A stretch of DNA of 64,000 nucleotides from Alphaproteobacteria bacterium (lineage in GTDB: Bacteria; Pseudomonadota; Alphaproteobacteria; Micropepsales; Micropepsaceae). Made by a program: the position numbers and the translations under genes. The stretch lies in assembly GCA_016125165.1 (NCBI GenBank), contig WGMH01000007.1:62001-126000 (forward strand), written 5' to 3'. The notes below the pieces were generated by a model. That model was given only the letters and a program-made list of their open reading frames with translations, had not been told where the DNA came from and did no database searches. Below, one piece after another: positions 1 through 64,000 of the stretch; position 1 is the first letter of the stretch, and every line of letters begins with the position of its first letter.

Positions 1-670
1 TGATTGGCACCGTTTCCACTCGGACCACTTCTATATGCATGCCCGCCTCCAGTGCGCGCAATTGTTCCAGCTTCTCACGCTTCTCAAGTGGCGATGCCGG
101 AAGATTTACGAAGCGTTTCAATGCGGCGCGCTGGTACGCATAGATGCCAATGTGATGATAGAGCACACCCTCCCCCGACGGCGCACGCGCACGGGTGAAA
201 TAGAGCGCGCGGCCCCGATTGCCAGTCCACGCCACCACAGGCTTCACCACATTCGGATTGTCGAAATCCGCGGGATCGTCGATCTCCGCTGCCAGGGTTG
301 CAATGTCCGCCCCGGCATCCAGTGCAATCGCGACATCGGAGACGTTTGCCGGATCAAGCGCCGGAAGATCGCCTTGCAGGTTCACCACGACATCATGCCG
401 CCCCTCGGGGTCGAATGCCTCGACCGCCAAGTGGATGCGGTCCGAACCGGAGGGCAGATCTGGTGGCGTGAGGACAGCGTCCCCTCCTGCCGCCTTGATG
501 GCATCCGCAATCTCGGGCTCGGCGGCCGCGACCAGCACGGGGCCAACCTGCGCCTTCATCGCCTGCCGCCAGACTCGCACGATCATCGGAATGCCCGCGA
601 TGGCAGCAAGCGGCTTACCAGGCAGCCGGGTGGACGCCATACGCGCGGGGATCACGACAATCGGATTCAT
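1..670 (-). CDS. kdsB: 3-deoxy-manno-octulosonate cytidylyltransferase (CMP-KDO synthetase), 3' end outside window
   Basis: Activates KDO with CTP to CMP-KDO in the cytoplasm, for the inner core of lipopolysaccharide. The minus-strand reading begins MNPIVVIPARMASTRLPGKP, the nucleotide-binding signature of this family; further in are a LQGDLPALDP stretch (metal/nucleotide site) and HHIGIYAYQRAAL, both typical of KdsB. About 223 residues are visible, so only the last few tens are missing. An alternative ATG lies two codons upstream (676), but a GAGG sits about 9 nt before the chosen ATG and only 3 nt before the other. It is divergent from the cytochrome gene at 820. A kdsB beside a membrane cytochrome c is a common alphaproteobacterial arrangement. 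Confidence 0.93.
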   Translation of the reverse strand, partial: MNPIVVIPARMASTRLPGKPLAAIAGIPMIVRVWRQAMKAQVGPVLVAAAEPEIADAIKAAGGDAVLTPPDLPSGSDRIHLAVEAFDPEGRHDVVVNLQGDLPALDPANVSDVAIALDAGADIATLAAEIDDPADFDNPNVVKPVVAWTGNRGRALYFTRARAPSGEGVLYHHIGIYAYQRAALKRFVNLPASPLEKREKLEQLRALEAGMHIEVVRVETVPI

Positions 671-819
671 GCTCATTGGCCTCGACCGGCCCTTTCTTCC
701 CGGAATTCCGCCACTTATGCGACGCTTCGCCGCAATGACGGGTATCCTTCGCCTTGTAATGTCCCGCGCGGTCCTACCGGCCTGATTGGCCATTTCAGAA
801 AAACGCGGAGCGAGACCTT

Positions 820-1437
820 ATGGATTCCTGGGAATGGAACAAGATCGCCGGTGCCGTGCTCGGCACATTGATCTTCGTGATGGTAATCCGCGTTGCGAGT
901 GAAACGCTCTTTGAGACCCCCGAGCTGGAAAAGCAGGCCTATAAGGTCGAAGGCGTTACCGAGGAAAACATCAAGGGCCCTACGGAAGCACCCGTCGCCG
1001 AAGTGGCGCCCGATTGGGGTACCGTCCTTCCCGCAGCGGACGTTGCCGCCGGTGAAAAGGTGCATGGCCGTTGCCTGCAGTGCCACGATTTGACAAAGGG
1101 CGGCCCGAACAAGATCGGCCCGAACCTGTGGGGCGTGATTGATCGCCCGAAGGGCTCGCATCCAGGCTTCTCCTATTCCGCTGCGATGAAGTCCAAGGGT
1201 GGAAATTGGACGTATGAAGACCTGTTCCACTTCCTGAAGGCGCCGCAGGCATTTGTGCCCGGCACGAAGATGAGCTTTGCGGGCCTGCGCAGCGAACAGG
1301 ATCGCATCAACCTGATCGCCTATCTGCGCACCGAAGCTGACACCCCACCCGCGATTCCTGCACCGAAGCCTGCCGCTGCCGCGCCCACAACGGCTCCTGC
1401 CGGCGAGACGCCAGCAGCAGAGCAGCCAAAGCCGTAA
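820..1437 (+). CDS. cycM: Membrane-anchored class I c-type cytochrome (CycM/c552 type)
   Basis: 205 residues. The N-terminus has one uncleaved hydrophobic segment (about residues 9-27), then a charged/proline-rich linker to about residue 70, then a cytochrome c domain. The heme motif CLQCH is at 85-89, and the likely axial methionine is Met151 in PGTKMSFAG. The tail is rich in Ala and Pro. Anchored cytochromes of this kind carry electrons from the bc1 complex to cytochrome oxidase on the periplasmic face. The heme domain shares the GPNKIGPNL and GFSYSAAMK signatures with the soluble cytochrome at 46317, so the two are related. Role by family; the partner oxidase is not in the window. Confidence 0.9.
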   Translation: MDSWEWNKIAGAVLGTLIFVMVIRVASETLFETPELEKQAYKVEGVTEENIKGPTEAPVAEVAPDWGTVLPAADVAAGEKVHGRCLQCHDLTKGGPNKIGPNLWGVIDRPKGSHPGFSYSAAMKSKGGNWTYEDLFHFLKAPQAFVPGTKMSFAGLRSEQDRINLIAYLRTEADTPPAIPAPKPAAAAPTTAPAGETPAAEQPKP

Positions 1438-1501
1438 GGGAAATAGCAGCTACGCGCTATGACGGCTTGATGCTGGCGGCGAAAGCCGCCAGCGTGCGCG
1501 C

Positions 1502-2452
1502 ATGTCTGTGAAAGAAGAAACCCTGCTGCTCGTGGCCCCGGTGACGTGGGCTGGTATCTGGACCGCGCCGATCGCCGCACAAGCCCCGGAGCTGAAGGTG
1601 TTCGTGCATGATCGCGACGAATATGATCCGGCGGCCATCGACTATGTCCTGAGTTTCCGTCCGCCACCGGGCCTCCTGAAAACGCTGCCGAACATTCGCG
1701 CGGTATTCTCGCTTGGCGCCGGTGTCGATGGATTTCTGGCCGACCCTGAGTATCCACGGCAGGTGCCGCTTGTGCGCTTCGTGCACGAATCGCTGGCGCG
1801 CGAGATGGCGCATTACGCGGTCCTGCACGCACTGCTGTTTCACAGACGTCAGCGCAATTTCGACGCAGCACAAACCGATCATGCGTGGCGGCAATCCTTC
1901 CCACCCCGCAAGACGGAAGATACCCATATCGGCATCTTTGGCATGGGAGAAATCGGCTGTGTCATCGCCGCTGCATTTCGCGATCTGGGATTTCCGGTCA
2001 CCGGGTGGAGTCGGACGCGAAAGGATCTCTCAGGCGTCAGAAGTTACGCGGGCGAAGCGGAGCGCGCCGAATTTCTGGCAGGCACGGATATTCTTGTTTG
2101 CGTATTGCCGCTCACTGATGACACGCGCGGCATACTCAACAAGGACCTGTTCGCGCAGCTTCCCCGCGGCGCCTATCTCATCAACATAGCGCGCGGCGGC
2201 CATCAGGTGCCCGAGGATATCATATCCGCCATCGACGGCGGCCAACTGGAAGGAGCGACACTGGATGTTTTCGATCCAGAACCGCTGCCGCCAAACAGCC
2301 CGCTCTGGTCGCATCCAAAGATCACCGTAACGCCGCACGTTGCAGCGCTGACCGACCCCTTTGTGATGGCAAAATCGGCGGTAGACGGAATTCGACTGAT
2401 CCAGAGCGGAAAACCCTTGATCAATGTCGTCGATTTTGAGCGCGGCTACTAA
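1502..2452 (+). CDS. ghrA: D-2-hydroxyacid dehydrogenase, glyoxylate/hydroxypyruvate reductase A-like
   Basis: 316 residues, the usual GhrA length. The Rossmann motif GMGEIG is at 147-152. It is followed by a basic SRTRK at 170-174, which in this family suggests NADPH rather than NADH. The catalytic triad is visible as Arg231 (IARGG), Glu260 (FDPEP) and His279 (TPHVAA). The enzyme is expected to reduce glyoxylate or hydroxypyruvate to glycolate or glycerate in the cytoplasm. The exact substrate cannot be told from sequence. Its stop codon overlaps that of the convergent aminopeptidase gene by 4 nt. Confidence 0.87.
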   Translation: MSVKEETLLLVAPVTWAGIWTAPIAAQAPELKVFVHDRDEYDPAAIDYVLSFRPPPGLLKTLPNIRAVFSLGAGVDGFLADPEYPRQVPLVRFVHESLAREMAHYAVLHALLFHRRQRNFDAAQTDHAWRQSFPPRKTEDTHIGIFGMGEIGCVIAAAFRDLGFPVTGWSRTRKDLSGVRSYAGEAERAEFLAGTDILVCVLPLTDDTRGILNKDLFAQLPRGAYLINIARGGHQVPEDIISAIDGGQLEGATLDVFDPEPLPPNSPLWSHPKITVTPHVAALTDPFVMAKSAVDGIRLIQSGKPLINVVDFERGY

Positions 2453-3825
2453 GTGCCATAGCGCCGCGAAAGAACGGAAAACAGTGCGCGCGCGGTGTTG
2501 GCCTCTGCACCCTTGCGGCGCCCCGGCTTCGGACGATCCACCCAGGCCGGAATGTCCAGATGAATCCAGCTTTTCGCGCGTACGACAAAGCGATTGAGGA
2601 ACAGCGCTGCTGTAATCGCTCCAGCCAGACCATAATCCGGAGAGTTGTTGATGTCGGCAATAGAACTGCCTATCGCTGATTCATAGCCTCGCCATAGCGG
2701 CAAACGCCAAACGGGATCTGCGACGGCAAGACCCTGCGCGTAAAGCTCGCTTGCAAGGTCTTCATCGTCCGTGAAGAACGGTGGCAGCTCCATGCCGGTC
2801 GCTGCTCGCGCGGCGCCCGTAAGTGTGGCAATGTCGATCATCAATTCCGGCGTTTCTTCGTCTGCCAGCGCCATGGCGTCGGCCAGAACCAAACGGCCTT
2901 CTGCGTCTGTATTGCCTATTTCCACCGTGATGCCCTTGCGGCTGGTGAGCACATCGCCCGGACGATAAGCATTCGCGGAAACAGAGTTTTCCACCGCCGG
3001 AATGAGAACTCGCAGACGGAGATTCAGTTTCGCGCCCATGATCATATGCGCGAGCCCAAGAACCGTCGCCGCGCCGCCCATGTCCTTTTTCATGGTGAGC
3101 ATGCCAGCAGCCGTTTTCAGGTCGAGGCCACCGGAATCGAAGCACACACCTTTGCCAACCAGCGTCACCTTTGGCGCGTTCGGCTTCCCCCATGTGAAGT
3201 CAATCAGCCGCGGCGCGCGCGAGGATGCGCGGCCCACCGCATGGATCATCGGGAAGTTGCTCTTGAGCAGCGCGTCACCCACAGTAACTGAGAACTTCGC
3301 ACCATGCCTCTTGGCGAGATCGCGCGCGGTGGCTGCCAATTCTTCCGGTCCCATGTCATTGGACGGCGTGTTGATGAGATCACGTGCGAGGAAGATGCCT
3401 TCGGCGATACCAGTGACCGCGTTTCCATCGATGCCCTTCGGCAACACCAGCTTCGGCCACACGCGGCTGGATGGTTTGTAGCGTGTGAAAGCGTAGGTGC
3501 CGAGTGCCCAGCCCAGAGCCGCGTTTTCACCGCCAAAATGCTCTTCCACGTCGTGGAGCACGTATGTGGCTGGCGGCAAACTCTCTGCGAACTGCGCCAA
3601 AGCGAGGATATCCTGTCCCTTGCCCAATCCCAGAACCGCGGAAGCCACGGCGCCAGAAGCGCCGGGCACCAGCAACATCTCGCCAGCGCCAGCCTTGAAT
3701 CCCGCCGATTTGAGATAGGCAGCCTCGTGTTTTCCGATGCGTGCAAGGAAAGGTTTGAGATGGGCGGCGGTCACTGCGTGCAGCGGCGTGGCGCCCTTTG
3801 CGTTTTTGGTAAAGCAAGGATGCAT
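2449..3825 (-). CDS. Leucyl aminopeptidase family (M17) metallopeptidase
   Basis: 458 residues. Cytosolic two-metal aminopeptidase of the PepA fold: a variable N-terminal domain, then the catalytic domain. The metal and active-site residues are all present: Lys225 in GKGVCFDSGG, Asp230, Asp248 and the NTDAEGR signature at 305-311. An INTPSNDM motif precedes the catalytic domain. It should release N-terminal amino acids from peptides in protein turnover. A start 22 codons further upstream (3891) would nearly reach the divergent glutathione transferase gene. The MHPCF start has an AAAGG about 10 nt before it and gives a normal length. Whether it is the main PepA or the shorter PepB-like paralogue cannot be decided. 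Confidence 0.9.
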   Translation of the reverse strand: MHPCFTKNAKGATPLHAVTAAHLKPFLARIGKHEAAYLKSAGFKAGAGEMLLVPGASGAVASAVLGLGKGQDILALAQFAESLPPATYVLHDVEEHFGGENAALGWALGTYAFTRYKPSSRVWPKLVLPKGIDGNAVTGIAEGIFLARDLINTPSNDMGPEELAATARDLAKRHGAKFSVTVGDALLKSNFPMIHAVGRASSRAPRLIDFTWGKPNAPKVTLVGKGVCFDSGGLDLKTAAGMLTMKKDMGGAATVLGLAHMIMGAKLNLRLRVLIPAVENSVSANAYRPGDVLTSRKGITVEIGNTDAEGRLVLADAMALADEETPELMIDIATLTGAARAATGMELPPFFTDDEDLASELYAQGLAVADPVWRLPLWRGYESAIGSSIADINNSPDYGLAGAITAALFLNRFVVRAKSWIHLDIPAWVDRPKPGRRKGAEANTARALFSVLSRRYGT

Positions 3826-3893
3826 GGAAAACCTTTGTGGTTCGGCGTTGGCAACTCTAGAAATCGCAAGCACCCTTCGCAACAGGAGCACTC

Positions 3894-4553
3894 ATGTCGG
3901 CCAGCTACACTCTCGTCATCGGCAATAAGGATTGGTCCAGCTGGAGCCTGCGTCCATGGCTGGCGCTCAAAATGATCGGTGTTCCCTTCACCGAGGACTT
4001 GATCAGGCTGCGCCACGATTCGACGACCGAAGAGGTCCAACGCCGCTCGCCTTCAGGCCGGGTACCGGTGCTCCAGATAACCGAAGGCGGAGAGACTTAT
4101 GAGGTTTGGGACAGTCTAGCCATCTGCGAAACACTGGCAGACCGCCATCCGGAAGCCCGGCTATGGCCGGATTCGCCAAAGCTTAAGGCCATGGCCCGCG
4201 CCTATGCAGCCGAAATGCATTCCGGCTTTGCGGATGTGCGTGAGCAACTCACCATGGATTTCGCCCGCAAGCTGCCCACACCTGCCCTGCGCGATGCCAC
4301 CAAAGCGCAGATCGCCCGCATTCTGAAGAGCTGGGGTGAGGCGCTTTCTGCCAACGCAAAAGATGGCGGATTTCTCTTTGGCCGCTTCTCCATCGCCGAT
4401 TGCATGTATGCGCCGGTATGCTCGCGCTTCCGCACCTATGGCATCCTCATGCCGAAGGAATGCGAGGCCTATGTCGAGCGTATGTTCGCCTTGTCCGCTA
4501 TGGGCGAGTGGCTGGCGGCGGCGCAAGACGAGATCAATCGGGATATTTCCTGA
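3894..4553 (+). CDS. Glutathione S-transferase family protein
   Basis: 219 residues in the normal two-domain layout. The N-terminal thioredoxin-like domain contains NKDWSSWSLRPWLAL and SGRVPVL (cis-proline) followed by WDSLAICETLA, which in the family contact glutathione. The C-terminal half is helical, with a FGRFSIADCMYAPV stretch equivalent to the conserved N-capping box. The likely nucleophile is one of the serines in DWSSWS. A CAGGAG lies 6-10 nt before the ATG. It is divergent from the aminopeptidase (68-nt gap) and convergent with the CPBP protease gene. The substrate is unknown; a detoxification or reductive role is inferred from the family only. Confidence 0.87.
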   Translation: MSASYTLVIGNKDWSSWSLRPWLALKMIGVPFTEDLIRLRHDSTTEEVQRRSPSGRVPVLQITEGGETYEVWDSLAICETLADRHPEARLWPDSPKLKAMARAYAAEMHSGFADVREQLTMDFARKLPTPALRDATKAQIARILKSWGEALSANAKDGGFLFGRFSIADCMYAPVCSRFRTYGILMPKECEAYVERMFALSAMGEWLAAAQDEINRDIS

Positions 4554-4567
4554 CCCGACGCATCCGG

Positions 4568-5302
4568 TCAGGCATGTATCACGCCGTAGTACATCAGCAT
4601 GAAGCCAAGTGTATCCTGAAGGCCATGCGCGATAATGGCTGGCCACAAATTGCGCCCCCAAAGCACTATAATTCCACCCATGATCACCGCGCCGAGATAG
4701 ATTCCAACCATGCCGACGGGCCCCTGATAGGTATGTCCCAATGCAAAGGGCAGCGCCTGCAACAAGACCGCCAAAATCCAGGCCATGCGCGTCTCGCCGA
4801 AAATCTGGCCGATACGTGTCATGATGAAGCCGCGATGGACGAACTCCTCGCCGAACCCACCGAAGAGCCAGGCAAAGGGAACAAGATATAGCGTGAGCGG
4901 AAGATTTCCCTTGAGTGCCGCGAAATGCTCTTCGGCCAGTGTCGTGCGCGTTCCTGTGAGTTGGGACACGATGGGATCGATGAGCGGTTTCACCACGGCA
5001 TCGAATGCAATCGTGATGAAAAGCAGCAGAAAGCCCTGCGCGATGCGGAGAAGCCAACGTTTAGGATTCGCAAGACCAAATTCGGACAGTTTTTCGCCGC
5101 GCAGCTTCAACCAACCTATCAGAAGCAGCACGAAGGCAAACAACAGATAGGCGTGGGGGATCATCGGCATCGGCGGAATCGCCACGCCGACTGCATTTCC
5201 CGCGGCTAGCACCAATCGCACGCCAACGAGCCATGCCGAAATGACAACAGTGAGCTCGATAATGTGGATGACCGTCTTGCGGTCCAGTTGGAAACGGATC
5301 AT
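4568..5302 (-). CDS. CPBP family intramembrane glutamic endopeptidase
   Basis: 244 residues with about six to seven hydrophobic segments. The CPBP (Abi/CaaX-protease-like) active-site motifs are intact: EEFVHRG at 152-158, His190 in ALGHTYQG and His226 in IIAHGLQD. Members cleave prenylated proteins or peptides within the membrane, or act in bacteriocin immunity and stress responses; the substrate here is unknown. An AAGGAG about 10 nt upstream supports the start. It is divergent from a PadR-type regulator, and the 68-nt gap carries back-to-back promoter-like elements covered by a perfect palindrome, so regulation by PadR is likely. Confidence 0.88.
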   Translation of the reverse strand: MIRFQLDRKTVIHIIELTVVISAWLVGVRLVLAAGNAVGVAIPPMPMIPHAYLLFAFVLLLIGWLKLRGEKLSEFGLANPKRWLLRIAQGFLLLFITIAFDAVVKPLIDPIVSQLTGTRTTLAEEHFAALKGNLPLTLYLVPFAWLFGGFGEEFVHRGFIMTRIGQIFGETRMAWILAVLLQALPFALGHTYQGPVGMVGIYLGAVIMGGIIVLWGRNLWPAIIAHGLQDTLGFMLMYYGVIHA

Positions 5303-5340
5303 CGAGAGCGCTCCTTCAGCCCAATTTGCATCTTAGTACG

Positions 5341-5352
5341 AATAGTACTATT
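5341..5352. promoter_or_regulatory. Palindromic candidate PadR operator over divergent promoters
   Basis: AATAGTACTATT is a perfect 12-bp palindrome; a further GTACTA/TAGTAC inverted pair (5334-5350) overlaps it. On the plus strand it overlaps the end of the spacer and the start of a -10 box (TTGCAT at 5326-5331, 17 nt, TATTAT at 5349-5354) aimed at padR. On the minus strand TTGTTA (5370-5365), 17 nt, TACTAT (5347-5342) is aimed at the protease gene. A repressor bound here would block both. Promoters and operator are inferred from sequence. Confidence 0.6.
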
Positions 5353-5370
5353 ATCGCGAGACAATAACAA

Positions 5371-5886
5371 ATGACAAAAACGAGAGCGGAATTAACGGAA
5401 CTGGAAGGCACGATTCTCGGCGTGGTGCGCCGGGGCGGACCTATGACGGCCTATGCCGTGCGTTCTGTATTTCTCTCATCGGTCTCGGCGGAATGGAGCG
5501 GTAGCGCCGGTGCCGTCTATCCGGCGATCACGCGCTTGGTTCGGGCGGGATTTCTGAAAGAGAGCGCAGTTCACGATGGTCGCAGAAGCAAGACCTACGC
5601 GCTGACGCGGTCTGGTATCGCCGCAAACGATAGCTGGATTTGCGATATCGGACGCGCAGCAGGCGCGGGACAGGATCCGTTTCGCATTCGCGCCGCGTTA
5701 TGGTCTCTGTTACCGGCTTCTAGGCGCCGCGCAATGGCAAAAGCACTGATTGAGGAAATGAAGAAGCGCCAAACTGCTGTTACGGCAGGACTTCAGAACC
5801 GGGGCGATCCCGACGCAATCATGGATCAGCTCTATTGCATGTTGTTGGAACAACGAATCGGCTGGATAAAAGAAAAATTCAGCTGA
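5371..5886 (+). CDS. PadR family transcriptional regulator
   Basis: 171 residues. The N-terminal winged helix (about 1-85) shows the PadR layout: ELEGTILGVVRRGGPMTAYAV, then GSAGAVYPAITRLVRAGFLKE, where helix 3 and the wing-leading turn lie, and KTYALTRSGI in the wing. The C-terminal half is helical and would serve as the dimerisation or effector domain. PadR proteins are usually ligand-responsive repressors of a neighbouring gene and of themselves. Here the neighbour is the divergent intramembrane protease, and the intergenic palindrome lies over both candidate promoters. The ligand is not predictable. The gene ends 4 nt from the convergent TAXI gene. Confidence 0.87.
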   Translation: MTKTRAELTELEGTILGVVRRGGPMTAYAVRSVFLSSVSAEWSGSAGAVYPAITRLVRAGFLKESAVHDGRRSKTYALTRSGIAANDSWICDIGRAAGAGQDPFRIRAALWSLLPASRRRAMAKALIEEMKKRQTAVTAGLQNRGDPDAIMDQLYCMLLEQRIGWIKEKFS

Positions 5887-5890
5887 GCGG

Positions 5891-6925
5891 CTAATTCTTC
5901 AGCAAACCTACTTCGCGATAATAACGCGCGGCGCCGGGATGCAGCGGGGCGACCGTCTCTTTGGGAGCGGCTGAAAGCGTGATAGCGCGTGCGCTGGGGT
6001 GGCTCTGGACGAGAAGCTGACGGTTAGCGCGGTTGAAGAGCGCGCGGGTAACACCATAGACCATGTCATTTGGCGCAGAGTCGCTGACGATCCAGATGGC
6101 GCGTGCGCCAACAGTCTCAACATTGCCGGTATTGGGATATGTGCCCTGCACGATGACGGCTGACGAAAGTGACTTTTTTGATGCCAGCAAGCGCTTGCGC
6201 CCAGCGCCATCAATTGGAACGAGTGTCGCTTTACCACGCGCGATCAGATCCCGAACCACCGGCATCGGTGCGCCGCCAACGAAGAAGAACGCATCAAGTT
6301 TTCCCGTCTGCATCTGCTGCGCGGCCACGTCCGCACTCACATGGCTAATCTTCACGCGCCATTTGGAGATGCGATACGCGCCCAGAACCGACAGCGCTGT
6401 CGCAGCCGTGCCGGAATTCGGATCGTCGATCGACACGCGCTTGCCGCGAAGGTCGCTGACCGATTTAATCCTTGCGTTGACAGAAGCCACCACATGGACC
6501 GGTTCGGGAAACAAGTTGGCGATGGCGCGCACATGGGTCTGTTTGCCGGCCTTTACGAATGAACCCGTTCCCGCCAGCGCCTCGGACACCACGTCAGATT
6601 GGGCAAGGGCTGTCGTGACCTGGCCGCGGTTAACGGACAGGACATTGGCGACCGCGCCAGCGCTTGTGCGCGCCGAGGCGATCAGACCGGGTGGGCCGCA
6701 CACGGCCTCATGAGCGCAACGTTCCACACCGCGCGGGTGACTGACGATCAGCGCAATGGCCTGGCCAATGGGAAAGTAGGTGCCGCTCGTCCCGCCAGTC
6801 GCAATGGTGAGATAACTGCGGGCGGGGCCGATCTGCGCGGAACTCGGGGCGAATGCGAACGCCAGCGCGAACGCAACAAGCGCCGCGAGGCCACAGAGCG
6901 AAACGAGGTGCGCGCGCAGCTTCAT
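5891..6925 (-). CDS. TAXI family TRAP-transporter solute-binding protein
   Basis: 344 residues with a signal peptide (hydrophobic to about residue 27, ending near SSAQ). The mature start YLTIATGGTSGTYFPIGQAIA is the TAXI signature. Other conserved parts are LVQSDVV-like ALAQSDVV, LRGKRVSIDDPNSGTA and DAFFFVGGAP. TAXI proteins bind dicarboxylates such as glutamate or 2-oxoglutarate in the periplasm and pass them to DctQM-type membrane subunits. No such permease lies next to it, so it is an orphan here or works with a distant transporter. It is convergent with padR and divergent from the TadD-like gene. Confidence 0.87.
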   Translation of the reverse strand: MKLRAHLVSLCGLAALVAFALAFAFAPSSAQIGPARSYLTIATGGTSGTYFPIGQAIALIVSHPRGVERCAHEAVCGPPGLIASARTSAGAVANVLSVNRGQVTTALAQSDVVSEALAGTGSFVKAGKQTHVRAIANLFPEPVHVVASVNARIKSVSDLRGKRVSIDDPNSGTAATALSVLGAYRISKWRVKISHVSADVAAQQMQTGKLDAFFFVGGAPMPVVRDLIARGKATLVPIDGAGRKRLLASKKSLSSAVIVQGTYPNTGNVETVGARAIWIVSDSAPNDMVYGVTRALFNRANRQLLVQSHPSARAITLSAAPKETVAPLHPGAARYYREVGLLKN

Positions 6926-7009
6926 AACAACTGATTAATGCTCCTTCATTGCGTCAACAATTGGACGAATTGCCCAGATTCTCCGATGGGATGCTTCTTA
7001 GCAGCATAC

Positions 7010-7024
7010 TTAAGGGTTTGTTGA
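7010..7024 (+). promoter_or_regulatory. Near-consensus CtrA-type site TTAA-N7-TTGA upstream of the TadD-like gene
   Basis: TTAAGGGTTTGTTGA has one perfect half site and one half site with a single mismatch at the spacing of the CtrA box. It lies 57 nt before the start codon of the TPR lipoprotein. Weak on its own, but it matches the two perfect sites in the pilin region. Confidence 0.35.
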
Positions 7025-7080
7025 CCTGGCAAAGGCCATTCTGAGCCCGAAGGAATGTGGGCTTTCGAAAGGGCCTTTCC

Positions 7081-8076
7081 ATGAAACATGTCAACCTCGC
7101 CGCAGTTTCGGTGCTTGCACTTGTATGCACGGGATGTGCCGGTGAACTGGCGATGAACGAAAGCATGTTCAGCCCTTCACAGACAAAGTCGGATACACCG
7201 AACATCGCGCAAAATCAGCCCTTGAGCATTGAGAGCGAAGTGCGCCGCGCACAGATCATGCGCAATGCAGGTGACCTCGACGGCGCGACGGGCGTGCTGA
7301 GCCAGTTGATGCTGGTTGCTCCAGATGATGGGCGCATCGTGGCCGAATATGGCAAACTGCTCATCCAGCGCGGCAAGACCGATGACGCATTGCAGTTCCT
7401 GCATCGTGCCGCCGAACTGTCTCCCAATGACTGGACCGTCTACACGGCAATGGGCGTCGCCTATGATCAGAAATCGGATCGCAAGGCAGCCAAGCTTGCT
7501 TATGAAGAGGCCCTGAGTCAGAAGCCGGGAGAAGCGAGCACGCTGAACAACTATGCCATGTCCCGCATGCTGGCGGGCGATCTCACCCAGGCCGAAACAC
7601 TGCTAGCTCAGGCCAAGGCCGCTGACGGCAGCAACGCGAAGATCGATAGCAATTTCAAGATGGTTGCTGAGATGCGCGCGCAGCGCGGTATCAAGGCAGC
7701 ACCGGTAGTCGCCGTAGCCGAGAAGCCCGAAACCCTGAAGCGCATGCCAGTGCCGCAGAATATCGCTTCCGCTGCGCCCGAGGCGCCGAAGACGGTTATG
7801 ATGCAGCGCATTCCGGACGACCCGCTTGCCGGGCCCGTCAATGCCCGGAAAAATGTCCGCGAGCCGGTGGCGACCGCAGCGCCCCGTCAGTTGGCAAGCA
7901 CCGCTTCCACCGATTCACCGCCGGGTGTGATGATGCAACCTGTGCCCGTGGATCCGCTGGCCGGGCCGGTCAAGAGCGCAACGCCAAAGCCTTCTGCCAA
8001 GCCCAAAGCCGAGCCCCGCACAGCAGTTGCGGAAAGCACGATGCCGCGCCTTCGCACAGCGGCCGATACGCAATAG
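7081..8076 (+). CDS. tadD: TPR-repeat lipoprotein, TadD-like
   Basis: 331 residues. A lipoprotein-type signal ends at Cys19 (VCTGC). Residues of about 45-200 form tandem tetratricopeptide repeats (AEYGKLLIQRGKTDDALQFL, AMGVAYDQKSDRKAAKLAYE, NYAMSRMLAGDLTQAETLL). The C-terminal third is low complexity, rich in Ala and Pro, and contains a duplicated unit VMMQ-x-(I/V)P-x-DPLAGPV. TadD is the outer-membrane pilotin-like lipoprotein that helps assemble the Tad secretin; position and domains fit, although the gene is separated from the main cluster by a lysR/wrbA pair. GTTTCG-AAAGGGCC precedes the chosen ATG; an upstream ATG at 7057 would disrupt the signal peptide. Confidence 0.78.
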   Translation: MKHVNLAAVSVLALVCTGCAGELAMNESMFSPSQTKSDTPNIAQNQPLSIESEVRRAQIMRNAGDLDGATGVLSQLMLVAPDDGRIVAEYGKLLIQRGKTDDALQFLHRAAELSPNDWTVYTAMGVAYDQKSDRKAAKLAYEEALSQKPGEASTLNNYAMSRMLAGDLTQAETLLAQAKAADGSNAKIDSNFKMVAEMRAQRGIKAAPVVAVAEKPETLKRMPVPQNIASAAPEAPKTVMMQRIPDDPLAGPVNARKNVREPVATAAPRQLASTASTDSPPGVMMQPVPVDPLAGPVKSATPKPSAKPKAEPRTAVAESTMPRLRTAADTQ

Positions 8077-8082
8077 AGATCG

Positions 8083-8997
8083 CTAGAGGGCGTCGGCGGC
8101 GGCCAGCAATGGCGGCACCTTCTCGACGAGCAGGTCGATGAGCACGCGCACCTTGCGCGAAAGCTCCGTTCCAGGCGGCCGCAAGGCATAAATCGTACCG
8201 CCCATGGGTGGCTGCTTTGGCAACACGTTCACCAGACTGCCGTCCGCGAGCACATCGGCAACCATGAAGCGCGGCAGAACGGCAAGGCCAAGACCCGCAA
8301 TTGCCGCCTCGCGGATCACTTCGCCGCTGTTCACGCTCACACGCGGCCGCACATCCACCAGCCTCTCTCCGCCACCAGGCACTTTGAATGGCCAGCGATG
8401 CGTGGTTGGTGTGTTCGCGTAACCGATGCATTCGTGACCCGAGAGGTCTTCAAGGCTTTTTGGAGAACCTCGGCGCGCCAGATAAGTAGGGCTGGCAACC
8501 ATCACACCCGGCGCCTCCGCGATCTTTCGAGCGAGCAATGCAGAGTCGGTAAGGCGACCGATGCGAATGGCGAGGTCATAACCACCACGCGCGATATCCA
8601 CGCGCCGGTCGTCGCAATCGAGCGCAAGCTCAATTTCGGGATTTGCCTGCGCGAACGCGACGAGCGGGCCGGTTAGATAGAGGCGGCCGAAGGTAAGCGG
8701 CGTTGCCACTCTCAGCGCTCCTTTCAGCGAACCATCCTTGCCGCTGATTTCATCGACCGCCGTTTCCAGCTCGCTCATCACCTTGCGCGCTCGCGCATGA
8801 AGTGAAAGACCAGCATCGGTGGGACGAACGTGACGGGTCGAGCGACGCACCAGTTCTGCCCCCACCACCTGTTCCAGTTCGGAGAGCCGGCGGGATACTA
8901 CGGATTTTGCCACGCCCAACCTTCTGGCAGCCGCTGTCAGGCTCCCTGCCTCGACAACCGCCACCAGTGTCTGAAGTGCCTCCAGCTTGAGTTCCAT
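8083..8997 (-). CDS. LysR family transcriptional regulator
   Basis: 304 residues, typical length. The N-terminal winged helix-turn-helix (about 1-60) contains [24 protein letters not shown] and [19 protein letters not shown], and is followed by the periplasmic-binding-like effector domain (about 90-295). It most resembles the LTTR subgroup with [20 protein letters not shown], which often controls divergent oxidoreductases. The divergent neighbour is wrbA, and the 100-nt gap holds an inverted repeat with T-N11-A spacing. The inducer is unknown; quinone or electrophile sensing is only a guess from the neighbour. Confidence 0.88.
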
Positions 8998-8998
8998 T

Positions 8999-9015
8999 GT
9001 TCCATTTCCGGGAAC
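8999..9015. promoter_or_regulatory. Candidate LysR-type box between lysR and wrbA
   Basis: GTTCC-N7-GGAAC is a perfect interrupted palindrome containing a T-N11-A core (9001-9013). It lies immediately upstream of the lysR start codon and 83 nt before wrbA, where an autoregulatory and activator site would be expected. Confidence 0.4.
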
Positions 9016-9097
9016 TTCTATTTGCGCATTGAGCGTCTACCACGAACACTCAGGCGTTGCCATGTCTTGTTCTGCAAACATCGGAGGAAAGCCAGAC

Positions 9098-9697
9098 ATG
9101 GCCCGTGTACTTGTTCTCTATCATTCCAGCTACGGACACATTGAATCCCTCGCCAATGCTGTGGCCGAAGGCGCGCGCAACGGTGGTGCGAGCGTCTCCG
9201 TCAAGCGTGTGCCTGAACTGGTGCCCGTTGAGATTGCCGCCAAGGCGGGCATGAAGACCGAGCACACCGCGCCTGTGGCGACGGTGGAGGAGTTACCTGA
9301 ATACGATGCAATCATATTTGGAACGCCAACGCGCTTCGGCAACATGGCAGCGCAGATGCGCAACTTTCTCGACCAAACCGGACCGTTGTGGGCCAAGGGT
9401 GCGCTGATCGGAAAGGTGGGTTCGGTGTTCACATCCACCGCAACAGGCAGCGGCAACGAAACCACCATCTTCACGACCCTTCCTACTCTCATCCATCACG
9501 GCATGATCATCGTCGGAATGACACCAGCGATGAACGAACTGTTCGATATTACCGAAGTGAAAGGGGGCTCACTTTACGGCGCAGGCACCATTGCCGGACC
9601 AAGCGGCACACGGCAGCCCAGCGAAAAGGAACTGTCACTGGCACGTCAGCAGGGCAAGCGCGTGGCGGACGTGGCCGCAATGTTGGCAGTCAAATAG
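9098..9697 (+). CDS. wrbA: NAD(P)H:quinone oxidoreductase, WrbA type
   Basis: 199 residues, the normal WrbA length. Flavodoxin-like FMN fold: phosphate loop [13 protein letters not shown] near the start, [25 protein letters not shown] for the isoalloxazine loop, and [12 protein letters not shown] in the dimer/tetramer region. It catalyses two-electron reduction of quinones in the cytosol, avoiding semiquinones. A GGAGG lies about 10 nt before the ATG. The same frame is open upstream to 8987, but that extension has no family similarity and would run through the regulator box. Probably controlled by the divergent LysR protein. A strong hairpin lies between its end and tadC. Confidence 0.93.
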
Positions 9698-9742
9698 GAC
9701 ATCCGGCGAAGGTTCTGCCCCTCCCCACCTTCGCCAAACGCA

Positions 9743-9771
9743 ACGGCCCCGGATTTTTCTTCCGGGGCCGT
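9743..9771. terminator. Bidirectional hairpin terminator between wrbA and tadC
   Basis: An 11-bp perfect stem (ACGGCCCCGGA / TCCGGGGCCGT) with a T-rich 7-nt loop lies between two convergent genes. Neither flank has a long T run, so termination efficiency is uncertain. Confidence 0.65.
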
Positions 9772-9796
9772 CTGTGCGTGTGCAAGCAGGAAAATG

Positions 9797-10771
9797 TCAG
9801 TGATGCATTGTCGCCATCACCTTCATGATGGCCGGACCGAGGATCACCACGAAGAGGCAAGGCAGAAAGAACAGGATCATTGGGACCGTAAGCTTGGCCG
9901 GCAGCGCCGCAGCTTTCTTTTCCGCCTCCTGCATTCGCATCTCGCGATTTTCCTGCGCGGTTACGCGCAGCGCAGCACCCATCGGCGTGCCGTATTTTTC
10001 GGCCTGATTGAGCGCGGCGGCAACAGCCTTAACGCCATCATGACCACAGCGTTTTGCGAGATTTTCAAACGCCTGGCGGCGATCAGGTAGATACGACAAT
10101 TCCGCCGTGGTCAGACCCAGCTCCTCTGCCAGTTCGACCGATTGCGGGCCGATTTCGGAGGCCACACGCGTGAAAGCGGCCTCAATGGACATACCTGATT
10201 CCACGCAGATCAGCATGAGATCGAGCGCGTCTGGGAACGCCTTCATGATGGATTCGCGGCGATGCTGAATCTTGTTCGAGACAAAGAGGTCAGGCAGATA
10301 GAAACCAATCATCGCCATTACGAAGGCCGCGCCCAGTTTCATCACCGGCGACCAGGTAAAGTGCGTCACGACAAACAAATAGAACAACGCCACGCCGAAC
10401 ACGATAAAGGGCATCACAATACGGAAAAACATGAAGGTGATCAGAGGCGCTTGCCCACGATACCCCGCCATGGAGAGCTTTTCGCGCGTGTCGGGCGATT
10501 CCAGTATGTTGGAGAGCTTGAGGCGCTCAATGGTCTGCTTCATGAAGCTGACCGGCTCGACCCGCAGGCCCCCGCGCTGCTTGAGGTTTTGGTGATGTCG
10601 CTGACGCAGTTCCTCGCGTCGCTCCGAAACCGATTTCATGCGCTTGTCGAGTTTATTGCGATCAAGCAATGGCACGCCGATGGTCAGGATCGTTGCGAAG
10701 GCAAGCGCGGCAGCAATCGCCGTGAATATGAAGTTTGGATCGAAAAGCTTGTTTAGAACGCCGATGTCCAT
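9797..10771 (-). CDS. tadC: Tad pilus inner-membrane platform protein TadC
   Basis: 324 residues. A type II secretion F-domain protein: one N-terminal membrane segment (about 12-32), a basic linker, two further segments near 100-150, a cytoplasmic GspF-like domain with KAFPDALDLMLICVESGMSIEAAF, and a C-terminal membrane segment (VPMILFFLPCLFVVILGPAI). With TadB it forms the platform on which the CpaF ATPase acts to extrude Flp pilin. It is the last gene of the minus-strand operon, 11 nt after tadB. The frame stays open 48 codons upstream, into tadB, but MDIGVLNKLF is the family-like start. Confidence 0.9.
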   Translation of the reverse strand: MDIGVLNKLFDPNFIFTAIAAALAFATILTIGVPLLDRNKLDKRMKSVSERREELRQRHHQNLKQRGGLRVEPVSFMKQTIERLKLSNILESPDTREKLSMAGYRGQAPLITFMFFRIVMPFIVFGVALFYLFVVTHFTWSPVMKLGAAFVMAMIGFYLPDLFVSNKIQHRRESIMKAFPDALDLMLICVESGMSIEAAFTRVASEIGPQSVELAEELGLTTAELSYLPDRRQAFENLAKRCGHDGVKAVAAALNQAEKYGTPMGAALRVTAQENREMRMQEAEKKAAALPAKLTVPMILFFLPCLFVVILGPAIMKVMATMHH

Positions 10772-10782
10772 ATCCTGCGTCC

Positions 10783-11766
10783 TTAGTGCTTGAAGCTGAT
10801 CATCTTGTGCATCACGAAGATGCCTGCCGACATCCAGAGCGCACAACCCGCCAACATGAGATTGCCAGCGCGCGTCGTGAACAGTGTTTCGATGTAGGTT
10901 GGCGTAGACAGCCAAACGAGGCCCATGACCGCAGGGGGCAGCGAACCGATGATCGCCGCAGACGCCTTTGCTTCCGACGACATGGCCTTGATCTTGCCCT
11001 GCAAGCGCTTGCGGTCTCGCAGGACACCGGAAAGGTTGGAAAGTGCCTCAGAAAGATTGCCGCCGGATTTCTGCTGGATCGTCATGACGATTCCGAAGAA
11101 GCTGACTTCGGAAGTCGGCATGCTCTCGTACATCTTCTGCAGGCCTTGATCGAGGCCGACGCCGACCTTGAGACCCTCGTTCAATTTGGCGAATTCGCTT
11201 CCAACCGGATCCGGGATTTCACGCGCCACGACCTTGAGCGCTTCCGCCGTGGGCAATCCCGAGCGCACGGAGCGTACGATAATGTCAATGGCATTGGCGA
11301 AAAGGTTCGTGAAGGCTTTTTCGCGTCGCGACCTCTTGAAGGCCAGAAACCAGCGCGGCAAACCAGCGCCTGCGACAAATGCCGCGCCCAGTACGACGAG
11401 CAATTTTTGTCCCGACAACATGCAGAACGCCGCAGCCACCAGAGCTGCGATGGCGCTCAACATATAGAAAGTGCGCGGCTCGATCGAAAGGCCTGCCTGT
11501 TCGATGCGGCGGCGCATCGTGAGTTTCACTTTCTTTTGGGCCTGCTGCTTTTCTAGTTCTTTCAGCATCTGCTGAACATTGCGGCGGCGCTGCTGGTTTG
11601 AATCGGCGGCGGCGCGCGCCGCGGCGCCGATGGCCTTGTTCTGTCCGACGGATGCAACACGCTTCTGGGCGCGCGCGTTGCCGCCGCCCACAAACACAAA
11701 GGCCGCGCCGCCGGCGGCCAGGGTGACCATCACGATAACCAGAACATAGACAAGGGTCGGGTTCAT
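10783..11766 (-). CDS. tadB: Tad pilus inner-membrane platform protein TadB
   Basis: 327 residues, type II secretion F-domain. N-terminal membrane segment (about 4-26), a positively charged linker with a run of Gln/Lys/Arg (about 50-85), two hydrophobic segments near 100-140, then the conserved cytoplasmic domain (FANAIDIIVRSVRSGLPTAEAL, GNLSEALSNLSGVLRDRKRL) and two C-terminal membrane segments. It partners with TadC in the Tad inner-membrane complex. It is separated by 10 nt from cpaF upstream and 11 nt from tadC downstream. The upstream in-frame extension to 11883 overlaps cpaF and is not family-like. Confidence 0.91.
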   Translation of the reverse strand: MNPTLVYVLVIVMVTLAAGGAAFVFVGGGNARAQKRVASVGQNKAIGAAARAAADSNQQRRRNVQQMLKELEKQQAQKKVKLTMRRRIEQAGLSIEPRTFYMLSAIAALVAAAFCMLSGQKLLVVLGAAFVAGAGLPRWFLAFKRSRREKAFTNLFANAIDIIVRSVRSGLPTAEALKVVAREIPDPVGSEFAKLNEGLKVGVGLDQGLQKMYESMPTSEVSFFGIVMTIQQKSGGNLSEALSNLSGVLRDRKRLQGKIKAMSSEAKASAAIIGSLPPAVMGLVWLSTPTYIETLFTTRAGNLMLAGCALWMSAGIFVMHKMISFKH

Positions 11767-11776
11767 GGCCTTTCGC

Positions 11777-13228
11777 TCACTGCTGCAGCGCGTCCAGCGC
11801 CTCGGCAAGTTCGCGTTCCATGCCGAAATAGCGCGCACGTTCCCAAAAGGCGGGACGCACAATGCCGGTGCCCTTGTGAACACCCTTCAACCGACCGGTT
11901 TCATCTTCGCCCGTGATCTCATAGTTCATCAGATCCTGGGTTATGATGACGTCGCCTTCCGTGCCGACCACTTCAGTAACTGTGGTGATGCGACGTGAAC
12001 CGTCGCGCATGCGTTCGGCCTGTATGATCACATCGATGGAGCCCACCACCATTTCGCGGATGGTTTTGACTGGCAACTGGAAGCCGCCCATGGTGATCAT
12101 GGATTCCAGGCGGGACAACGCTTCGCGCGGGCTGTTGGCGTGAAGCGTGCCCATTGAGCCGTCGTGGCCCGTATTCATTGCCTGCAGAAGGTCGAAAGCT
12201 TCGGGGCCGCGCACTTCACCCACGATAATGCGTTCGGGGCGCATGCGCAGACAGTTGCGCACAAGATCACGCATGGTGATCTGTCCTTGACCTTCCAGGT
12301 TTGGCGGACGGGTTTCCAGGCGCACGACATGCGGTTGCTGCAGTTGCAGTTCCGCGGCGTCTTCGCAGGTGATAATGCGCTCATCTGCATCGATATAAGC
12401 GGTCATGCAGTTGAGAAGGGTGGTCTTGCCGGAGCCCGTGCCGCCTGAAATCAGGATGTTGCACCGGGAGCGACCAACCACGCGCAGCATGCGCGCACCA
12501 GCTTCTGAAATCGAGCCGAAGCGCACGAGGTCATCGAGCTTCAGCTTGTCTTTCTTGAACTTTCTAATGGTGAGCGTGGGCCCATCCAGCGCCAACGGTG
12601 GAGCGATCACGTTCACGCGGGAGCCATCAAGCAGGCGTGCGTCGCAGATCGGTGAGGATTCGTCCACGCGCCGGCCGACCTGGCTCACGATCCGCTGGCA
12701 GATGTTCATCAACTGCGCGTTGTCGCGAAAGCGGATGTTTGTAAGCTGCACTTTGCCAGCGACTTCGATGAATACCCGGTTTGCGCCGTTGACCATGATA
12801 TCGGCAATGTCGTCTCGCGCCAGAAGTGGTTCCAGCGGACCGTAGCCGAGCACATCGTTGCAGATATCCTGCAACAGGTGCTCCTGCTCGGCGATGGACA
12901 TGACCACCGCCTTGATCGAGATGATCTCATTGACGATGTCGCGAATTTCTTCGCGCGCCGAATCCGGATCGAGCTGGGCCAGCTGTGCCAGATCGATCGT
13001 GTCAATCAACGCGTTAAAGATCGTCGTTTTGATCTGATAGTAGTCTTCCGAGCGCGGCTCGGATGTGCGAGCAGGCTTGGGGACGGGCGCCTGTACCGGA
13101 GAAGCGGCGGCCACAGGCGCGCGGGAAGGCTCCGGTGTCGGCGTTGACACTGCAGACTTCTCCACGCGCTCGGGCTGCGCGGGAATGGCGCGGGAAAGTT
13201 CAGACGTCGCACCACGCTTTCCGAACAT
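11777..13228 (-). CDS. cpaF: Tad pilus assembly/secretion ATPase CpaF (TadA)
   Basis: 483 residues. The N-terminal 80 residues are Pro/Ala-rich and variable. The rest is a type II/IV secretion ATPase: [18 protein letters not shown] (Walker A), [20 protein letters not shown] (Asp/His boxes), [19 protein letters not shown] (Walker B) and [13 protein letters not shown]. It powers Flp pilus extension, and retraction in Tad systems, at the cytoplasmic face through TadB/TadC. It lies 3 nt after cpaE and 10 nt before tadB in the same operon, so translational coupling is likely. Confidence 0.95.
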
Positions 13229-13231
13229 GAA

Positions 13232-14479
13232 TTATGCGCTCTTCTTGCCTTTGAAGATCGAAAACAGGCTCTTTTGCGGCAAGTGCGCCGTTCGTCCTGT
13301 CAACATTTCCGCCAGAGCCTTCACGCCTTCGGCGCTTTGCGAACGCGGCTGGACCTCAGGCAGCATCTGGCCGTTGTTGGACGCCGTGCCATAGAGGTTG
13401 GGATCGAAGGGAAGAAGCAGAGACGGCTCAAGACCGACAGTTGCCGCAAAATCTTTCACGGGAATCTCTGGACGTTTGGGCACGCCCATCTGATTGATGA
13501 CCAACTTCGGTGCAATGTCGTTCGGGCGGTTCTGCTTCAGCAGATCCGCAAGGGCCTTGCCATTGCGCAGCGATGCCAGGTCAGGCGTAGCGACGATGAC
13601 AATTTCGTCTGAGGCCAACAATGTCTGACGCACCCACGGGGTCCAGGCATGCGGCAGATCAATGACCACCGACGGCACGGCCTGACGAACCGCGTCCAGT
13701 ACCGATTCATAGGCATCGGGATCCGCTTCGGTCACACGGTCTATCGTAGCCGGCGCCGTGAACAGCGACAGGTAATCGCCGGCCTTGATCAAAAGGCGAT
13801 CCAGCAACACATCGTCAATGCGCTCCGGCGCGCTCAAGGCCTCTGAAATGCCTTGCCCGGGTTCTTCGTTGAAGTCGAGACCCACCGTGCCAAACGGCAA
13901 ATCGAGATCGACCAATGCGGTGTTGATCCGCATCGTCTCGGCGATACACCAAGCAACATTGTGCGCCAGCGTTGAGGAACCAACGCCACCGCGCGCACCC
14001 ACAAAACTCACCACCCTGCCGATCGGTGCGGCATCAGGACTCACATAGAGCCCGGCGATCACTTCAATCAGATGAAGCGGATTGACGGGCGCAACCATAT
14101 ACTCGCTAACGCCCCGGCGGATCAGTTCGCGATAGAGGTGCACATCGTTGACACGGCCGATAATGAGGACCTTGGTCGAAGGATCGCACACTTCGGCAAG
14201 GCGGTCGATTTCATCGAGCGCGATCTGCCCCTGCAAGCGCGTCTCCACGATCAACAGATTTGGTGTGATCTGGTTGCCGAGATGTTCGACGGCGGCTTCG
14301 ATGCCCCCCAGCTGCACGTTCACATGGGCCTTCGACAGGCGACGATCCGCAGCCGCACGCTGCAAGGCAGCGCCGGTATCGGGAAACTCGCAGAAGGCCT
14401 GAATCGAGATGCGCGGTACGGGCCGCTCATGAGGCGCTGCACCAAAGGCTTCTTCTTCCGGGGCTCCAAGTTTTGTCAT
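13232..14479 (-). CDS. cpaE: Tad pilus localisation ATPase CpaE (TadZ)
   Basis: 415 residues. The N-terminal half (about 20-140) has a receiver-like fold (IEAAVEHLGNQITPNLLIVETRL, KVLIIGRVNDVHLYRELIRRG), and the C-terminal half is a MinD/ParA-type ATPase with the deviant Walker A VSFVGARGGVGSSTLAHN and a LVDLDLPFGTVGLD Walker A'-region. CpaE/TadZ is thought to be the polar hub that places the Tad apparatus. The signature lysine of MinD-type Walker A (GKGGVGKT) is replaced by Ala-Arg-Gly-Gly-Val-Gly-Ser-Ser, as in many CpaE proteins, so ATPase activity may be weak. Operon position is between cpaD and cpaF. Confidence 0.92.
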   Translation of the reverse strand: MTKLGAPEEEAFGAAPHERPVPRISIQAFCEFPDTGAALQRAAADRRLSKAHVNVQLGGIEAAVEHLGNQITPNLLIVETRLQGQIALDEIDRLAEVCDPSTKVLIIGRVNDVHLYRELIRRGVSEYMVAPVNPLHLIEVIAGLYVSPDAAPIGRVVSFVGARGGVGSSTLAHNVAWCIAETMRINTALVDLDLPFGTVGLDFNEEPGQGISEALSAPERIDDVLLDRLLIKAGDYLSLFTAPATIDRVTEADPDAYESVLDAVRQAVPSVVIDLPHAWTPWVRQTLLASDEIVIVATPDLASLRNGKALADLLKQNRPNDIAPKLVINQMGVPKRPEIPVKDFAATVGLEPSLLLPFDPNLYGTASNNGQMLPEVQPRSQSAEGVKALAEMLTGRTAHLPQKSLFSIFKGKKSA

Positions 14480-14491
14480 TCGTTCCGCCCG

Positions 14492-15181
14492 CTACTTGAT
14501 CAGAGAACTCGAGCCGGATTGCTCGTTGGTCTTGTCGACCTTGTTCTTGTCGGCCTGGGTGATTTCACCCTTTTCGTACTTGCCCATCACTGTCATGCGG
14601 CGCGTTGCATCGGATTCGCCTAGTCCGCGCGGTTCGACGAGATCGCGCGGATCAGCCACCATGGCAGCCAGATTGTGCTGGGTGGCACACCCAAGATCCG
14701 GCATGGGGGCATTGGTATAGGTTTCTGCAGCATTCGCCGACCAATCACCGCATTTTCCAGTGCGGGCTGCATAGCCGATGAAGCCCAGCTGAACGCGGCC
14801 ATCGCCGATATCGTCCCGCGTGCCTACGAGTATTCGCGCGCGTGGAACGCCAAGCGCGGCAAGACGTTCGCCGAAATACCGGATGGCTTCGCTCGAATTC
14901 ACGCCCTGTGGCACCGAAACACTAAGCGCACCATTGCCGCTTTCAAGATAGTCGCGTGCAAAGCGGTCGAAGCGCAGAGCATCGTTATCCGAAAGCCCTG
15001 CAGCCCCCGGATAGAAACCCACGTCCAATGTGCGCATATCCGGCTCGACCGAGATAGGATGGTTCACACGCGGATCGGCCGCATAGCTCAGATTATAAGC
15101 TGGTGAGGCGCAGCTTCCCGCCACCAAGACGGCGCAAACAGATGCCGCCCGGATGATGTCGCGCATGGCTTTGGTCTTCAT
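14492..15181 (-). CDS. cpaD: Tad pilus outer-membrane lipoprotein CpaD
   Basis: 229 residues. Lipoprotein signal with Cys24 (LVAGSC). The body contains the CpaD landmarks: NHPISVEPDMRTLDV, the FARDYLESGNGALSVSVP region followed by a Rieske-like periplasmic fold, and CGDWSANAAETYTNAPMPDLGCATQHNLAAMVADPRDL near the end. CpaD accompanies the CpaC secretin at the outer membrane. Its start overlaps the cpaC stop by 4 nt (ATGA). Met6 is an alternative start and would leave the signal intact. Confidence 0.9.
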   Translation of the reverse strand: MKTKAMRDIIRAASVCAVLVAGSCASPAYNLSYAADPRVNHPISVEPDMRTLDVGFYPGAAGLSDNDALRFDRFARDYLESGNGALSVSVPQGVNSSEAIRYFGERLAALGVPRARILVGTRDDIGDGRVQLGFIGYAARTGKCGDWSANAAETYTNAPMPDLGCATQHNLAAMVADPRDLVEPRGLGESDATRRMTVMGKYEKGEITQADKNKVDKTNEQSGSSSLIK

Positions 15182-16608
15182 GGCACGATGAATCCTACTT
15201 TGCCCGGAGGCGTTGTTTTCGGCGCCGGTTTGTCGGCGTCATGCGTTTCGTTGAGCTTGCCCAAAAGGATCGTTTCCGGATCGGATGGCGCGACGAATTT
15301 GTCCGTCGGCAGCGCGATCTTGGACGCATGCGTCGGATCAACCAGATAGGCGCTCACCAGCACCACCAGTTCGGATTGGTCGCTCTGGAAATCGCGGCTA
15401 CGGAAGAGTGCGCCCAGAACCGGCATATCCTTGATTCCAGGGAATGCATCAATGGCTTGCTTGGAAGTGTTTTGCAGCAGTCCTGCAATTGCGAAGCTGC
15501 CACCCGACGGCAATTCCACGGTGGTCTCCGCACGGCGAACAGCGAGTGCCGGTATCGTCACGCCTGTGCCGCTTGTGCCACCCAGCGTGAAGGAGCCCGT
15601 GTTGGAAAGCTCGCTCACTTCGGTTGAAATCTGCAGCGAGATGCGGTTTTCGCTCAACACGACGGGTGTGAAGGACAATCCGACGCCGAATTGCTTGAAC
15701 TCAACTGTGATGTTGCCATCACGATCACGCGAGACCGGAACCGGGAATTCACCACCCGCCAGAAACTTCGCCGTTTCGCCACTCACCGCCGTCAGGTTCG
15801 GTTCGGCTAGTGTATGAATGAGGCCGACACGTTCCAGAGCCTTCAGAACCCCTTGGAGATTGTTGGATGCCGATGCGCAAACCGTCGAAACGACCGCGCA
15901 GCCGACCTGGACACCCGAGGCATCGCTGAGCGCCTGGCCCAGAAGGCTGAACTGGTTGTTCGTGGATCCGAAAACCGGAACGCCGCCCGCCTTTGCAACA
16001 CCTGTCAGGTCGATGCCGAACTGCTTGGCAATTGTGCGCTGCATTTCGGATACGCGTACGCTCAGCATCACCTGTTCCCTGGCGGTGATTTTGAGCATGT
16101 TCACGACCTTTTCCGGCGCACCGGCAAAGCGCGCCGCCAAGTCCTGTGCGCGTGCTGCTTCCGCGGCACTACCGACTGAGCCCGTGAGCACAACACTATC
16201 ATTCAACGCGGAAACCTTGATGCCGGTGCCTGGCATGTTGGCGCGCATCATGGCGGCGAGGTCGGTCACATCCTTTTCGACCCGAATGTCGATGGACAGA
16301 ATCTGCTGACCTTTGGAATCGAAGAAGAACGCGTTTGTCTGTCCCGTTTTCTGGGCCAGAAGAAAAATGCGACGCGGCGTGCGAACCACGGCATCCACGA
16401 TGTCGGGGTTCGATACCAGAACATCGCGGGCGTCTGTATCCAGTTGAACGATGGCAGCTTTGTCGAGTGCGAGTGTAATGCGCTCATGACTGCGTGCGCC
16501 GCCCTGCGTCGATATCGTGATCACGCGCGCATTCGATGGCGCCGCCGCCGCCGGAGCGGCGAATGCAAGCGCGACGACAATCGCGGCAATGAAAGAACGC
16601 GTGCGCAT
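15178..16608 (-). CDS. cpaC: Tad pilus secretin CpaC (RcpA)
   Basis: 476 residues. Signal peptide to about residue 23 (AAPAAAAPS), the pilus-specific secretin N-domain (about 30-110; LDKAAIVQLDTDARDVLVSNPDIVDAVV), a BON-like segment (VSALNDSVVLTGSVGSAAEA), and the secretin channel domain (about 180-430) with KFLAGGEFPVPVSRD, VRRAETTVELPSGGSFAIAGLLQ and FPGIKDMPVLGALFRS. It forms the outer-membrane pore for the Flp pilus. It is 6 nt after cpaB and overlaps cpaD. A separate short protein at 18563 resembles only the N-domain. Confidence 0.95.
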   Translation of the reverse strand: MRTRSFIAAIVVALAFAAPAAAAPSNARVITISTQGGARSHERITLALDKAAIVQLDTDARDVLVSNPDIVDAVVRTPRRIFLLAQKTGQTNAFFFDSKGQQILSIDIRVEKDVTDLAAMMRANMPGTGIKVSALNDSVVLTGSVGSAAEAARAQDLAARFAGAPEKVVNMLKITAREQVMLSVRVSEMQRTIAKQFGIDLTGVAKAGGVPVFGSTNNQFSLLGQALSDASGVQVGCAVVSTVCASASNNLQGVLKALERVGLIHTLAEPNLTAVSGETAKFLAGGEFPVPVSRDRDGNITVEFKQFGVGLSFTPVVLSENRISLQISTEVSELSNTGSFTLGGTSGTGVTIPALAVRRAETTVELPSGGSFAIAGLLQNTSKQAIDAFPGIKDMPVLGALFRSRDFQSDQSELVVLVSAYLVDPTHASKIALPTDKFVAPSDPETILLGKLNETHDADKPAPKTTPPGKVGFIVP

Positions 16609-16614
16609 GTTGCG

Positions 16615-17415
16615 CTACTCCCCTCTGCCCGGACCGCCCGGCATTACGCCGTAGCGGATCACGGCAACATCGCCGCTGGCTGCTTTGTCTTTGAGATTTT
16701 GCGCAACGTCATTCGATTGCGAATCGCCAAGCGCACGAAGCGTTAAAGAAAGCGTTCCCGATGCCTGCGCGCGCTGGACCGCCTCGGCCTGCCCAGACGA
16801 AAGTTCGAGCGTCGCGGTCTTGGCATCCGAGACAACCTTCTGGTCGCTGCCAGGGGTAAATGTCTGATCGACCGCCAGCACGCGCACGGCGTTCAAAATC
16901 GTGCGTGTGCGGAATATGCGCGGCGAATCGGAAACCTGTTCCGTGACCAGAACGTCAACCCGGTCATTCGGCAGGATAAATCCACCAGCACCGGTTGCCG
17001 TATTGATTCCAATCGAAACGGCCCGCATACCCGGCGTAAGCATGGCAGCCATATAGCCGCCGCCGTCCGCGCGAACGATCTTTGTCTGGCTGAACGGCTC
17101 GCCCTGCACCATCGGCGCGCGAACAACCGTATCCTGAACCAGCTTGTCGAGGCTCGGTGTGTTGTGACGCGTGATGAATGTCGAGTCCACCGCGCTCTGC
17201 GGCCATTCCTGCCACGTCACGGAACCGAGCGAAAGTTTTGTGCCGGCAGGCAACGCTTGTGCTGCGACAAGCACTTCCTCAGTCGGAATTTTTTGCGGCT
17301 GAATTGCAGCCTGCGTCGTTTCGGTGCCACCACCGAGAAGACCGCGCACAAGCAATGCAGCAAGACCGGCTGCGATAGCAGCAACGGCCAGAACGATGAC
17401 GCGCGATCTGTTCAT
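16615..17415 (-). CDS. cpaB: Tad pilus periplasmic protein CpaB (RcpC)
   Basis: 266 residues. One N-terminal membrane segment (about 6-27), then a SAF/antifreeze-like beta-clip domain (TEEVLVAAQALPAGTKLSLGSVTWQEWP) and the RcpC C-domain with MAAMLTPGMRAVSIGINTATGAGGFI and DRVDVLVTEQ. CpaB links inner-membrane machinery to the secretin in the periplasm. It lies 88 nt downstream of cpaA, with no clear terminator between them. Confidence 0.92.
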   Translation of the reverse strand: MNRSRVIVLAVAAIAAGLAALLVRGLLGGGTETTQAAIQPQKIPTEEVLVAAQALPAGTKLSLGSVTWQEWPQSAVDSTFITRHNTPSLDKLVQDTVVRAPMVQGEPFSQTKIVRADGGGYMAAMLTPGMRAVSIGINTATGAGGFILPNDRVDVLVTEQVSDSPRIFRTRTILNAVRVLAVDQTFTPGSDQKVVSDAKTATLELSSGQAEAVQRAQASGTLSLTLRALGDSQSNDVAQNLKDKAASGDVAVIRYGVMPGGPGRGE

Positions 17416-17503
17416 GGCATCCGGCTCCTTTCCGCCGATTGCAGCACGTAACCCTTTAGAAATTGCTTAATGGGGCGTTCCAAATTGCTCGAGTTGGTTG
17501 GCG

Positions 17504-18010
17504 CTACCCCAGGCCTCGCGCAAACACATCCGTGTGCGGCAGTATCGTGAGCGCCGCCAAGGACAGTGCGATTCCGTAGGGAATTCCCGAGCGGTGATCA
17601 TGCAACCGGGCTATCCACCCCTGTGCAGCCAGCGTCTGCGGCAAGGGAATGCGGCGCAGGGCCAAAAGCATCAGCGTCAGAAGCCCGCCGAAGAGGGAGG
17701 CAGTGATCGCGTAGTCCAGAATGCTGGACAGGCCCAGCCAGAGCGTAACACAGGCAAAGAGTTTGGCGTCCCCTCCACCCACATAGCCCAGCGCGAAGAG
17801 CGTGAAGCCGATAGCCAGACCGACAAAGCCCGCCAAGACATGCATGGCGAAGGCTTCTGTACCAAGGGGGACTGCAAGTGAAAATGTCACGAAAGCGGCA
17901 AGCAATCCCGCCTGAATACGGTTCGGAATCGTGAAGCTCGCCGCGTCATACGCAGCCGCTGCGACGAGCAGCGCGGGAAGGACAAAGAGGATGAGCCCCT
18001 GGGCAAGCAT
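17504..18010 (-). CDS. cpaA: Prepilin peptidase CpaA (TadV), A24 family
   Basis: 168 residues, six hydrophobic segments. The two aspartate sites of A24A peptidases are present: the N-terminal Asp in AAYDAASFTIPNRI and the GGGDAKLF motif. It cleaves the leader of Flp pilin and of TadE/TadF-type pseudopilins on the cytoplasmic side of the inner membrane. The start MLAQGLILF fits the family; the frame is open 15 codons upstream, but that stretch would lie inside the intergenic hairpin. It is the first gene after the pilin and hairpin. Confidence 0.92.
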   Translation of the reverse strand: MLAQGLILFVLPALLVAAAAYDAASFTIPNRIQAGLLAAFVTFSLAVPLGTEAFAMHVLAGFVGLAIGFTLFALGYVGGGDAKLFACVTLWLGLSSILDYAITASLFGGLLTLMLLALRRIPLPQTLAAQGWIARLHDHRSGIPYGIALSLAALTILPHTDVFARGLG

Positions 18011-18030
18011 CAGCGTGGCCTCAAAAGCAA

Positions 18031-18064
18031 ATCTGTTCCGCAGGCGGTGGCCCACGGAACAGAT
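18031..18064 (-). terminator. Hairpin with T-rich tail between flp pilin and cpaA (probable attenuator)
   Basis: ATCTGTTCCG and CGGAACAGAT form a perfect 10-bp stem around a 14-nt loop. Read on the minus strand it is followed by TTGCTTTTGA and ends 20 nt before the cpaA start. It lies 28 nt after the pilin stop. Such a structure would leave most transcripts carrying only the pilin, or would protect the pilin mRNA 3' end. Partial termination is inferred. Confidence 0.65.
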
Positions 18065-18092
18065 CTGGTAACCATCCGATACCTTCGCCGAC

Positions 18093-18257
18093 TTACTTTA
18101 CAGCAGCCGCGACGGTGTTGAACGTGCCGGTCAGGTTCGTACCGACCAGCTGGACGGCAGCGATGATGACGACGGCAATGCCCGCCGCGATCAGACCATA
18201 TTCAATGGCCGTCGCGCCGGATTCATCGCGAAAGAAACGAGCAGCAAGATTGCGCAT
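18093..18257 (-). CDS. flp: Flp family type IVb pilin
   Basis: 54 residues, the small size of Flp pilins. A basic leader MRNLAARFFRDESG precedes the processing site GATAIEYGLIAAG: CpaA is expected to cut after the Gly, exposing ATAIEY, with the diagnostic Glu-Tyr pair. The rest is one hydrophobic helix and a short polar tail. A GGAGG lies 6-10 nt before the ATG. It is the first gene of the pilus operon, preceded by a TTAA-N7-TTAA site. The upstream in-frame extension to 18365 is non-coding-like. Confidence 0.95.
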   Translation of the reverse strand: MRNLAARFFRDESGATAIEYGLIAAGIAVVIIAAVQLVGTNLTGTFNTVAAAVK

Positions 18258-18354
18258 AAGAGCCTCCACTTGTTTTTGACACCCTAGGACGTCCGGCCCG
18301 CAGCGAGTGCATCCGGGCGCAAGGACTGACACGGGCAACTCTATGCGTTCGGGA

Positions 18355-18369
18355 TTAATGGCCACTTAA
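18355..18369. promoter_or_regulatory. CtrA-type binding site TTAA-N7-TTAA (pilin side)
   Basis: TTAATGGCCACTTAA is an exact match to the CtrA consensus of Alphaproteobacteria, 98 nt upstream of the flp start codon. The site is symmetrical, so it gives no strand preference. Function inferred from the Caulobacter pilA precedent. Confidence 0.65.
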
Positions 18370-18497
18370 TTGAAGGACTCACTGCGACACGCTTGCTGCT
18401 CCATCCCGGAACAGAACGGACGATTCCAAGGTTCCGTGTGCGCTACAGCAAACCGAATTTTTACCATGCGACGCAATTCCCAGCGAATGTGTGGTGC

Positions 18498-18512
18498 TTA
18501 AAGCCTCATTAA
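18498..18512. promoter_or_regulatory. CtrA-type binding site TTAA-N7-TTAA (secretin N-domain side)
   Basis: TTAAAGCCTCATTAA is a second exact match, 50 nt before the ATG of the plus-strand pilus gene. That is where a site overlapping the -35 region would lie. It is 143 nt from the first site. Confidence 0.65.
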
Positions 18513-18562
18513 GTGGCGCACCGCTAAAGTCTCAGACGAGTTCACCTTGCAAGGAACGCATC

Positions 18563-19030
18563 ATGCGCGCATCCGTCAGACGTCTTGGCGCTTCACTGAT
18601 TGCGTCCACCGCCTTCGGCCTTTTCAGCACGGCGGCGCTGGCGGGCGATATCAGCGTGCCCATGGACGAAGTGCAGATGCTGACTTTCACCCGTCCTGTT
18701 TCGACTGTTTACGTTGGAAACCCGTCGGTGGCGGACGTGACCGTAATCGATGCAACCCACGTGTTCGTGTTGGGCCGTGCTTTCGGACGCACGAACCTGA
18801 TTGCGCTTGGCCCCGACGGCAAGCAGGTTACGAATTCGCGCATCAACGTGTATGGCCGCGGTGGCTCTACCGTTACGGTTCAGCGTGGTTCGAATGCGGT
18901 GACCTACGCCTGCTCGGGAAGCCAGTGCCATCCCGCCCCCGTGCCCGGCGACAATGCGACCGTGTTCGACTCTGTCACGGGGCAGGTTGCCAAGAGCCTG
19001 GAAATGGGTCTGAAGGCTGCCGGCAAATAA
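18563..19030 (+). CDS. Stand-alone pilus secretin N-terminal-domain protein
   Basis: 155 residues. Signal peptide ending in AALA (about residue 27), then the pilus-formation N-domain also found at the start of CpaC: DEVQMLTFTRPVSTVYVGNPSVADVTVIDATHVFVLGRAFGRTNLI. It has no secretin channel. The C-terminal 50 residues are distinct and contain a Cys-x4-Cys pair (YACSGSQCHPAP). It is expected in the periplasm, possibly assisting or capping the CpaC secretin. It is divergent from the flp operon with its own CtrA-type site. An AAGGA lies about 8 nt before the chosen ATG; a start at 18491 would place the CtrA box in coding sequence. Confidence 0.8.
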   Translation: MRASVRRLGASLIASTAFGLFSTAALAGDISVPMDEVQMLTFTRPVSTVYVGNPSVADVTVIDATHVFVLGRAFGRTNLIALGPDGKQVTNSRINVYGRGGSTVTVQRGSNAVTYACSGSQCHPAPVPGDNATVFDSVTGQVAKSLEMGLKAAGK

Positions 19031-19048
19031 ATTCGGCAGCTTCCGGTC

Positions 19049-19879
19049 CTATTTCAGGATCGGGTAGAAGAACTGCAGCGCCAGATTTTTGGGAAATTGC
19101 GGATCGTCGATGCCGTAGCTTTGCGGCAATTCGTTTTCGGGCATGTAAAACGTCCCGAACATCCAGTCCCACAGCGCGAATGTCCCGGCAAAATTCCTGT
19201 TTCCCCCCAGGTCTGGTGAGGTGTGATGCCACCGGTGAAAGACCGGGCTGGCAATGACGCGCTTCAACGGCCCGAATGACCAGTTCAGATTCGCATGCAC
19301 CATGGCCGAAGTCAGAATATTGAAGGGTCCCACCACCAGAAAGATATCGGTGGAGATGCCAGCGAGAATAAACGCGACGTCCACCAACACGGTCCCAAGC
19401 ATCAAATTAAATGGGTGGAAGCGCCAGGCGGAGATCCATTCCAGGTCTTCGGATGAGTGATGGACCGCGTGGTATTTCCAGAATGGATCGCGGTGGAACA
19501 TACGGTGTGACCAATAAAGCAGGAAATCTGAGCCCACCACGAAGATCGCAGCCTGAATCCAGAGCGGTAATTTCGCCAATAGGCCATGCCCATGATCATA
19601 AAGCCTGACCATGTCCTCGCCGGAAGTGATCCCAAGAAGGTAGATGGTGAACAGGATCGTGAGACCGATACGCACATAGCGTGTGAAGATTGGAATCAAT
19701 ATCCAGTATGCGAGGTCGGTGGCGAGGCCGCGCTTCCTCCACCACGGCCGACCGCCGTTGCAGGGTGCAAAAAGCGACAAGATCGAGAAGATTGCTGCAG
19801 CGGCCAGGGTGGCCGGCAGCATCCGTTCCACCGTGTGCAAAATCTGCGAAACCGTCTCCAGAAAATCGGCCCAATGCAT
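19049..19879 (-). CDS. Sterol desaturase/fatty acid hydroxylase family membrane protein
   Basis: 276 residues, four to five hydrophobic segments. All histidine boxes of the diiron hydroxylase superfamily are present: HRMFH, HAVHHSSED and HRWHH, plus the DFLLYWSHR context. Family members hydroxylate or desaturate lipids, including carotenoids, fatty acids, sterols or ornithine lipids; the substrate here is unknown. It begins 13 nt after the upstream TadG-like gene on the same strand, so it is probably on the same transcript although it has no known pilus function. It converges with the secretin N-domain gene. Confidence 0.88.
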   Translation of the reverse strand: MHWADFLETVSQILHTVERMLPATLAAAAIFSILSLFAPCNGGRPWWRKRGLATDLAYWILIPIFTRYVRIGLTILFTIYLLGITSGEDMVRLYDHGHGLLAKLPLWIQAAIFVVGSDFLLYWSHRMFHRDPFWKYHAVHHSSEDLEWISAWRFHPFNLMLGTVLVDVAFILAGISTDIFLVVGPFNILTSAMVHANLNWSFGPLKRVIASPVFHRWHHTSPDLGGNRNFAGTFALWDWMFGTFYMPENELPQSYGIDDPQFPKNLALQFFYPILK

Positions 19880-19892
19880 GAACGCCCCGGAA

Positions 19893-21659
19893 TTATTTGG
19901 CTACGCGCAGGTTGGTGATCTCGGTAGCGATCTGATCGAAAGCCGTCACGATCGCGCCCGAAGTCGTCAGATCGAAGTATTTGCTGGAATCGGTTGCACA
20001 ATCCTCAAGAACCGACGAATTTCCTGAAGTTCCATTGAGGTCAACGAAGACCGTGTAGACGGTTATATTGTCGCCTTTCACATTACCGCACACTTCGGTC
20101 ATGCGAGCATCGACTGCCGAACTCTGGTTCGACCCGTCTCCGTTCCAGCGATTCTGAGTATTCAGTCCATCACTGAGAAGGATGATCACCCGTTTTGTGT
20201 CGGCCGGGAGCACCGGCGCACTTAGAGGTATGCCGGGGGTCAGGGATTGCCAGGCCCAGGCAAGACCAATCGTTTGATTGGTCGATCCGGCGGCAGACAT
20301 TGCATCAACCTGGTTCTTCAGCGATGACCAGTCATAGCTCAACGTTCCAAGTTTGGAGGGGACGCACGACGTGGAATTCTCGGCAGGGAATTTTGTTCTC
20401 CCGTTGCTTGCCGGCGTCGTGTTTTTGACATCGTAGTCCTGATCGCGATCCATAATGCAGCCAGACCATGTACTGTGATCGTTCACAATCCAGTTGTGAG
20501 TATAGGGCGCGCCTGTCGTGGTCGTTGTAGCTTCGTCTGTTGTTGTGCGCGTGCACGTCTGTTTGCTGTTTGAACCTGACGAATGACACTCACAGGTCGT
20601 TGTGCTGACTGTTGTCGTGTCGCCACTACTCCTGGTCGTGCTTTTCGGATAGCCACTGCAATAGCTCGATGGCTTGCATGACTTCTTGCTCTTGCAGACA
20701 GTCTGAGTATCGCTGCTTGTGTGCATAATTGTGCTTGTCGTCGGCAAGCTGTCGTAACAGCCATTATAGTACCGACCGCGCCGATCTTCGTTCTTGCTGC
20801 CGCTGTCGATGGTCGGACAGATATAGCCGCTATATGCTCCACTCGAGGGAATGTAGCTGGCAGACCAGCTGCCATTGGCCAGAGTACTCTGGCAGGTGTA
20901 GCCGTTGCTCCAGTTGCTGTAAGGGCAATAGGAGCCAGGCCCAATGTTGGAGGGCGGCATGCTTCCCGGTGGTGGCGCTTCCCAATCGCTCCAGTCAATC
21001 CAGATCGCGCCCGCGTTCGAGGTGCCGACATTGACAGTCTTGCTGAAGGGTACGATCGCCACCTCTACATCACCATCCTTCGCGGCCGCATTTCTCAGCG
21101 TGGTCAGAAGCTGCTTCGTTGCCGTCTTCAGCGCGGAAATCTTGCTGGTGCCGGTGTAATCCGTCTGGCTCATGGAGCCGGTATTATCTAGGGCGAGCGC
21201 AACCCAAAGCTTGGTCTGCCCCCATATCACCTGAGACGACCCGTTGACCGTATACTGCTCAATACCGGCCACCTTCATCCATGTGGTCGGCATTGGCACG
21301 CTGGACGACACCGTTATTGTCTGGCCATCCTTGACCACACTGACCGGCGATGGCGTCCCGAGTGTCGCATCCATGGCGTAGTTCGCGTTGAAGTATTTTT
21401 GCGCCAAATCTTCGAGATTGTTCTGGGGGAGATTGGGAGACGCGCCAACCGCCAGGGCTGCCGCATCGAGCGCCTCGGCGAGCCGGGTGCGTACCACCAT
21501 TCCACGCGCGACATCGACACCGGCCCCAGCGGCAACAGTCATGGGTACCAGCGAGATCGCGAATATCGTCGCGATATTGGCCCGCCTGTCGCGAGCGAGC
21601 CCCTGGCTTATTGCGATCAGGCGACGTATTTGTTTTGACAGCAACGCATGGTGAGGCAT
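19893..21659 (-). CDS. TadG-like pilus protein with von Willebrand A domain and Cys/Ser/Thr-rich insert (copy 1)
   Basis: 588 residues from the chosen ATG; a GTG 12 codons upstream is possible. The N-terminus has the Flp/TadG hydrophobic segment (ANIATIFAISLVPMTVAAGAG), then an extracytoplasmic domain, then a VWA fold with MIDAS motif LDNTGSMS and later VIILLSDGLNTQNRW. Between them (about residues 230-410) is a long insert rich in Ser, Thr and Tyr with about a dozen cysteines (CPYSNWSNGYTC, CKSKKSC, CECHSSG). The last 18 residues are nearly identical to those of the adjacent copy. TadG-type proteins are thought to be pilus-associated adhesins or assembly factors. Confidence 0.82.
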   Translation of the reverse strand: MPHHALLSKQIRRLIAISQGLARDRRANIATIFAISLVPMTVAAGAGVDVARGMVVRTRLAEALDAAALAVGASPNLPQNNLEDLAQKYFNANYAMDATLGTPSPVSVVKDGQTITVSSSVPMPTTWMKVAGIEQYTVNGSSQVIWGQTKLWVALALDNTGSMSQTDYTGTSKISALKTATKQLLTTLRNAAAKDGDVEVAIVPFSKTVNVGTSNAGAIWIDWSDWEAPPPGSMPPSNIGPGSYCPYSNWSNGYTCQSTLANGSWSASYIPSSGAYSGYICPTIDSGSKNEDRRGRYYNGCYDSLPTTSTIMHTSSDTQTVCKSKKSCKPSSYCSGYPKSTTRSSGDTTTVSTTTCECHSSGSNSKQTCTRTTTDEATTTTTGAPYTHNWIVNDHSTWSGCIMDRDQDYDVKNTTPASNGRTKFPAENSTSCVPSKLGTLSYDWSSLKNQVDAMSAAGSTNQTIGLAWAWQSLTPGIPLSAPVLPADTKRVIILLSDGLNTQNRWNGDGSNQSSAVDARMTEVCGNVKGDNITVYTVFVDLNGTSGNSSVLEDCATDSSKYFDLTTSGAIVTAFDQIATEITNLRVAK

Positions 21660-21821
21660 CGGCTCATTGCATCTATGGTTGGCGGCGGAACCCACAGTTA
21701 GGCAGCGATGCCGCCGAACCTACCGGCCATAGCGTTATTCCGAACTTAATTACCCGAGCACGAGCAATTGCCCGTCTGTCTCGAAACGGGACAGACGAGC
21801 AAGGCATTTTTCCGTCGTCGG

Positions 21822-23570
21822 CTATTTGGCGACGCGCAAATTGGTGATTTCGGTGGCGATCTGATCGAACGCCGTGATGATGGCCCCCGATGTCGTGAGG
21901 TCGAAATATTTCGTTGAGTCGGAGGCACAGCTCTCGAGCACCGCGGAATTGCCTGAGGTGCCATTCAGATCAACAAACACCGTGTAGACTATGATATTCG
22001 CGGCCTTCACGTTCGCGCAGACCTTGCTCATGCGTGCGTCAACTGCGCTGCTCTGGTTAGAGCCATCGCCATCCCATCTGTTCTGCGTGTTGAGGCCGTC
22101 AGAGAGCAAAATGATGACCTGCTTGGTGTCAGCAGGCAGCGTACCAGCGCTGAGTGGAACACCAGACGTCAATGCCTGCCAGGCCCAAACCAGACCAATG
22201 GTCTGGTTCGTGGAGCCACCCGCAGACATTGCATCCACTTGGTTGCTCAGTGACGTCCAATCGTAGCTCAATGTCCCCAATTTCGACGGGACACATGATG
22301 TGGAGTTTTCCGCCGGGAATTTGGTTGAAGCCGTACTGGTAGGGGTCGTGTTCTGAATATCGTAGTCCTGATCACGATCCATGATGCATCCGGACCAGGT
22401 ACTGTGGTCATTCACGATCCAGCTGTGTGTGTAAGGCGCTCCCGTGGTGGTCGTCGTGGCCACGTCCGCGGTCGTCCGCGTGCAGGTCTGCTTGCTACCG
22501 GATCCAGACGAATGACACTCACAGGTCGTCGTGCTCACGGTCGTCGTATTGCCGCTCGTTGAAGTGCTGGTACTGGGATAGCCCGAACAGTATGTCGTCG
22601 TCTTGCACGACGACTTGTTGCTGCAGACTGTACTCGTATTGCTGCTCGTATTGGTGCTGGTGCTTGTGGTGGGCACGGAGTTGTAGCAGCCGTTATAATA
22701 GCGGTTTCGATGGTTGCTGTTGTTTGATCCGCTATCGATACTTGGGCAGATGTAGCCGGAATAGGTGCCGCTCGAAGGTACTGTGCTGGTTGTGGAACTG
22801 CCGTTCGTCGGTGTCTTTTGGCAAGAATAGCCATTGCTCCACGAACTGTAAGGGCAACTTGAACCAGGACCAACGCTGCTTGATGGCGTGCTGCTGGGCG
22901 GCGCGGCTTCCCAATCCGTCCAATCTATCCAGCTGGCACTCGCATTGGATGTTCCGACGTTAACGGTCTTGCTGAACGGAACGATTGCCACTTCAACATC
23001 GCCATCCTTGGCTGCCGCCTTCTGAAGCGTTGTTAGGAGCTGTTTTGTGGCGGTCTTCAGCGCTGATATTTTGCTGGTCCCTGTGGAGTCCGTCTGGCTC
23101 ATGGAGCCGGTATTGTCGAGCGCGAGTGCGACCCAGAGCTTTGTCTGACCCCAGACCACCTGAGAAGAATTGGTGACGGTGTATGTCTTGATGCCCGCAA
23201 TTTTCATCCACGTTGTGGGCATTGGAACACTGGAAGAAACGGTGATCGTCTGGCCCGACTTCACAACTGTCACGGCGCTTGGACTGCCAAGCGAGGTATC
23301 CATCGAGTAGTTGGCGTTGAAGTATTTCTGTGCAAGCGCCTCCATATCCGATTGCGACATATTGGGAGACGCACCAACGGCAAGAGCAGCGGCATCAAGA
23401 GCCTCGCCCAATCGTGTGCGCACCACCATGCCGCGCGCCACGTCCACACCAGTGCCAGCGGCGATCGTCATTGGAACGATGGAGAGAGCAAAAATCGTGG
23501 CGATATTCGCATTGCGCGCACGCATGAAGCGGGCAGCCAGGCCGCTAAGCCAACCAAACCGCGATCTCAT
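21822..23570 (-). CDS. TadG-like pilus protein with von Willebrand A domain and Cys/Ser/Thr-rich insert (copy 2)
   Basis: 582 residues, a tandem paralogue of the gene just downstream. N-terminal pilin-like membrane segment (ANIATIFALSIVPMTIAAGTG), VWA domain with LDNTGSMS and VIILLSDGLNTQNRW, and the same large insert. In this copy many insert positions have become Ser/Thr (runs such as TSTSTNTSSNTST) while the cysteines are kept. N- and C-terminal parts are strongly similar to copy 1. It is first in a probable operon copy 2 - copy 1 - desaturase. The 162-nt gap to copy 1 has an 8-bp hairpin (21773-21797). Divergent from the TadE genes. Role in adhesion inferred. Confidence 0.82.
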   Translation of the reverse strand: MRSRFGWLSGLAARFMRARNANIATIFALSIVPMTIAAGTGVDVARGMVVRTRLGEALDAAALAVGASPNMSQSDMEALAQKYFNANYSMDTSLGSPSAVTVVKSGQTITVSSSVPMPTTWMKIAGIKTYTVTNSSQVVWGQTKLWVALALDNTGSMSQTDSTGTSKISALKTATKQLLTTLQKAAAKDGDVEVAIVPFSKTVNVGTSNASASWIDWTDWEAAPPSSTPSSSVGPGSSCPYSSWSNGYSCQKTPTNGSSTTSTVPSSGTYSGYICPSIDSGSNNSNHRNRYYNGCYNSVPTTSTSTNTSSNTSTVCSNKSSCKTTTYCSGYPSTSTSTSGNTTTVSTTTCECHSSGSGSKQTCTRTTADVATTTTTGAPYTHSWIVNDHSTWSGCIMDRDQDYDIQNTTPTSTASTKFPAENSTSCVPSKLGTLSYDWTSLSNQVDAMSAGGSTNQTIGLVWAWQALTSGVPLSAGTLPADTKQVIILLSDGLNTQNRWDGDGSNQSSAVDARMSKVCANVKAANIIVYTVFVDLNGTSGNSAVLESCASDSTKYFDLTTSGAIITAFDQIATEITNLRVAK

Positions 23571-23857
23571 CTGTTTTCTGCTCAGGAAAAGTGCGCATGC
23601 ATGATTGCGCGGAACTTCTTGAAAATCCGTGTATTTCGATCCGCAACCTTATTGAAAAGTTACTGTACCAATCCGACACAAAGGCCGACATCATACGTGT
23701 CGCGGTTTTCCAGCCATTGCGCTGGAATCCGACAAACAAGGATTTAACGGCGCCATAGACTCGGTAACCAATCCTTGAGCAACTGGCGCACTTTGGCTTC
23801 GTGTCTTGAGCTCGCAGGCTTAAGACTGCAACCGGATATCCGGGTGTCGTCCGCAGC

Positions 23858-24406
23858 ATGCGTGCACGAATAAACTTTTTCAGCGGCTGTGAGCGGCTTC
23901 GGAGCCGTATGCGTCGCGACGCGCGCAGGGGCTCAGCCGCTATCGAGTTCGCCTTTATTGCGCCTGTCTTTGTGCTGTTCATGATGGGCACTATTGAGGT
24001 GGGTGCCATGTACATGGCGAACTCCGTGTTGCAGAAGGCCACTGACGATGGAGCGCGGCTTGTGCGTACGGGTCAGGCGCAATCAGCAACCATGACCCAA
24101 GCGCAGTTTCGCGACTACATTTGCGGACGCATTGCCGCGATCATTCCGTGCGACAGCAATCTGCAGATTGATATGCGAACCTATTCGGGATTCGGCAGCG
24201 CGGCTTACACAAGCCCGGTGTCAAATGGCGCGCTCAATGCCAGCCTCAACTCCTACCAAACCGGGTCAGCCGGTGACGTGGTTCTGGTGCGCGTATTCTA
24301 CCAGTGGAAACTGATTACCCCGCTGATTGGAACGCTGCTTGGCAACCTTTCCAATGGCAGACACCTGATTTCGGCGACCGCCGCATTCCAGAACGAGCCG
24401 TTCTGA
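23858..24406 (+). CDS. TadE-like pseudopilin (first copy)
   Basis: 182 residues. A basic N-terminus leads to GSAAIEFAFIAPVFVLFMMG, the TadE-like processed hydrophobic segment with the invariant Glu; CpaA is the expected processing enzyme. The remainder is extracytoplasmic, with one Cys pair (ICGRIAAIIPC). TadE/TadF pseudopilins are needed for Flp pilus assembly and adhesion. Met18 (ATG at 23909) is an alternative start with a closer GGAG. The stop codon overlaps the next start by 1 nt, so the two are probably co-translated. Confidence 0.83.
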   Translation: MRARINFFSGCERLRSRMRRDARRGSAAIEFAFIAPVFVLFMMGTIEVGAMYMANSVLQKATDDGARLVRTGQAQSATMTQAQFRDYICGRIAAIIPCDSNLQIDMRTYSGFGSAAYTSPVSNGALNASLNSYQTGSAGDVVLVRVFYQWKLITPLIGTLLGNLSNGRHLISATAAFQNEPF

Positions 24407-24951
24407 TGCTGACTTCAATCGCAAAATGCTGGATGCGCTTCTGGCGGGCCAAAGATGGCTTGGCAGCCATCGAGTTCGCGTTTATCGCGCCGGTCATGGC
24501 CACAATGTTCCTTGGCGTTGTGGAATTGTGTGACGGGCTCACTGCGCGCCAGAAAGTTACCAGCGTGGCCAGCACCGCGGCGGACCTTGTCGCACAACAA
24601 AGCAAGGTTACAGACGCGAAAAAGAGCGACATCTTCAGCGCTCTGAATGCGATTCTTTATCCATACGCGACAACTGGCGCCAAGATTCGCATTACATCCA
24701 TCATCGACAATGGCTCAGGTGGCGGGAAAGTTGCCTGGAGCGATGCGCAGAACACGTCCCCCTATTCTGTGGGCTCTGCCATCAGCGTTCCGTCCGGGTT
24801 GATCGTTTCTGGCGGCAGCGTGATCCTCGCCGAGATCACCTACAGCTACACATCTTCTACAGCAAAAATGTTCACGACGGGCGTGACGATGACGGACAAA
24901 TTTTATTCGCGCCCCCGCAAGGTCTCACAAATCTCGCGCACCTCGTCCTAA
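24406..24951 (+). CDS. TadE/TadF-like pseudopilin (second copy)
   Basis: 181 residues. Short basic leader, then GLAAIEFAFIAPVMATMFLG, almost the same processing site and helix as its upstream neighbour, though the bodies differ. The extracytoplasmic part is Ser/Thr-rich, with a YSYTSSTAKMF stretch close to the C-terminus typical of TadE-like proteins. It begins at the ATG in TGATG, 1 nt overlap with the previous gene. It converges with tesB (5-nt gap). Likely a minor pilin of the Tad system. Confidence 0.83.
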   Translation: MLTSIAKCWMRFWRAKDGLAAIEFAFIAPVMATMFLGVVELCDGLTARQKVTSVASTAADLVAQQSKVTDAKKSDIFSALNAILYPYATTGAKIRITSIIDNGSGGGKVAWSDAQNTSPYSVGSAISVPSGLIVSGGSVILAEITYSYTSSTAKMFTTGVTMTDKFYSRPRKVSQISRTSS

Positions 24952-24956
24952 CGGCG

Positions 24957-25820
24957 CTATTCTCGCGGCCGCATAAGGCCTTCCTGGGCAACGGATGCGA
25001 CCAGCACACCATTGGCATCAAAAATCAGACCACGGTTGAAGCCACGCGCGCCGAAAGCACTTGGCGAATCCTGCGCATAGAGCAGCCATTGATCCATCCG
25101 GAAGGGGCGATGAAACCACATCGCATGATCGATGCTGGCCATTTGGACCTTGTTCGAGAACCAGCCGATGCCATGCGGTAGCAACGAAGTGTCGAGCAAT
25201 GTCATGTCAGAGGCGTAGGCCATGATGCACTGATGGAGGGCAACGTCGTCAGGCAGGGGGGCTGTCGCCTTTATCCATACCGCTTGATGTGGCGGCCGCT
25301 TTTCCGGTTTGAAGATGTTGGATTTCTCCACCCCGCGCACTTCGATGGGGCGGGGTTTGGTGAAATGTTCGCGATATTGCTCCGGCACCTTGTCGGCCAT
25401 CATGCGACGCCAATCATCTTCGCTCGGCAAGCCGTCCGGGCCCGGCACGTCCGGCGCTTCGATCTGATGTTCGAGGCCTTCTTCATGGGCCGTAAACGAG
25501 GCCGACATATGGAAAATCTGGCGGCCGTGCTGGATGGCGACGACACGGCGGGTCGAAAAGCTTTTTCCGTCGCGGCTGCGGTCAACCTCGTAGAGGATTG
25601 GGACTTTGGGGTCCCCTGGCAGCATGAAGTAGGCGTGCAGGGAATGGCAGAAGCGGCCCTCAACAGTGCGGGAGGCCGCCACGAGCGCCTGCCCCAAAAC
25701 CTGGCCTCCAAAGACGCGTTGCGAGCGGTCCTTGGGGCTGACGCCCCGGAAGATGTTGACTTCGATCGGTTCGAGGTCGAGGAGCGCAATCAGCTCGGCG
25801 ACGGGATTTTCGGTGGTCAT
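24957..25820 (-). CDS. tesB: Acyl-CoA thioesterase II
   Basis: 287 residues, normal TesB length. Double hotdog fold: first half with RVFGGQVLGQALVAASRTV and SLHAYFMLPGDPKVPILYEVDR; second half with MAYASDMTLLDTSLLPHG (catalytic Asp/Thr region), SIDHAMWFHRPFRMDQWLLY and a Gln in SVAQEGLMR. It hydrolyses medium- and long-chain acyl-CoA to free acid and CoA in the cytosol. The start MTTENP has GGGAG just upstream; earlier in-frame codons to 25916 overlap the divergent btaA upstream region and are not family-like. Confidence 0.93.
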   Translation of the reverse strand: MTTENPVAELIALLDLEPIEVNIFRGVSPKDRSQRVFGGQVLGQALVAASRTVEGRFCHSLHAYFMLPGDPKVPILYEVDRSRDGKSFSTRRVVAIQHGRQIFHMSASFTAHEEGLEHQIEAPDVPGPDGLPSEDDWRRMMADKVPEQYREHFTKPRPIEVRGVEKSNIFKPEKRPPHQAVWIKATAPLPDDVALHQCIMAYASDMTLLDTSLLPHGIGWFSNKVQMASIDHAMWFHRPFRMDQWLLYAQDSPSAFGARGFNRGLIFDANGVLVASVAQEGLMRPRE

Positions 25821-25990
25821 GGCTCCCATTATCGAGGCGCATGGTGCGGCGCAAGATGGACGCCCCCCTGCCGGCTGGGTCTTGCCAGTTGGCAACCTGC
25901 CCGCCAATGGGCCCAAGTGTCATCGAAACGCCACCAACTTCGTCTTCAAGATGGCCTGGCGACTCATCACAAATGCTGCCGAAGGGGCTC

Positions 25991-27208
25991 ATGGCCAACT
26001 TATTGCTCGAACGTGCCGCACACACCCGCCCGGCGATGACCAAGCGTGGGGCGCTGGAGCGTCTCTTCACGCTCATGTTCAAGGGCTTCGTCTACAATCA
26101 GATTTGGGAAGATCCCGCGGTCGATCTGGTTGCGCTGGCGCTTGGGCCCCAGCATCGTCTCGTCACGATAGCATCGGGCGGCTGCAATGTTTTGAATTAT
26201 CTTGCCGCCGATCCCAAAGAGATCATTGCGGTCGATCTCAATCCCAATCACGTCGCGCTGACGCGGCTGAAGCTCGAGGCACTGCGTAGCCTTCCTTCCT
26301 ATGAGGATTTCTTCCGCTTTTTTGGCGAAGCGAACGCCAAAACCAATCGCGCACTCTACGATGATCTGTTGAGCGGCAAGCTTGACGACGAGACGCGAGA
26401 CTACTGGGAAAAGCCCGTTCCGCTGCGCGGAAAGCGCGTGAACATGTTTGCAAAAAACCTATATAGATATGGCCTTCTGGGCCGTTTTATTACGGTTTTG
26501 CACGTGGTGGCGCGGCTGCACGGAAAGCGCCTTGAAAGCATTGTTGAAGCCAGAACCCAGGAAGAGCAAAGGGCAGCCTTCGAGAAGCTGATTGCGCCTC
26601 TCTTCGACTACAAATCAATTCGCATGCTCTCCAAGTCGCCCATCTCCCTGTACGCGCTGGGCATTCCGCCAGCGCAGTATGATGAACTTGTTGCCGAAGG
26701 CGATCCCGCTGCCGTATTGCGTGCACGCGTTGAAAAGTTGGCGTGCGACTTCCCGATCAACGAAAACTATTTCGCTTGGCAAGCATTCGCGCGCAGCTAC
26801 GACATCGAGAGGCGAGAAGCAGTCCCTGATTATCTCAGGCGAGATGTCTATGACGTGATCCGCACGCGCACAGATCGCGTCGAAGTCCATCATGCTTCCC
26901 TGACCGATTATCTGAGAACGCAGGATGCTGGGACACTGCATCGCTTTGTGCTTCTCGACGCCCAGGACTGGATGACCCCGGACGTCCTGGCAGCGTTATG
27001 GGCCGAAATCGACCGCACAGCCGACAGCCGGGATGCGCGGGTGATTTTCCGGACGGCAGGCGCCGATTCTCCTTTGCCACGAAAGCTGCCCCCGGCTTTG
27101 CTCGCGCCATGGCACTACAATGAACAGGAAAGCCGGATGCTGCATGTGCGGGACCGATCCTCGATCTACGGGGGATTTCACGTTTACACGCGGCGCCCAC
27201 TATCTTGA
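25991..27208 (+). CDS. btaA: S-adenosylmethionine:diacylglycerol 3-amino-3-carboxypropyltransferase (BtaA, DUF3419)
   Basis: 405 residues. Transfers the aminocarboxypropyl group of SAM to diacylglycerol, giving diacylglyceryl-homoserine, the first step to the phosphorus-free betaine lipid DGTS. Conserved parts are MFKGFVYNQIWEDPAVDLVA near the N-terminus, the SAM-site VTIASGGCNVLNYLA and IIAVDLNPNHVALTRLKL, and FVLLDAQDWM near the C-terminus. GAAGGGG lies just before the ATG at 25991; upstream codons open to 25841 are probably leader. The next gene, btaB, overlaps by 4 nt. Betaine lipids commonly replace phospholipids under phosphate limitation in other Alphaproteobacteria; I found no convincing Pho box here. 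Confidence 0.92.
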   Translation: MANLLLERAAHTRPAMTKRGALERLFTLMFKGFVYNQIWEDPAVDLVALALGPQHRLVTIASGGCNVLNYLAADPKEIIAVDLNPNHVALTRLKLEALRSLPSYEDFFRFFGEANAKTNRALYDDLLSGKLDDETRDYWEKPVPLRGKRVNMFAKNLYRYGLLGRFITVLHVVARLHGKRLESIVEARTQEEQRAAFEKLIAPLFDYKSIRMLSKSPISLYALGIPPAQYDELVAEGDPAAVLRARVEKLACDFPINENYFAWQAFARSYDIERREAVPDYLRRDVYDVIRTRTDRVEVHHASLTDYLRTQDAGTLHRFVLLDAQDWMTPDVLAALWAEIDRTADSRDARVIFRTAGADSPLPRKLPPALLAPWHYNEQESRMLHVRDRSSIYGGFHVYTRRPLS

Positions 27209-27897
27209 GCCAGAGCCCGCACTCCTTGGATGACAATCATGCCGTGCTGATGGACCGGATCTACCGGCACCAGCGCTATATATATGATTTAACAAGGAAA
27301 TATTATCTTTTCGGGCGCGATCGAATGATCCGGGAGCTCGGCTTGGCACCTGGTCAGTCACTGATCGAGGTGGGATGCGGCACCGCCCGCAATCTCATCA
27401 AAATCGCGCGGGCCTATCCGGGGGCACAACTCTATGGGCTCGACGCGTCCCACGAGATGCTGAAGACCGCAGAACGCGCCATCGCCCGGGCCGGTCTCAC
27501 GGGCCAGATTGTCCTGGCACATGGCTATGCTGAGGACCTAAGTCCCGCACTCTTTGGCCGCGACCGTCCTTTCGACCGGATCACCTTCTCCTATGCTCTA
27601 TCCATGATTCCTGATTGGAAACAATCACTTACGAGAGCATCCGGCGCGCTGGCACCCAATGGCTCGGTTCATGTTGTCGATTTTGGCGACCTCAAAGGGC
27701 TAGGCGTCGTCGGTGAAAGGATTTTGCGCGGCTGGCTGGCACTCTTCCATGTTGAGCCGCGTGATGAAATTCTTAAGGCTGTAGAAACCGGCGGCGTGCA
27801 AAAGAATCGGAAATCCAAGGCCTTGCGCATCCTTTTTGGCCGTTACGCGTTTGTCATGCGTTGCAGCGGTCAAGACATCGAGGGTATCGTTAATTGA
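27205..27897 (+). CDS. btaB: Diacylglyceryl-homoserine N-methyltransferase (BtaB)
   Basis: 230 residues, class I SAM-dependent methyltransferase: LIEVGCGTARNLIKIA (motif I), LYGLDASHEMLKTA (motif II) and FDRITFSYALSMIPDWKQSL (post-motif region with the Tyr/Met typical of BtaB). It trimethylates the homoserine headgroup made by BtaA to yield DGTS. The start is TTG at 27205, within the btaA stop (TTGA), so translation is coupled. No ATG fits between this and the conserved HQRYIYDLTRKYY region except ATG codons within it, which would remove conserved residues. Confidence 0.9.
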   Translation: MSQSPHSLDDNHAVLMDRIYRHQRYIYDLTRKYYLFGRDRMIRELGLAPGQSLIEVGCGTARNLIKIARAYPGAQLYGLDASHEMLKTAERAIARAGLTGQIVLAHGYAEDLSPALFGRDRPFDRITFSYALSMIPDWKQSLTRASGALAPNGSVHVVDFGDLKGLGVVGERILRGWLALFHVEPRDEILKAVETGGVQKNRKSKALRILFGRYAFVMRCSGQDIEGIVN

Positions 27898-28072
27898 TGT
27901 TGCAGGTGGGTCACAGGCCCGGCGCAAATCCGAGTGAAATGCCCTCTGTGGCCAAAGGCTGATGGACATTCTGGCTCCACTTTCGCCAGAATATCTTTTA
28001 TAGAGGGTTGTCGTCCCGGACGCGTCGGTGGGGGGGTCCCTGCCCGTCGGTACTTATTCAACGAGGGTAACA

Positions 28073-29095
28073 ATGAAACTTCGCACGATCGCCCTGGCGG
28101 GCGTAGCAGCGCTGGCCCTGGCAGGGCCTGCATCAGCAAGTGATGCAAAAGGCTGGTATCTCGGACTCGGCGCCGGCTGGGACCATATGGGTAACATCAC
28201 GTGGCAACACGCGACCATTCCCGGCACGTTCAAGGCATCGACCGATGACGCCGCGCTCTTTGTGGGCTCGGTCGGTTATCGCTTCCAGAACAATCTCCGC
28301 CTCGAACTCGAAGCCGGCTATGACAGCCATGATGTGAAGGATCCCGTCTTCTCGGGTCACGCTCGCATCAATTCGGCTCTCGTGAACGTTGCTTATGACG
28401 TTCCGCTGAGCGATCGCTGGGATTTCTCGGTGTTCGCTGGTGCGGGCGTCGGCCGCGGTGACGTGAACACGTTTGCTGCTCCGTGGGACTTCGTGATCGG
28501 CAAGAAGCGCGGTTACATGTGGCAGGCGGGCGCTGGCTTCGCCTACTCGGTGACCAGCAATGTCGACCTGACGTTCGACTATCGCTACCGCTCTCTGTCG
28601 GTGAACAAGGATTATGGCAGCAGCTTCTTCCTGTTCCCGCCGCGCGTGAAGGCTCTGAACGAGCAGGCCGCAATGATCGGTGTGCGTTGGTACGTGGAGT
28701 CCGCTCCGCCGCCGCCGCCGCCGCCGCCTCCCCCGCCGCCGCCGCCTCCCCCGCCGCCGCCGGTGAAGACGTTCATCGTCTTCTTCGACTTCAATAAGTC
28801 GAACCTCACGGCTGAAGCACAGTCGGTCGTGGCCGAAGCGGTCAAAACGGCGAAGGACAACGGCTTTGTGAAGGTGATGGTCACCGGCCATGCCGACACC
28901 GTTGGCTCCGACAGCTACAACCAGGGCCTCTCGGTCCGTCGTGCTCAGTCTGTGAAGGACGAAATGGTCCGTCTCGGCATGGACGGCGGTACGATCGCCA
29001 TCGAAGGCAAGAGCTTCCACGACCCGCTGGTCCCGACTGGGCCGGGTGTCCGCGAACCTCAGAACCGCCGCGCTGTCATCGATCTCGACAGCTAA
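28073..29095 (+). CDS. OmpA-family outer membrane protein with 19-proline linker
   Basis: 340 residues. Signal peptide (about 1-22, ending PASA), an eight-strand beta-barrel domain (about 24-210; GWYLGLGAGWDHMG, YRFQNNLRLELEAGYDSHD), a linker of 19 consecutive prolines (212-230), and an OmpA/MotB peptidoglycan-binding domain (about 233-340) with FFDFNKSNLT, VTGHADTVGSDSYNQGLSVRRAQ and NRRAVIDL. It anchors the outer membrane to peptidoglycan. GAGGG lies about 7 nt before the ATG. It is followed by a strong terminator, and its codon choice looks optimised, suggesting high expression. Confidence 0.93.
   Translation: MKLRTIALAGVAALALAGPASASDAKGWYLGLGAGWDHMGNITWQHATIPGTFKASTDDAALFVGSVGYRFQNNLRLELEAGYDSHDVKDPVFSGHARINSALVNVAYDVPLSDRWDFSVFAGAGVGRGDVNTFAAPWDFVIGKKRGYMWQAGAGFAYSVTSNVDLTFDYRYRSLSVNKDYGSSFFLFPPRVKALNEQAAMIGVRWYVESAPPPPPPPPPPPPPPPPPPPVKTFIVFFDFNKSNLTAEAQSVVAEAVKTAKDNGFVKVMVTGHADTVGSDSYNQGLSVRRAQSVKDEMVRLGMDGGTIAIEGKSFHDPLVPTGPGVREPQNRRAVIDLDS
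28706..28762 (+). repeat. CCG-codon repeat encoding a polyproline tract
   Basis: 57 nt encoding 19 prolines: 15 CCG codons interrupted twice by CCT-CCC, giving an 18-nt higher-order unit (four CCG, CCT, CCC) repeated twice. Such a tract is prone to in-frame slippage. Confidence 0.9.
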
Positions 29096-29120
29096 GCGTA
29101 CCTTCGGTTCTCGAATACGG

Positions 29121-29151
29121 AAAAGGGCGGACCTCGGTCCGCCCTTTTTCT
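29121..29151 (+). terminator. Rho-independent terminator of the OmpA-like gene
   Basis: AAAAGGGCGGAC and GTCCGCCCTTTT form a perfect 12-bp stem with a CTCG loop, followed by more T and C. It starts 26 nt after the stop codon. Confidence 0.9.
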
Positions 29152-29234
29152 TTGCCCCCTGCGTTCACCTCTCGGATGGCTCTCGTCCTGATCCAGGGCG
29201 GCGCGGCATTCCGCGCCACATGCGAGACGCAAAC

Positions 29235-29263
29235 AAAAAGGCCGGCCCCTTGCGGGACCGACC
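29235..29263 (-). terminator. Rho-independent terminator of the secreted unknown gene
   Basis: Read on the minus strand: GGTCGGTCCC, GCAA tetraloop, GGGGCCGGCC (10 bp with two G-T pairs), then TTTTT. It begins 31 nt after the stop of the gene at 29294. Confidence 0.85.
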
Positions 29264-29293
29264 TCGGCTATTTCATGACCGATAGTTGGTGTC

Positions 29294-30019
29294 TCAGTTG
29301 CCCCAGAGCTTGGAGAACCAGCCGCCTTCTTTCTTTTCTTCTTCCTTGGCCGGCTGGGCTTCGGCAGTCTTGGAGGGCTCTTCGCCCTTGGCCGCCTCCG
29401 GCTGTGGTGATGCGGTCACGGCAGAAGCTGGAACGGCCTGCACAGGAACCGTCTGCATCGCAGCAGCAGGCTCGACGAGCATGGCTACCCGCATGGGATT
29501 CGGCTTGGGAACGACGACCGCGACTGTGCTGAGCCCCGCTGCCACGCGGATATCGCAGGACTGAACCGGGCTTTGCTCCTTGACTTCAACGGTCGAAACG
29601 AAATCCATCAGTCTCGGTTTTGCCGTTGCTAATGCCGCCGCGAATACCATCTTTGCTTCGCTGCAATAGCCAGCATTGTCGTGAGTGCTGCGAACCGAGG
29701 AATCATTGGCCAGACGCGTCTTGAAAGCGTGGTACTCGGCCTCGCCCTGGCGGCCCGCATAAAGCCTGCGGAACATCTTCTTCAGTGTCGCATCCGATGA
29801 ACGGAGTTCCGAAGCGAAACCCGTTTGGAAAGCATTAAAGCTGTCGATGGCGTTGCAAGTGAGCGCCGCAACCATAAGCTGCTGCTGAATCGCTGCCGTC
29901 TGGATGGCGGAGACCTCATCAGACTTTGCACATTTCGGCGCCGGTGCGGCGATGGCCGCGCCCGTAACTGCCACTGCTGCCGCAAGTGCCGTTGCACCGG
30001 CCCAGACGCTGCGTCCCAT
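29294..30019 (-). CDS. Secreted protein of unknown function, Ala/Glu-rich C-terminus
   Basis: 241 residues. Signal peptide to about residue 25 (AAIAAPAPKC). The N-terminal domain (about 30-160) contains at least four cysteines (PKCAK, ALTCNA, GYCSEA, QSCDI), probably disulfide-bonded, and a helical segment FNAFQTGFASELRSSDATLKK. The C-terminal 70 residues are low complexity (Ala, Pro, Val, then Glu/Lys) and end in a conserved-looking GGWFSKLWGN. I recognise no catalytic motif. It is divergent from kynA with a 101-nt gap and has its own terminator. Periplasmic or envelope location is inferred. Confidence 0.75.
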   Translation of the reverse strand: MGRSVWAGATALAAAVAVTGAAIAAPAPKCAKSDEVSAIQTAAIQQQLMVAALTCNAIDSFNAFQTGFASELRSSDATLKKMFRRLYAGRQGEAEYHAFKTRLANDSSVRSTHDNAGYCSEAKMVFAAALATAKPRLMDFVSTVEVKEQSPVQSCDIRVAAGLSTVAVVVPKPNPMRVAMLVEPAAAMQTVPVQAVPASAVTASPQPEAAKGEEPSKTAEAQPAKEEEKKEGGWFSKLWGN

Positions 30020-30120
30020 GCATATACCCTAAGATTGTTTCGCTGCGGCCGGAAAACTAGCATCGGCCCTCGCCAAATGCGAATCTTCGCACGCAACAGG
30101 ATTAAAGCAGGGATCCGCGC

Positions 30121-30984
30121 ATGGCAGACCCGAAGCCAAACGGCCCAGATGCGCCATCCGTCGATCTGACGGGCGAAAATGTGCACTGGGATCTGCGTCA
30201 GGCCATGTCCTATGGCGACTATCTCGGCCTGAAGGATCTGCTCTCCTGCCAGAATCCGCTGACGAGCCAGCACGATGAAACCCTTTTCATCATCATTCAC
30301 CAGGCATCGGAACTCTGGCTCAAGTTGTGTTTGCACGAAATGTCGGGCGCCATGCGCCAGATACGGGCGGACGATCTGGGGCCAGCCTTCAAGATGATGG
30401 CGCGAATCGGTCGCATTCAGGCAAACCTGATCCAGTCGTGGGAGATTCTTTCCACAATGACTCCCTTCGACTATTCAAGCTTCAGGTCCGCGCTGGGAAA
30501 GTCCTCGGGCTTCCAATCATATCAGTACCGGGCTCTGGAATTCCGGCTTGGCAACAAAAACCGCCAATTCGCCCGCGTTTTCGAGTCAGATACTGCTGCG
30601 CAGACAATCGTAGATGCGGCCCTGCAAGAACCCTCCATTTACGATGAATCGCTGGCGCTGCTGGCGCGGCGCGGCTTACCGATCCCGGACGAAAAGCTGA
30701 CCCGCGACTTCTCGGAACCCTACACAACCGATCCACGCGTGACTGAAGCCTGGCGCATGGTCTATCGGGATGCTGAAAAGCATTGGGATCTCTACGAGCT
30801 TGCCGAAAAGCTGGTGGACGTCGAATACCGTTTTCATCTTTGGCGCTTCAGCCACATGAAAACTGTTGAACGCATCATTGGCAGCAAGCCCGGCACAGGC
30901 GGCACCTCGGGCGTGAGTTATCTAAAAAAGGCGCTGGAGCTGCGCTTCTATCCCGAGCTCTGGGACGTAAGAACGGAAATCTGA
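30121..30984 (+). CDS. kynA: Tryptophan 2,3-dioxygenase
   Basis: 287 residues. Heme enzyme that opens the indole ring of tryptophan to N-formylkynurenine, the first step of the kynurenine route. Signatures present: MSYGDYLGLKDLL, ETLFIIIHQASELWLKL (distal His and substrate residues), SFRSALGKSSGFQSYQYR, and near the C-terminus LWRFSHMKTVERIIG (proximal His) followed by GTGGTSGVSYLKKAL. It is followed after 1 nt by a CaiB-type gene, so the two are probably co-expressed. Kynureninase and formamidase are not in the window. Confidence 0.95.
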   Translation: MADPKPNGPDAPSVDLTGENVHWDLRQAMSYGDYLGLKDLLSCQNPLTSQHDETLFIIIHQASELWLKLCLHEMSGAMRQIRADDLGPAFKMMARIGRIQANLIQSWEILSTMTPFDYSSFRSALGKSSGFQSYQYRALEFRLGNKNRQFARVFESDTAAQTIVDAALQEPSIYDESLALLARRGLPIPDEKLTRDFSEPYTTDPRVTEAWRMVYRDAEKHWDLYELAEKLVDVEYRFHLWRFSHMKTVERIIGSKPGTGGTSGVSYLKKALELRFYPELWDVRTEI

Positions 30985-30985
30985 C

Positions 30986-32203
30986 TTGGGCGCTCTTTCT
31001 CATATCCGCGTGCTCGACCTTTCGCGCGTGTTGGCGGGCCCGTGGGCGACGCAAATCCTGGGTGATCTGGGTGCTGAGATCATCAAGATCGAGAAACCGG
31101 GCGAAGGCGATGAGACGCGCCATTTCGGGCCGCCCTTCATTAGCGACGCTGCGGGAAACAAAGGCGATGCCGCCTATTTCCTTTCCGCCAATCGCAACAA
31201 GAAATCCGTTACCATCGATCTCGCCAAGCCGGATGGCGCCGCGCTCGTCAAACGTCTCGCGCGCCGTGCCCATGTCGTGGTGGAAAACTTCAAGACCGGG
31301 ACATTGGCAAAATATGGTCTCGATTACGCGTCGCTCGCCGCCGAAAACCCGGCGCTGATCTATTGCTCGCTTACGGGCTTCGGACATGACGGCCCGTACA
31401 AAGATAAAGCCGGATATGACTATCTCGTTCAGGGCATGGCCGGACTGATGAGTATTACCGGTCAGGCAGACGGCACGCCAGGCGCAGAGCCCATGAAAGT
31501 CGGGGTCGCGGTATCCGACCTTTTCACCGGTCTCTACACCGCGATCGCCATTCAGGCTGCCATTATTCACCAGTCGCGTACGGGCGAAGGCCAGCAGATC
31601 GACATGGCATTGTTCGACTGCCAAACCGCAGCACTTGCCAACCAAGCCATGAATTATCTGGCAGGCAGCACCGTTCCGAGACGTTTGGGCAATGCGCACC
31701 CGAATATCGTGCCGTATCAGGTGTTCGCGACGGCAGATGGATTCCTCATACTTGCTGTCGCAAATGACGGGCAATTTCGACGATTCGCGAAAGCTGCTGG
31801 GGCACCGCACTTGGCGGAAGACCCGCGATTCAAAACCAATGCGGATCGCGTTGGAAATCGTGAAGCATTGGTCGCACAGCTGAAACCGCTGTTCACCGAG
31901 CACACGACAGGCTCGTGGATCACGATCCTGGAAGCCGCCAACGTCCCGTGTGGCCCTATCAATCGAATCGATCAGGTATTTTCCGATCCACAGGCATCGG
32001 CACGCGACCTGAAAATCACGGTGCCCCACTCGATGGCCGGACCGTTGGAACTGGTGGCAAGCCCGCTCCGTCTGGAAAAGACGCCACCGGAATACCGGCT
32101 GGCCCCGCCGTTGCTTGGCGAACACACCTCGGAAATCCTCAAAGGCGCCCTTGGCCTGGACGACAGCGCAATCATGACTCTCAAAAACGCCCGGGTGATT
32201 TGA
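30986..32203 (+). CDS. CaiB/BaiF family (class III) CoA-transferase
   Basis: 405 residues, the usual size. N-terminal LSHIRVLDLSRVLAGPWATQ with the CoA-binding ILGDLGAEIIKIEKPGEGD, the LSANRNKKSVTIDL region, and the catalytic Asp in GYDYLVQGMAGLMSITG. It moves CoA between two carboxylic acids through an aspartyl-CoA intermediate; the substrates are not predictable. The start is TTG at 30986, directly after the kynA stop, with no good independent ribosome site. Coupling with kynA might mean a role in handling a tryptophan breakdown acid (inference only). Confidence 0.9.
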   Translation: MGALSHIRVLDLSRVLAGPWATQILGDLGAEIIKIEKPGEGDETRHFGPPFISDAAGNKGDAAYFLSANRNKKSVTIDLAKPDGAALVKRLARRAHVVVENFKTGTLAKYGLDYASLAAENPALIYCSLTGFGHDGPYKDKAGYDYLVQGMAGLMSITGQADGTPGAEPMKVGVAVSDLFTGLYTAIAIQAAIIHQSRTGEGQQIDMALFDCQTAALANQAMNYLAGSTVPRRLGNAHPNIVPYQVFATADGFLILAVANDGQFRRFAKAAGAPHLAEDPRFKTNADRVGNREALVAQLKPLFTEHTTGSWITILEAANVPCGPINRIDQVFSDPQASARDLKITVPHSMAGPLELVASPLRLEKTPPEYRLAPPLLGEHTSEILKGALGLDDSAIMTLKNARVI

Positions 32204-32266
32204 TCTCGGGCAACATATTTGGGCTGTGCTTCCTATATGCTAAATGATTGCGAATGGGAGGCGGCC

Positions 32267-32659
32267 ATGCGCGGCCTTGTTGTTGCTGCGGTATTTCTGG
32301 TGGTGGCAGACACTGCGGCGCTTGCGGCCGACGCGCTGCCCCCGATTCCACTCGACTTTTCCTTCGAGCCGCCGCCGCCTCAGCTTTCGCTCAACGGACC
32401 TGATATGCTTTTCGCGACCCAGCCGCGCGATGACGTCTGGTCCGCAAGCAGAGTAAAACCTCCGCCTTCGATGGCTGCCGGCATCAACCTTGGCGATCTG
32501 CGCGTCGAAAGTGGTGTCGGCCCAGATGGCAAGCCCGCCATTGCGCGATATCAGTTGGATGGCACCAGCATATTGGGCGGCAATGTCTCTGGTTCGTTAG
32601 ACAGCCGCGGCGCCAAGATCGAGCTCAAGTGGCAATCAAAATCAGGCAAGAGCGACTGA
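32267..32659 (+). CDS. Secreted protein of unknown function
   Basis: 130 residues. Clear signal peptide (about 1-21, ending ALAADA), a Pro-rich stretch (SFEPPPPQLSLNGP), then about 75 residues with a beta-rich look (GINLGDLRVESGVGPDGKPAIARYQLDGTSILGGNVSGSLDSRGAKIELKW read in short runs). GGGAGG lies 5-10 nt before the ATG. It is not obviously similar to a named family. It sits between the CoA-transferase and asd, transcribed the same way. A periplasmic or surface role is inferred from the signal peptide alone. Confidence 0.7.
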   Translation: MRGLVVAAVFLVVADTAALAADALPPIPLDFSFEPPPPQLSLNGPDMLFATQPRDDVWSASRVKPPPSMAAGINLGDLRVESGVGPDGKPAIARYQLDGTSILGGNVSGSLDSRGAKIELKWQSKSGKSD

Positions 32660-32738
32660 CGGGCCTTTCGCCCTCCGACAGCGTGGCGTATGTGTGCCCG
32701 CCAACGCGATTGACGCGGATACCGCGAGGAAGATGACA

Positions 32739-33767
32739 ATGTCGTACAAGGTGGCAGTGGTTGGTGCAACGGGCAATGTTGGCCGCGAAATGCTCAATGT
32801 GCTGGCCGAACGGCGGTTTCCCGCGTCGGAAGTCGTGGCGCTCGCATCCACGCGCTCGGTAGGCAAAGATATCTCGTTCGGCGATAACGGGACGCTGAAG
32901 GTAAAGGCGCTCGACTACTACGACTTCAAGGGAACCGACATCGTGTTGATGAGCGCGGGTTCGGTGGTTTCCAAGACATGGTCGCCCAAGATCGTACAAG
33001 CTGGCGCTATCGTGATCGACAATTCCTCTTGCTGGCGCATGGATCGCGAAGTGCCCTTGATCGTGCCGGAAGTGAATGCTGATGCACTCGAAGGCGGCAT
33101 AAAAAGGGGCATTATCGCCAATCCGAACTGTTCCACCGCACAACTCGTTGTCGCACTGAAGCCACTGCATGACGTCGCCACAATAAAGCGCGTTGTGATT
33201 TCCACGTACCAATCGGTGTCCGGCGCCGGCAAGGAACCGATGGACGAACTCTTCCGTCAAACGCGTGCAGTGTTTGTAGCAGATCCCATCGAGGCCAAAC
33301 TCTTCACCAAGCAGATCGCTTTCAACGTCATTCCGCATATCGATGTCTTTCTCGATTCAGGGTTTACCAAGGAAGAATGGAAGATGATGGTGGAGACACA
33401 GAAGATCCTCGATCCCGATATTCAAGTAACGGCGACGTGTGTGCGTGTACCCGTGTTCATTGGCCATTCCGAAAGCGTCAATATCGAATTCGAAAAGCCA
33501 ATCACGGCAGAGCGGGCACGCTCCATTCTGCGCGAAGCCCCCGGCGTTCTGGTCGTCGACAAGCGCGAGGATGGCGGTTACGTCACACCCATCGAGGCAA
33601 CAGGTGAGGACGCAACCTATGTGAGTCGCATCCGAAAGGATCCGACCGTCGACCACGGGCTTGCCATGTGGATCGTGTCAGACAACCTGCGAAAGGGCGC
33701 GGCACTCAACGCTGTGCAAATCGCAGAGGTCCTGATCAACCGAAAGATGCTGAAGTCCGCCAAATGA
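32739..33767 (+). CDS. asd: Aspartate-semialdehyde dehydrogenase
   Basis: 342 residues. Converts aspartyl phosphate to aspartate semialdehyde with NADPH, on the route to lysine/diaminopimelate, threonine and methionine. Rossmann motif VVGATGNVGREML at 7-19, the catalytic Cys131 in NPNCSTAQLV, the STYQSVSGAGK segment, and the C-terminal VDHGLAMWIVSDNLRKGAALNAVQIAE that completes the active site. GAGGA is 8 nt before the chosen ATG and only 2 nt before an ATG two codons earlier. The next gene overlaps by 4 nt. Confidence 0.95.
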   Translation: MSYKVAVVGATGNVGREMLNVLAERRFPASEVVALASTRSVGKDISFGDNGTLKVKALDYYDFKGTDIVLMSAGSVVSKTWSPKIVQAGAIVIDNSSCWRMDREVPLIVPEVNADALEGGIKRGIIANPNCSTAQLVVALKPLHDVATIKRVVISTYQSVSGAGKEPMDELFRQTRAVFVADPIEAKLFTKQIAFNVIPHIDVFLDSGFTKEEWKMMVETQKILDPDIQVTATCVRVPVFIGHSESVNIEFEKPITAERARSILREAPGVLVVDKREDGGYVTPIEATGEDATYVSRIRKDPTVDHGLAMWIVSDNLRKGAALNAVQIAEVLINRKMLKSAK

Positions 33768-34252
33768 GCCCCAACGAATTTTTTGATGTCCTGCGCAGGA
33801 TGGGAGACGCCGCAACCCGCGGAGATGGAAGATCGCTTGCCGCGCTCTTCGCCGAAGATGGCGTCTACAACGACTATATTTATGGACCGCATAAGGGCCG
33901 CGACAACATCGCGGATATGCTCGAAAATCTCTTTCATCGCGACGCCGCTGACTATCATTGGGAATTTCGTGACCCCGTCGTGAGCGGCAATCTGGGTTAT
34001 GCGCGCTCGCTTTCGCGCTTCGTTTCCACCATTCCCGAGTTCAAGGGCAATCGCGTCGTAATCGATGGCATCAGCCGATTCGTTCTGAAAGACGGATTGA
34101 TTGCGGAATATTTTGAGAGCGTGAATGGCGGGGTCGCCATGTCTCAGCTTGGCGTGCAGCCGGAGCGGATGGCGAAGGTGATGCGTCGCTGGGCCGACCG
34201 CTTCCTTGCGAATCCCGAAACCGCGGACTACGCACGCGGCTTCAAGTCTTAG
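33764..34252 (+). CDS. NTF2-like/SnoaL-like fold protein of unknown function
   Basis: 162 residues. The sequence has the cone-shaped NTF2 layout: N-terminal helices (FFDVLRRMGDAATRGDGRSLAALFAEDGVYND), IYGPHKGRDNIADMLENLF, then beta strands WEFRDPVVSGNLGYARSL and FVLKDGLIAEYFESVNGG. Members are either small enzymes (isomerase, cyclase, hydratase) or binding modules; no specific function can be given. The ATG overlaps the asd stop (ATGA). Its own stop overlaps the stop of the convergent pyridoxal kinase gene by 4 nt. Confidence 0.82.
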   Translation: MSPNEFFDVLRRMGDAATRGDGRSLAALFAEDGVYNDYIYGPHKGRDNIADMLENLFHRDAADYHWEFRDPVVSGNLGYARSLSRFVSTIPEFKGNRVVIDGISRFVLKDGLIAEYFESVNGGVAMSQLGVQPERMAKVMRRWADRFLANPETADYARGFKS

Positions 34253-35097
34253 GACGTTTTCTCCAGTTTCAAATCCGGCAGCGAAGGCGGGGCATCAAGC
34301 ACGCTTTGCTCGGCGACCAGAAGCATTTCGCGCGATTGCGCAGCCACACTTCGCGCCAGCACATGGAACACCGCGCGCGTTGCCAATTCCAGCGCACCGC
34401 TCGGTGTGTGGCCGATCAAGGTTTGCCCGAGGAAGAGCGCGGCGAAGAGATCGCCGGCTCCGCTCGGAACATTCTTCAACAATGACGTGGAAGCAAGCCA
34501 GACTTCGCCATCCTTGCAGACCAAAGTGCCGATTCGGTCGTGACCGCATGGGACGGAAGTCACCGCCACACACCTATTGGGAAGCATCTGTGCGGCGCGG
34601 CGCGCGTCGGCTGCATTGGCGATGGGGAGGCCACTCAGCACACCAAGCTCGAAGGCGTTGGGCGTGACGATATCCGCCAGCGGCAGAAGCGTGCGCGCCA
34701 TCGCATCTTCCACGCCCGGCTTGGCGTAGATGCGTCCGCCATCCCCGAACACCGGATCGAGGCAATAGAGGGCCTGCGGATTTGCGGCCTTCACCCTGCG
34801 CACGGTATCGGCCACCACGGCGGCCTGTTCGGGCGCACCGAGATAGCCAGAGAGGACTGCGTCGCAGGCCGGGAGCCAGCCGTTGGCCAAAAGCCCATCA
34901 ACAAGGGATGTGATTTTCTCGACGGGCAGGGCTCCACCCGCGACGGAAGGATACCCGGCATGGTTGGAGAAGAGGACCGTCGGGATGGCCCAGACTTCTT
35001 GCCCAAGACGCTGCAACGCAAGCCGGGCCGCCCCATTGCCGACATGACCGAACACGACTTCAGACTGTAGGGAAATGACGCTCATCGCGACGATCAT
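34249..35097 (-). CDS. pdxY: Pyridoxal kinase
   Basis: 282 residues. PfkB/ribokinase-like fold. N-terminal VISLQSEVVFGHVGNGAARLALQRLG, TVLFSNHAGYPSV and VLSGYLGAPEQ are pyridoxal-kinase signatures, followed by YCLDPVFGDGGRIY, DIVTPNAFELGVLSG and the GAGDLFAALFLG catalytic-Asp/anion-hole motif. It phosphorylates pyridoxal (and related vitamers) to PLP in salvage. Met5 is an equally possible start. Divergent from the CitE-like gene. Confidence 0.92.
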   Translation of the reverse strand: MIVAMSVISLQSEVVFGHVGNGAARLALQRLGQEVWAIPTVLFSNHAGYPSVAGGALPVEKITSLVDGLLANGWLPACDAVLSGYLGAPEQAAVVADTVRRVKAANPQALYCLDPVFGDGGRIYAKPGVEDAMARTLLPLADIVTPNAFELGVLSGLPIANAADARRAAQMLPNRCVAVTSVPCGHDRIGTLVCKDGEVWLASTSLLKNVPSGAGDLFAALFLGQTLIGHTPSGALELATRAVFHVLARSVAAQSREMLLVAEQSVLDAPPSLPDLKLEKTS

Positions 35098-35167
35098 ATC
35101 CGTGCGCTTGGCGGGCCGGAACCATTAGGATAGGTGTGGCTCCAATTCAAAAGCAGGGGTGCCTTCC

Positions 35168-36034
35168 GTGACTGCCATTCGCCCGCGCCGCAGCGTGCTC
35201 TATATGCCCGGTTCCAACGCACGGGCACTGGAAAAAGCACGTGGCCTACCCGCCGATGCGCTGATCCTCGATCTGGAAGACGCGGTGGCGCCCGATGCCA
35301 AGGATCTGGCGCGGGGACAGGTTTGTGCTGCCGTGCGTGCAGGCTTCGGCAAGCGCGAAGTCATCATCCGCGTAAATGGCCTCTCGACCCCATGGGGCGC
35401 CGCCGATTTGGAGGCTGCCGTGGCAGCGGCGCCCGACGCCATTCTGGTGCCGAAAATCTCCACCGCTGCGGACATCAATGCCGTGACGGAACGCATGGTC
35501 GCCGCGCCCGAGAAAACAGCAATCTGGGCCATGATCGAGACCCCACTCTCCATCCTCAATCTTAAGGAGATTGCGGGCGCGGGTGGTCGGCTCGCCTGTT
35601 TCGTAATGGGCACGAATGACCTTATCAAAGAATTCGGCGGGTTACACACACAGGATCGCATGAATCTGGCGACACCTCTGAGTCTCGCTGTTGCTGCGGC
35701 GCGTGCTTTCGGCCTCATCGTAATCGACGGCGTATACAACGACATCCAGAACGAAGCGGGCTTCGCCACTATCTGTGAACAGGGTCGCGCCTTCGGGTTC
35801 GACGGCAAGACGCTGATCCATCCAAGCCAAGTTCCTGCCTGCAACGCCGCGTTTGCGCCGTCGGAAAAGGAAATCGAAGACGCGCGCAAAGTGATTGCCG
35901 CGTTCGAGCTGCCGGAGAACCAGGGCAAAGGAGCCATCAAGGTGGATGGGCGCATGGTGGAATTGCTGCACGCGGAAATCGCGCGCCGCACCGTGGCGCT
36001 GGCCGATGCCATTGCGGAGCTTGAAGCTGCATGA
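35168..36034 (+). CDS. HpcH/HpaI (CitE-like) aldolase: malyl-CoA lyase or malyl-CoA thioesterase
   Basis: 288 residues with a GTG start (AGGGG 8 nt upstream); a GTG three codons earlier is also possible. TIM-barrel CitE family: RSVLYMPGSNARALEKARGL, ALILDLEDAVAPDAKD, IIRVNGLSTPWG, WAMIETPLSILN (metal-binding Glu), VMGTNDLIKEFGG, and GFDGKTLIHPSQV. Next to mesaconyl-CoA hydratase, it is most likely the malyl-CoA/methylmalyl-CoA lyase or the (3S)-malyl-CoA thioesterase of the ethylmalonyl-CoA pathway; its length suits the thioesterase (Mcl2) slightly better. It overlaps the next gene by 4 nt (ATGA). Confidence 0.85.
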   Translation: MTAIRPRRSVLYMPGSNARALEKARGLPADALILDLEDAVAPDAKDLARGQVCAAVRAGFGKREVIIRVNGLSTPWGAADLEAAVAAAPDAILVPKISTAADINAVTERMVAAPEKTAIWAMIETPLSILNLKEIAGAGGRLACFVMGTNDLIKEFGGLHTQDRMNLATPLSLAVAAARAFGLIVIDGVYNDIQNEAGFATICEQGRAFGFDGKTLIHPSQVPACNAAFAPSEKEIEDARKVIAAFELPENQGKGAIKVDGRMVELLHAEIARRTVALADAIAELEAA

Positions 36035-37086
36035 AAACGAGCGCGGGCAATTTCCTCGAAGATTTCCACATCGGGCAGACGCTGGTTCACGCGACGCCGC
36101 GCACACTCACGCACGGAGATGTGGCACTTTATCAGGCGCTCTACGGTTCGCGATTTGCGCTGCAATCCGCCGACACGTTCGCGCAAGGCATGGGGCTGAA
36201 GAAAAGCCCGCTGGACGATCTTCTCGTCTTCCACACGGTGTTCGGCAAGACCGTGCCGGACATTTCGCTGAATGCGGTCGCCAATCTTGGTTATGCGGAA
36301 GGACGGTTCCAGAAACTCATTTATCCGGGCGCGACACTCACGGCGCGTTCGGAGGTCATTGGCATCAAGGAGAACTCCAACAAACAAACCGGCGTCGTCT
36401 ATGTGCGCACGCACGGACTCGATGAGCACGAAAAGCAGGTACTTTCCTACGTGCGGTGGGTGATGGTGCGCAAGCGCGATGCCGCTTCCGTCATCACCAC
36501 AAATCAGGTGCCGAAACTTGCCGAAGCCTTGGCCGCCGAAGATCTGATCCTCGCAGACGAAATCAACTACGACACGCTGTTCGATCCCAAGCTCTCGGGA
36601 AGCCATCACTATTGGGACGATTACGCCGAGGGTGAGAAGATCGACCATGTGGATGGCATCACAGTCGAAGAAGCCGAACACATGATGGCGACGCGGCTCT
36701 ACCAGAACACCGCGCGCGTTCATTTCAACCAATTCACCGAAGGCAAGGGCCGCTTCGGCCGCCGCCTGATCTATGGCGGCCATGTCATCAGCCTTGCGCG
36801 CGCGCTTTCGTTCAATGGGCTCGCCAATGCGGTACAGGTCGTGGCGATCAATGGCGGGCGGCATGTGAACCCCCTGTTTGCGGGCGATACGGTGTTTGCG
36901 TGGTCAGAAGTGGTTGCGAAAGCGCCAGCACCGGGTCGCAAGGATTGCGGGGCGCTCCGGCTTCGGCTCGTCGCCACCAAGAACCTGCCCTGTGGCGAAT
37001 TCCCGGATCGCAACGGCAAGGGTGAATACCCCGAGAATGTGATCCTCGATTTCGACTACTGGGCGCTTCTGCCCCGCCGGCGCTGA
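36031..37086 (+). CDS. mch: Mesaconyl-CoA hydratase (double MaoC domain)
   Basis: 351 residues, the size of Rhodobacter Mch. Two hotdog (MaoC-like) halves. Typical segments are FHIGQTLVHATPRTLTHGDVALYQALYGSRFA, SPLDDLLVFHTVFGKTVPDISLNAVANLGYA and, in the second half, RVHFNQFTEGKGRFGRRLIYGGHVISLARAL read in parts. It interconverts mesaconyl-CoA and beta-methylmalyl-CoA in acetyl-CoA assimilation by the ethylmalonyl-CoA pathway. It overlaps the CitE-like gene by 4 nt and zapE by 1 nt. Other pathway genes (ccr, ecm) are not here. Confidence 0.9.
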   Translation: MKTSAGNFLEDFHIGQTLVHATPRTLTHGDVALYQALYGSRFALQSADTFAQGMGLKKSPLDDLLVFHTVFGKTVPDISLNAVANLGYAEGRFQKLIYPGATLTARSEVIGIKENSNKQTGVVYVRTHGLDEHEKQVLSYVRWVMVRKRDAASVITTNQVPKLAEALAAEDLILADEINYDTLFDPKLSGSHHYWDDYAEGEKIDHVDGITVEEAEHMMATRLYQNTARVHFNQFTEGKGRFGRRLIYGGHVISLARALSFNGLANAVQVVAINGGRHVNPLFAGDTVFAWSEVVAKAPAPGRKDCGALRLRLVATKNLPCGEFPDRNGKGEYPENVILDFDYWALLPRRR

Positions 37087-38180
37087 TGGGCTTGATCGAG
37101 GAATACCGCGCCCGTGTTGCGCGCGGCGAGCTGAAACCGGATGCCATACAGGCAGCCGCGGCCGGGAAACTTGCCGCGCTTGCCGCCACGCTGAAGATGC
37201 AAGGCAGGAAGCGGGGTGGCTTGTTCGGGCTGTTCGCGAAGGCGCCCGAGCCACCGAAGGGTCTGTATCTCTGGGGCGATGTGGGCCGCGGCAAGTCCAT
37301 GCTGATGGATCTGTTCTTCGCGGTAGCGCCCGATCTTCCCAAGCGGCGCATCCACTTCAACGCCTTCATGCAGGAAGCGCATTCGGCCATCCACGCGGCG
37401 CGGCAGCGCGGCGATGCCGAAGAGATCGTGGTGGTGGCCAAGGAGATCGCCGCAAGCGCGATGCTTCTGTGCTTCGACGAATTCCAGGTGACAGACGTGG
37501 CGGATGCCATGATCCTGGGACGTCTGTTCCAGCAATTGTTCGATCTGGGCGTCGTCATCGTTGCGACCTCCAACACGCCGCCGGAGCGGCTTTATCAGGG
37601 CGGCCTCAACCGCCAGCTTTTTCTTCCCTTCATCGCGCTCATCAAGGCGCGGATGGAGGTGTTCGAACTGAACGGGAAGGAGGACTACCGCCAGGGCTTC
37701 GATGATGGCGGCAGGACCTACATCACCCCACTCGGCAAGGCAGCCGATGCCCAGATGGATGCGGCTTGGGCCAGCATCACCCACAATGCCCGCCCGGCAG
37801 CGACATCGCTGACGGTGCTGGGCCGGAAACTTCCCGTACCTGCCGCGGCCGGCATGGTTGCACGCTTCTCCTTCCACGATCTTTGCGAAGCGGCGCTCGC
37901 GGCGGGCGATTACCTTGCCGTGGCGCGGGCGTTTCACACCGTTCTTCTGGACCGCATCCCGGTGATGGGACCGGAACGGCGCAACGAAGCGCGGCGCTTC
38001 ATGCATTTGATCGACACGCTCTATGATGAGCGTGTGCGGCTTGTGTGTTCGGCAGCGGCGGTGCCTGACGGGCTTCACCCCGAAGGCGATGGCGCCGATG
38101 CTTTCCGGCGAACCGCATCACGCCTGACAGAGATGCAGAGCGCGGAATACTGGAACAAGGCCAAGGCGGCAAAGCGTTAG
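37086..38180 (+). CDS. zapE: Cell division ATPase ZapE (AFG1 family)
   Basis: 364 residues. AAA-like ATPase: Walker A GDVGRGKSMLMDLFF at 64-78, Walker B LLCFDEFQVTDVADAMILGRLF, sensor region VIVATSNTPPERLYQGGLNRQLFLPFI, and the C-terminal RRFMHLIDTLYDERVRLVCSAA typical of AFG1/ZapE. ZapE destabilises FtsZ polymers at constriction in E. coli; in mitochondria the relative aids turnover of respiratory subunits. It overlaps mch by 1 nt, an operon linkage without an evident functional link. Confidence 0.92.
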   Translation: MGLIEEYRARVARGELKPDAIQAAAAGKLAALAATLKMQGRKRGGLFGLFAKAPEPPKGLYLWGDVGRGKSMLMDLFFAVAPDLPKRRIHFNAFMQEAHSAIHAARQRGDAEEIVVVAKEIAASAMLLCFDEFQVTDVADAMILGRLFQQLFDLGVVIVATSNTPPERLYQGGLNRQLFLPFIALIKARMEVFELNGKEDYRQGFDDGGRTYITPLGKAADAQMDAAWASITHNARPAATSLTVLGRKLPVPAAAGMVARFSFHDLCEAALAAGDYLAVARAFHTVLLDRIPVMGPERRNEARRFMHLIDTLYDERVRLVCSAAAVPDGLHPEGDGADAFRRTASRLTEMQSAEYWNKAKAAKR

Positions 38181-38186
38181 ATAGTC

Positions 38187-38576
38187 ATGGAAAACCTGAT
38201 CGCAACCTCGATCATCGTCTTCATCGCGATCGGCATCTACCGCTTTCGCCATTTCTTTCTGTTACCGCTGCGCCGGTTCGATGAACGCAACATCGCGCGG
38301 CGCAATCAGGAACTGCGGGATCGCGCCGACGCGAGCGCACACATTCGCCACGCCCTCGGGATTGCGGAGGAGCAGGTGGAAAGCGTGCTGGAAGTGGATG
38401 CGCGCGATCCACGCACCGGCCAGCCCATCAAGCAGTATATCTTCGAAGCCGAAACCTATTTGACGCGCGAAGAGGCCGAAGCCGTTCGCGCGCAGAAAAT
38501 CGGCGATATCGCACGCGGCTTTTACCGCGATCTTCCCGCTGCGCTCGCCGAACGCAACAAGGGCAAGCTGAACTAG
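38187..38576 (+). CDS. Small membrane protein of unknown function
   Basis: 129 residues. One N-terminal hydrophobic segment (about 4-20) followed by a basic turn (RFRHF, RRFDERNIARR), then a charged, helical cytoplasmic or periplasmic part with EVDARDPRTGQPIKQYIFEAETYLTREEAEAVRAQKIGDI in the middle (quoted in short parts) and a highly charged tail. No recognised family. It lies 6 nt after zapE, same strand, and its stop codon overlaps that of ubiH by 4 nt. A coding gene is supported by context and codon usage. Confidence 0.7.
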   Translation: MENLIATSIIVFIAIGIYRFRHFFLLPLRRFDERNIARRNQELRDRADASAHIRHALGIAEEQVESVLEVDARDPRTGQPIKQYIFEAETYLTREEAEAVRAQKIGDIARGFYRDLPAALAERNKGKLN

Positions 38577-39802
38577 GCCGCCTCGCCTTTCAGAAGTCGC
38601 GGCAGTTTGCCGATGTCGCCGCCCGCATGGCGCATGAAGAAGCGCCGGAGCGGGCCGATGCCATCGACAATGCCGAGACCGATATCGCGGAGCGCGCGCA
38701 CGGGCGCGATGTCGTTGGAGAAGAGACGGTTCAATCCATCCATCGCCATCGCCATGGTGAAGGAATCGAAGCGCCGCCAGCGTTCGTAGCGTTTCAGCGA
38801 TTGCAGATTGCCGATATCGAGGCCGAGGCGCGCGGCATCGAGAACGGTTTCGGCAAGCGCTGCCGCATCTTTCAAACCGAGATTGAGGCCCTGACCTGCG
38901 ATGGGATGAATGCCATGCGCGGTATCGCCCGCCAGTGCGAAGCGATCGCGCACGTAAGACCGCGCCAGATGAAACCGCAGCGGATACGACCAGCGTGGGC
39001 CATCAATGCGCGTGGCCCCCAGATGGGCGCCGAAGCGCCGCGCGACCTCTGCTTCGAAATCTTCGTCGGACAGTTTCATCATGGCGGGCGCGAGATCGTC
39101 GCGCTCGGTCCACACCAGCGATGAGCGATTGCCCGTCATGGGCAGGATGGCGAAGGGGCCCGAGGGCAGAAAGTGCTCGTAAGCGACGCCTTCATGCGGC
39201 TTCTCATGTGCCACGGTGGCGACAATGCCCCACTGCGCATAGGACCAGGCAACAATACCGATGCCCGCCGCATCGCGGAGCGGCGACTCGCGCCCTTCGC
39301 AGGCAACCGCGAGCGATGCTTCCACTTCCACACCGTTCGACAGATGCGCGATGGCGCGCGTGCCTTCGGTTTCAACCCGCGTGACGGCAGCAGGCGCGAT
39401 GAACTCCAGATCCCGCACATCCTGCGCCGCGCCGATCAGGGCCGTGCGCGTGTAACGGTTCTCGACAATCGCGCCCATCGGTTCGCCGATTTCGGCTGAA
39501 TCGAAATGCAGCGAGAACGGGGACGGGGTGCCGTCGAGTTTCGCATCGGTAACGAGAATGTCCTGAATCGGCTGGGCATGCGGTTCCATCGCGGCCCAAA
39601 CGCCGAGCGCGCGGAACATGCGGATGGAGGAATAGGAAAGCGCGCTGACCCGGCCATCGAATTTGGCATCGAGCGTGGTGGCGGGCGCAAGCGTATCGGC
39701 CACCACCGTCCGGATACCCTGCCGCGCCAGCGCAATGGCAAGCGACATGCCCACCATCCCGCCACCAGCAATCACGACATCGGCCTTGCGCGAAATCGCC
39801 AT
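38573..39802 (-). CDS. UbiH/UbiF/COQ6-type FAD-dependent hydroxylase (ubiquinone biosynthesis)
   Basis: 409 residues. Group A flavin monooxygenase: DVVIAGGGMVGMSLAIALARQG (GxGxxG), a middle VACEGRESPLRDAAGI-like DG motif region, and RFALAGDTAHGIHPIAGQGLNLGLKDAAALAE (GD motif). The family hydroxylates the ring in coenzyme Q synthesis; which ring carbon cannot be told from sequence in Alphaproteobacteria, where UbiL/UbiM-type variants also occur. Convergent with the small membrane protein gene. Upstream lies the long glnK leader region. Confidence 0.88.
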   Translation of the reverse strand: MAISRKADVVIAGGGMVGMSLAIALARQGIRTVVADTLAPATTLDAKFDGRVSALSYSSIRMFRALGVWAAMEPHAQPIQDILVTDAKLDGTPSPFSLHFDSAEIGEPMGAIVENRYTRTALIGAAQDVRDLEFIAPAAVTRVETEGTRAIAHLSNGVEVEASLAVACEGRESPLRDAAGIGIVAWSYAQWGIVATVAHEKPHEGVAYEHFLPSGPFAILPMTGNRSSLVWTERDDLAPAMMKLSDEDFEAEVARRFGAHLGATRIDGPRWSYPLRFHLARSYVRDRFALAGDTAHGIHPIAGQGLNLGLKDAAALAETVLDAARLGLDIGNLQSLKRYERWRRFDSFTMAMAMDGLNRLFSNDIAPVRALRDIGLGIVDGIGPLRRFFMRHAGGDIGKLPRLLKGEAA

Positions 39803-40536
<734 letters not shown>

Positions 40537-40593
40537 CACGAACCGAATTCACCGGGACGCCGGGGAATGCATCACGCAAAAGGGGATCCGAAT

Positions 40594-41910
40594 ATGCGTA
40601 TCGATATGAAAAAAATGGGGGTGGGGCTGCTCGTCGGCCTCGGCGCCCTCATGGCCAGCGCAAGTACCGCGCTTGCTGACGAAGCTCCGACATTGAACAC
40701 CGGCGACACCGCCTGGATGCTCACATCCACCGCACTGGTGCTGTTGATGACCATTCCCGGCCTTGCGCTGTTTTACGGCGGCATGGTTCGCAAGAAGAAC
40801 GTGCTGGCCACCTGCGCGCAAAGCTTTGCCATCACCGGGCTTGTGACGGTGCTGTGGATGATCATCGGCTACAGCCTTGCCTTCAAGGATGGCGGCGCGA
40901 TGAACATGTATATCGGCGGCATCAGCGCCATGTTCCTGAAGGGCGTGGACGTGAATGCGCTCACGCTGACCATTCCGGAATCGGTGTTCGTCACCTTCCA
41001 GATGACCTTCGCCATCATCACGCCCGCACTGATCACCGGCGCCTTCGCGGACCGCATGAAGTTCTCCGCAATGCTGTGGTTCATGGCGCTGTGGCTGCTT
41101 CTGGTCTACTGCCCGATCGCCCATTGGGTGTGGGGCGGCGGCATGCTGGCCGGCAAGGGCGCACTCGACTTCGCAGGCGGCCTTGTGGTGCATCTCAATG
41201 CCGGTACGGCGGGCCTGATCTGCGCGCTCGTGCTGGGCAAGCGCAAAGGCTACGGCACCGAAAACATGGCGCCGCACAACCTTGTGCTCAGCCTGATCGG
41301 CGCTTCGCTGCTGTGGGTTGGCTGGTTCGGCTTCAACGCGGGTTCCGCGGTTGCCTCCAACGGCGCGGCCGGCATGGCGATGCTCGTGACGCAGATCGCA
41401 ACGGGCGCCGCTTCGCTCGGCTGGATGTTCGCCGAATGGATCGTCGCACGTAAGCCTTCGGTGCTTGGCATGATCTCCGGCGCGGTGGCGGGCCTTGTCG
41501 CCATCACGCCTGCTTCAGGCTTCGTCGATCCGATGGGCGGCCTCTTCATCGGCCTTGCGGCCGGCGTCGTGTGCTATCTCTCGGCGGTGTGGCTGAAGCG
41601 CCTGCTCGGCTACGACGACAGCCTGGACGCCTTCGGCGTGCACGGCATTGGCGGCGCGCTGGGCGCCATCCTGACCGGCGTGTTTGCCACCAGTGCGGTG
41701 AACTCGGCAGGCAAGGGCTGGCTGGCGGACGGCAATTTCGCGCAGCTGTGGATCCAGTTCGAAGGCGTGATCTACACCTTCGTGTATTGCGCCATCGTCA
41801 CCTACATCATCCTCAAGGTGGTGGACATTGTGGTGGGTCTGCGCGTGAGCCAGGAAGTTGAAGTCGAGGGTCTCGACATCAACCTCCACGGCGAAACCGT
41901 GCATGGGTAA
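40594..41910 (+). CDS. amtB: Ammonium transporter AmtB
   Basis: 438 residues. An N-terminal signal-like segment (cleaved in many Amt proteins, ending near ALADE), then 11 membrane helices. Pore landmarks: GDTAWMLTSTALVLLMTIPGLALFYGGMVRKKN, the twin-His positions in DFAGGLVVHLNAGTAGL and DAFGVHGIGGALGAILTGVFA, and the Trp/Phe gate regions. It conducts ammonium/ammonia and is regulated by the adjacent GlnK. AAAGGGGA lies 8 nt before the ATG. A strong terminator follows 38 nt after the stop. Confidence 0.96.
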   Translation: MRIDMKKMGVGLLVGLGALMASASTALADEAPTLNTGDTAWMLTSTALVLLMTIPGLALFYGGMVRKKNVLATCAQSFAITGLVTVLWMIIGYSLAFKDGGAMNMYIGGISAMFLKGVDVNALTLTIPESVFVTFQMTFAIITPALITGAFADRMKFSAMLWFMALWLLLVYCPIAHWVWGGGMLAGKGALDFAGGLVVHLNAGTAGLICALVLGKRKGYGTENMAPHNLVLSLIGASLLWVGWFGFNAGSAVASNGAAGMAMLVTQIATGAASLGWMFAEWIVARKPSVLGMISGAVAGLVAITPASGFVDPMGGLFIGLAAGVVCYLSAVWLKRLLGYDDSLDAFGVHGIGGALGAILTGVFATSAVNSAGKGWLADGNFAQLWIQFEGVIYTFVYCAIVTYIILKVVDIVVGLRVSQEVEVEGLDINLHGETVHG

Positions 41911-41948
41911 AAATTGAAGTCAGCAAAGGGACGTTTCTCCCTGATCTG

Positions 41949-41981
41949 GGGCGCCGGAGAAATCCGGCGCCCTTTTCTTTT
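41949..41981 (+). terminator. Rho-independent terminator of glnK-amtB
   Basis: GGGCGCCGGA and TCCGGCGCCC pair perfectly (10 bp) around a GAAA tetraloop, followed by TTTTCTTTT. Confidence 0.93.
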
Positions 41982-42039
41982 GCGCGGCGACTCCGCCGGG
42001 CGTTAGACTCCGCGCCCGTTTCACGCCGGAGTGTTCTTC

Positions 42040-43248
42040 GTGTTTCCTGGCCGCCTGTCACAGCTTCCGCCCGCCATGTTCGCGCAGCTTTCCATGCTGC
42101 TCGATCCCCACAAGCCGGGCGCGGACCCGGTGAGCCTTGCAGTGGGCGATCCGCGCGGCGCGGTGCCGGATTTCGTGATGGAGGCACTGAACCGCCACGC
42201 GCATCAGTTCGGGGAATATCCGCCGATCATCGGCACGCAGGATTGGCGCGACGCGGCGGCGGGCTGGATCAAGCGGCGCTTTGCACTTCCCGACGACACC
42301 ATCGACAGCGAGCGCCATGTGCTGCCGCTGAACGGCACGCGCGAGGGCCTGTTTCTTGCCGCCTTCGCGGTCGCGCCGGAAACGAAGGCAGGGCAAAGAC
42401 CCGCGATCCTCATTCCCAATCCCTTCTATCAAACCTATGCGGCAGCGGCGCTGGGGGCGGGCGCGGATGCGATCTTCGTTCCCGCAACAGCGGCGAGCGG
42501 ATTTCTTCCCGATTTCGCCTCGCTGCCCAAGAGCGTTCTGGAACGCACCGCCGCTGCATACATCTGCTCGCCCTCCAATCCCGAGGGCGCGGTGGCCAAT
42601 GCCGAATATTGGCGCAACCTGTTCGCGCTGGCGGATCGCTTTGATTTCACCGTGTTCGCCGACGAGTGCTATGCCGACATCTATTTCGGCAGCAAACCCG
42701 TGGGCGCGCTGACGGCGCGGATGGAAAGCGCGAAAAATTTTTCGCGCCTCCTCACCTTTCATTCGCTCTCCAAGCGTTCCTGTCTGCCGGGATTGCGCTC
42801 GGGCATCGTTGCGGGCAACGCGGCGCTGATCGAACGCTTCAAGCAGTTTCGCAACTACGCAGGACCGCAACTTGCCATGCCGATCATGGCGGCGAGCGCG
42901 GCGGCGTGGCGTGACGAAGAACATGTCACCGCCATTCGCGCGAGCTTTGCCGAACGCATGGCGGCGGCGGAGCGCATCCTTGGCAACCGGGCAGGCTTCC
43001 GCAAACCCGACGGCGGCTTCTTCCTGTGGCTGGACGTTGGCAATGGTGAGGAAGCGGCGCTCAAGCTGTGGCGGAAGGCCGGCATCCGCGTTCTGGCCGG
43101 AGCCTATATGGGCCGCGAAATCGAACCGGGAAAAATCCAGTCAAACCCTGGGTTTTCCTTCATCCGGGTGGCGCTCGTTCACCAATTGTCAACCATTACG
43201 CCCACACTCGAACGTATGGGTGAAATTTTGAGCGAAGAGGCGCCATGA
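42040..43248 (+). CDS. dapC: Class I/II aminotransferase, succinyldiaminopimelate transaminase (DapC)-like
   Basis: 402 residues with a GTG start (CGGAG 8 nt upstream; a GTG three codons earlier is too close to it). PLP fold type I: PVSLAVGDPRGAVPDFV, YPPIIGTQDWRDAAAGWI, PLNGTREGLFLAAFA, ICSPSNPEGAV, FADECYADIYF and the PLP-lysine motif TFHSLSKRSCLPGLRSG. The N-terminal region is like proteobacterial DapC, which forms N-succinyl-LL-diaminopimelate for lysine and peptidoglycan. Substrate specificity of such enzymes overlaps with ArgD/AstC types. It overlaps ftsK by 4 nt (ATGA). Confidence 0.83.
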   Translation: MFPGRLSQLPPAMFAQLSMLLDPHKPGADPVSLAVGDPRGAVPDFVMEALNRHAHQFGEYPPIIGTQDWRDAAAGWIKRRFALPDDTIDSERHVLPLNGTREGLFLAAFAVAPETKAGQRPAILIPNPFYQTYAAAALGAGADAIFVPATAASGFLPDFASLPKSVLERTAAAYICSPSNPEGAVANAEYWRNLFALADRFDFTVFADECYADIYFGSKPVGALTARMESAKNFSRLLTFHSLSKRSCLPGLRSGIVAGNAALIERFKQFRNYAGPQLAMPIMAASAAAWRDEEHVTAIRASFAERMAAAERILGNRAGFRKPDGGFFLWLDVGNGEEAALKLWRKAGIRVLAGAYMGREIEPGKIQSNPGFSFIRVALVHQLSTITPTLERMGEILSEEAP

Positions 43249-45671
43249 GCCACGCCGGCCGCCGCAGCATCGGTGTCTATCAACCGCGCTCGCGCAAGGG
43301 CGCCATCGCCGATTCCCTTGCCGAGACGCGGCTGATGCTGGCGCGCTTCATGCGCACGCTTTCGCTGCGCGCGGGCGGCGCGATCCTGTTTCTTTCCTCC
43401 GCCGCATCGCTGGTGGCGCTGGCGAGCTATAGCGCCACCGATTCCAGCTTGAACAACGCCACCGGCCGCACCGCCTCCAATCTTCTGGGCAGCGTGGGCG
43501 CGGTGGCCGCAGACCTTCTGCTGCAATCCATCGGCATCGCGGCGCTGGCATTTCTGGCCGCGCCCGCCGTGTGGGGCATTGCGGCGTTGGGCGGCAAACA
43601 GGTGCGCCACCAGGTGTGGCGCGGCATCGCATGGCCGCTGGGCGTGATCTGTCTTTCGGCAGGGCTTGGCGTTTTGCCCGCGCCATCCGCATTGCCTGCT
43701 GGCGCGGGCGGCATTCTGGGGCTGACCGCGCAGGGCCTGTCGCGCATGGCTGCCACCTCCTATGGCCTGCCGTGGCTCGAAATGGCGTTGCCGCTTCTGC
43801 TTCTGGTGGCCGGCCTGCCGCTGGCTTTCGTGGCGACGGGTCTCCGCTTCCGCCCGCTGATGCGCCATGTGGTGAACGCATCGGCGTTTTTCGTGTGGGC
43901 CGGATCGATGCTGCGCATTCCCTCCTTCGGTTTCCTGAGCAAGGACCGCGAGGAAGACTATGACGCGGATTACGACACCGAGGATTACGAGGAAGAAGAG
44001 GACGACGACGAGGATGCCGGAGCGCTCGGTATCTCCGACGCGCCGGAACCCATCGCCGCCACGCGCCTGGCCGAACGCCGCGAAAGCCGCATCAAGCGCG
44101 AAGCCGCGCGCAAGGCCGCCACCAATGCCGGGCGCAAGCAGCCCGCGCTCAATCTTTCCTCCGGCGAATATCAGCTGCCCGCGCTGGGGCTTCTGGCCGA
44201 GCCGATCCACAATCCCGATCAGGCCCAGCTTTCCGACGACGCGCTGGAAGAAAACGCGCGCATGCTGGAAGCCATCTTGAACGACTTTGCCGTAAAGGGC
44301 CGCATTGTGGCCGTGCGCCCCGGCCCGGTGGTGACACTCTACGAATTCGAGCCGGCAGCGGGCGTGAAGTCTTCGCGCGTGGTGAGCCTTTCCGATGACG
44401 TGGCGCGCTCCATGAGCGCGGTCGCGGCGCGCATTGCGGTGATACCGGGGCGCAACGTGATCGGCATCGAATTGCCGAACCAGCATCGCGAAACGGTGTT
44501 CCTGCGCGAGCTTCTGGCCGCGCCAGAGTATGAAAAGGCGCGCGCGCCGCTGCTGCTGGCGCTCGGCAAGACCATCGGCGGCGAGCCGGTGATGGCCGAT
44601 CTCGCGAAGATGCCTCACCTCTTGATCGCGGGCACAACCGGCTCTGGCAAATCGGTGGCGCTGAACACGATGATCCTGTCGCTGCTCTATCGCATGGCGC
44701 CGGAGCATTGCCGCCTCATCATGATCGACCCGAAGATGCTGGAGCTTTCCGTCTATGACGGCATTCCGCATCTGCTAGCACCTGTGGTTGTCGATCCGAA
44801 GAAAGCCGTCGTCGCGCTCAAATGGGCGGTGCGCGAGATGGAAGAACGCTATCTGAAGATGTCGAAGCTCGGCGTGCGCGGCGTCGAAGCCTTCAACGAG
44901 CGCGTGCGCAAGGCCAAGGACAAGGGCGAAGTCCTGAAGCGCACCGTGCAGACCGGCTTCGACCGCGAAACCGGCAAGCCGATCTACGAAGACCAGCCGC
45001 TCGAACTCGAACCGATGCCGTTCATCGTTGTGGTCGTGGACGAAATGGCCGACCTTATGATGATCTCCGGCAAGGAGATCGAAGGGGCGGTGCAGCGCCT
45101 GGCGCAGATGGCGCGCGCGGCGGGCATTCACCTGATCGCGGCGACGCAGCGCCCGTCGGTGGACGTGATCACCGGCACCATCAAGGCGAACTTCCCGACG
45201 CGCATTTCGTTTCAGGTCACTTCCAAGATCGACAGCCGCACCATCCTTGGCGAGCAGGGCGCGGAACAGCTTCTCGGCTCCGGCGACATGCTGCACATGA
45301 TGGCGGGCGGGCGCATCCGCCGCGTGCACGGCCCCTTCGTGAGCGATCACGAGGTGGAAGATGTCGTGCGCTTCCTGAAATCGCAGGGCGCGCCGGAATA
45401 TCTGGATGCCGTCACCGAAGAACAGGACGAAGAGGGCGCCGATCCTTATTCGCTCTATGGCGGCAATTCGGATTCGGGCGACGATCTTTACGACAAGGCG
45501 CTTGCCATCGTGGCCCGCGACCGGAAGGCGACGACCTCCTATATCCAGCGGAGGTTGGAAATAGGATACAACCGCGCCGCCCGCCTGATCGAACGCATGG
45601 AAGAAGAAGGCGTCATCTCAAAGCCCAACCACAAGGGCCTGCGCGAAGTGCTGCTGCCAGATCACGGCTAA
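43245..45671 (+). CDS. ftsK: DNA translocase FtsK
   Basis: 808 residues. Four hydrophobic segments in the first 225 residues, then an acidic linker (about 236-257, mostly Asp/Glu), the alpha/beta motor domain with Walker A GTTGSGKS at about 463-470 and [33 protein letters not shown] (Walker B) and [27 protein letters not shown]-like text, and the C-terminal gamma winged helix ([27 protein letters not shown]) that reads KOPS. It pumps DNA and assists dimer resolution at the septum. The first codons overlap dapC. Confidence 0.95.
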   Translation: [808 protein letters not shown]

Positions 45672-45791
45672 CCCCGGACGCACCCCGGCCCGGGGCGTGA
45701 CCGCAGGCCCGCCATGCGCGGGCGGCATTGCCGGGCATTCTGCCGCCACAATTTCCTGTATAGTTGCAGGCAGGGTGTTCCGGAGGGGTTG

Positions 45792-46202
45792 ATGTCCTAC
45801 ATCGAAAAGTCGCTGGGCGCGCAGGAGCGCGTGATTGGCGAGGCGCATTTCCACTGGAGCTATACGCTTCTGGCGTGGCTGGCGCTGATCTTCCTCGGCA
45901 TCTTCCTCATCGGCATCTGGATCTTCTTCTCGATGATGATCCGCAAATGGACGACCGAGATTGCCGTGACCAGCCACCGCTTCATCAAGAAAACGGGCTG
46001 GATCTCGCTGCACACCGAAGAAATCTCGCTGCCCAACATCGAAGGCGTGGAAGTGAGCCAGAGCTTCTGGGGCCGCATCTTCAACTATGGCCATGTGCAA
46101 ATCGAAGGCACCGGCGTGGACAAGATCGCCACACCCGCCATCGCGGACCCCATCGGCTTTCGCCGCCTGATTGAAACGGCCAAGGACGAAGGCAAGAAGT
46201 GA
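45792..46202 (+). CDS. Bacterial PH-domain (bPH2) membrane protein
   Basis: 136 residues. Two adjacent hydrophobic segments (about 25-55; TLLAWLALIFLGIFLIGIWIFFS), then a bPH2/YdbS-YdbT-like domain: EIAVTSHRFIKKTGWISLHTEEISLPNIEGVEVSQSFWGRIFNYGHVQIEGTG in short runs. The motif sequence T-x-x-R-x-x-x-x-x-G and the SFWGRIFNYGxV element are typical. Function unknown; it is membrane bound and faces the cytoplasm. GGAGGGG lies 6 nt before the ATG. Confidence 0.87.
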   Translation: MSYIEKSLGAQERVIGEAHFHWSYTLLAWLALIFLGIFLIGIWIFFSMMIRKWTTEIAVTSHRFIKKTGWISLHTEEISLPNIEGVEVSQSFWGRIFNYGHVQIEGTGVDKIATPAIADPIGFRRLIETAKDEGKK

Positions 46203-46316
46203 CGGGCTGCCCGCGCGGCGCGTTTTGCCGCAACGGACGATAGCGCGCACCCTCGCCCCTCAACCTTGGAGCAGCATCGCGATAAGCTGGCGGGGTCTTA
46301 AACGGGGAAACGTTCC

Positions 46317-46700
46317 ATGAAGCTGCGTATTGTTGCCATTGCCGCCGCACTCTCAACCCTTGCCGCAGCGCCTGCGTCTGCTGGCGATGCAGCGCCGGAT
46401 GTGGCTGCGGGCAAAGGCGTTTTCGCGCGTTGCGCCATCTGTCACGACGCCACGAAGAACGGTCCCAACAAGATCGGGCCGAACCTGTTCGGTGTCGTTG
46501 GCCGCAAGGCGGGAACCCATGCGGGCTTCAATTATTCCGCGGCGATGAAAAATTCGGGCATCACCTGGACCGCCGACAAGCTCGATGTCTATCTGACGCA
46601 TCCGGCGCAAGTGGTGCCGGGCACGAAAATGGCATTCGCGGGCATCAGCAACAAAACCCAGCGCGCCAATCTGATCGCCTATCTGGGCACGCTGAAATAG
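46317..46700 (+). CDS. Periplasmic class I cytochrome c
   Basis: 127 residues. Signal peptide (1-22, APASA), then one cytochrome c domain with heme motif CAICH and axial Met in VVPGTKMAFAGI. The sequence ATKNGPNKIGPNLFGVVGRKAGTHAGFNYSAAMK is the class I c2/c550 signature and resembles the membrane cytochrome at 820. It is expected to carry electrons in the periplasm. It lies 125 nt before a cytochrome-porin fusion gene on the same strand, so it may be its periplasmic partner (inference). Confidence 0.92.
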   Translation: MKLRIVAIAAALSTLAAAPASAGDAAPDVAAGKGVFARCAICHDATKNGPNKIGPNLFGVVGRKAGTHAGFNYSAAMKNSGITWTADKLDVYLTHPAQVVPGTKMAFAGISNKTQRANLIAYLGTLK

Positions 46701-46825
46701 CGGCGAACGTGACGCCCAGCCTGACGTGGCGCGCCGGTTACAATCGCGCCACTTTGACAATTATCAGCCCGGTCCCGGTGGGGTGAGCGCACGGTGTCTC
46801 CGTCATGGAAATGGCGGAGGGCACC

Positions 46826-48211
46826 ATGCGCAACAACGATCTGTTTGCACCGGAACGCAATCTTGCATCGCACATCAAACATTTGTTGCTGGCAGTCACG
46901 GCCGCTGGCAGTTGGCTCGTCTGGCTGAGCAATCCGGCTTCGGCGCTGCCCGCGTTCGCGGCGCAAACGCAGCAGGCCTGCAGCGCCTGTCATGTTGGGG
47001 GATACGGGCCACAACTGACGCCGTATGGCCGCGAATTCAAGCTGGAAGGTTACACCGCGCGCGCTGGCGATGCGTTCAGCGCGCCGGTGTCGGCCATGGC
47101 GATTGTATCCTATTTGGCCACGGCGAAAGATCAGGCGAGCCCGCCTGCACCGCATTACGGCACCAACAACAATGTCACGCTCGATGAAGCGGGGCTGTTC
47201 CTTGCTGGCGGTTACGGCGATCACTTCGGCAGTTTCGCGCAGATAACCTATGACGGCGTTGGCCGTTCTGTTGCGTGGGACAACATGGATTTGCGCGCAA
47301 CCGACCGAGCAACGCTTGGGAGCCATGATGTTCTGTTCGGCGTTTCGCTGAACAACAATCCCGGCATTCAGGATGCATGGAACACGATGCCGGCATGGGG
47401 ATTTCCCTACACCGGCTCCGATCTGGCGCCGGGACCGGCGGCGGCAACGCTTATCTCCGATCCGCTGGCGACGAATGTGCTGGGGCTTTCGGCCTATGCG
47501 CTGTGGGATTCGCATCTTTACACGGAAGCCGGGCTTTATTGGTCGCTCGGCACCGGCATGCTGAAAACGCTCGGCGTCGATCCCGCCGATACGAGCCAGC
47601 TATCCGGCGCGGCGCCCTATTTCCGCGTGGCCTGGCAGGAGGACAATGGCGACAGCAATTACGAGATCGGCGCCTTCGCGATGTTCGCCAATCTCTATCC
47701 CGGCCGTGACAAGAGCACCGGAACGACCGACCGCTATAGCGATGTGGGGCTGGATGCGTCGTATCAGTTCGCCGGAACGGGCGAGGACACGATCACGGTC
47801 AACGCGCGCTATACGCATGAAAGCCAGAACCTCGCCGCATCGCAGATTCTCGGGGATGCGCTCGGCAAATCACTGACGCTGCAAGATCTGCGCGCGGACG
47901 TTTCCTACTACTACAAGAACACTTACGGCTTCAGCGTGAGCGCCTTCGATACCTGGGGCGCCTCCGACCCGTTGCTCTATGCTAGCAACCGCACCTTCGC
48001 GCCGGACAGCGCGGGCTTCAATTTCCAGGTCGATGTGACGCCGTGGGGCCGCGACGACGACACGCCGATGGGCGGCCGCTTCAACATGCGCGTGGGCCTG
48101 CAATACACCGCCTACACGAAGTTCGACGGCGCCAGCTCCAACTATGACGGCACCGGCCGCAATGCCTCGGACAACAACACGGTGCGGCTGTTCACCTGGG
48201 TGGCGATGTAG
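46826..48211 (+). CDS. Outer-membrane monoheme cytochrome-porin fusion, Cyc2-like
   Basis: 461 residues. An N-terminal hydrophobic export signal (about 18-40), then a single c-type heme motif CSACH at 52-56 in a short periplasm-facing segment that ends PYGREFKLEGYTA, then about 390 residues of amphipathic, aromatic-rich strands (GSFAQITYDGV, YTEAGLYWSLG, YFRVAWQEDNGDSNYEIGAFAMF) and a C-terminal aromatic-ended strand (RLFTWVAM), as expected for an outer-membrane barrel. This one-heme-plus-barrel plan is that of Cyc2, which oxidises extracellular Fe(II). The family also occurs in organisms not known to oxidise iron. GGAGGG precedes the ATG; upstream ATGs are less well placed. Confidence 0.72.
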   Translation: MRNNDLFAPERNLASHIKHLLLAVTAAGSWLVWLSNPASALPAFAAQTQQACSACHVGGYGPQLTPYGREFKLEGYTARAGDAFSAPVSAMAIVSYLATAKDQASPPAPHYGTNNNVTLDEAGLFLAGGYGDHFGSFAQITYDGVGRSVAWDNMDLRATDRATLGSHDVLFGVSLNNNPGIQDAWNTMPAWGFPYTGSDLAPGPAAATLISDPLATNVLGLSAYALWDSHLYTEAGLYWSLGTGMLKTLGVDPADTSQLSGAAPYFRVAWQEDNGDSNYEIGAFAMFANLYPGRDKSTGTTDRYSDVGLDASYQFAGTGEDTITVNARYTHESQNLAASQILGDALGKSLTLQDLRADVSYYYKNTYGFSVSAFDTWGASDPLLYASNRTFAPDSAGFNFQVDVTPWGRDDDTPMGGRFNMRVGLQYTAYTKFDGASSNYDGTGRNASDNNTVRLFTWVAM

Positions 48212-48465
48212 CTGTTAACTATCTGCGGCGTTCTGCCGCATAGTTCAGCCATATTGCAGCGCAACATAGATTTCCTGCCAACCTGGAGCCCTGCCTGACC
48301 GCGCTCCGGGTGGCGGGCTTTCGTTGACAGGAGCGCCGGACCGCGCCTAGTTTTTGCGCCGCACAAAAATGGCCCTGCCCACCAAGGCGTGGCCCGTGCG
48401 GCGTCCCGCGATAAGCAAATGGCCGCAAGCAGATCGGCCACCCAGGGGAAGGTTTTAAGAGCGTC

Positions 48466-49215
48466 ATGAAGGTACTCGTCCCGGTCAAACGGGTGATCGA
48501 CTACAACGTGAAGGTCCGCGTGAAGTCGGACGGCAGCGGCGTCGATCTCGCCAACGTCAAAATGAGCATGAACCCCTTCGACGAAATCAGCGTCGAAGAA
48601 GCCGTGCGGCTGAAAGAGAAGGGCAAGGCCACCGAGGTCATCGCCGTTTCCATCGGCCCGCAACAGGCATCGGAAACCATCCGCACCGCGCTCGCCATGG
48701 GCGCCGACCGCGGCATTCTGGTGAAGGTGGATGGCGATGTGGAACCGCTCGCCGTCGCCAAGATCCTGAAAGCCATCTGCGATGCCGAACAGCCGGGTCT
48801 TGTGATCCTGGGCAAGCAGGCGATCGACGACGATTCCAACCAGACCGGACAGATGCTCGCCGCCCTTCTGGGCTGGCCGCAGGGCACCTTCGCGCACAAG
48901 CTCGACATCGGCGAAGGCCAGATGAATGTGGAACGCGAAATCGACGGCGGTCTGCAGACCGTTGAGGTGAAGCTGCCCGCCATCGTCACCACCGATCTGC
49001 GCCTGAACGAGCCGCGCTATGCCTCGCTGCCGAACATCATGAAGGCGAAGAAGAAGCCGATCGATGAAAAGGCGCCCGGCGATTACGGCGTCGATACCGC
49101 GCCGCGCCTGAAGGTGCTGAAAGTCACCGAACCGGCAAAGCGCCAGGCCGGTGTGAAGGTGAAGGATGTCGCCGAACTCCTCGACAAACTCAAGAATGAA
49201 GCGGGAGTGATCTAA
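48466..49215 (+). CDS. etfB: Electron transfer flavoprotein beta subunit
   Basis: 249 residues. The N-terminus [41 protein letters not shown] (short runs) and the [13 protein letters not shown] and [20 protein letters not shown] regions are ETF-beta signatures. It binds AMP and with EtfA carries electrons from acyl-CoA dehydrogenases to ETF-ubiquinone oxidoreductase. Its stop codon overlaps the etfA start by 1 nt. The 254-nt leader upstream contains two inverted repeats (48219-48243 and 48420-48440) of unknown role. Confidence 0.96.
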
Positions 49216-50150
49216 TGGCCTCGCTCGTCATTGCCGAACACGACAACAAGACCCTGAAGGATTCCACCGCCAAGACCGTTGCGGCAGCGGCACAGGTATC
49301 AACGCCCGTGCATGTGCTCGTTGCGGGTGCCGATTGCGCCGGTGTTGCCGAACAGGCCGCGAAGCTCGCAGGCGTCGAGAAGGTTCTCGTGGCCGAGGGC
49401 TACAACAAGATGCTGGCCGAGCCGATGGAAGCGCTGATCGTCGGGCTTTCCGGCGGCTATGACGCGATCCTCGCGCCCGCCACCACCAACGGCAAAAACT
49501 ATCTGCCGCGCGTGGCCGCGAAGCTGGACGTGCCGCAGATCTCCGAAATCCTGAAGGTCGTCAGCGCCGACACGTTCGAGCGCCCGATCTATGCGGGCAA
49601 CGCCATTCAGACGGTGCAGGCGCCTGCGGGCAAGAAGGTGATCACCGTGCGCGTGACCGCGTTCAAGCCGGTGGATTCCTCCGGCAGCGCGGCGATCGAG
49701 AACGCCCCGGCCGCCGCCGATCCGGGCATTTCCAAATTCGTGGGCGAAGAGCTTTCGAAGTCGGAACGTCCCGAACTCACCTCGGCCAAGATCGTGATTT
49801 CCGGCGGACGCGGCATGCAGTCCGGCGACAATTTCCACATGCTGGAAAAGATCGCCGACAAGCTGCATGCGGCGGTTGGCGCTTCGCGCGCGGCGGTGGA
49901 TGCGGGCTTCGTGCCGAACGACTATCAGGTCGGCCAGACCGGCAAGGTGGTTGCACCGGAGCTTTACATCGCCGTCGGCATTTCCGGCGCGATCCAGCAT
50001 CTGGCGGGCATGAAGGACTCCAAGGTCATCGCCGCCATCAACAAGGACGAAGAGGCCCCGATCTTCCAGGTGGCCGATTACGGGCTGGTGGCCGATCTGT
50101 TCAAGGCCGTGCCTGAAATGGAAGAGGAACTGACGAAGCTCGGCTACTGA
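49215..50150 (+). CDS. etfA: Electron transfer flavoprotein alpha subunit
   Basis: 311 residues. N-terminal alpha domain ([36 protein letters not shown]) and C-terminal FAD domain with [68 protein letters not shown] in pieces, and [16 protein letters not shown]. It carries the FAD that accepts electrons in beta-oxidation and amino acid catabolism. Followed after 32 nt by hbd in the same direction. Confidence 0.96.
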
Positions 50151-50182
50151 GCCGCAGCTTCGCCTCCAACCCAAGGACGAAC

Positions 50183-51058
50183 ATGAGCATCGAGCGTATT
50201 GGAGTTATCGGTGCAGGCCAGATGGGAAGCGGCATCGCGCATGTGTGCGCGATCGCCGGTTTCGACGTCGTTCTGGAAGACATCAACAATGACGCGCTCA
50301 ACGCCGCCATCGGCCTGATCGAGCGCAACATGCACCGGCAAGCGGCGCGCGGCATGATCAAGGACGATCAGGTTGCGCCTGCCATCGCACGCATCCGCAC
50401 CAGCACCGCGCTCGACGCGATGCAGGACCGCGATCTGGTGATCGAGGCCGCCACCGAAGACGAAAGCGTCAAGCGCAAGATATTCCAGGATCTGTGCCCG
50501 CGCATTTCCGACAAGGCGCTGATCGCGACCAACACCTCGTCCATCTCCATCACGCGGCTTGCGGCATCGACGGACCGGCCGGAACATTTCATCGGCCTGC
50601 ACTTCATGAACCCGGTGCCGCTGATGCAGCTGGTCGAAGTGATCCGTGGCATTGCGACCGACGACTCCACCTTTCAGGCGGGTCTCGAACTGGTGCGCCG
50701 CCTCGGCAAGACTGTCGCCTATGCCGAAGACTTCCCCGCTTTCATCGTCAATCGCATCCTGATGCCGATGATCAATGAAGCGGTCTATACGCTCTATGAA
50801 GGCGTGGGCAACGTGGACGCCATCGACACGGCGATGCGCCTTGGCGCGAACCATCCAATGGGCCCCTTGCAGCTTGCAGACTTCATCGGCCTCGATACCT
50901 GCCTTTCGGTGATGCAGGTGCTGTACGAAGGCCTTGCGGATTCGAAGTACCGCCCCTGCCCGCTTCTGGTGAAGTATGTGGAAGCGGGCTGGCTCGGCAA
51001 AAAAACAGGCCGCGGCTTCTATGATTATCGCGGGGAAAACCCCGTGCCGACGCGGTAA
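50183..51058 (+). CDS. hbd: 3-hydroxybutyryl-CoA dehydrogenase
   Basis: 291 residues. NAD(P)-binding IGVIGAGQMGSGIAHVCA (GxGxxG at 10-15), ATNTSSISITRLA (catalytic Ser region), GLHFMNPVPLMQLVEVI (catalytic His/Glu), FIVNRILMPMINEAVY (Asn) and the C-terminal helical domain GANHPMGPLQLADFIGLDT. It interconverts acetoacetyl-CoA and 3-hydroxybutyryl-CoA in beta-oxidation or PHB/butyrate metabolism. Co-directional with etfBA, an arrangement common in Alphaproteobacteria. Confidence 0.95.
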   Translation: MSIERIGVIGAGQMGSGIAHVCAIAGFDVVLEDINNDALNAAIGLIERNMHRQAARGMIKDDQVAPAIARIRTSTALDAMQDRDLVIEAATEDESVKRKIFQDLCPRISDKALIATNTSSISITRLAASTDRPEHFIGLHFMNPVPLMQLVEVIRGIATDDSTFQAGLELVRRLGKTVAYAEDFPAFIVNRILMPMINEAVYTLYEGVGNVDAIDTAMRLGANHPMGPLQLADFIGLDTCLSVMQVLYEGLADSKYRPCPLLVKYVEAGWLGKKTGRGFYDYRGENPVPTR

Positions 51059-51116
51059 GTCTTTCGCATTTCGCTTTGCCCAGATTACACTCTCCGGGAA
51101 TTTTCCGGGGATCGAA

Positions 51117-52331
51117 ATGTCACACGTTTCCGCGCGCGTTCTTGCGCTTTGCATCACATTTTCCACGCCCGCCTTCGCGCATTCCGTAGAGATGCCCTGT
51201 TCGGCGAACCCGGCGGCCGCGGCAACCGTTGCACGCCCGGATGAGGCACTGCCGAAACCCGAGAACTTCCTGTTCTGGACACCGGAAGAACAGGCCATTG
51301 GCTATCGCAACGTGGAAAAGATCTTCCCCACCCACACCATCGCCAAAGGCACGAACACCACGCAGATGCCGCTCGCGGGCTGTGCATTTGAAGTGTTTTA
51401 CGATTTCAAGGGCAAGCCGTTCGACACCGCAGCCTTCATGGAAGAAAATCGCATCTCCGGATTGCTGGTGCTGAAGAACGGCAAAACGGTTCTGGAACGC
51501 TATGGCCTTGGCCGCACGGCCGCAGACCGCTGGACATCGTTCTCCGTCGCCAAGTCGATCACCTCTACGCTGGTGGGCGCGGCGATCAAGGATGGATTGA
51601 TCAAAGGCCTCGATGCGCCGGTGACCGATTACATTCGCGAGCTGAAAGGGTCGGCCTATGAAGGCGTGACGATCCGCCAGCTGCTGACCATGAGTTCGGG
51701 CGTAAAGTGGAACGAGGATTACGAAGACCCGAAATCCGACGTGAACGTGTTCGCGCGCTATGAGCCGGAGAACAAGGCCGACAATCCCATTGCCGCCTAC
51801 ATGGCGAAGCTGCCGCGCGAAGCGGAGCCCGGCACGAAATTCGTCTACAAGACCGGCGAATCCGATCTCATCGGCGTGCTTCTGTCACGCGTGCTGAAAG
51901 TTTCGCTTTCGGATTATCTCTCGGAGAAAATCTGGAAGCCGATGGGCGCGGAGCAGGACGGCGTGTGGATGACCGACCAGAGCGGCACCGAGCTTGGCGG
52001 CTGCTGCATCTCCATGACCCTGCGCGACTATGGCCGCTTCGGAATGTGGTTCGCAGCGGGCGGCGGTGATGTGCTGCCGAAGGACTGGACGAAGGAGGCC
52101 ACCGCGCCGCTTTACGATTCACACTGGGCTGGCACGCATTACGGCTTTCAGTGGTGGATCTATCCGGATGGTTCCTATGCCGCCGTTGGCATCTTTGGAC
52201 AGATGGTGCGCATCTACCCGAAGGAAAATTTGGTGATCGTGACCAACTCCGCCTGGCCGCACGCGGACGAGGATGCAAATTACGAGGTTACGGAGGCTTA
52301 TATCGCCGCGCTGCGCAAGACCTTGAACTAG
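51117..52331 (+). CDS. Serine hydrolase, beta-lactamase/6-aminohexanoate-dimer-hydrolase type
   Basis: 404 residues with a signal peptide (about 1-22, AFAHS). Penicillin-binding-like fold: SFSVAKSITSTLVGAAI gives the Ser-x-x-Lys pair; the second element appears as FVYKTGESDLIGVLL, with Tyr followed by Lys-Thr rather than the Tyr-x-Asn of true class C enzymes. The overall pattern (ISGLLVLKNGKTVLERYG, TIRQLLTMSSGVKW, CCISMTLRDYGRFGMWF) resembles NylB-like esterases and amidases. Periplasmic; substrate unknown. Its stop overlaps that of the convergent metallo-hydrolase by 4 nt. Confidence 0.85.
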   Translation: MSHVSARVLALCITFSTPAFAHSVEMPCSANPAAAATVARPDEALPKPENFLFWTPEEQAIGYRNVEKIFPTHTIAKGTNTTQMPLAGCAFEVFYDFKGKPFDTAAFMEENRISGLLVLKNGKTVLERYGLGRTAADRWTSFSVAKSITSTLVGAAIKDGLIKGLDAPVTDYIRELKGSAYEGVTIRQLLTMSSGVKWNEDYEDPKSDVNVFARYEPENKADNPIAAYMAKLPREAEPGTKFVYKTGESDLIGVLLSRVLKVSLSDYLSEKIWKPMGAEQDGVWMTDQSGTELGGCCISMTLRDYGRFGMWFAAGGGDVLPKDWTKEATAPLYDSHWAGTHYGFQWWIYPDGSYAAVGIFGQMVRIYPKENLVIVTNSAWPHADEDANYEVTEAYIAALRKTLN

Positions 52332-53308
52332 GCTTTGCACTCCGCGCTTTTGCCGCCATGGGCGCGGAGCACGTCTTTCGCGTAATACATCGCCATGCCT
52401 TTGGCCTTCTTCTGGGTGGCTTCATCGCTGCCCAGAAGCGCGCCCGCATCCTTCGCCCAGCCTTCCGCGCATTCCTTCGCGTCGCGATCCGATGCCGCGC
52501 AGGCGATGAATGCGTCAAACGCCTTGTGATAGGTGGCGATATCGGCGCGCGTCATTGGCGCGCCGTGACCGGGAATGGCGGTGACGAACGGTGTCGCTTC
52601 GACCTTGCCAAGCGCATCGCTCCAGCCTTTCGGGCATGCGGTATCAAGGAACGGCGCAGGAAGCGTGACGAGATCCCCCGTGGCCACCACCTTGCTTGCC
52701 GGATCATAGACCCACACATCGCCATCGGTGGCCGCATTGGGCGCAAGGTTCACTTGCAGCGATTTTCCCGCGATGGTGCGCGTTGCAGATTTTGACACCA
52801 CGACATCGGGCTTCAGCGCAGCGCCGTTCTTCCATGTGGCGATATCGTTGCGGATATCTTCGGCGGTATCGGCGGGCACATCGCCGGATTTCAGATAGTC
52901 CTCCGCGCCTTTCGCGCTTCGCGCCAGAAAGCCCGTGAGCGCATCGTCGATGGCGTTGCTGGCAAACACCTTTGCGCCCGGATAGGCGCGCTTCAGATCG
53001 GGATTGCCGCTGACGTGATCGAGATGCCAATGGCTGTTGACGATGGCGGCGATGGGTTTGTGATGCGCCTTCGCGAAATCGAGGATCGCCTGCCGCTGCC
53101 AGAGGTGACGCCCCGTGTCCATCACGATGAGGCCCTTGGGGCCATCGAAGATCACCGTGTTTCCATCCGGCTGGCGGTCCGGCAGAAAGCCGCCGGGGAT
53201 CAGCCAAACATCTTTCGCAATGGACTTTGCCTGCGGCGCAGGCGGAGTTTCCGCATGCGCGGCAATCGCGGCGAGACAGAGGAAGACACCAAGGGCGACA
53301 GCACGCAT
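52328..53308 (-). CDS. Metallo-beta-lactamase-fold hydrolase, exported
   Basis: 326 residues with a signal peptide (1-19, IAAHA). The MBL metal site is clear: NSHWHLDHVSG (His93, His95, Asp97, His98), followed by an ATGDLVTLPAP (metal-bridging Asp) and AIPGHGAPMTR (His). The fold is that of subclass B3/MBL-superfamily hydrolases; actual lactamase activity cannot be concluded. Its start is divergent from the Gfo/Idh/MocA gene, and the frame stays open upstream with no family similarity. Confidence 0.88.
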   Translation of the reverse strand: MRAVALGVFLCLAAIAAHAETPPAPQAKSIAKDVWLIPGGFLPDRQPDGNTVIFDGPKGLIVMDTGRHLWQRQAILDFAKAHHKPIAAIVNSHWHLDHVSGNPDLKRAYPGAKVFASNAIDDALTGFLARSAKGAEDYLKSGDVPADTAEDIRNDIATWKNGAALKPDVVVSKSATRTIAGKSLQVNLAPNAATDGDVWVYDPASKVVATGDLVTLPAPFLDTACPKGWSDALGKVEATPFVTAIPGHGAPMTRADIATYHKAFDAFIACAASDRDAKECAEGWAKDAGALLGSDEATQKKAKGMAMYYAKDVLRAHGGKSAECKA

Positions 53309-53502
53309 GCTGAACTCCAAGCGATCAATACGGCGCGATGGTCGGAAAGCCGACCCGCAGCGTCGATGCACGACAGCGTGATAGCCGTGCGCAGCGGTTA
53401 TGCGCCTGATGAATGGACCGGCCAATCCCCGCGCCACCGCGGCGCGAGCAGTCCGGTGCAATGGGACTTTCCCGCTGCCGCAAATCGGCTAGGCTTTCAT
53501 CC

Positions 53503-54660
53503 ATGACACGTACACGTATTGCCGTAATCGGCCTTGGCCAGCGCATCGCCCATGTTCTGCGGGCGATGGAGGATGTGGAATGGGATTATGAGATCGCGGG
53601 CTATGCCGACCCGGCGCCGGTTGGAGCCTCGATCCTGGCCGAGCGCAATATTGCGACCGGGCGCGCCTATGCCGACGTGACGGCGCTCTTGAAAGACGGG
53701 CCTTACGATCTCGTCATGATCGGCTCGCCGAACCACCTGCACTACGAGCATCTGCTTGCCGCATTCGAAGCAGGCCATCCCATCTTCGCCGAAAAGCCGA
53801 TCGTGCGTACCGAGGAAGAAACCTTGGCGCTGGCCCGGCACCTCGCGGATGTGAAAACGCCGCCGCTCCATATCGGGCTGGTGATGCGCTCCATGCCCAT
53901 CGTGCGCGAAACGATTGCGCGCGTGGACGCGGGTCAGCTTGGGCGCATCATTTCGATGGATGCGACGGAGCATCTTCACCCGGAGCATGGCGGATACCTG
54001 GCGCGAAACTGGCGGCGCAAGCAGGAATGGGGCGGCTCCTACTTCCTCGACAAGGTGTGCCACGACTTCGACATCTTCGGCCGGCTGATGGGCGCGCGAC
54101 CCAAGCGCGTGGCGAGCTTCGGCGGCAAGAAGCTGTTCGGACCAGAGTTCGACAAAGGCCCGCGCCACTATTCCGATGGCGAGGAAGCCTATGCGCTGCG
54201 CGATGCAGGATGGGCCGGTGCCAACGATGCCTTCCACTCCGACATGGATGTGACGGACCATCAGACCGCCATCGTGGAATATGAAAGCGGTGCGCAGCTG
54301 TCGTTTCATTCGAACACGCATGTCTCGCTGTTGGAGCGGCGCTGGTACATCGCTGGCAGCGAGGGCACGCTCGTGGCAGACCTTGTGCGCAACAAGCTGC
54401 TCTATCGCGGCGCCTTCGACCGCAAGAAACCCGAGAAGATGGAATGGGGCGGGCTCACCGCCGATCTGCACAATGGCGCCGATCAGGCGATGGCAGCGGA
54501 CCTAAAGAAGGCACTCGACGGCGAAGCACCGTTCCCCGTGACGCCGCAGGATTCGATGGTGGCGGGGCTGACCGTGATGGCCATCGACAAGGCGATGGAA
54601 ACCGGCAGCGTGATCGATTGCGCGCCGATGTGGGCGGCTTACGACAAGGCACGCCAATAA
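53503..54660 (+). CDS. Gfo/Idh/MocA family oxidoreductase
   Basis: 385 residues. N-terminal Rossmann domain TRIAVIGLGQRIAHVLRAM, in which the third glycine of GxGxxG is replaced (Gly-Leu-Gly-Gln-Arg-Ile), MIGSPNHLHYEHLLAAFEAGHPIFAEKPI with the family Glu-Lys-Pro, then a C-terminal alpha/beta domain with CHDFDIFGRLMG (catalytic Asp/His-like) and a long insertion at about 205-245 with FDKGPRHYSDGEEAY. Family members dehydrogenate or reduce sugars and cyclitols with NAD(P). The substrate is unknown and the altered nucleotide loop is notable. Confidence 0.86.
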   Translation: MTRTRIAVIGLGQRIAHVLRAMEDVEWDYEIAGYADPAPVGASILAERNIATGRAYADVTALLKDGPYDLVMIGSPNHLHYEHLLAAFEAGHPIFAEKPIVRTEEETLALARHLADVKTPPLHIGLVMRSMPIVRETIARVDAGQLGRIISMDATEHLHPEHGGYLARNWRRKQEWGGSYFLDKVCHDFDIFGRLMGARPKRVASFGGKKLFGPEFDKGPRHYSDGEEAYALRDAGWAGANDAFHSDMDVTDHQTAIVEYESGAQLSFHSNTHVSLLERRWYIAGSEGTLVADLVRNKLLYRGAFDRKKPEKMEWGGLTADLHNGADQAMAADLKKALDGEAPFPVTPQDSMVAGLTVMAIDKAMETGSVIDCAPMWAAYDKARQ

Positions 54661-54670
54661 CCAGGCGAGG

Positions 54671-55261
54671 CTATGACGCCGGTTTCTTCTCCGACAGCGC
54701 CTTGAAATATTCGATGGCTTCGGGCGCATCCCATTCGGCGGCGCCGGTGGCGCGGGCGATCTCGCGGCCTTGCGGATCGATCAGCACGCTGACCGGCAGG
54801 CCATAGGCGGTGAAGGCGCGCATCAGCGCGACATTGCCATCCACATACACATTCAGCGCATCGGCCTTGTGTTTCGCGAGAAAGGTCTTGGTCTCGGCAG
54901 CATCGGAACGTCCCACATTCACCGCCACAACCGTGAGCTTGTCTGCGGGGACGGCCCTGGAAAGCCTGGCGAGCGCGGGCAGTTCCTTCACGCAGGGGCC
55001 ACACCATGTCGCCCACAGATTGAGCAGGACGTAGCGGCCCTTGAAATCGGCAAGGCCCAGCCGCTTCGCGCTGGCATCGGAGAACGCCACATCCGGAATG
55101 GATTTGGGCGTTTGCGCGACGGCGAGCTTGGCCAGAGGCTGCGGCGGATGCGCCGCATCGTGGACAGGCGCGGGCATCATCACATATAGAACGGCAAGGC
55201 CCGCAACCACCGCGAGGATCGCGGCGGCGGCTATCACTCTCGAACGCATCATCGTCATCAT
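54671..55261 (-). CDS. TlpA-like membrane-anchored thioredoxin
   Basis: 196 residues from the first of four closely spaced ATG codons (55261, 55258, 55252, 55249). One membrane anchor (about 9-28), then a periplasmic thioredoxin fold with [23 protein letters not shown] (WCGPC at 86-90) and a cis-proline in [15 protein letters not shown]. TlpA/ResA/DsbE-type proteins reduce disulfides for cytochrome c or oxidase assembly. The divergent argH starts only 9 nt away, so each gene's promoter must lie largely in the other's coding region. Confidence 0.9.
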
Positions 55262-55270
55262 CGAAACGCC

Positions 55271-56653
55271 ATGAGTACGAACAGCATGTGGGGCGGGCGC
55301 TTTCAGGGCGGACCCGCGGAGGTCATGGAGGCGATAAACGTCTCCATCGATTTCGACAAGCGTCTTGCCGCCCAGGACCTGGCCGGTTCGAAGGCGCATG
55401 TGACCATGCTGGCCCGGCAAGGCATCGTCTCAAAGGCCGATTCCGAGGCGATTTTGCAGGGGTTGGACGCTATCGGGCGCGAGATCGCCGAGGGTACGTT
55501 TACCTTCAAACGTGAATTCGAGGACATTCACCTCAATATCGAATCCCGGCTGGCGGAACTGGCCGGCCCGGTGGCCGGACGCCTGCACACCGCACGCTCG
55601 CGCAACGATCAGGTGGCGACCGATTTCCGTCTCTGGGTGCGCGAGGCCTGTGAACGTGCGCGCCACGGCGTGCTGATGGTGCAGAAGGCGCTCGTGGCGC
55701 AGGCCGAAGCCCACACTGAAACCATCATGCCCGGCTTCACCCACATGCAGCCTGCGCAGCCGGTGAGTTTTGCGCATCATTGTCTGGCCTATGTCGAGAT
55801 GCTCGCGCGCGATGGGTCGCGTTTTTCCGATGCAGGCCAGCGCATGAATGAATCGCCGCTCGGTGCGGCGGCGCTGGCGGGGACGCCTTTTCCCATCGAC
55901 CGGCACCAGACCGCGCAGGCGCTGGGCTTCGATGGCCCCGCACGCAATTCGCTCGACGCGGTTTCCGCCCGCGACTTCGCGCTCGAATTTCTTTCGGCGG
56001 CGACGATCTGTTCGATGCATTTGTCGCGGCTGGCCGAAGAGATCGTGCTGTGGGCCTCGCCTGCCTATGGCTTCATCAGACTCAGTGACGCCTACACCAC
56101 CGGCTCCTCCATCATGCCGCAGAAACGCAATCCCGATGCAGCCGAGCTGGTGCGCGCGAAGACCGGCCGCATTCTTGGCAGCTTCGTGGCGCTGACGACG
56201 GTGATGAAAGGCCTTGCGCTGGCCTATGCGAAGGACCTTCAGGAAGACAAGGAACAGGTGTTCGCCGCCGCCGACGCGCTCGATCTGGCGCTGGCCGCGA
56301 TGGCCGGCATGGCAGGCGACATGAAGCCTGATGCCGATGCGATGAAGCGTGCTGCGGAGAAAGGCTTTCCCACCGCCACAGACCTTGCGGACTACGTGGT
56401 GACGAAACTCGGCAAGCCTTTCCGCGAAGCCCATCACATCGCGGGCGCGATTGTGAAGCGCGCCGAGGCACTGGGTGTTGCACTCGATCAGGTGCCGCTG
56501 GCCGACATGCGGAGCGTTGAACCGGGCCTGACCGAAGATGTGTTCAAGGTGCTGTCACTTGAGGCTTCGCTGAATTCACGCACCAGTTTTGGCGGCACCG
56601 CGCCGGTGCGCGTGCGCGAACAGATCGCCTTCTGGCGGGAGAGACTGACATGA
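55271..56653 (+). CDS. argH: Argininosuccinate lyase
   Basis: 460 residues. Final step of arginine synthesis: argininosuccinate to arginine and fumarate. Fumarase/aspartase superfamily signatures: [50 protein letters not shown] and the catalytic-serine loop [18 protein letters not shown]. It is followed by overlapping lptM and lysA, a very common alphaproteobacterial order. Its last codons overlap the lptM start by 4 nt. Confidence 0.97.
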
Positions 56654-56793
56654 TGCTGCGTCTTCTCGTGGTTGTAGCCCTTGCCATCGCGGTTCCGGCC
56701 TGCGGCACCAAGAGCGATCTTGTGATGCCCAACGGCAAGGAAACGCCGAAGGACAAGAAAGACCCTTCAAAGCCGAACGATCCGCTCGGCTGA
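56650..56793 (+). CDS. lptM: Small lipoprotein LptM (YifL-like)
   Basis: 47 residues (46 if the second ATG at 56653 is used). [18 protein letters not shown] is a lipoprotein signal with lipobox VPAC, then [11 protein letters not shown] and a hydrophilic Lys/Pro/Asp tail. Small lipoproteins at this exact place between argH and lysA are the LptM family, which aids maturation of the LptDE LPS translocon. GGGAG lies about 8 nt upstream. It overlaps argH by 4 nt and lysA by 1 nt, so all three are translated in a row. Confidence 0.85.
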
Positions 56794-58061
56794 TGAATCA
56801 TTTCGCGTACCGGGACGGGCGGCTCTTCGCCGAAGATGTTGATCTTCTGGCGCTGGCCGAAGGCGTTGGCACACCGGCTTATGTCTATTCCTCGGCCACG
56901 CTGGAACGGCACTACCGCGTGTTCGCAGAGGCGTTTCCCAGAAGCGCCCTCATTGCCTTCTCCGTAAAGGCGAATGGAAATCTGGCAGTGCTGAAAACAC
57001 TTGCCAGACTTGGCGCGGGCGCGGATGTGGTTTCGGGCGGCGAACTCAAGAAGGCGCTGGCGGCGGGAATTTCGGCTTCGCGCGTCGTGTTCTCCGGCGT
57101 CGGCAAAACCAAAGCCGAAATGCGCGCGGCGCTGGAAGCGGGCATCCACCAGTTCAACGTGGAAAGCGAGCCGGAGCTTGATGCCTTGAGCGAGGTTGCA
57201 GTTTCGCTCGGCAAGTCTGCGCCCGTCACCATCCGCATCAACCCTGACGTGGACGCCAAAACACACGCCAAGATCACCACCGGAACGGCGGAAACCAAAT
57301 TCGGCATTCCGTGGGAGCGCGCGCGCGCGGCCTATGCGCTGGCGGCGAAATTGCCGGGGCTTTCGATTGTGGGCGTGGATATGCACATCGGCAGCCAGAT
57401 CACCGAGCTTCTGCCGTTCGAGCAGGCGTTCGGGCGCCTTGCCGAGATGATCACGTTGCTGCGCGCCGACGGACACGCCATTGCGCGCGCCGATCTGGGT
57501 GGCGGGCTTGGCGTTCCCTATCGCGCGAGCAATGAGCCGCCCCCCGATCCGGCAGCCTATGGCGCGCTGGCGACGAAGCTGGCGAAGGAACAGGGCGTGG
57601 ACCTGATCCTGGAGCCGGGGCGGCTGATCGCGGCCAATGCAGGCATTCTTCTGGCGCGCGTGACTTACGTTAAGGAAGGCGCCGCCAAGAAATTCCTCAT
57701 TCTCGATGCGGGGATGAACGATTTGATGCGGCCGGCGCTCTATGACGCGTACCACGAGATCGTCCCGGTATCGGAACCCGCGCCCGATGCACCACGCGCG
57801 CATTACGACGTTGTTGGGCCGGTCTGCGAAACCACCGACATTTTCGCAAGCGATCGTGAACTGCCATGCCTTAATTCGGGCGATGTGGTGGCGTTTATGA
57901 CCGCAGGCGCCTATGGCGCGGTGATGGCTTCGGCCTACAATGCGCGGCCGCCTGCGCCGGAAGTTCTCGTGAAGGGCGCGGCATGGAGCATTGTGCGGCC
58001 CCGATTGAGCGATGACGCATTACTGGAACTGGATCGCATCCCGGACTGGCTGGCTGATTAA
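56793..58061 (+). CDS. lysA: Diaminopimelate decarboxylase
   Basis: 422 residues. Final step of lysine synthesis. PLP lysine Lys59 in IAFSVKANGNLAVL, ADVVSGGELKKALAAG, VGVDMHIGSQIT (His), LGGGLGVPY, EPGRLIAANAG and CETTDIFASDRELP. Fold-type III barrel plus beta domain. It starts in the lptM stop codon (TGATG). The following TIGR02302 gene apparently begins inside its last 50 nt. Confidence 0.97.
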   Translation: MNHFAYRDGRLFAEDVDLLALAEGVGTPAYVYSSATLERHYRVFAEAFPRSALIAFSVKANGNLAVLKTLARLGAGADVVSGGELKKALAAGISASRVVFSGVGKTKAEMRAALEAGIHQFNVESEPELDALSEVAVSLGKSAPVTIRINPDVDAKTHAKITTGTAETKFGIPWERARAAYALAAKLPGLSIVGVDMHIGSQITELLPFEQAFGRLAEMITLLRADGHAIARADLGGGLGVPYRASNEPPPDPAAYGALATKLAKEQGVDLILEPGRLIAANAGILLARVTYVKEGAAKKFLILDAGMNDLMRPALYDAYHEIVPVSEPAPDAPRAHYDVVGPVCETTDIFASDRELPCLNSGDVVAFMTAGAYGAVMASAYNARPPAPEVLVKGAAWSIVRPRLSDDALLELDRIPDWLAD

Positions 58062-60426
58062 GGAAATCCGCCAGACACTCGCCGACCCCGTCGAGCGGCG
58101 GATTGCGCTCGCGCGCGCGGTGCTTGGCTGGGAGATCGTGTGGCCGGCACTGTGGCCCGCAAGCGGCATATTGGGCGCCTATGTGGCGGTGGGGCTGTTC
58201 GGCCTCTTCGATCTGCTGCCGTGGGAAATCCATCTGCTCCTGATGATGGGTGTGCTCGGCGGTTGCGGCTGGCTAACCTTTGAAACCCTCAAGGGCGCAC
58301 ATGTGCCCACATGGGAGGAAGGCGCGCGGCGTGTGGAACGCGATAGCGCGCTGTCACACCGGCCGATCAGCGAACATGACGATGTGCAGGCCGTGGGCAC
58401 CAGCGACCCATGGTCGGTATCGCTCTGGCGCGTGCATGTGAAGCGGCTTCTGGCCAGCATCGGAATCCTGCGCACGAAAATGCCATCGCCCGGCCTGCCT
58501 GCGCGCGATCCGCATGCGGTGCGCTTCGTGGTGCTGGTGTCGCTGGTGCTGGGCGTGGTGTTCGCGGGGCACAACACCGGACAACGCCTGTTCGATGCCT
58601 TCGCCCCCAATCTCTCCGGCAATGGCCCGCCGCCGACGATGGATGCGTGGATCAATCCGCCAGCCTACACCGGACAGGCGCCGCTTTATCTGCGCGCCGA
58701 TGCCTCGGGCACCATCACCATTCCGGAAAATTCACAGCTGGTGGTGCGCGTGCACGGTTCGCGCGGCACCCCCGTGCTGGAAGCCGACCCACACAAGAAC
58801 GGCGTTCCGGATTTCGAAGGCTCCAGCGGCGAATATGCCGCGAGCTACAAGATCGGCGAGACCAGCCGCATTGCGGTGCGCGCGAGCGGGCGCGAACTCG
58901 GCCGCTGGAGCGTGCGCACGCTCGCCGACAACGCGCCGGTGATCGCGTTTTCCGAACCACCGTCGAAAACCGAGCGGCAGGTGCTGAAACTGGTGTTCAC
59001 GGCAGGCGATGATTACGGCGTGACCTCGGTACGCGCGCTCATCACCCCGCTCAATCCGGCCTACAGGCGCAAGGAACCGTTCGCTGTCGATCTGCCGCTG
59101 GCTGCTGCTTCGGCGAAGACATTGAAGCAGACAGATTTCCAGGATCTGACCGAGCATCCGCTTGCAGGCCTGATGGTGAAAATCGTTTTGGAAGCGCGTG
59201 ATGGCGCAGGCCACAGAGGATATTCCAAGGCGGTCGAAATCCGCCTGCCGCAGCGGGTGTTCACCGATCCGCTCGCGCGCGCGCTGGTGGAGCAGCGGCA
59301 AATGCTGGCGCTGGGTCAACCCGCCGTCCGCCAGCGTGTCATCAAGACGCTCGATGCCCTCACCATCGCGCCGGAAATTTTCTACGAAGGACGCGGCAAC
59401 ATCTACATGGCCATTCGCGGCGCCTATTGGGGCCTGAAACTGGCGAGCAGCCGCGAAGATGTTGAGCGCGTGCAGGACCTCTTGTGGCAGACAGCGCTGG
59501 CGCTGGAGAATGGCGGCGCCCTTCTGGCAGCGCAGGAATTGCGCAAGATCCAGCAGCAGCTTTCCGAGGCACTGGCGCAAGGCGCGCCGCAGGAAGTGAT
59601 CGACGCGCTGATGCAGCGCTATCAGGAAGCCTTGCAGCGCTATCTGCAGGCGCTGGCCCAAAATGCACAGCCCTCCAACGGGCAACCGCCACCGCCCGGT
59701 GCGAAAGTGCTGAGCGAAAAAGATCTGAACGATCTTCTCGCCGCCATCCAGAAACTTGCGCAATCCGGTGCGCGCGACAGCGCCATGCAGATGCTGGCGC
59801 TGCTGCAAAGCCTGATTGAAAATCTGCACATGTCGCAGGGCGGACCCGGCGGACAATCCGCGCAGGATCAGAAGATGGGCAAGGCCATTCAGGATTTGGG
59901 CGAACTGATGGGCCGTCAGCGCAACCTGATGGACAAGACGTTCCGCGAGAAACAGGGAAACCCCGATCCGAAGGATGGCGGACCCAAGGGCCTGGCCCAG
60001 CAGCAGGGCAAATTGCACGACGACATGGACAAGGTTTTGAAAGACCTTGGCGAAAAATCGCCCGACGCCTTCGGCAAAGCCGGGCGCGAAATGAACGATG
60101 CGCAGGGCCGGCTTGGTGCGCAGGCGCTCGATGGCGCACAAGCCTCGCAGCAGAAGGCACTCGAGGCCATGCGCGAAGGCACCGGCAAGCTCGCCGAGGA
60201 ACTGATGAAGCGCAATGGCCAGCAGGGACCGAACGGCAACGAAGATCCGCTTGGCCGCCAGACGGGAAAGAACGGCTCACCCTTCGGCAGCAATGTGAAA
60301 GTGCCCGATGAATCGAGTCTTGCGCGGGCGCGTTCCATTCTGGAGGAACTTCGCCGCCGCGCCGCCGAACGCGGACGGCCGAAGGAAGAACTCGACTACA
60401 TCGACCGGTTGTTGAAAGAGTTCTGA
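58012..60426 (+). CDS. TIGR02302 family (DUF4175) membrane protein
   Basis: 804 residues. Three hydrophobic segments (two around 43-85, one around 170-190), a periplasmic-looking beta-rich part with MDAWINPPAYTGQAPLYL and DNAPVIAFSEPP, then a long helical, Gln/Ala/Gly-rich region (about 430-800) with LQRYLQALAQNAQPSNGQP and a conserved C-terminal DESSLARARSILEELRRRAAERGRPKEELDYIDRLLK (in short runs). Found in this place after lysA in many Alphaproteobacteria; function unknown. The first ATG overlaps lysA by 50 nt; alignment to typical starts suggests initiation could be nearer residue 24, but no standard start codon is there. Confidence 0.83.
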   Translation: MTHYWNWIASRTGWLIKEIRQTLADPVERRIALARAVLGWEIVWPALWPASGILGAYVAVGLFGLFDLLPWEIHLLLMMGVLGGCGWLTFETLKGAHVPTWEEGARRVERDSALSHRPISEHDDVQAVGTSDPWSVSLWRVHVKRLLASIGILRTKMPSPGLPARDPHAVRFVVLVSLVLGVVFAGHNTGQRLFDAFAPNLSGNGPPPTMDAWINPPAYTGQAPLYLRADASGTITIPENSQLVVRVHGSRGTPVLEADPHKNGVPDFEGSSGEYAASYKIGETSRIAVRASGRELGRWSVRTLADNAPVIAFSEPPSKTERQVLKLVFTAGDDYGVTSVRALITPLNPAYRRKEPFAVDLPLAAASAKTLKQTDFQDLTEHPLAGLMVKIVLEARDGAGHRGYSKAVEIRLPQRVFTDPLARALVEQRQMLALGQPAVRQRVIKTLDALTIAPEIFYEGRGNIYMAIRGAYWGLKLASSREDVERVQDLLWQTALALENGGALLAAQELRKIQQQLSEALAQGAPQEVIDALMQRYQEALQRYLQALAQNAQPSNGQPPPPGAKVLSEKDLNDLLAAIQKLAQSGARDSAMQMLALLQSLIENLHMSQGGPGGQSAQDQKMGKAIQDLGELMGRQRNLMDKTFREKQGNPDPKDGGPKGLAQQQGKLHDDMDKVLKDLGEKSPDAFGKAGREMNDAQGRLGAQALDGAQASQQKALEAMREGTGKLAEELMKRNGQQGPNGNEDPLGRQTGKNGSPFGSNVKVPDESSLARARSILEELRRRAAERGRPKEELDYIDRLLKEF

Positions 60427-60455
60427 TTTGCAGCGCGATTTTTCGGAAAGCCGCT

Positions 60456-61004
60456 TTACATTTTTCCGATCGCGCTCTGGTCCACGCGCCCGATGAATGG
60501 CAGACCGCGATCAGCGCCCGCATCGTCCATGCCGTAGCCGACCAGAAAGCCGCTGACGCCGCGAAACATCACGTGGTCAGCCTGCAGCAGCGCATCGGCA
60601 CGTGCCTTGTCCACGGCGACAGCGGTGGTGACGGCGGTTGCGCCTTTCGCACGCGCCATGGCGCACGCCTTTACAAGCGTGGTGCCGCGATCGAGCACGC
60701 CGTCGATGAGCAAAACATGCTTTCCCGAAAGATCGGATTCGATATCGACCCGCACGGTGATTTCATCCGCGCCTGTGCGCATGGCGCCATAGGAACGCAG
60801 CCAGACAAATTCGACGGGAAGCGAAAGACCCTCGCGCGCCAGTCCGCGCAGCAGATCGGCGGCAAACACAAATGCGCCCGCAAGCACCGCGATGGCAATA
60901 TCAGGCTTTTGTGGCGCGCCCGCGATCTGGTGCGACAGCCGCGCGATGCCTTCGGCGATGTCAGCTTCGGAGAAGAGTGGCGTCAGCGCGCGAGGCGCTG
61001 TCAC
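60456..61004 (-). CDS. hpt: Hypoxanthine phosphoribosyltransferase-like protein
   Basis: 182 residues, type I phosphoribosyltransferase. PDIAIAVLAGAFVFAADLLRGL (PP loop), FVWLRSYGAM (flexible-loop Ser-Tyr) and HVLLIDGVLDRGTTL (PRPP loop). The PRPP loop, normally ED-x-x-DTG-x-T, reads DGVLDRGTT at 101-109: the second acidic residue is Gly and the Thr before the loop glycine is Arg. Activity for purine salvage is therefore likely but not certain. It overlaps the zinc-ribbon gene start by 4 nt and is convergent with TIGR02302. Confidence 0.85.
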   Translation of the reverse strand: MTAPRALTPLFSEADIAEGIARLSHQIAGAPQKPDIAIAVLAGAFVFAADLLRGLAREGLSLPVEFVWLRSYGAMRTGADEITVRVDIESDLSGKHVLLIDGVLDRGTTLVKACAMARAKGATAVTTAVAVDKARADALLQADHVMFRGVSGFLVGYGMDDAGADRGLPFIGRVDQSAIGKM

Positions 61005-61732
61005 GGCTTTCCGTCCGCGAAACGCAGTTCCAGATGTTTGGCGCCGGGCGGCGGCGATGATACGCGCGTGAGGAACGGAATTTTCTTCCCCGGCGCAAGT
61101 GTGGAGACGCTGGGCGCAAAACTCCAGTGATAGAGCTCCCGCTCATCGGCGCCGTAAAGCGTAACAACGACATTGGGCACGGCGACTTCGCGATTGGTGA
61201 TGTTCTCGATGCGGCCAGTGATGGCGAGAACGAACTGGCCGTCTTCCATTTCGCGGTGTGACGCGACCTGGCTGAACTGAATGCCGCGTGCGTTCACCTG
61301 AAGGCCAAGCGGGGCATAGAGCGATGCGGCTTGCGGCCAGATCTCAGCCACCTGCTGCCGGAACGATATCGCCGACCAGCCAATGAGCAGGATCGCACCG
61401 GCCAGCACCATCCAGCCAATGCCGACCGCGGCGCCGGCAAGCCAGCGGCGACGGGGACGCGGCGCCTCTTCATGGTCCTGTTCCACCGGCGCCTGAACGG
61501 GGCGCGGCGGCTGATACGCCTCCCGGCGCGGAATCACCGGGGGCGGTGTGGCCGGTTGCGGTGCGGGCGGCGCGGGTTCTGGCGCGTCAAAGGCGGGTTC
61601 GGGCGCTTCGGGTTCGGCAACCTGATGCCAGATGTGCCCGCATTTGGCGCAACGCACCTTGCGGCCCGGTGGCGCGAATTTGGATGCGTCGGCCGTGTAG
61701 CGCGTATCGCATTGGGGACAAGTGAGAATCAT
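61001..61732 (-). CDS. Zinc-ribbon (MJ0042-type) protein with DUF3426-like C-domain
   Basis: 243 residues. N-terminal zinc ribbon with CPQC and CAKC pairs (residues about 5-8 and 28-31), a long Pro/Ala/Glu-rich linker (about 40-110), one membrane segment (about 112-132; AVGIGWMVLAGAILLIGW) and a periplasmic beta domain with INGRIENITNREV-like text, typical of DUF3426. These proteins are membrane proteins of unknown role, often beside ftsE or prmA in Proteobacteria. Here the divergent gene is ftsE. It overlaps hpt by 4 nt. Confidence 0.88.
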   Translation of the reverse strand: MILTCPQCDTRYTADASKFAPPGRKVRCAKCGHIWHQVAEPEAPEPAFDAPEPAPPAPQPATPPPVIPRREAYQPPRPVQAPVEQDHEEAPRPRRRWLAGAAVGIGWMVLAGAILLIGWSAISFRQQVAEIWPQAASLYAPLGLQVNARGIQFSQVASHREMEDGQFVLAITGRIENITNREVAVPNVVVTLYGADERELYHWSFAPSVSTLAPGKKIPFLTRVSSPPPGAKHLELRFADGKP

Positions 61733-61851
61733 GCGCGGAAATTGCCAGTCCAGCCCCTTACACGGTAGCGGGAAGGGGCCTTATGCCGCAAGTTTTCGCG
61801 CAAATGCGCGAGGCCTTGTCACATGCGGGCCCGCCGCTATGGTCGCCCCCG

Positions 61852-62519
<668 letters not shown>

Positions 62520-62523
<4 letters not shown>

Positions 62524-63422
62524 GCAGGGCGCGCGCATCCAAAGGACGCATCGTTCCGCGCGAAGCCGGCGCGGCACCGCTCGATATCGTGATTGGCATA
62601 ATGGCATTTCTGGCGGCATTGGCACTGGGCGCTTCGCTCTTGGCCGAGCGCGCGTCGCTTTCCTGGCAGGCCGGTTTGGCCGACAGGCTGACGGTGCAGA
62701 TATTGCCACCGGAGCGCGGATCGGCAGCACCGATGCTGGATGCAGAAACCGAGGCGGTTCTTGCAATCCTGCGACGCACGGACGGCATCGCCTATGCCGC
62801 GCCGGTGAGCCGGGAAGAATCGCTGGCGCTGGTGAAACCCTGGCTTGGCGCCGACGCATTGGTCGCCGAATTGCCGCTGCCACGGCTGATCGATGCGAAG
62901 ATCATTCCGGGCATGAGCGTGAATGTTCCACAGCTGGCGCGCGAACTGAAAGCGGCTGCGCCGCACTCGCTTCTGGACGATCATTCGCATTGGGCCGGAC
63001 GATTGAAGGGCCTTGCAGACGGTGTGCGCTATTCGGCCTATGCCATCCTGCTGCTGATCGCCGTTGCCACGACAGCGACCGTTTCGTTCGCTACGCGCGC
63101 AGGACTGGAAGCGCATCACGATATTGTGGAGCTGCTGCACCAGATGGGCGCCACCGCGGGTTTCATCGCGCGCGCGTTCGAGCGGCACTATTTCGTGTCC
63201 ACCGTGCTGGCCTCGCTGGTGGGTGCGATTGTCGCAGCCGCGCTGTTTCTGGCGGCGGGCGGCCTAGAATTTGCCGGATTTGAAGCCGTACCATTCCTGC
63301 CGCCGCTTTCGCTTAACGCAAATGAGCTAGTGTGGCTGGCGGCGGTGCCGGCGGTTTCCGGACTGATTGCCTGGGCCACGGCGCGGCTATCGGTTCTGGC
63401 GGCCTTGCGCCGCATCTATTGA
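62520..63422 (+). CDS. ftsX: Cell division protein FtsX
   Basis: 300 residues, four predicted membrane segments (about 22-42, 168-190, 215-245, 265-290) and an extracellular domain between the first two, as in FtsX. RLTVQILPPERGSAAPMLDAETEAV, the large periplasmic loop, then HQMGATAGFIARAFERHYFVSTVLASLVGAIVAAALF in parts. It anchors FtsE and transmits its ATPase cycle to septal amidases. The start codon overlaps ftsE (ATGA). Confidence 0.93.
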
Positions 63423-63478
63423 ATTGACGTATTGCACCATGCGCGCGCGCAAGAGCGCCTTTGAAGAAGGAAGACGCA

Positions 63479-64000
63479 TTGCAGAAGAGTTCGGCAACAA
63501 GGCGCGTGTTGGGCAGTGCTGTCGCACTTGCCTTCGCCTACATGGCCGGTTTCTTTCTTTACGCTTTCTCGTTGCCGAAAACACCGGAAAGCGTGGACAA
63601 GGCCGACGCGATCGTGGCGCTGACCGGGGGCGACGCGCGGCTGGACGCAGCCGTAAATCTTCTGGAACACGGCAAGGCCAAACGGCTTCTCATCAGTGGC
63701 GTGCATCCATCCACCACCAAAGCCGTTCTGAAAAAACTCGCGCACGGCGGACGGCGCTTCGATTGCTGCGCCGATCTGGGCTTCTCTGCCGCCAACACGC
63801 GCGGCAATGCCGAGGAAGCCGCGGACTGGATGACGACGCATCACTTTCGCAGTCTCATCCTTGTGACCGCGCGCTACCACATGCCGCGCAGCCTCGCCGA
63901 ATTCGGCGCAGACATGCCCAAGACCCGCATCGTGCCCTATCCGGTGGATCCCAACAGCATTGATCTGGACGGCTGGTGGCACAATGGCCGCGCGCTGCGC
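63479..64000 (+). CDS. YdcF/SanA/ElyC (DUF218) family protein, 3' end outside window
   Basis: At least 174 residues, TTG start at 63479 with AAGGA 7 nt upstream; there is no in-frame ATG before residue 22. One N-terminal membrane segment (about 14-30; ALAFAYMAGFFLYAF), then the DUF218 fold: KADAIVALTGGDARLDAAVNLLEHGKAKRLLISG, an NTRGNAEEAADW helix and SLILVTARYHMPRSLAEF. SanA/ElyC relatives act in envelope barrier function and peptidoglycan metabolism. Its place after ftsEX is common in Alphaproteobacteria and is often followed by plsC. Confidence 0.86.
   Translation, partial: MQKSSATRRVLGSAVALAFAYMAGFFLYAFSLPKTPESVDKADAIVALTGGDARLDAAVNLLEHGKAKRLLISGVHPSTTKAVLKKLAHGGRRFDCCADLGFSAANTRGNAEEAADWMTTHHFRSLILVTARYHMPRSLAEFGADMPKTRIVPYPVDPNSIDLDGWWHNGRALR

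Follow-up and report, generated by a model that had tools for sequence, protein, structure and literature searches.

The intergenic region between flp, which encodes a Flp/Fap pilin, and a divergent gene for a small secretin N-domain protein, most likely cpaI, contains two perfect CtrA-type boxes. We consider it probable, at roughly 85%, that CtrA binds these boxes at two distinct promoters pointing in opposite directions, through which flp and the likely cpaI gene would be activated together at a late stage of the cell cycle. The two perfect boxes, their spacing to predicted -10 elements and their conservation in relatives point to CtrA as the likely switch of both genes.

In the window (the whole stretch of DNA that was analysed, 64 kb in length), positions 18258-18562 make up the complete gap of 305 nucleotides between the flp start at 18257 on the minus strand and the N-domain gene, whose ATG is at 18563 on the plus strand. 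The G+C content of this gap is 54%. A pattern search of the window for TTAA-N7-TTAA returned two copies, at 18355-18369 and 18498-18512, both of them within the gap (Table 1). The coordinates of the two boxes in the original prediction were borne out by this search, and the distance of 50 nucleotides that it gave between the second box and the N-domain gene was correct. It had further held that two chance copies would be unlikely. In 100 dinucleotide shuffles of the window, the pattern occurred 0.09 times on average and once at most, and two copies were found in none of the 100, in agreement with that view. Two GANTC words, known as the CcrM methylation word (PMC2877005), lie between the boxes at window positions 18376 and 18422; their number is about what chance might give. 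An Rfam scan of 17900-19100 gave no match, and generic scans of 18000-18700 found no terminator and no sigma-70 promoter-like pair.

Table 1. Predicted promoter elements and genes of the Tad locus, in window coordinates.
Feature	Position	Strand	Sequence or evidence
Putative flp-promoter box, perfect CtrA-type full site TTAA-N7-TTAA	18355..18369	-	TTAATGGCCACTTAA; toward flp, TTAAGTGGCCATTAA
Putative promoter box of the N-domain gene (likely cpaI), perfect CtrA-type full site TTAA-N7-TTAA	18498..18512	+	TTAAAGCCTCATTAA
Predicted -10 of flp, TAGAGT	18338..18343	-	bases 27-32 from the first base of the box
Predicted -10 of the likely cpaI gene, TAAAGT	18525..18530	+	bases 28-33 from the first base of the box
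flp, Flp/Fap pilin, 54 aa	18093..18257	-	PF04964, 66.2 bits
Stand-alone secretin N-domain protein, 155 aa, most likely CpaI	18563..19030	+	PF13629, 74.6 bits (scanned with a longer start)
cpaA-like prepilin peptidase, downstream of flp	17504..18055	-	PF01478
cpaB	16615..17415	-	PF16976; TIGR03177, 205.6 bits
cpaC-like secretin with a PF13629 N-domain of its own	15178..16608	-	PF00263, PF13629
cpaD-like	14492..15181	-	PF09476
ATPase, presumably cpaE	13232..14479	-	PF13614
ATPase, presumably cpaF	11777..13228	-	PF00437

The spacing of the half-sites was analyzed in the whole genome and in the genus. TTAA-N7-TTAA occurs 17 times in the genome of 3.04 Mb. Pairs of TTAA at all spacings from 0 to 30 number 61, these 17 included, and the remaining 30 spacings are represented by about 1.5 pairs each on average. 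In 69 genomes of the genus, 1024 pairs with N7 were counted versus 253 with N8, and N7 led in 68 of the 69. Spacing 7 between TTAA half-sites is strongly preferred. The reversed pattern, AATT-N7-AATT, was found 13 times in the genome. Since the two words differ in frequency (over spacings 0 to 30, 619 pairs of AATT versus 61 of TTAA), the reversed count was not taken as the main control, and the other TTAA spacings in the same genome were used in its place. The genome-wide count proposed with the original prediction shows an enrichment of N7 when it is measured against the other TTAA spacings, while the 13 reversed copies taken alone would suggest none.

At activated Caulobacter promoters, as described by Zhou et al., a full CtrA site is located near -35, with the 5' end of the box at -39 (PMC4287350). 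When the first base of each box in the present gap is set to -39, a TANNNT element falls at -13 to -8 for flp and at -12 to -7 for the N-domain gene. The predicted -10 element is thus at the normal position on both sides, and the -39 rule of PMC4287350 would place the transcription starts at about 18330 (flp, minus strand) and about 18537 (N-domain gene, plus strand). The two promoters would share with the Caulobacter full-site activated promoters, as that paper presents them, TTAA-N7-TTAA over -35 and TANNNT at a normal -10; those have measured starts and a measured cell-cycle profile, whereas the starts given here are predicted (PMC4287350). In the whole genome, TTAA-N7-TTWA with TANNNT in register was found four times, two of them in this gap, and zero times for the reversed pattern. 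Just four of the 17 genomic boxes are in the activation register.

A search of 195 genomes for the N-domain protein gave a match in 102, including 51 of the 69 of the genus. The comparison covered 70 loci, namely one for each matching genome of the genus (51, counting the present one) plus 19 of other genera, and used neither second or secretin-only matches nor the weaker ones of other genera. Counts for flp rest on 41 genus loci, as ten of the 51 had no divergent flp of at least 35 bits in the stretch examined. Shuffles used for the boxes and -10 elements of relatives preserve base composition only, and the genus genomes behind the conservation counts are not independent of each other. A perfect TTAA-N7-TTAA lies within 160 nucleotides of flp in 30 of the 41 loci, the next spacing being N11 with three. 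On the N-domain side, TTAA-N7-TTWA was found in 37 of 51 loci (six perfect, the rest TTAA-N7-TTTA). TANNNT begins at base 27 or 28 from the box in 29 of the 30 flp boxes and in all 37 N-domain boxes of the genus, and in about one when the downstream bases were shuffled.

When one mismatch in the box was allowed, a box with TANNNT 26-27 nucleotides after its first base was found at 40/41 flp genes and 45/51 N-domain genes of the genus (shuffled means 0.02 and 0.04, respectively). The same relaxed test at N8 gave 14/41 and 27/51; at least some of these reflect a TTTAA half-site, which fits either register. The relaxed test missed one locus on the flp side (L041) and six on the N-domain side (L027, L028, L029, L030, L039 and L059); start codons on the N-domain side were placed by extrapolating from alignments, and some of these misses may stem from that. 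Perfect boxes on both sides are present in five of the 41 loci, including this window. In other genera, a box with its -10 was found at 8/19 flp sides and at 0/19 N-domain sides. The twin arrangement is therefore established for this genus only. Before the N-domain gene, 12 of these 19 loci have TTCA-N7-TTMA (e.g. TTCAGACATCCTTAA), with no -10 in register.

The gap between flp and the N-domain gene varies from 285 to 2023 nucleotides in the genus. Where the gap is longer than 550 nucleotides, 14 of the 18 loci retain both boxes, each close to the gene it would serve, and at shorter gaps 22 of the 23 do. Since each box tracks its own gene, the boxes seem to belong to two promoters and not to one shared bidirectional unit, an arrangement that is disfavoured by the loci in which the genes lie far apart.

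It is worth considering that the boxes may bind CtrA and mainly repress or delay transcription, or that each may serve the opposite promoter. Each box is also located upstream of the other promoter, and the C. crescentus pilA promoter, in the account of PMC11264516, has four CtrA sites, of which those farther upstream make expression weaker and later. However, each box in the present gap has a candidate -10 in the activation register, and the boxes stay with their own genes when these are far apart. In addition, the repressing full site reported in PMC4287350 was at -14; a single site, lying at -39 relative to one start and at -14 relative to another, was described there as a likely activator of the former and repressor of the latter. 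We therefore regard repression, delay or a crossed assignment of the boxes as improbable, and activation of the nearer gene by each box as the preferred reading.

The original prediction depended on a ctrA gene in the genome, and one was found at C2:224976-225653, with a score of 423.9 bits (equivalog cut-off 350) and a product 81% identical to the C. crescentus CtrA sequence used for comparison. Both chpT (108.3 bits in Pfam; 221.4 in NCBIfam, where the cut-off is 240) and sciP (144.5 bits) are also present, as is a CckA-like kinase with 642 bits, under the cut-off of 1000. Upstream of ctrA itself is a TTAA-N8-TTAA pair, TTAAAGCTGCTGTTAACCAT (C2:224895-224910), and an N8 pair about 85 nucleotides before a CtrA-like gene is also found in genus genomes G030, G056 and G067. 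These N8 pairs suggest a conserved autoregulation. GcrA was not found in the genome, the assembly of which is 95.57% complete. The missing gene first suggested a GcrA-less circuit. GcrA is present in 63 of the 69 genus genomes, however, and a gap in the assembly is therefore as likely here as a loss.

A second CtrA-like regulator is encoded at C8:603367-604056 (303.9 bits, under the CtrA cut-off of 350), close to a LuxR-type regulator, a PAS histidine kinase and an IS200-like transposase domain. With CtrA it has 59-60% identity and much of the C-terminal DNA-binding part in common, so that this paralogue might control the boxes in the place of CtrA, and control would then be independent of the cell cycle. 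Two CtrA-like matches at E 1e-60 were found in at least four of the 69 genus genomes, whereas the boxes are kept across the genus. The paralogue is therefore a quite improbable regulator of the boxes. With the paralogue as the query, eight of the 69 genomes had no match at E 1e-60 among the matches listed, and some of these eight nevertheless carry boxes. Finally, the 54% G+C of the gap and the 13 reversed copies in the genome would leave some room for chance A/T-rich words, but the shuffles, the preference for spacing 7 and the conserved boxes with a fixed -10 register in relatives lead us to reject a chance origin.

The description of the pilin's partner as a stand-alone secretin N-domain protein held: PF13629 is the only domain found, there is no secretin barrel, and Tad genes lie alongside. 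What can be added is that this protein is most likely CpaI, which acts as a bridge within the Tad machine in the periplasm. A profile built from 30 relatives of the protein matches RcpA, the Tad secretin of P. aeruginosa, with an E-value of 1.7e-7, and the protein is 25% identical to the N-domain of the genome's own secretin over 67 residues (E 1e-6). No NCBIfam model matched it. The structure model is confident at about residues 31-90 (mean pLDDT 76.1, pTM 0.49), and C-terminal strands are modelled at 102-108, 111-118 and 121-124, in a block with a pLDDT of about 70 at the same pTM. The best fold matches include VirB9-type chains, and the N-domain of RcpA has itself been called VirB9-like (PMC10499894). 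RcpA is not among the structure matches listed; another secretin, 9wfd_A, is in both listings. The fold match by itself proves little, because unrelated Ig-like folds score equally high or higher and a Foldseek search with the model found no hit with an E-value of 0.001 or below.

Caulobacter CpaI is described in PMC13170226 as a periplasmic protein that is required for pili and bridges CpaC and the alignment complex, with a predicted RcpA N-domain fold followed by a three-strand C-terminal sheet, and expression of its gene is reported there to follow that of the ring genes. The protein in the window shares with it, on that description, the small size, the secretin N-domain and the place in a pilus locus. 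That paper makes no mention of CtrA (PMC13170226). A CpaI-like gene also adjoins pilA in S. meliloti (PMC10934763).

Genes with cpaA, cpaB, cpaC, cpaD, cpaE and cpaF domains follow flp in the same direction. Two of the names in Table 1, cpaE for the PF13614 ATPase gene and cpaF for the PF00437 ATPase gene, are our assumption from position.

Enrichment of the box at flagellar and pilus genes had also been raised, and it was found in part. Besides the two boxes of this gap, two boxes 54 nucleotides apart lie at C2:543298-543366, between flgBC-like genes and a set containing fliP, and one lies at C8:19481-19495, upstream of a mutT-like gene behind which a second Flp/Fap pilin gene is found. The rest of the 17 are elsewhere. 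One is located about 50 nucleotides before chpT, and the remaining boxes adjoin genes for an acyl-CoA dehydrogenase, an M23 peptidase and nucleotide-sugar enzymes, a response-regulator-like gene, a DUF2336 gene and further genes, or lie in a convergent gap beside motA. Motility and pilus genes are therefore well represented among the boxes, though not exclusively. Box pairs 54 nucleotides apart also occur in genus genomes G038, G053 and G060, and a pair 51 nucleotides apart in G030. The order of the mutT-like gene and Flp matches that of Caulobacter CCNA_00875-00876, where an internal start with a putative CtrA site is given in PMC4287350.

Since CtrA activates pilA in C. crescentus, a CtrA-driven pilin in a Tad locus is to be expected. 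According to PMC11264516, this activation occurs via a site at -35 and is delayed by further sites, and the pilus ring genes of that organism depend on GcrA. The flp promoter predicted here would have in common with the pilA promoter that a CtrA site at -35 precedes a pilin gene. The four sites of pilA, however, are all off consensus in that account, the upstream ones delaying expression (PMC11264516), whereas here each promoter would have one perfect site, the second serving the divergent gene. Divergent promoters under CtrA, which is a prediction in the present case, are also described for flagellar genes of Rhodobacter sphaeroides, but those promoters are only a few base pairs apart and their half-sites are separated by 6 bp (PMC6180460). 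Here each promoter would have its own N7 site, and the two sites start 143 nucleotides apart.

On the preferred reading, phosphorylated CtrA would bind each box over the -35 position and would bring RNA polymerase to the predicted -10, which begins 26-27 nucleotides after the first base of the box. In this way, flp and the likely cpaI gene would be switched on simultaneously, at a late point of the cell cycle. The pilin would be made with CpaA, and perhaps with the products of the co-directional Tad genes behind it. CpaI would link the CpaC secretin to the alignment ring of the inner membrane, and the pilin and CpaI may thus be produced jointly as the last parts that permit extension of the pilus. 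A broader idea, which we put forward only tentatively, is that with one regulator and mirror-image promoters CtrA both closes and loads the Tad machine in one late step, and that this arrangement has been kept in the genus despite insertions that separate the genes.

The original prediction of CtrA control is upheld as the likely reading and gains strength for this genus. Control of pilA by CtrA is already known, and the pairing of the pilin with the likely cpaI gene is the modest new point of this analysis. No open-licence paper was found that contains the whole words cpaI, CtrA and pilA together, supplementary tables being outside the scope of the search. The predicted CtrA promoter of the likely cpaI gene, opposite that of the pilin, suggests how the late expression of cpaI can be wired. 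The arrangement yields two exact predictions of start sites and bears on whether the bridge protein is the timed step in the assembly of the Tad pilus.
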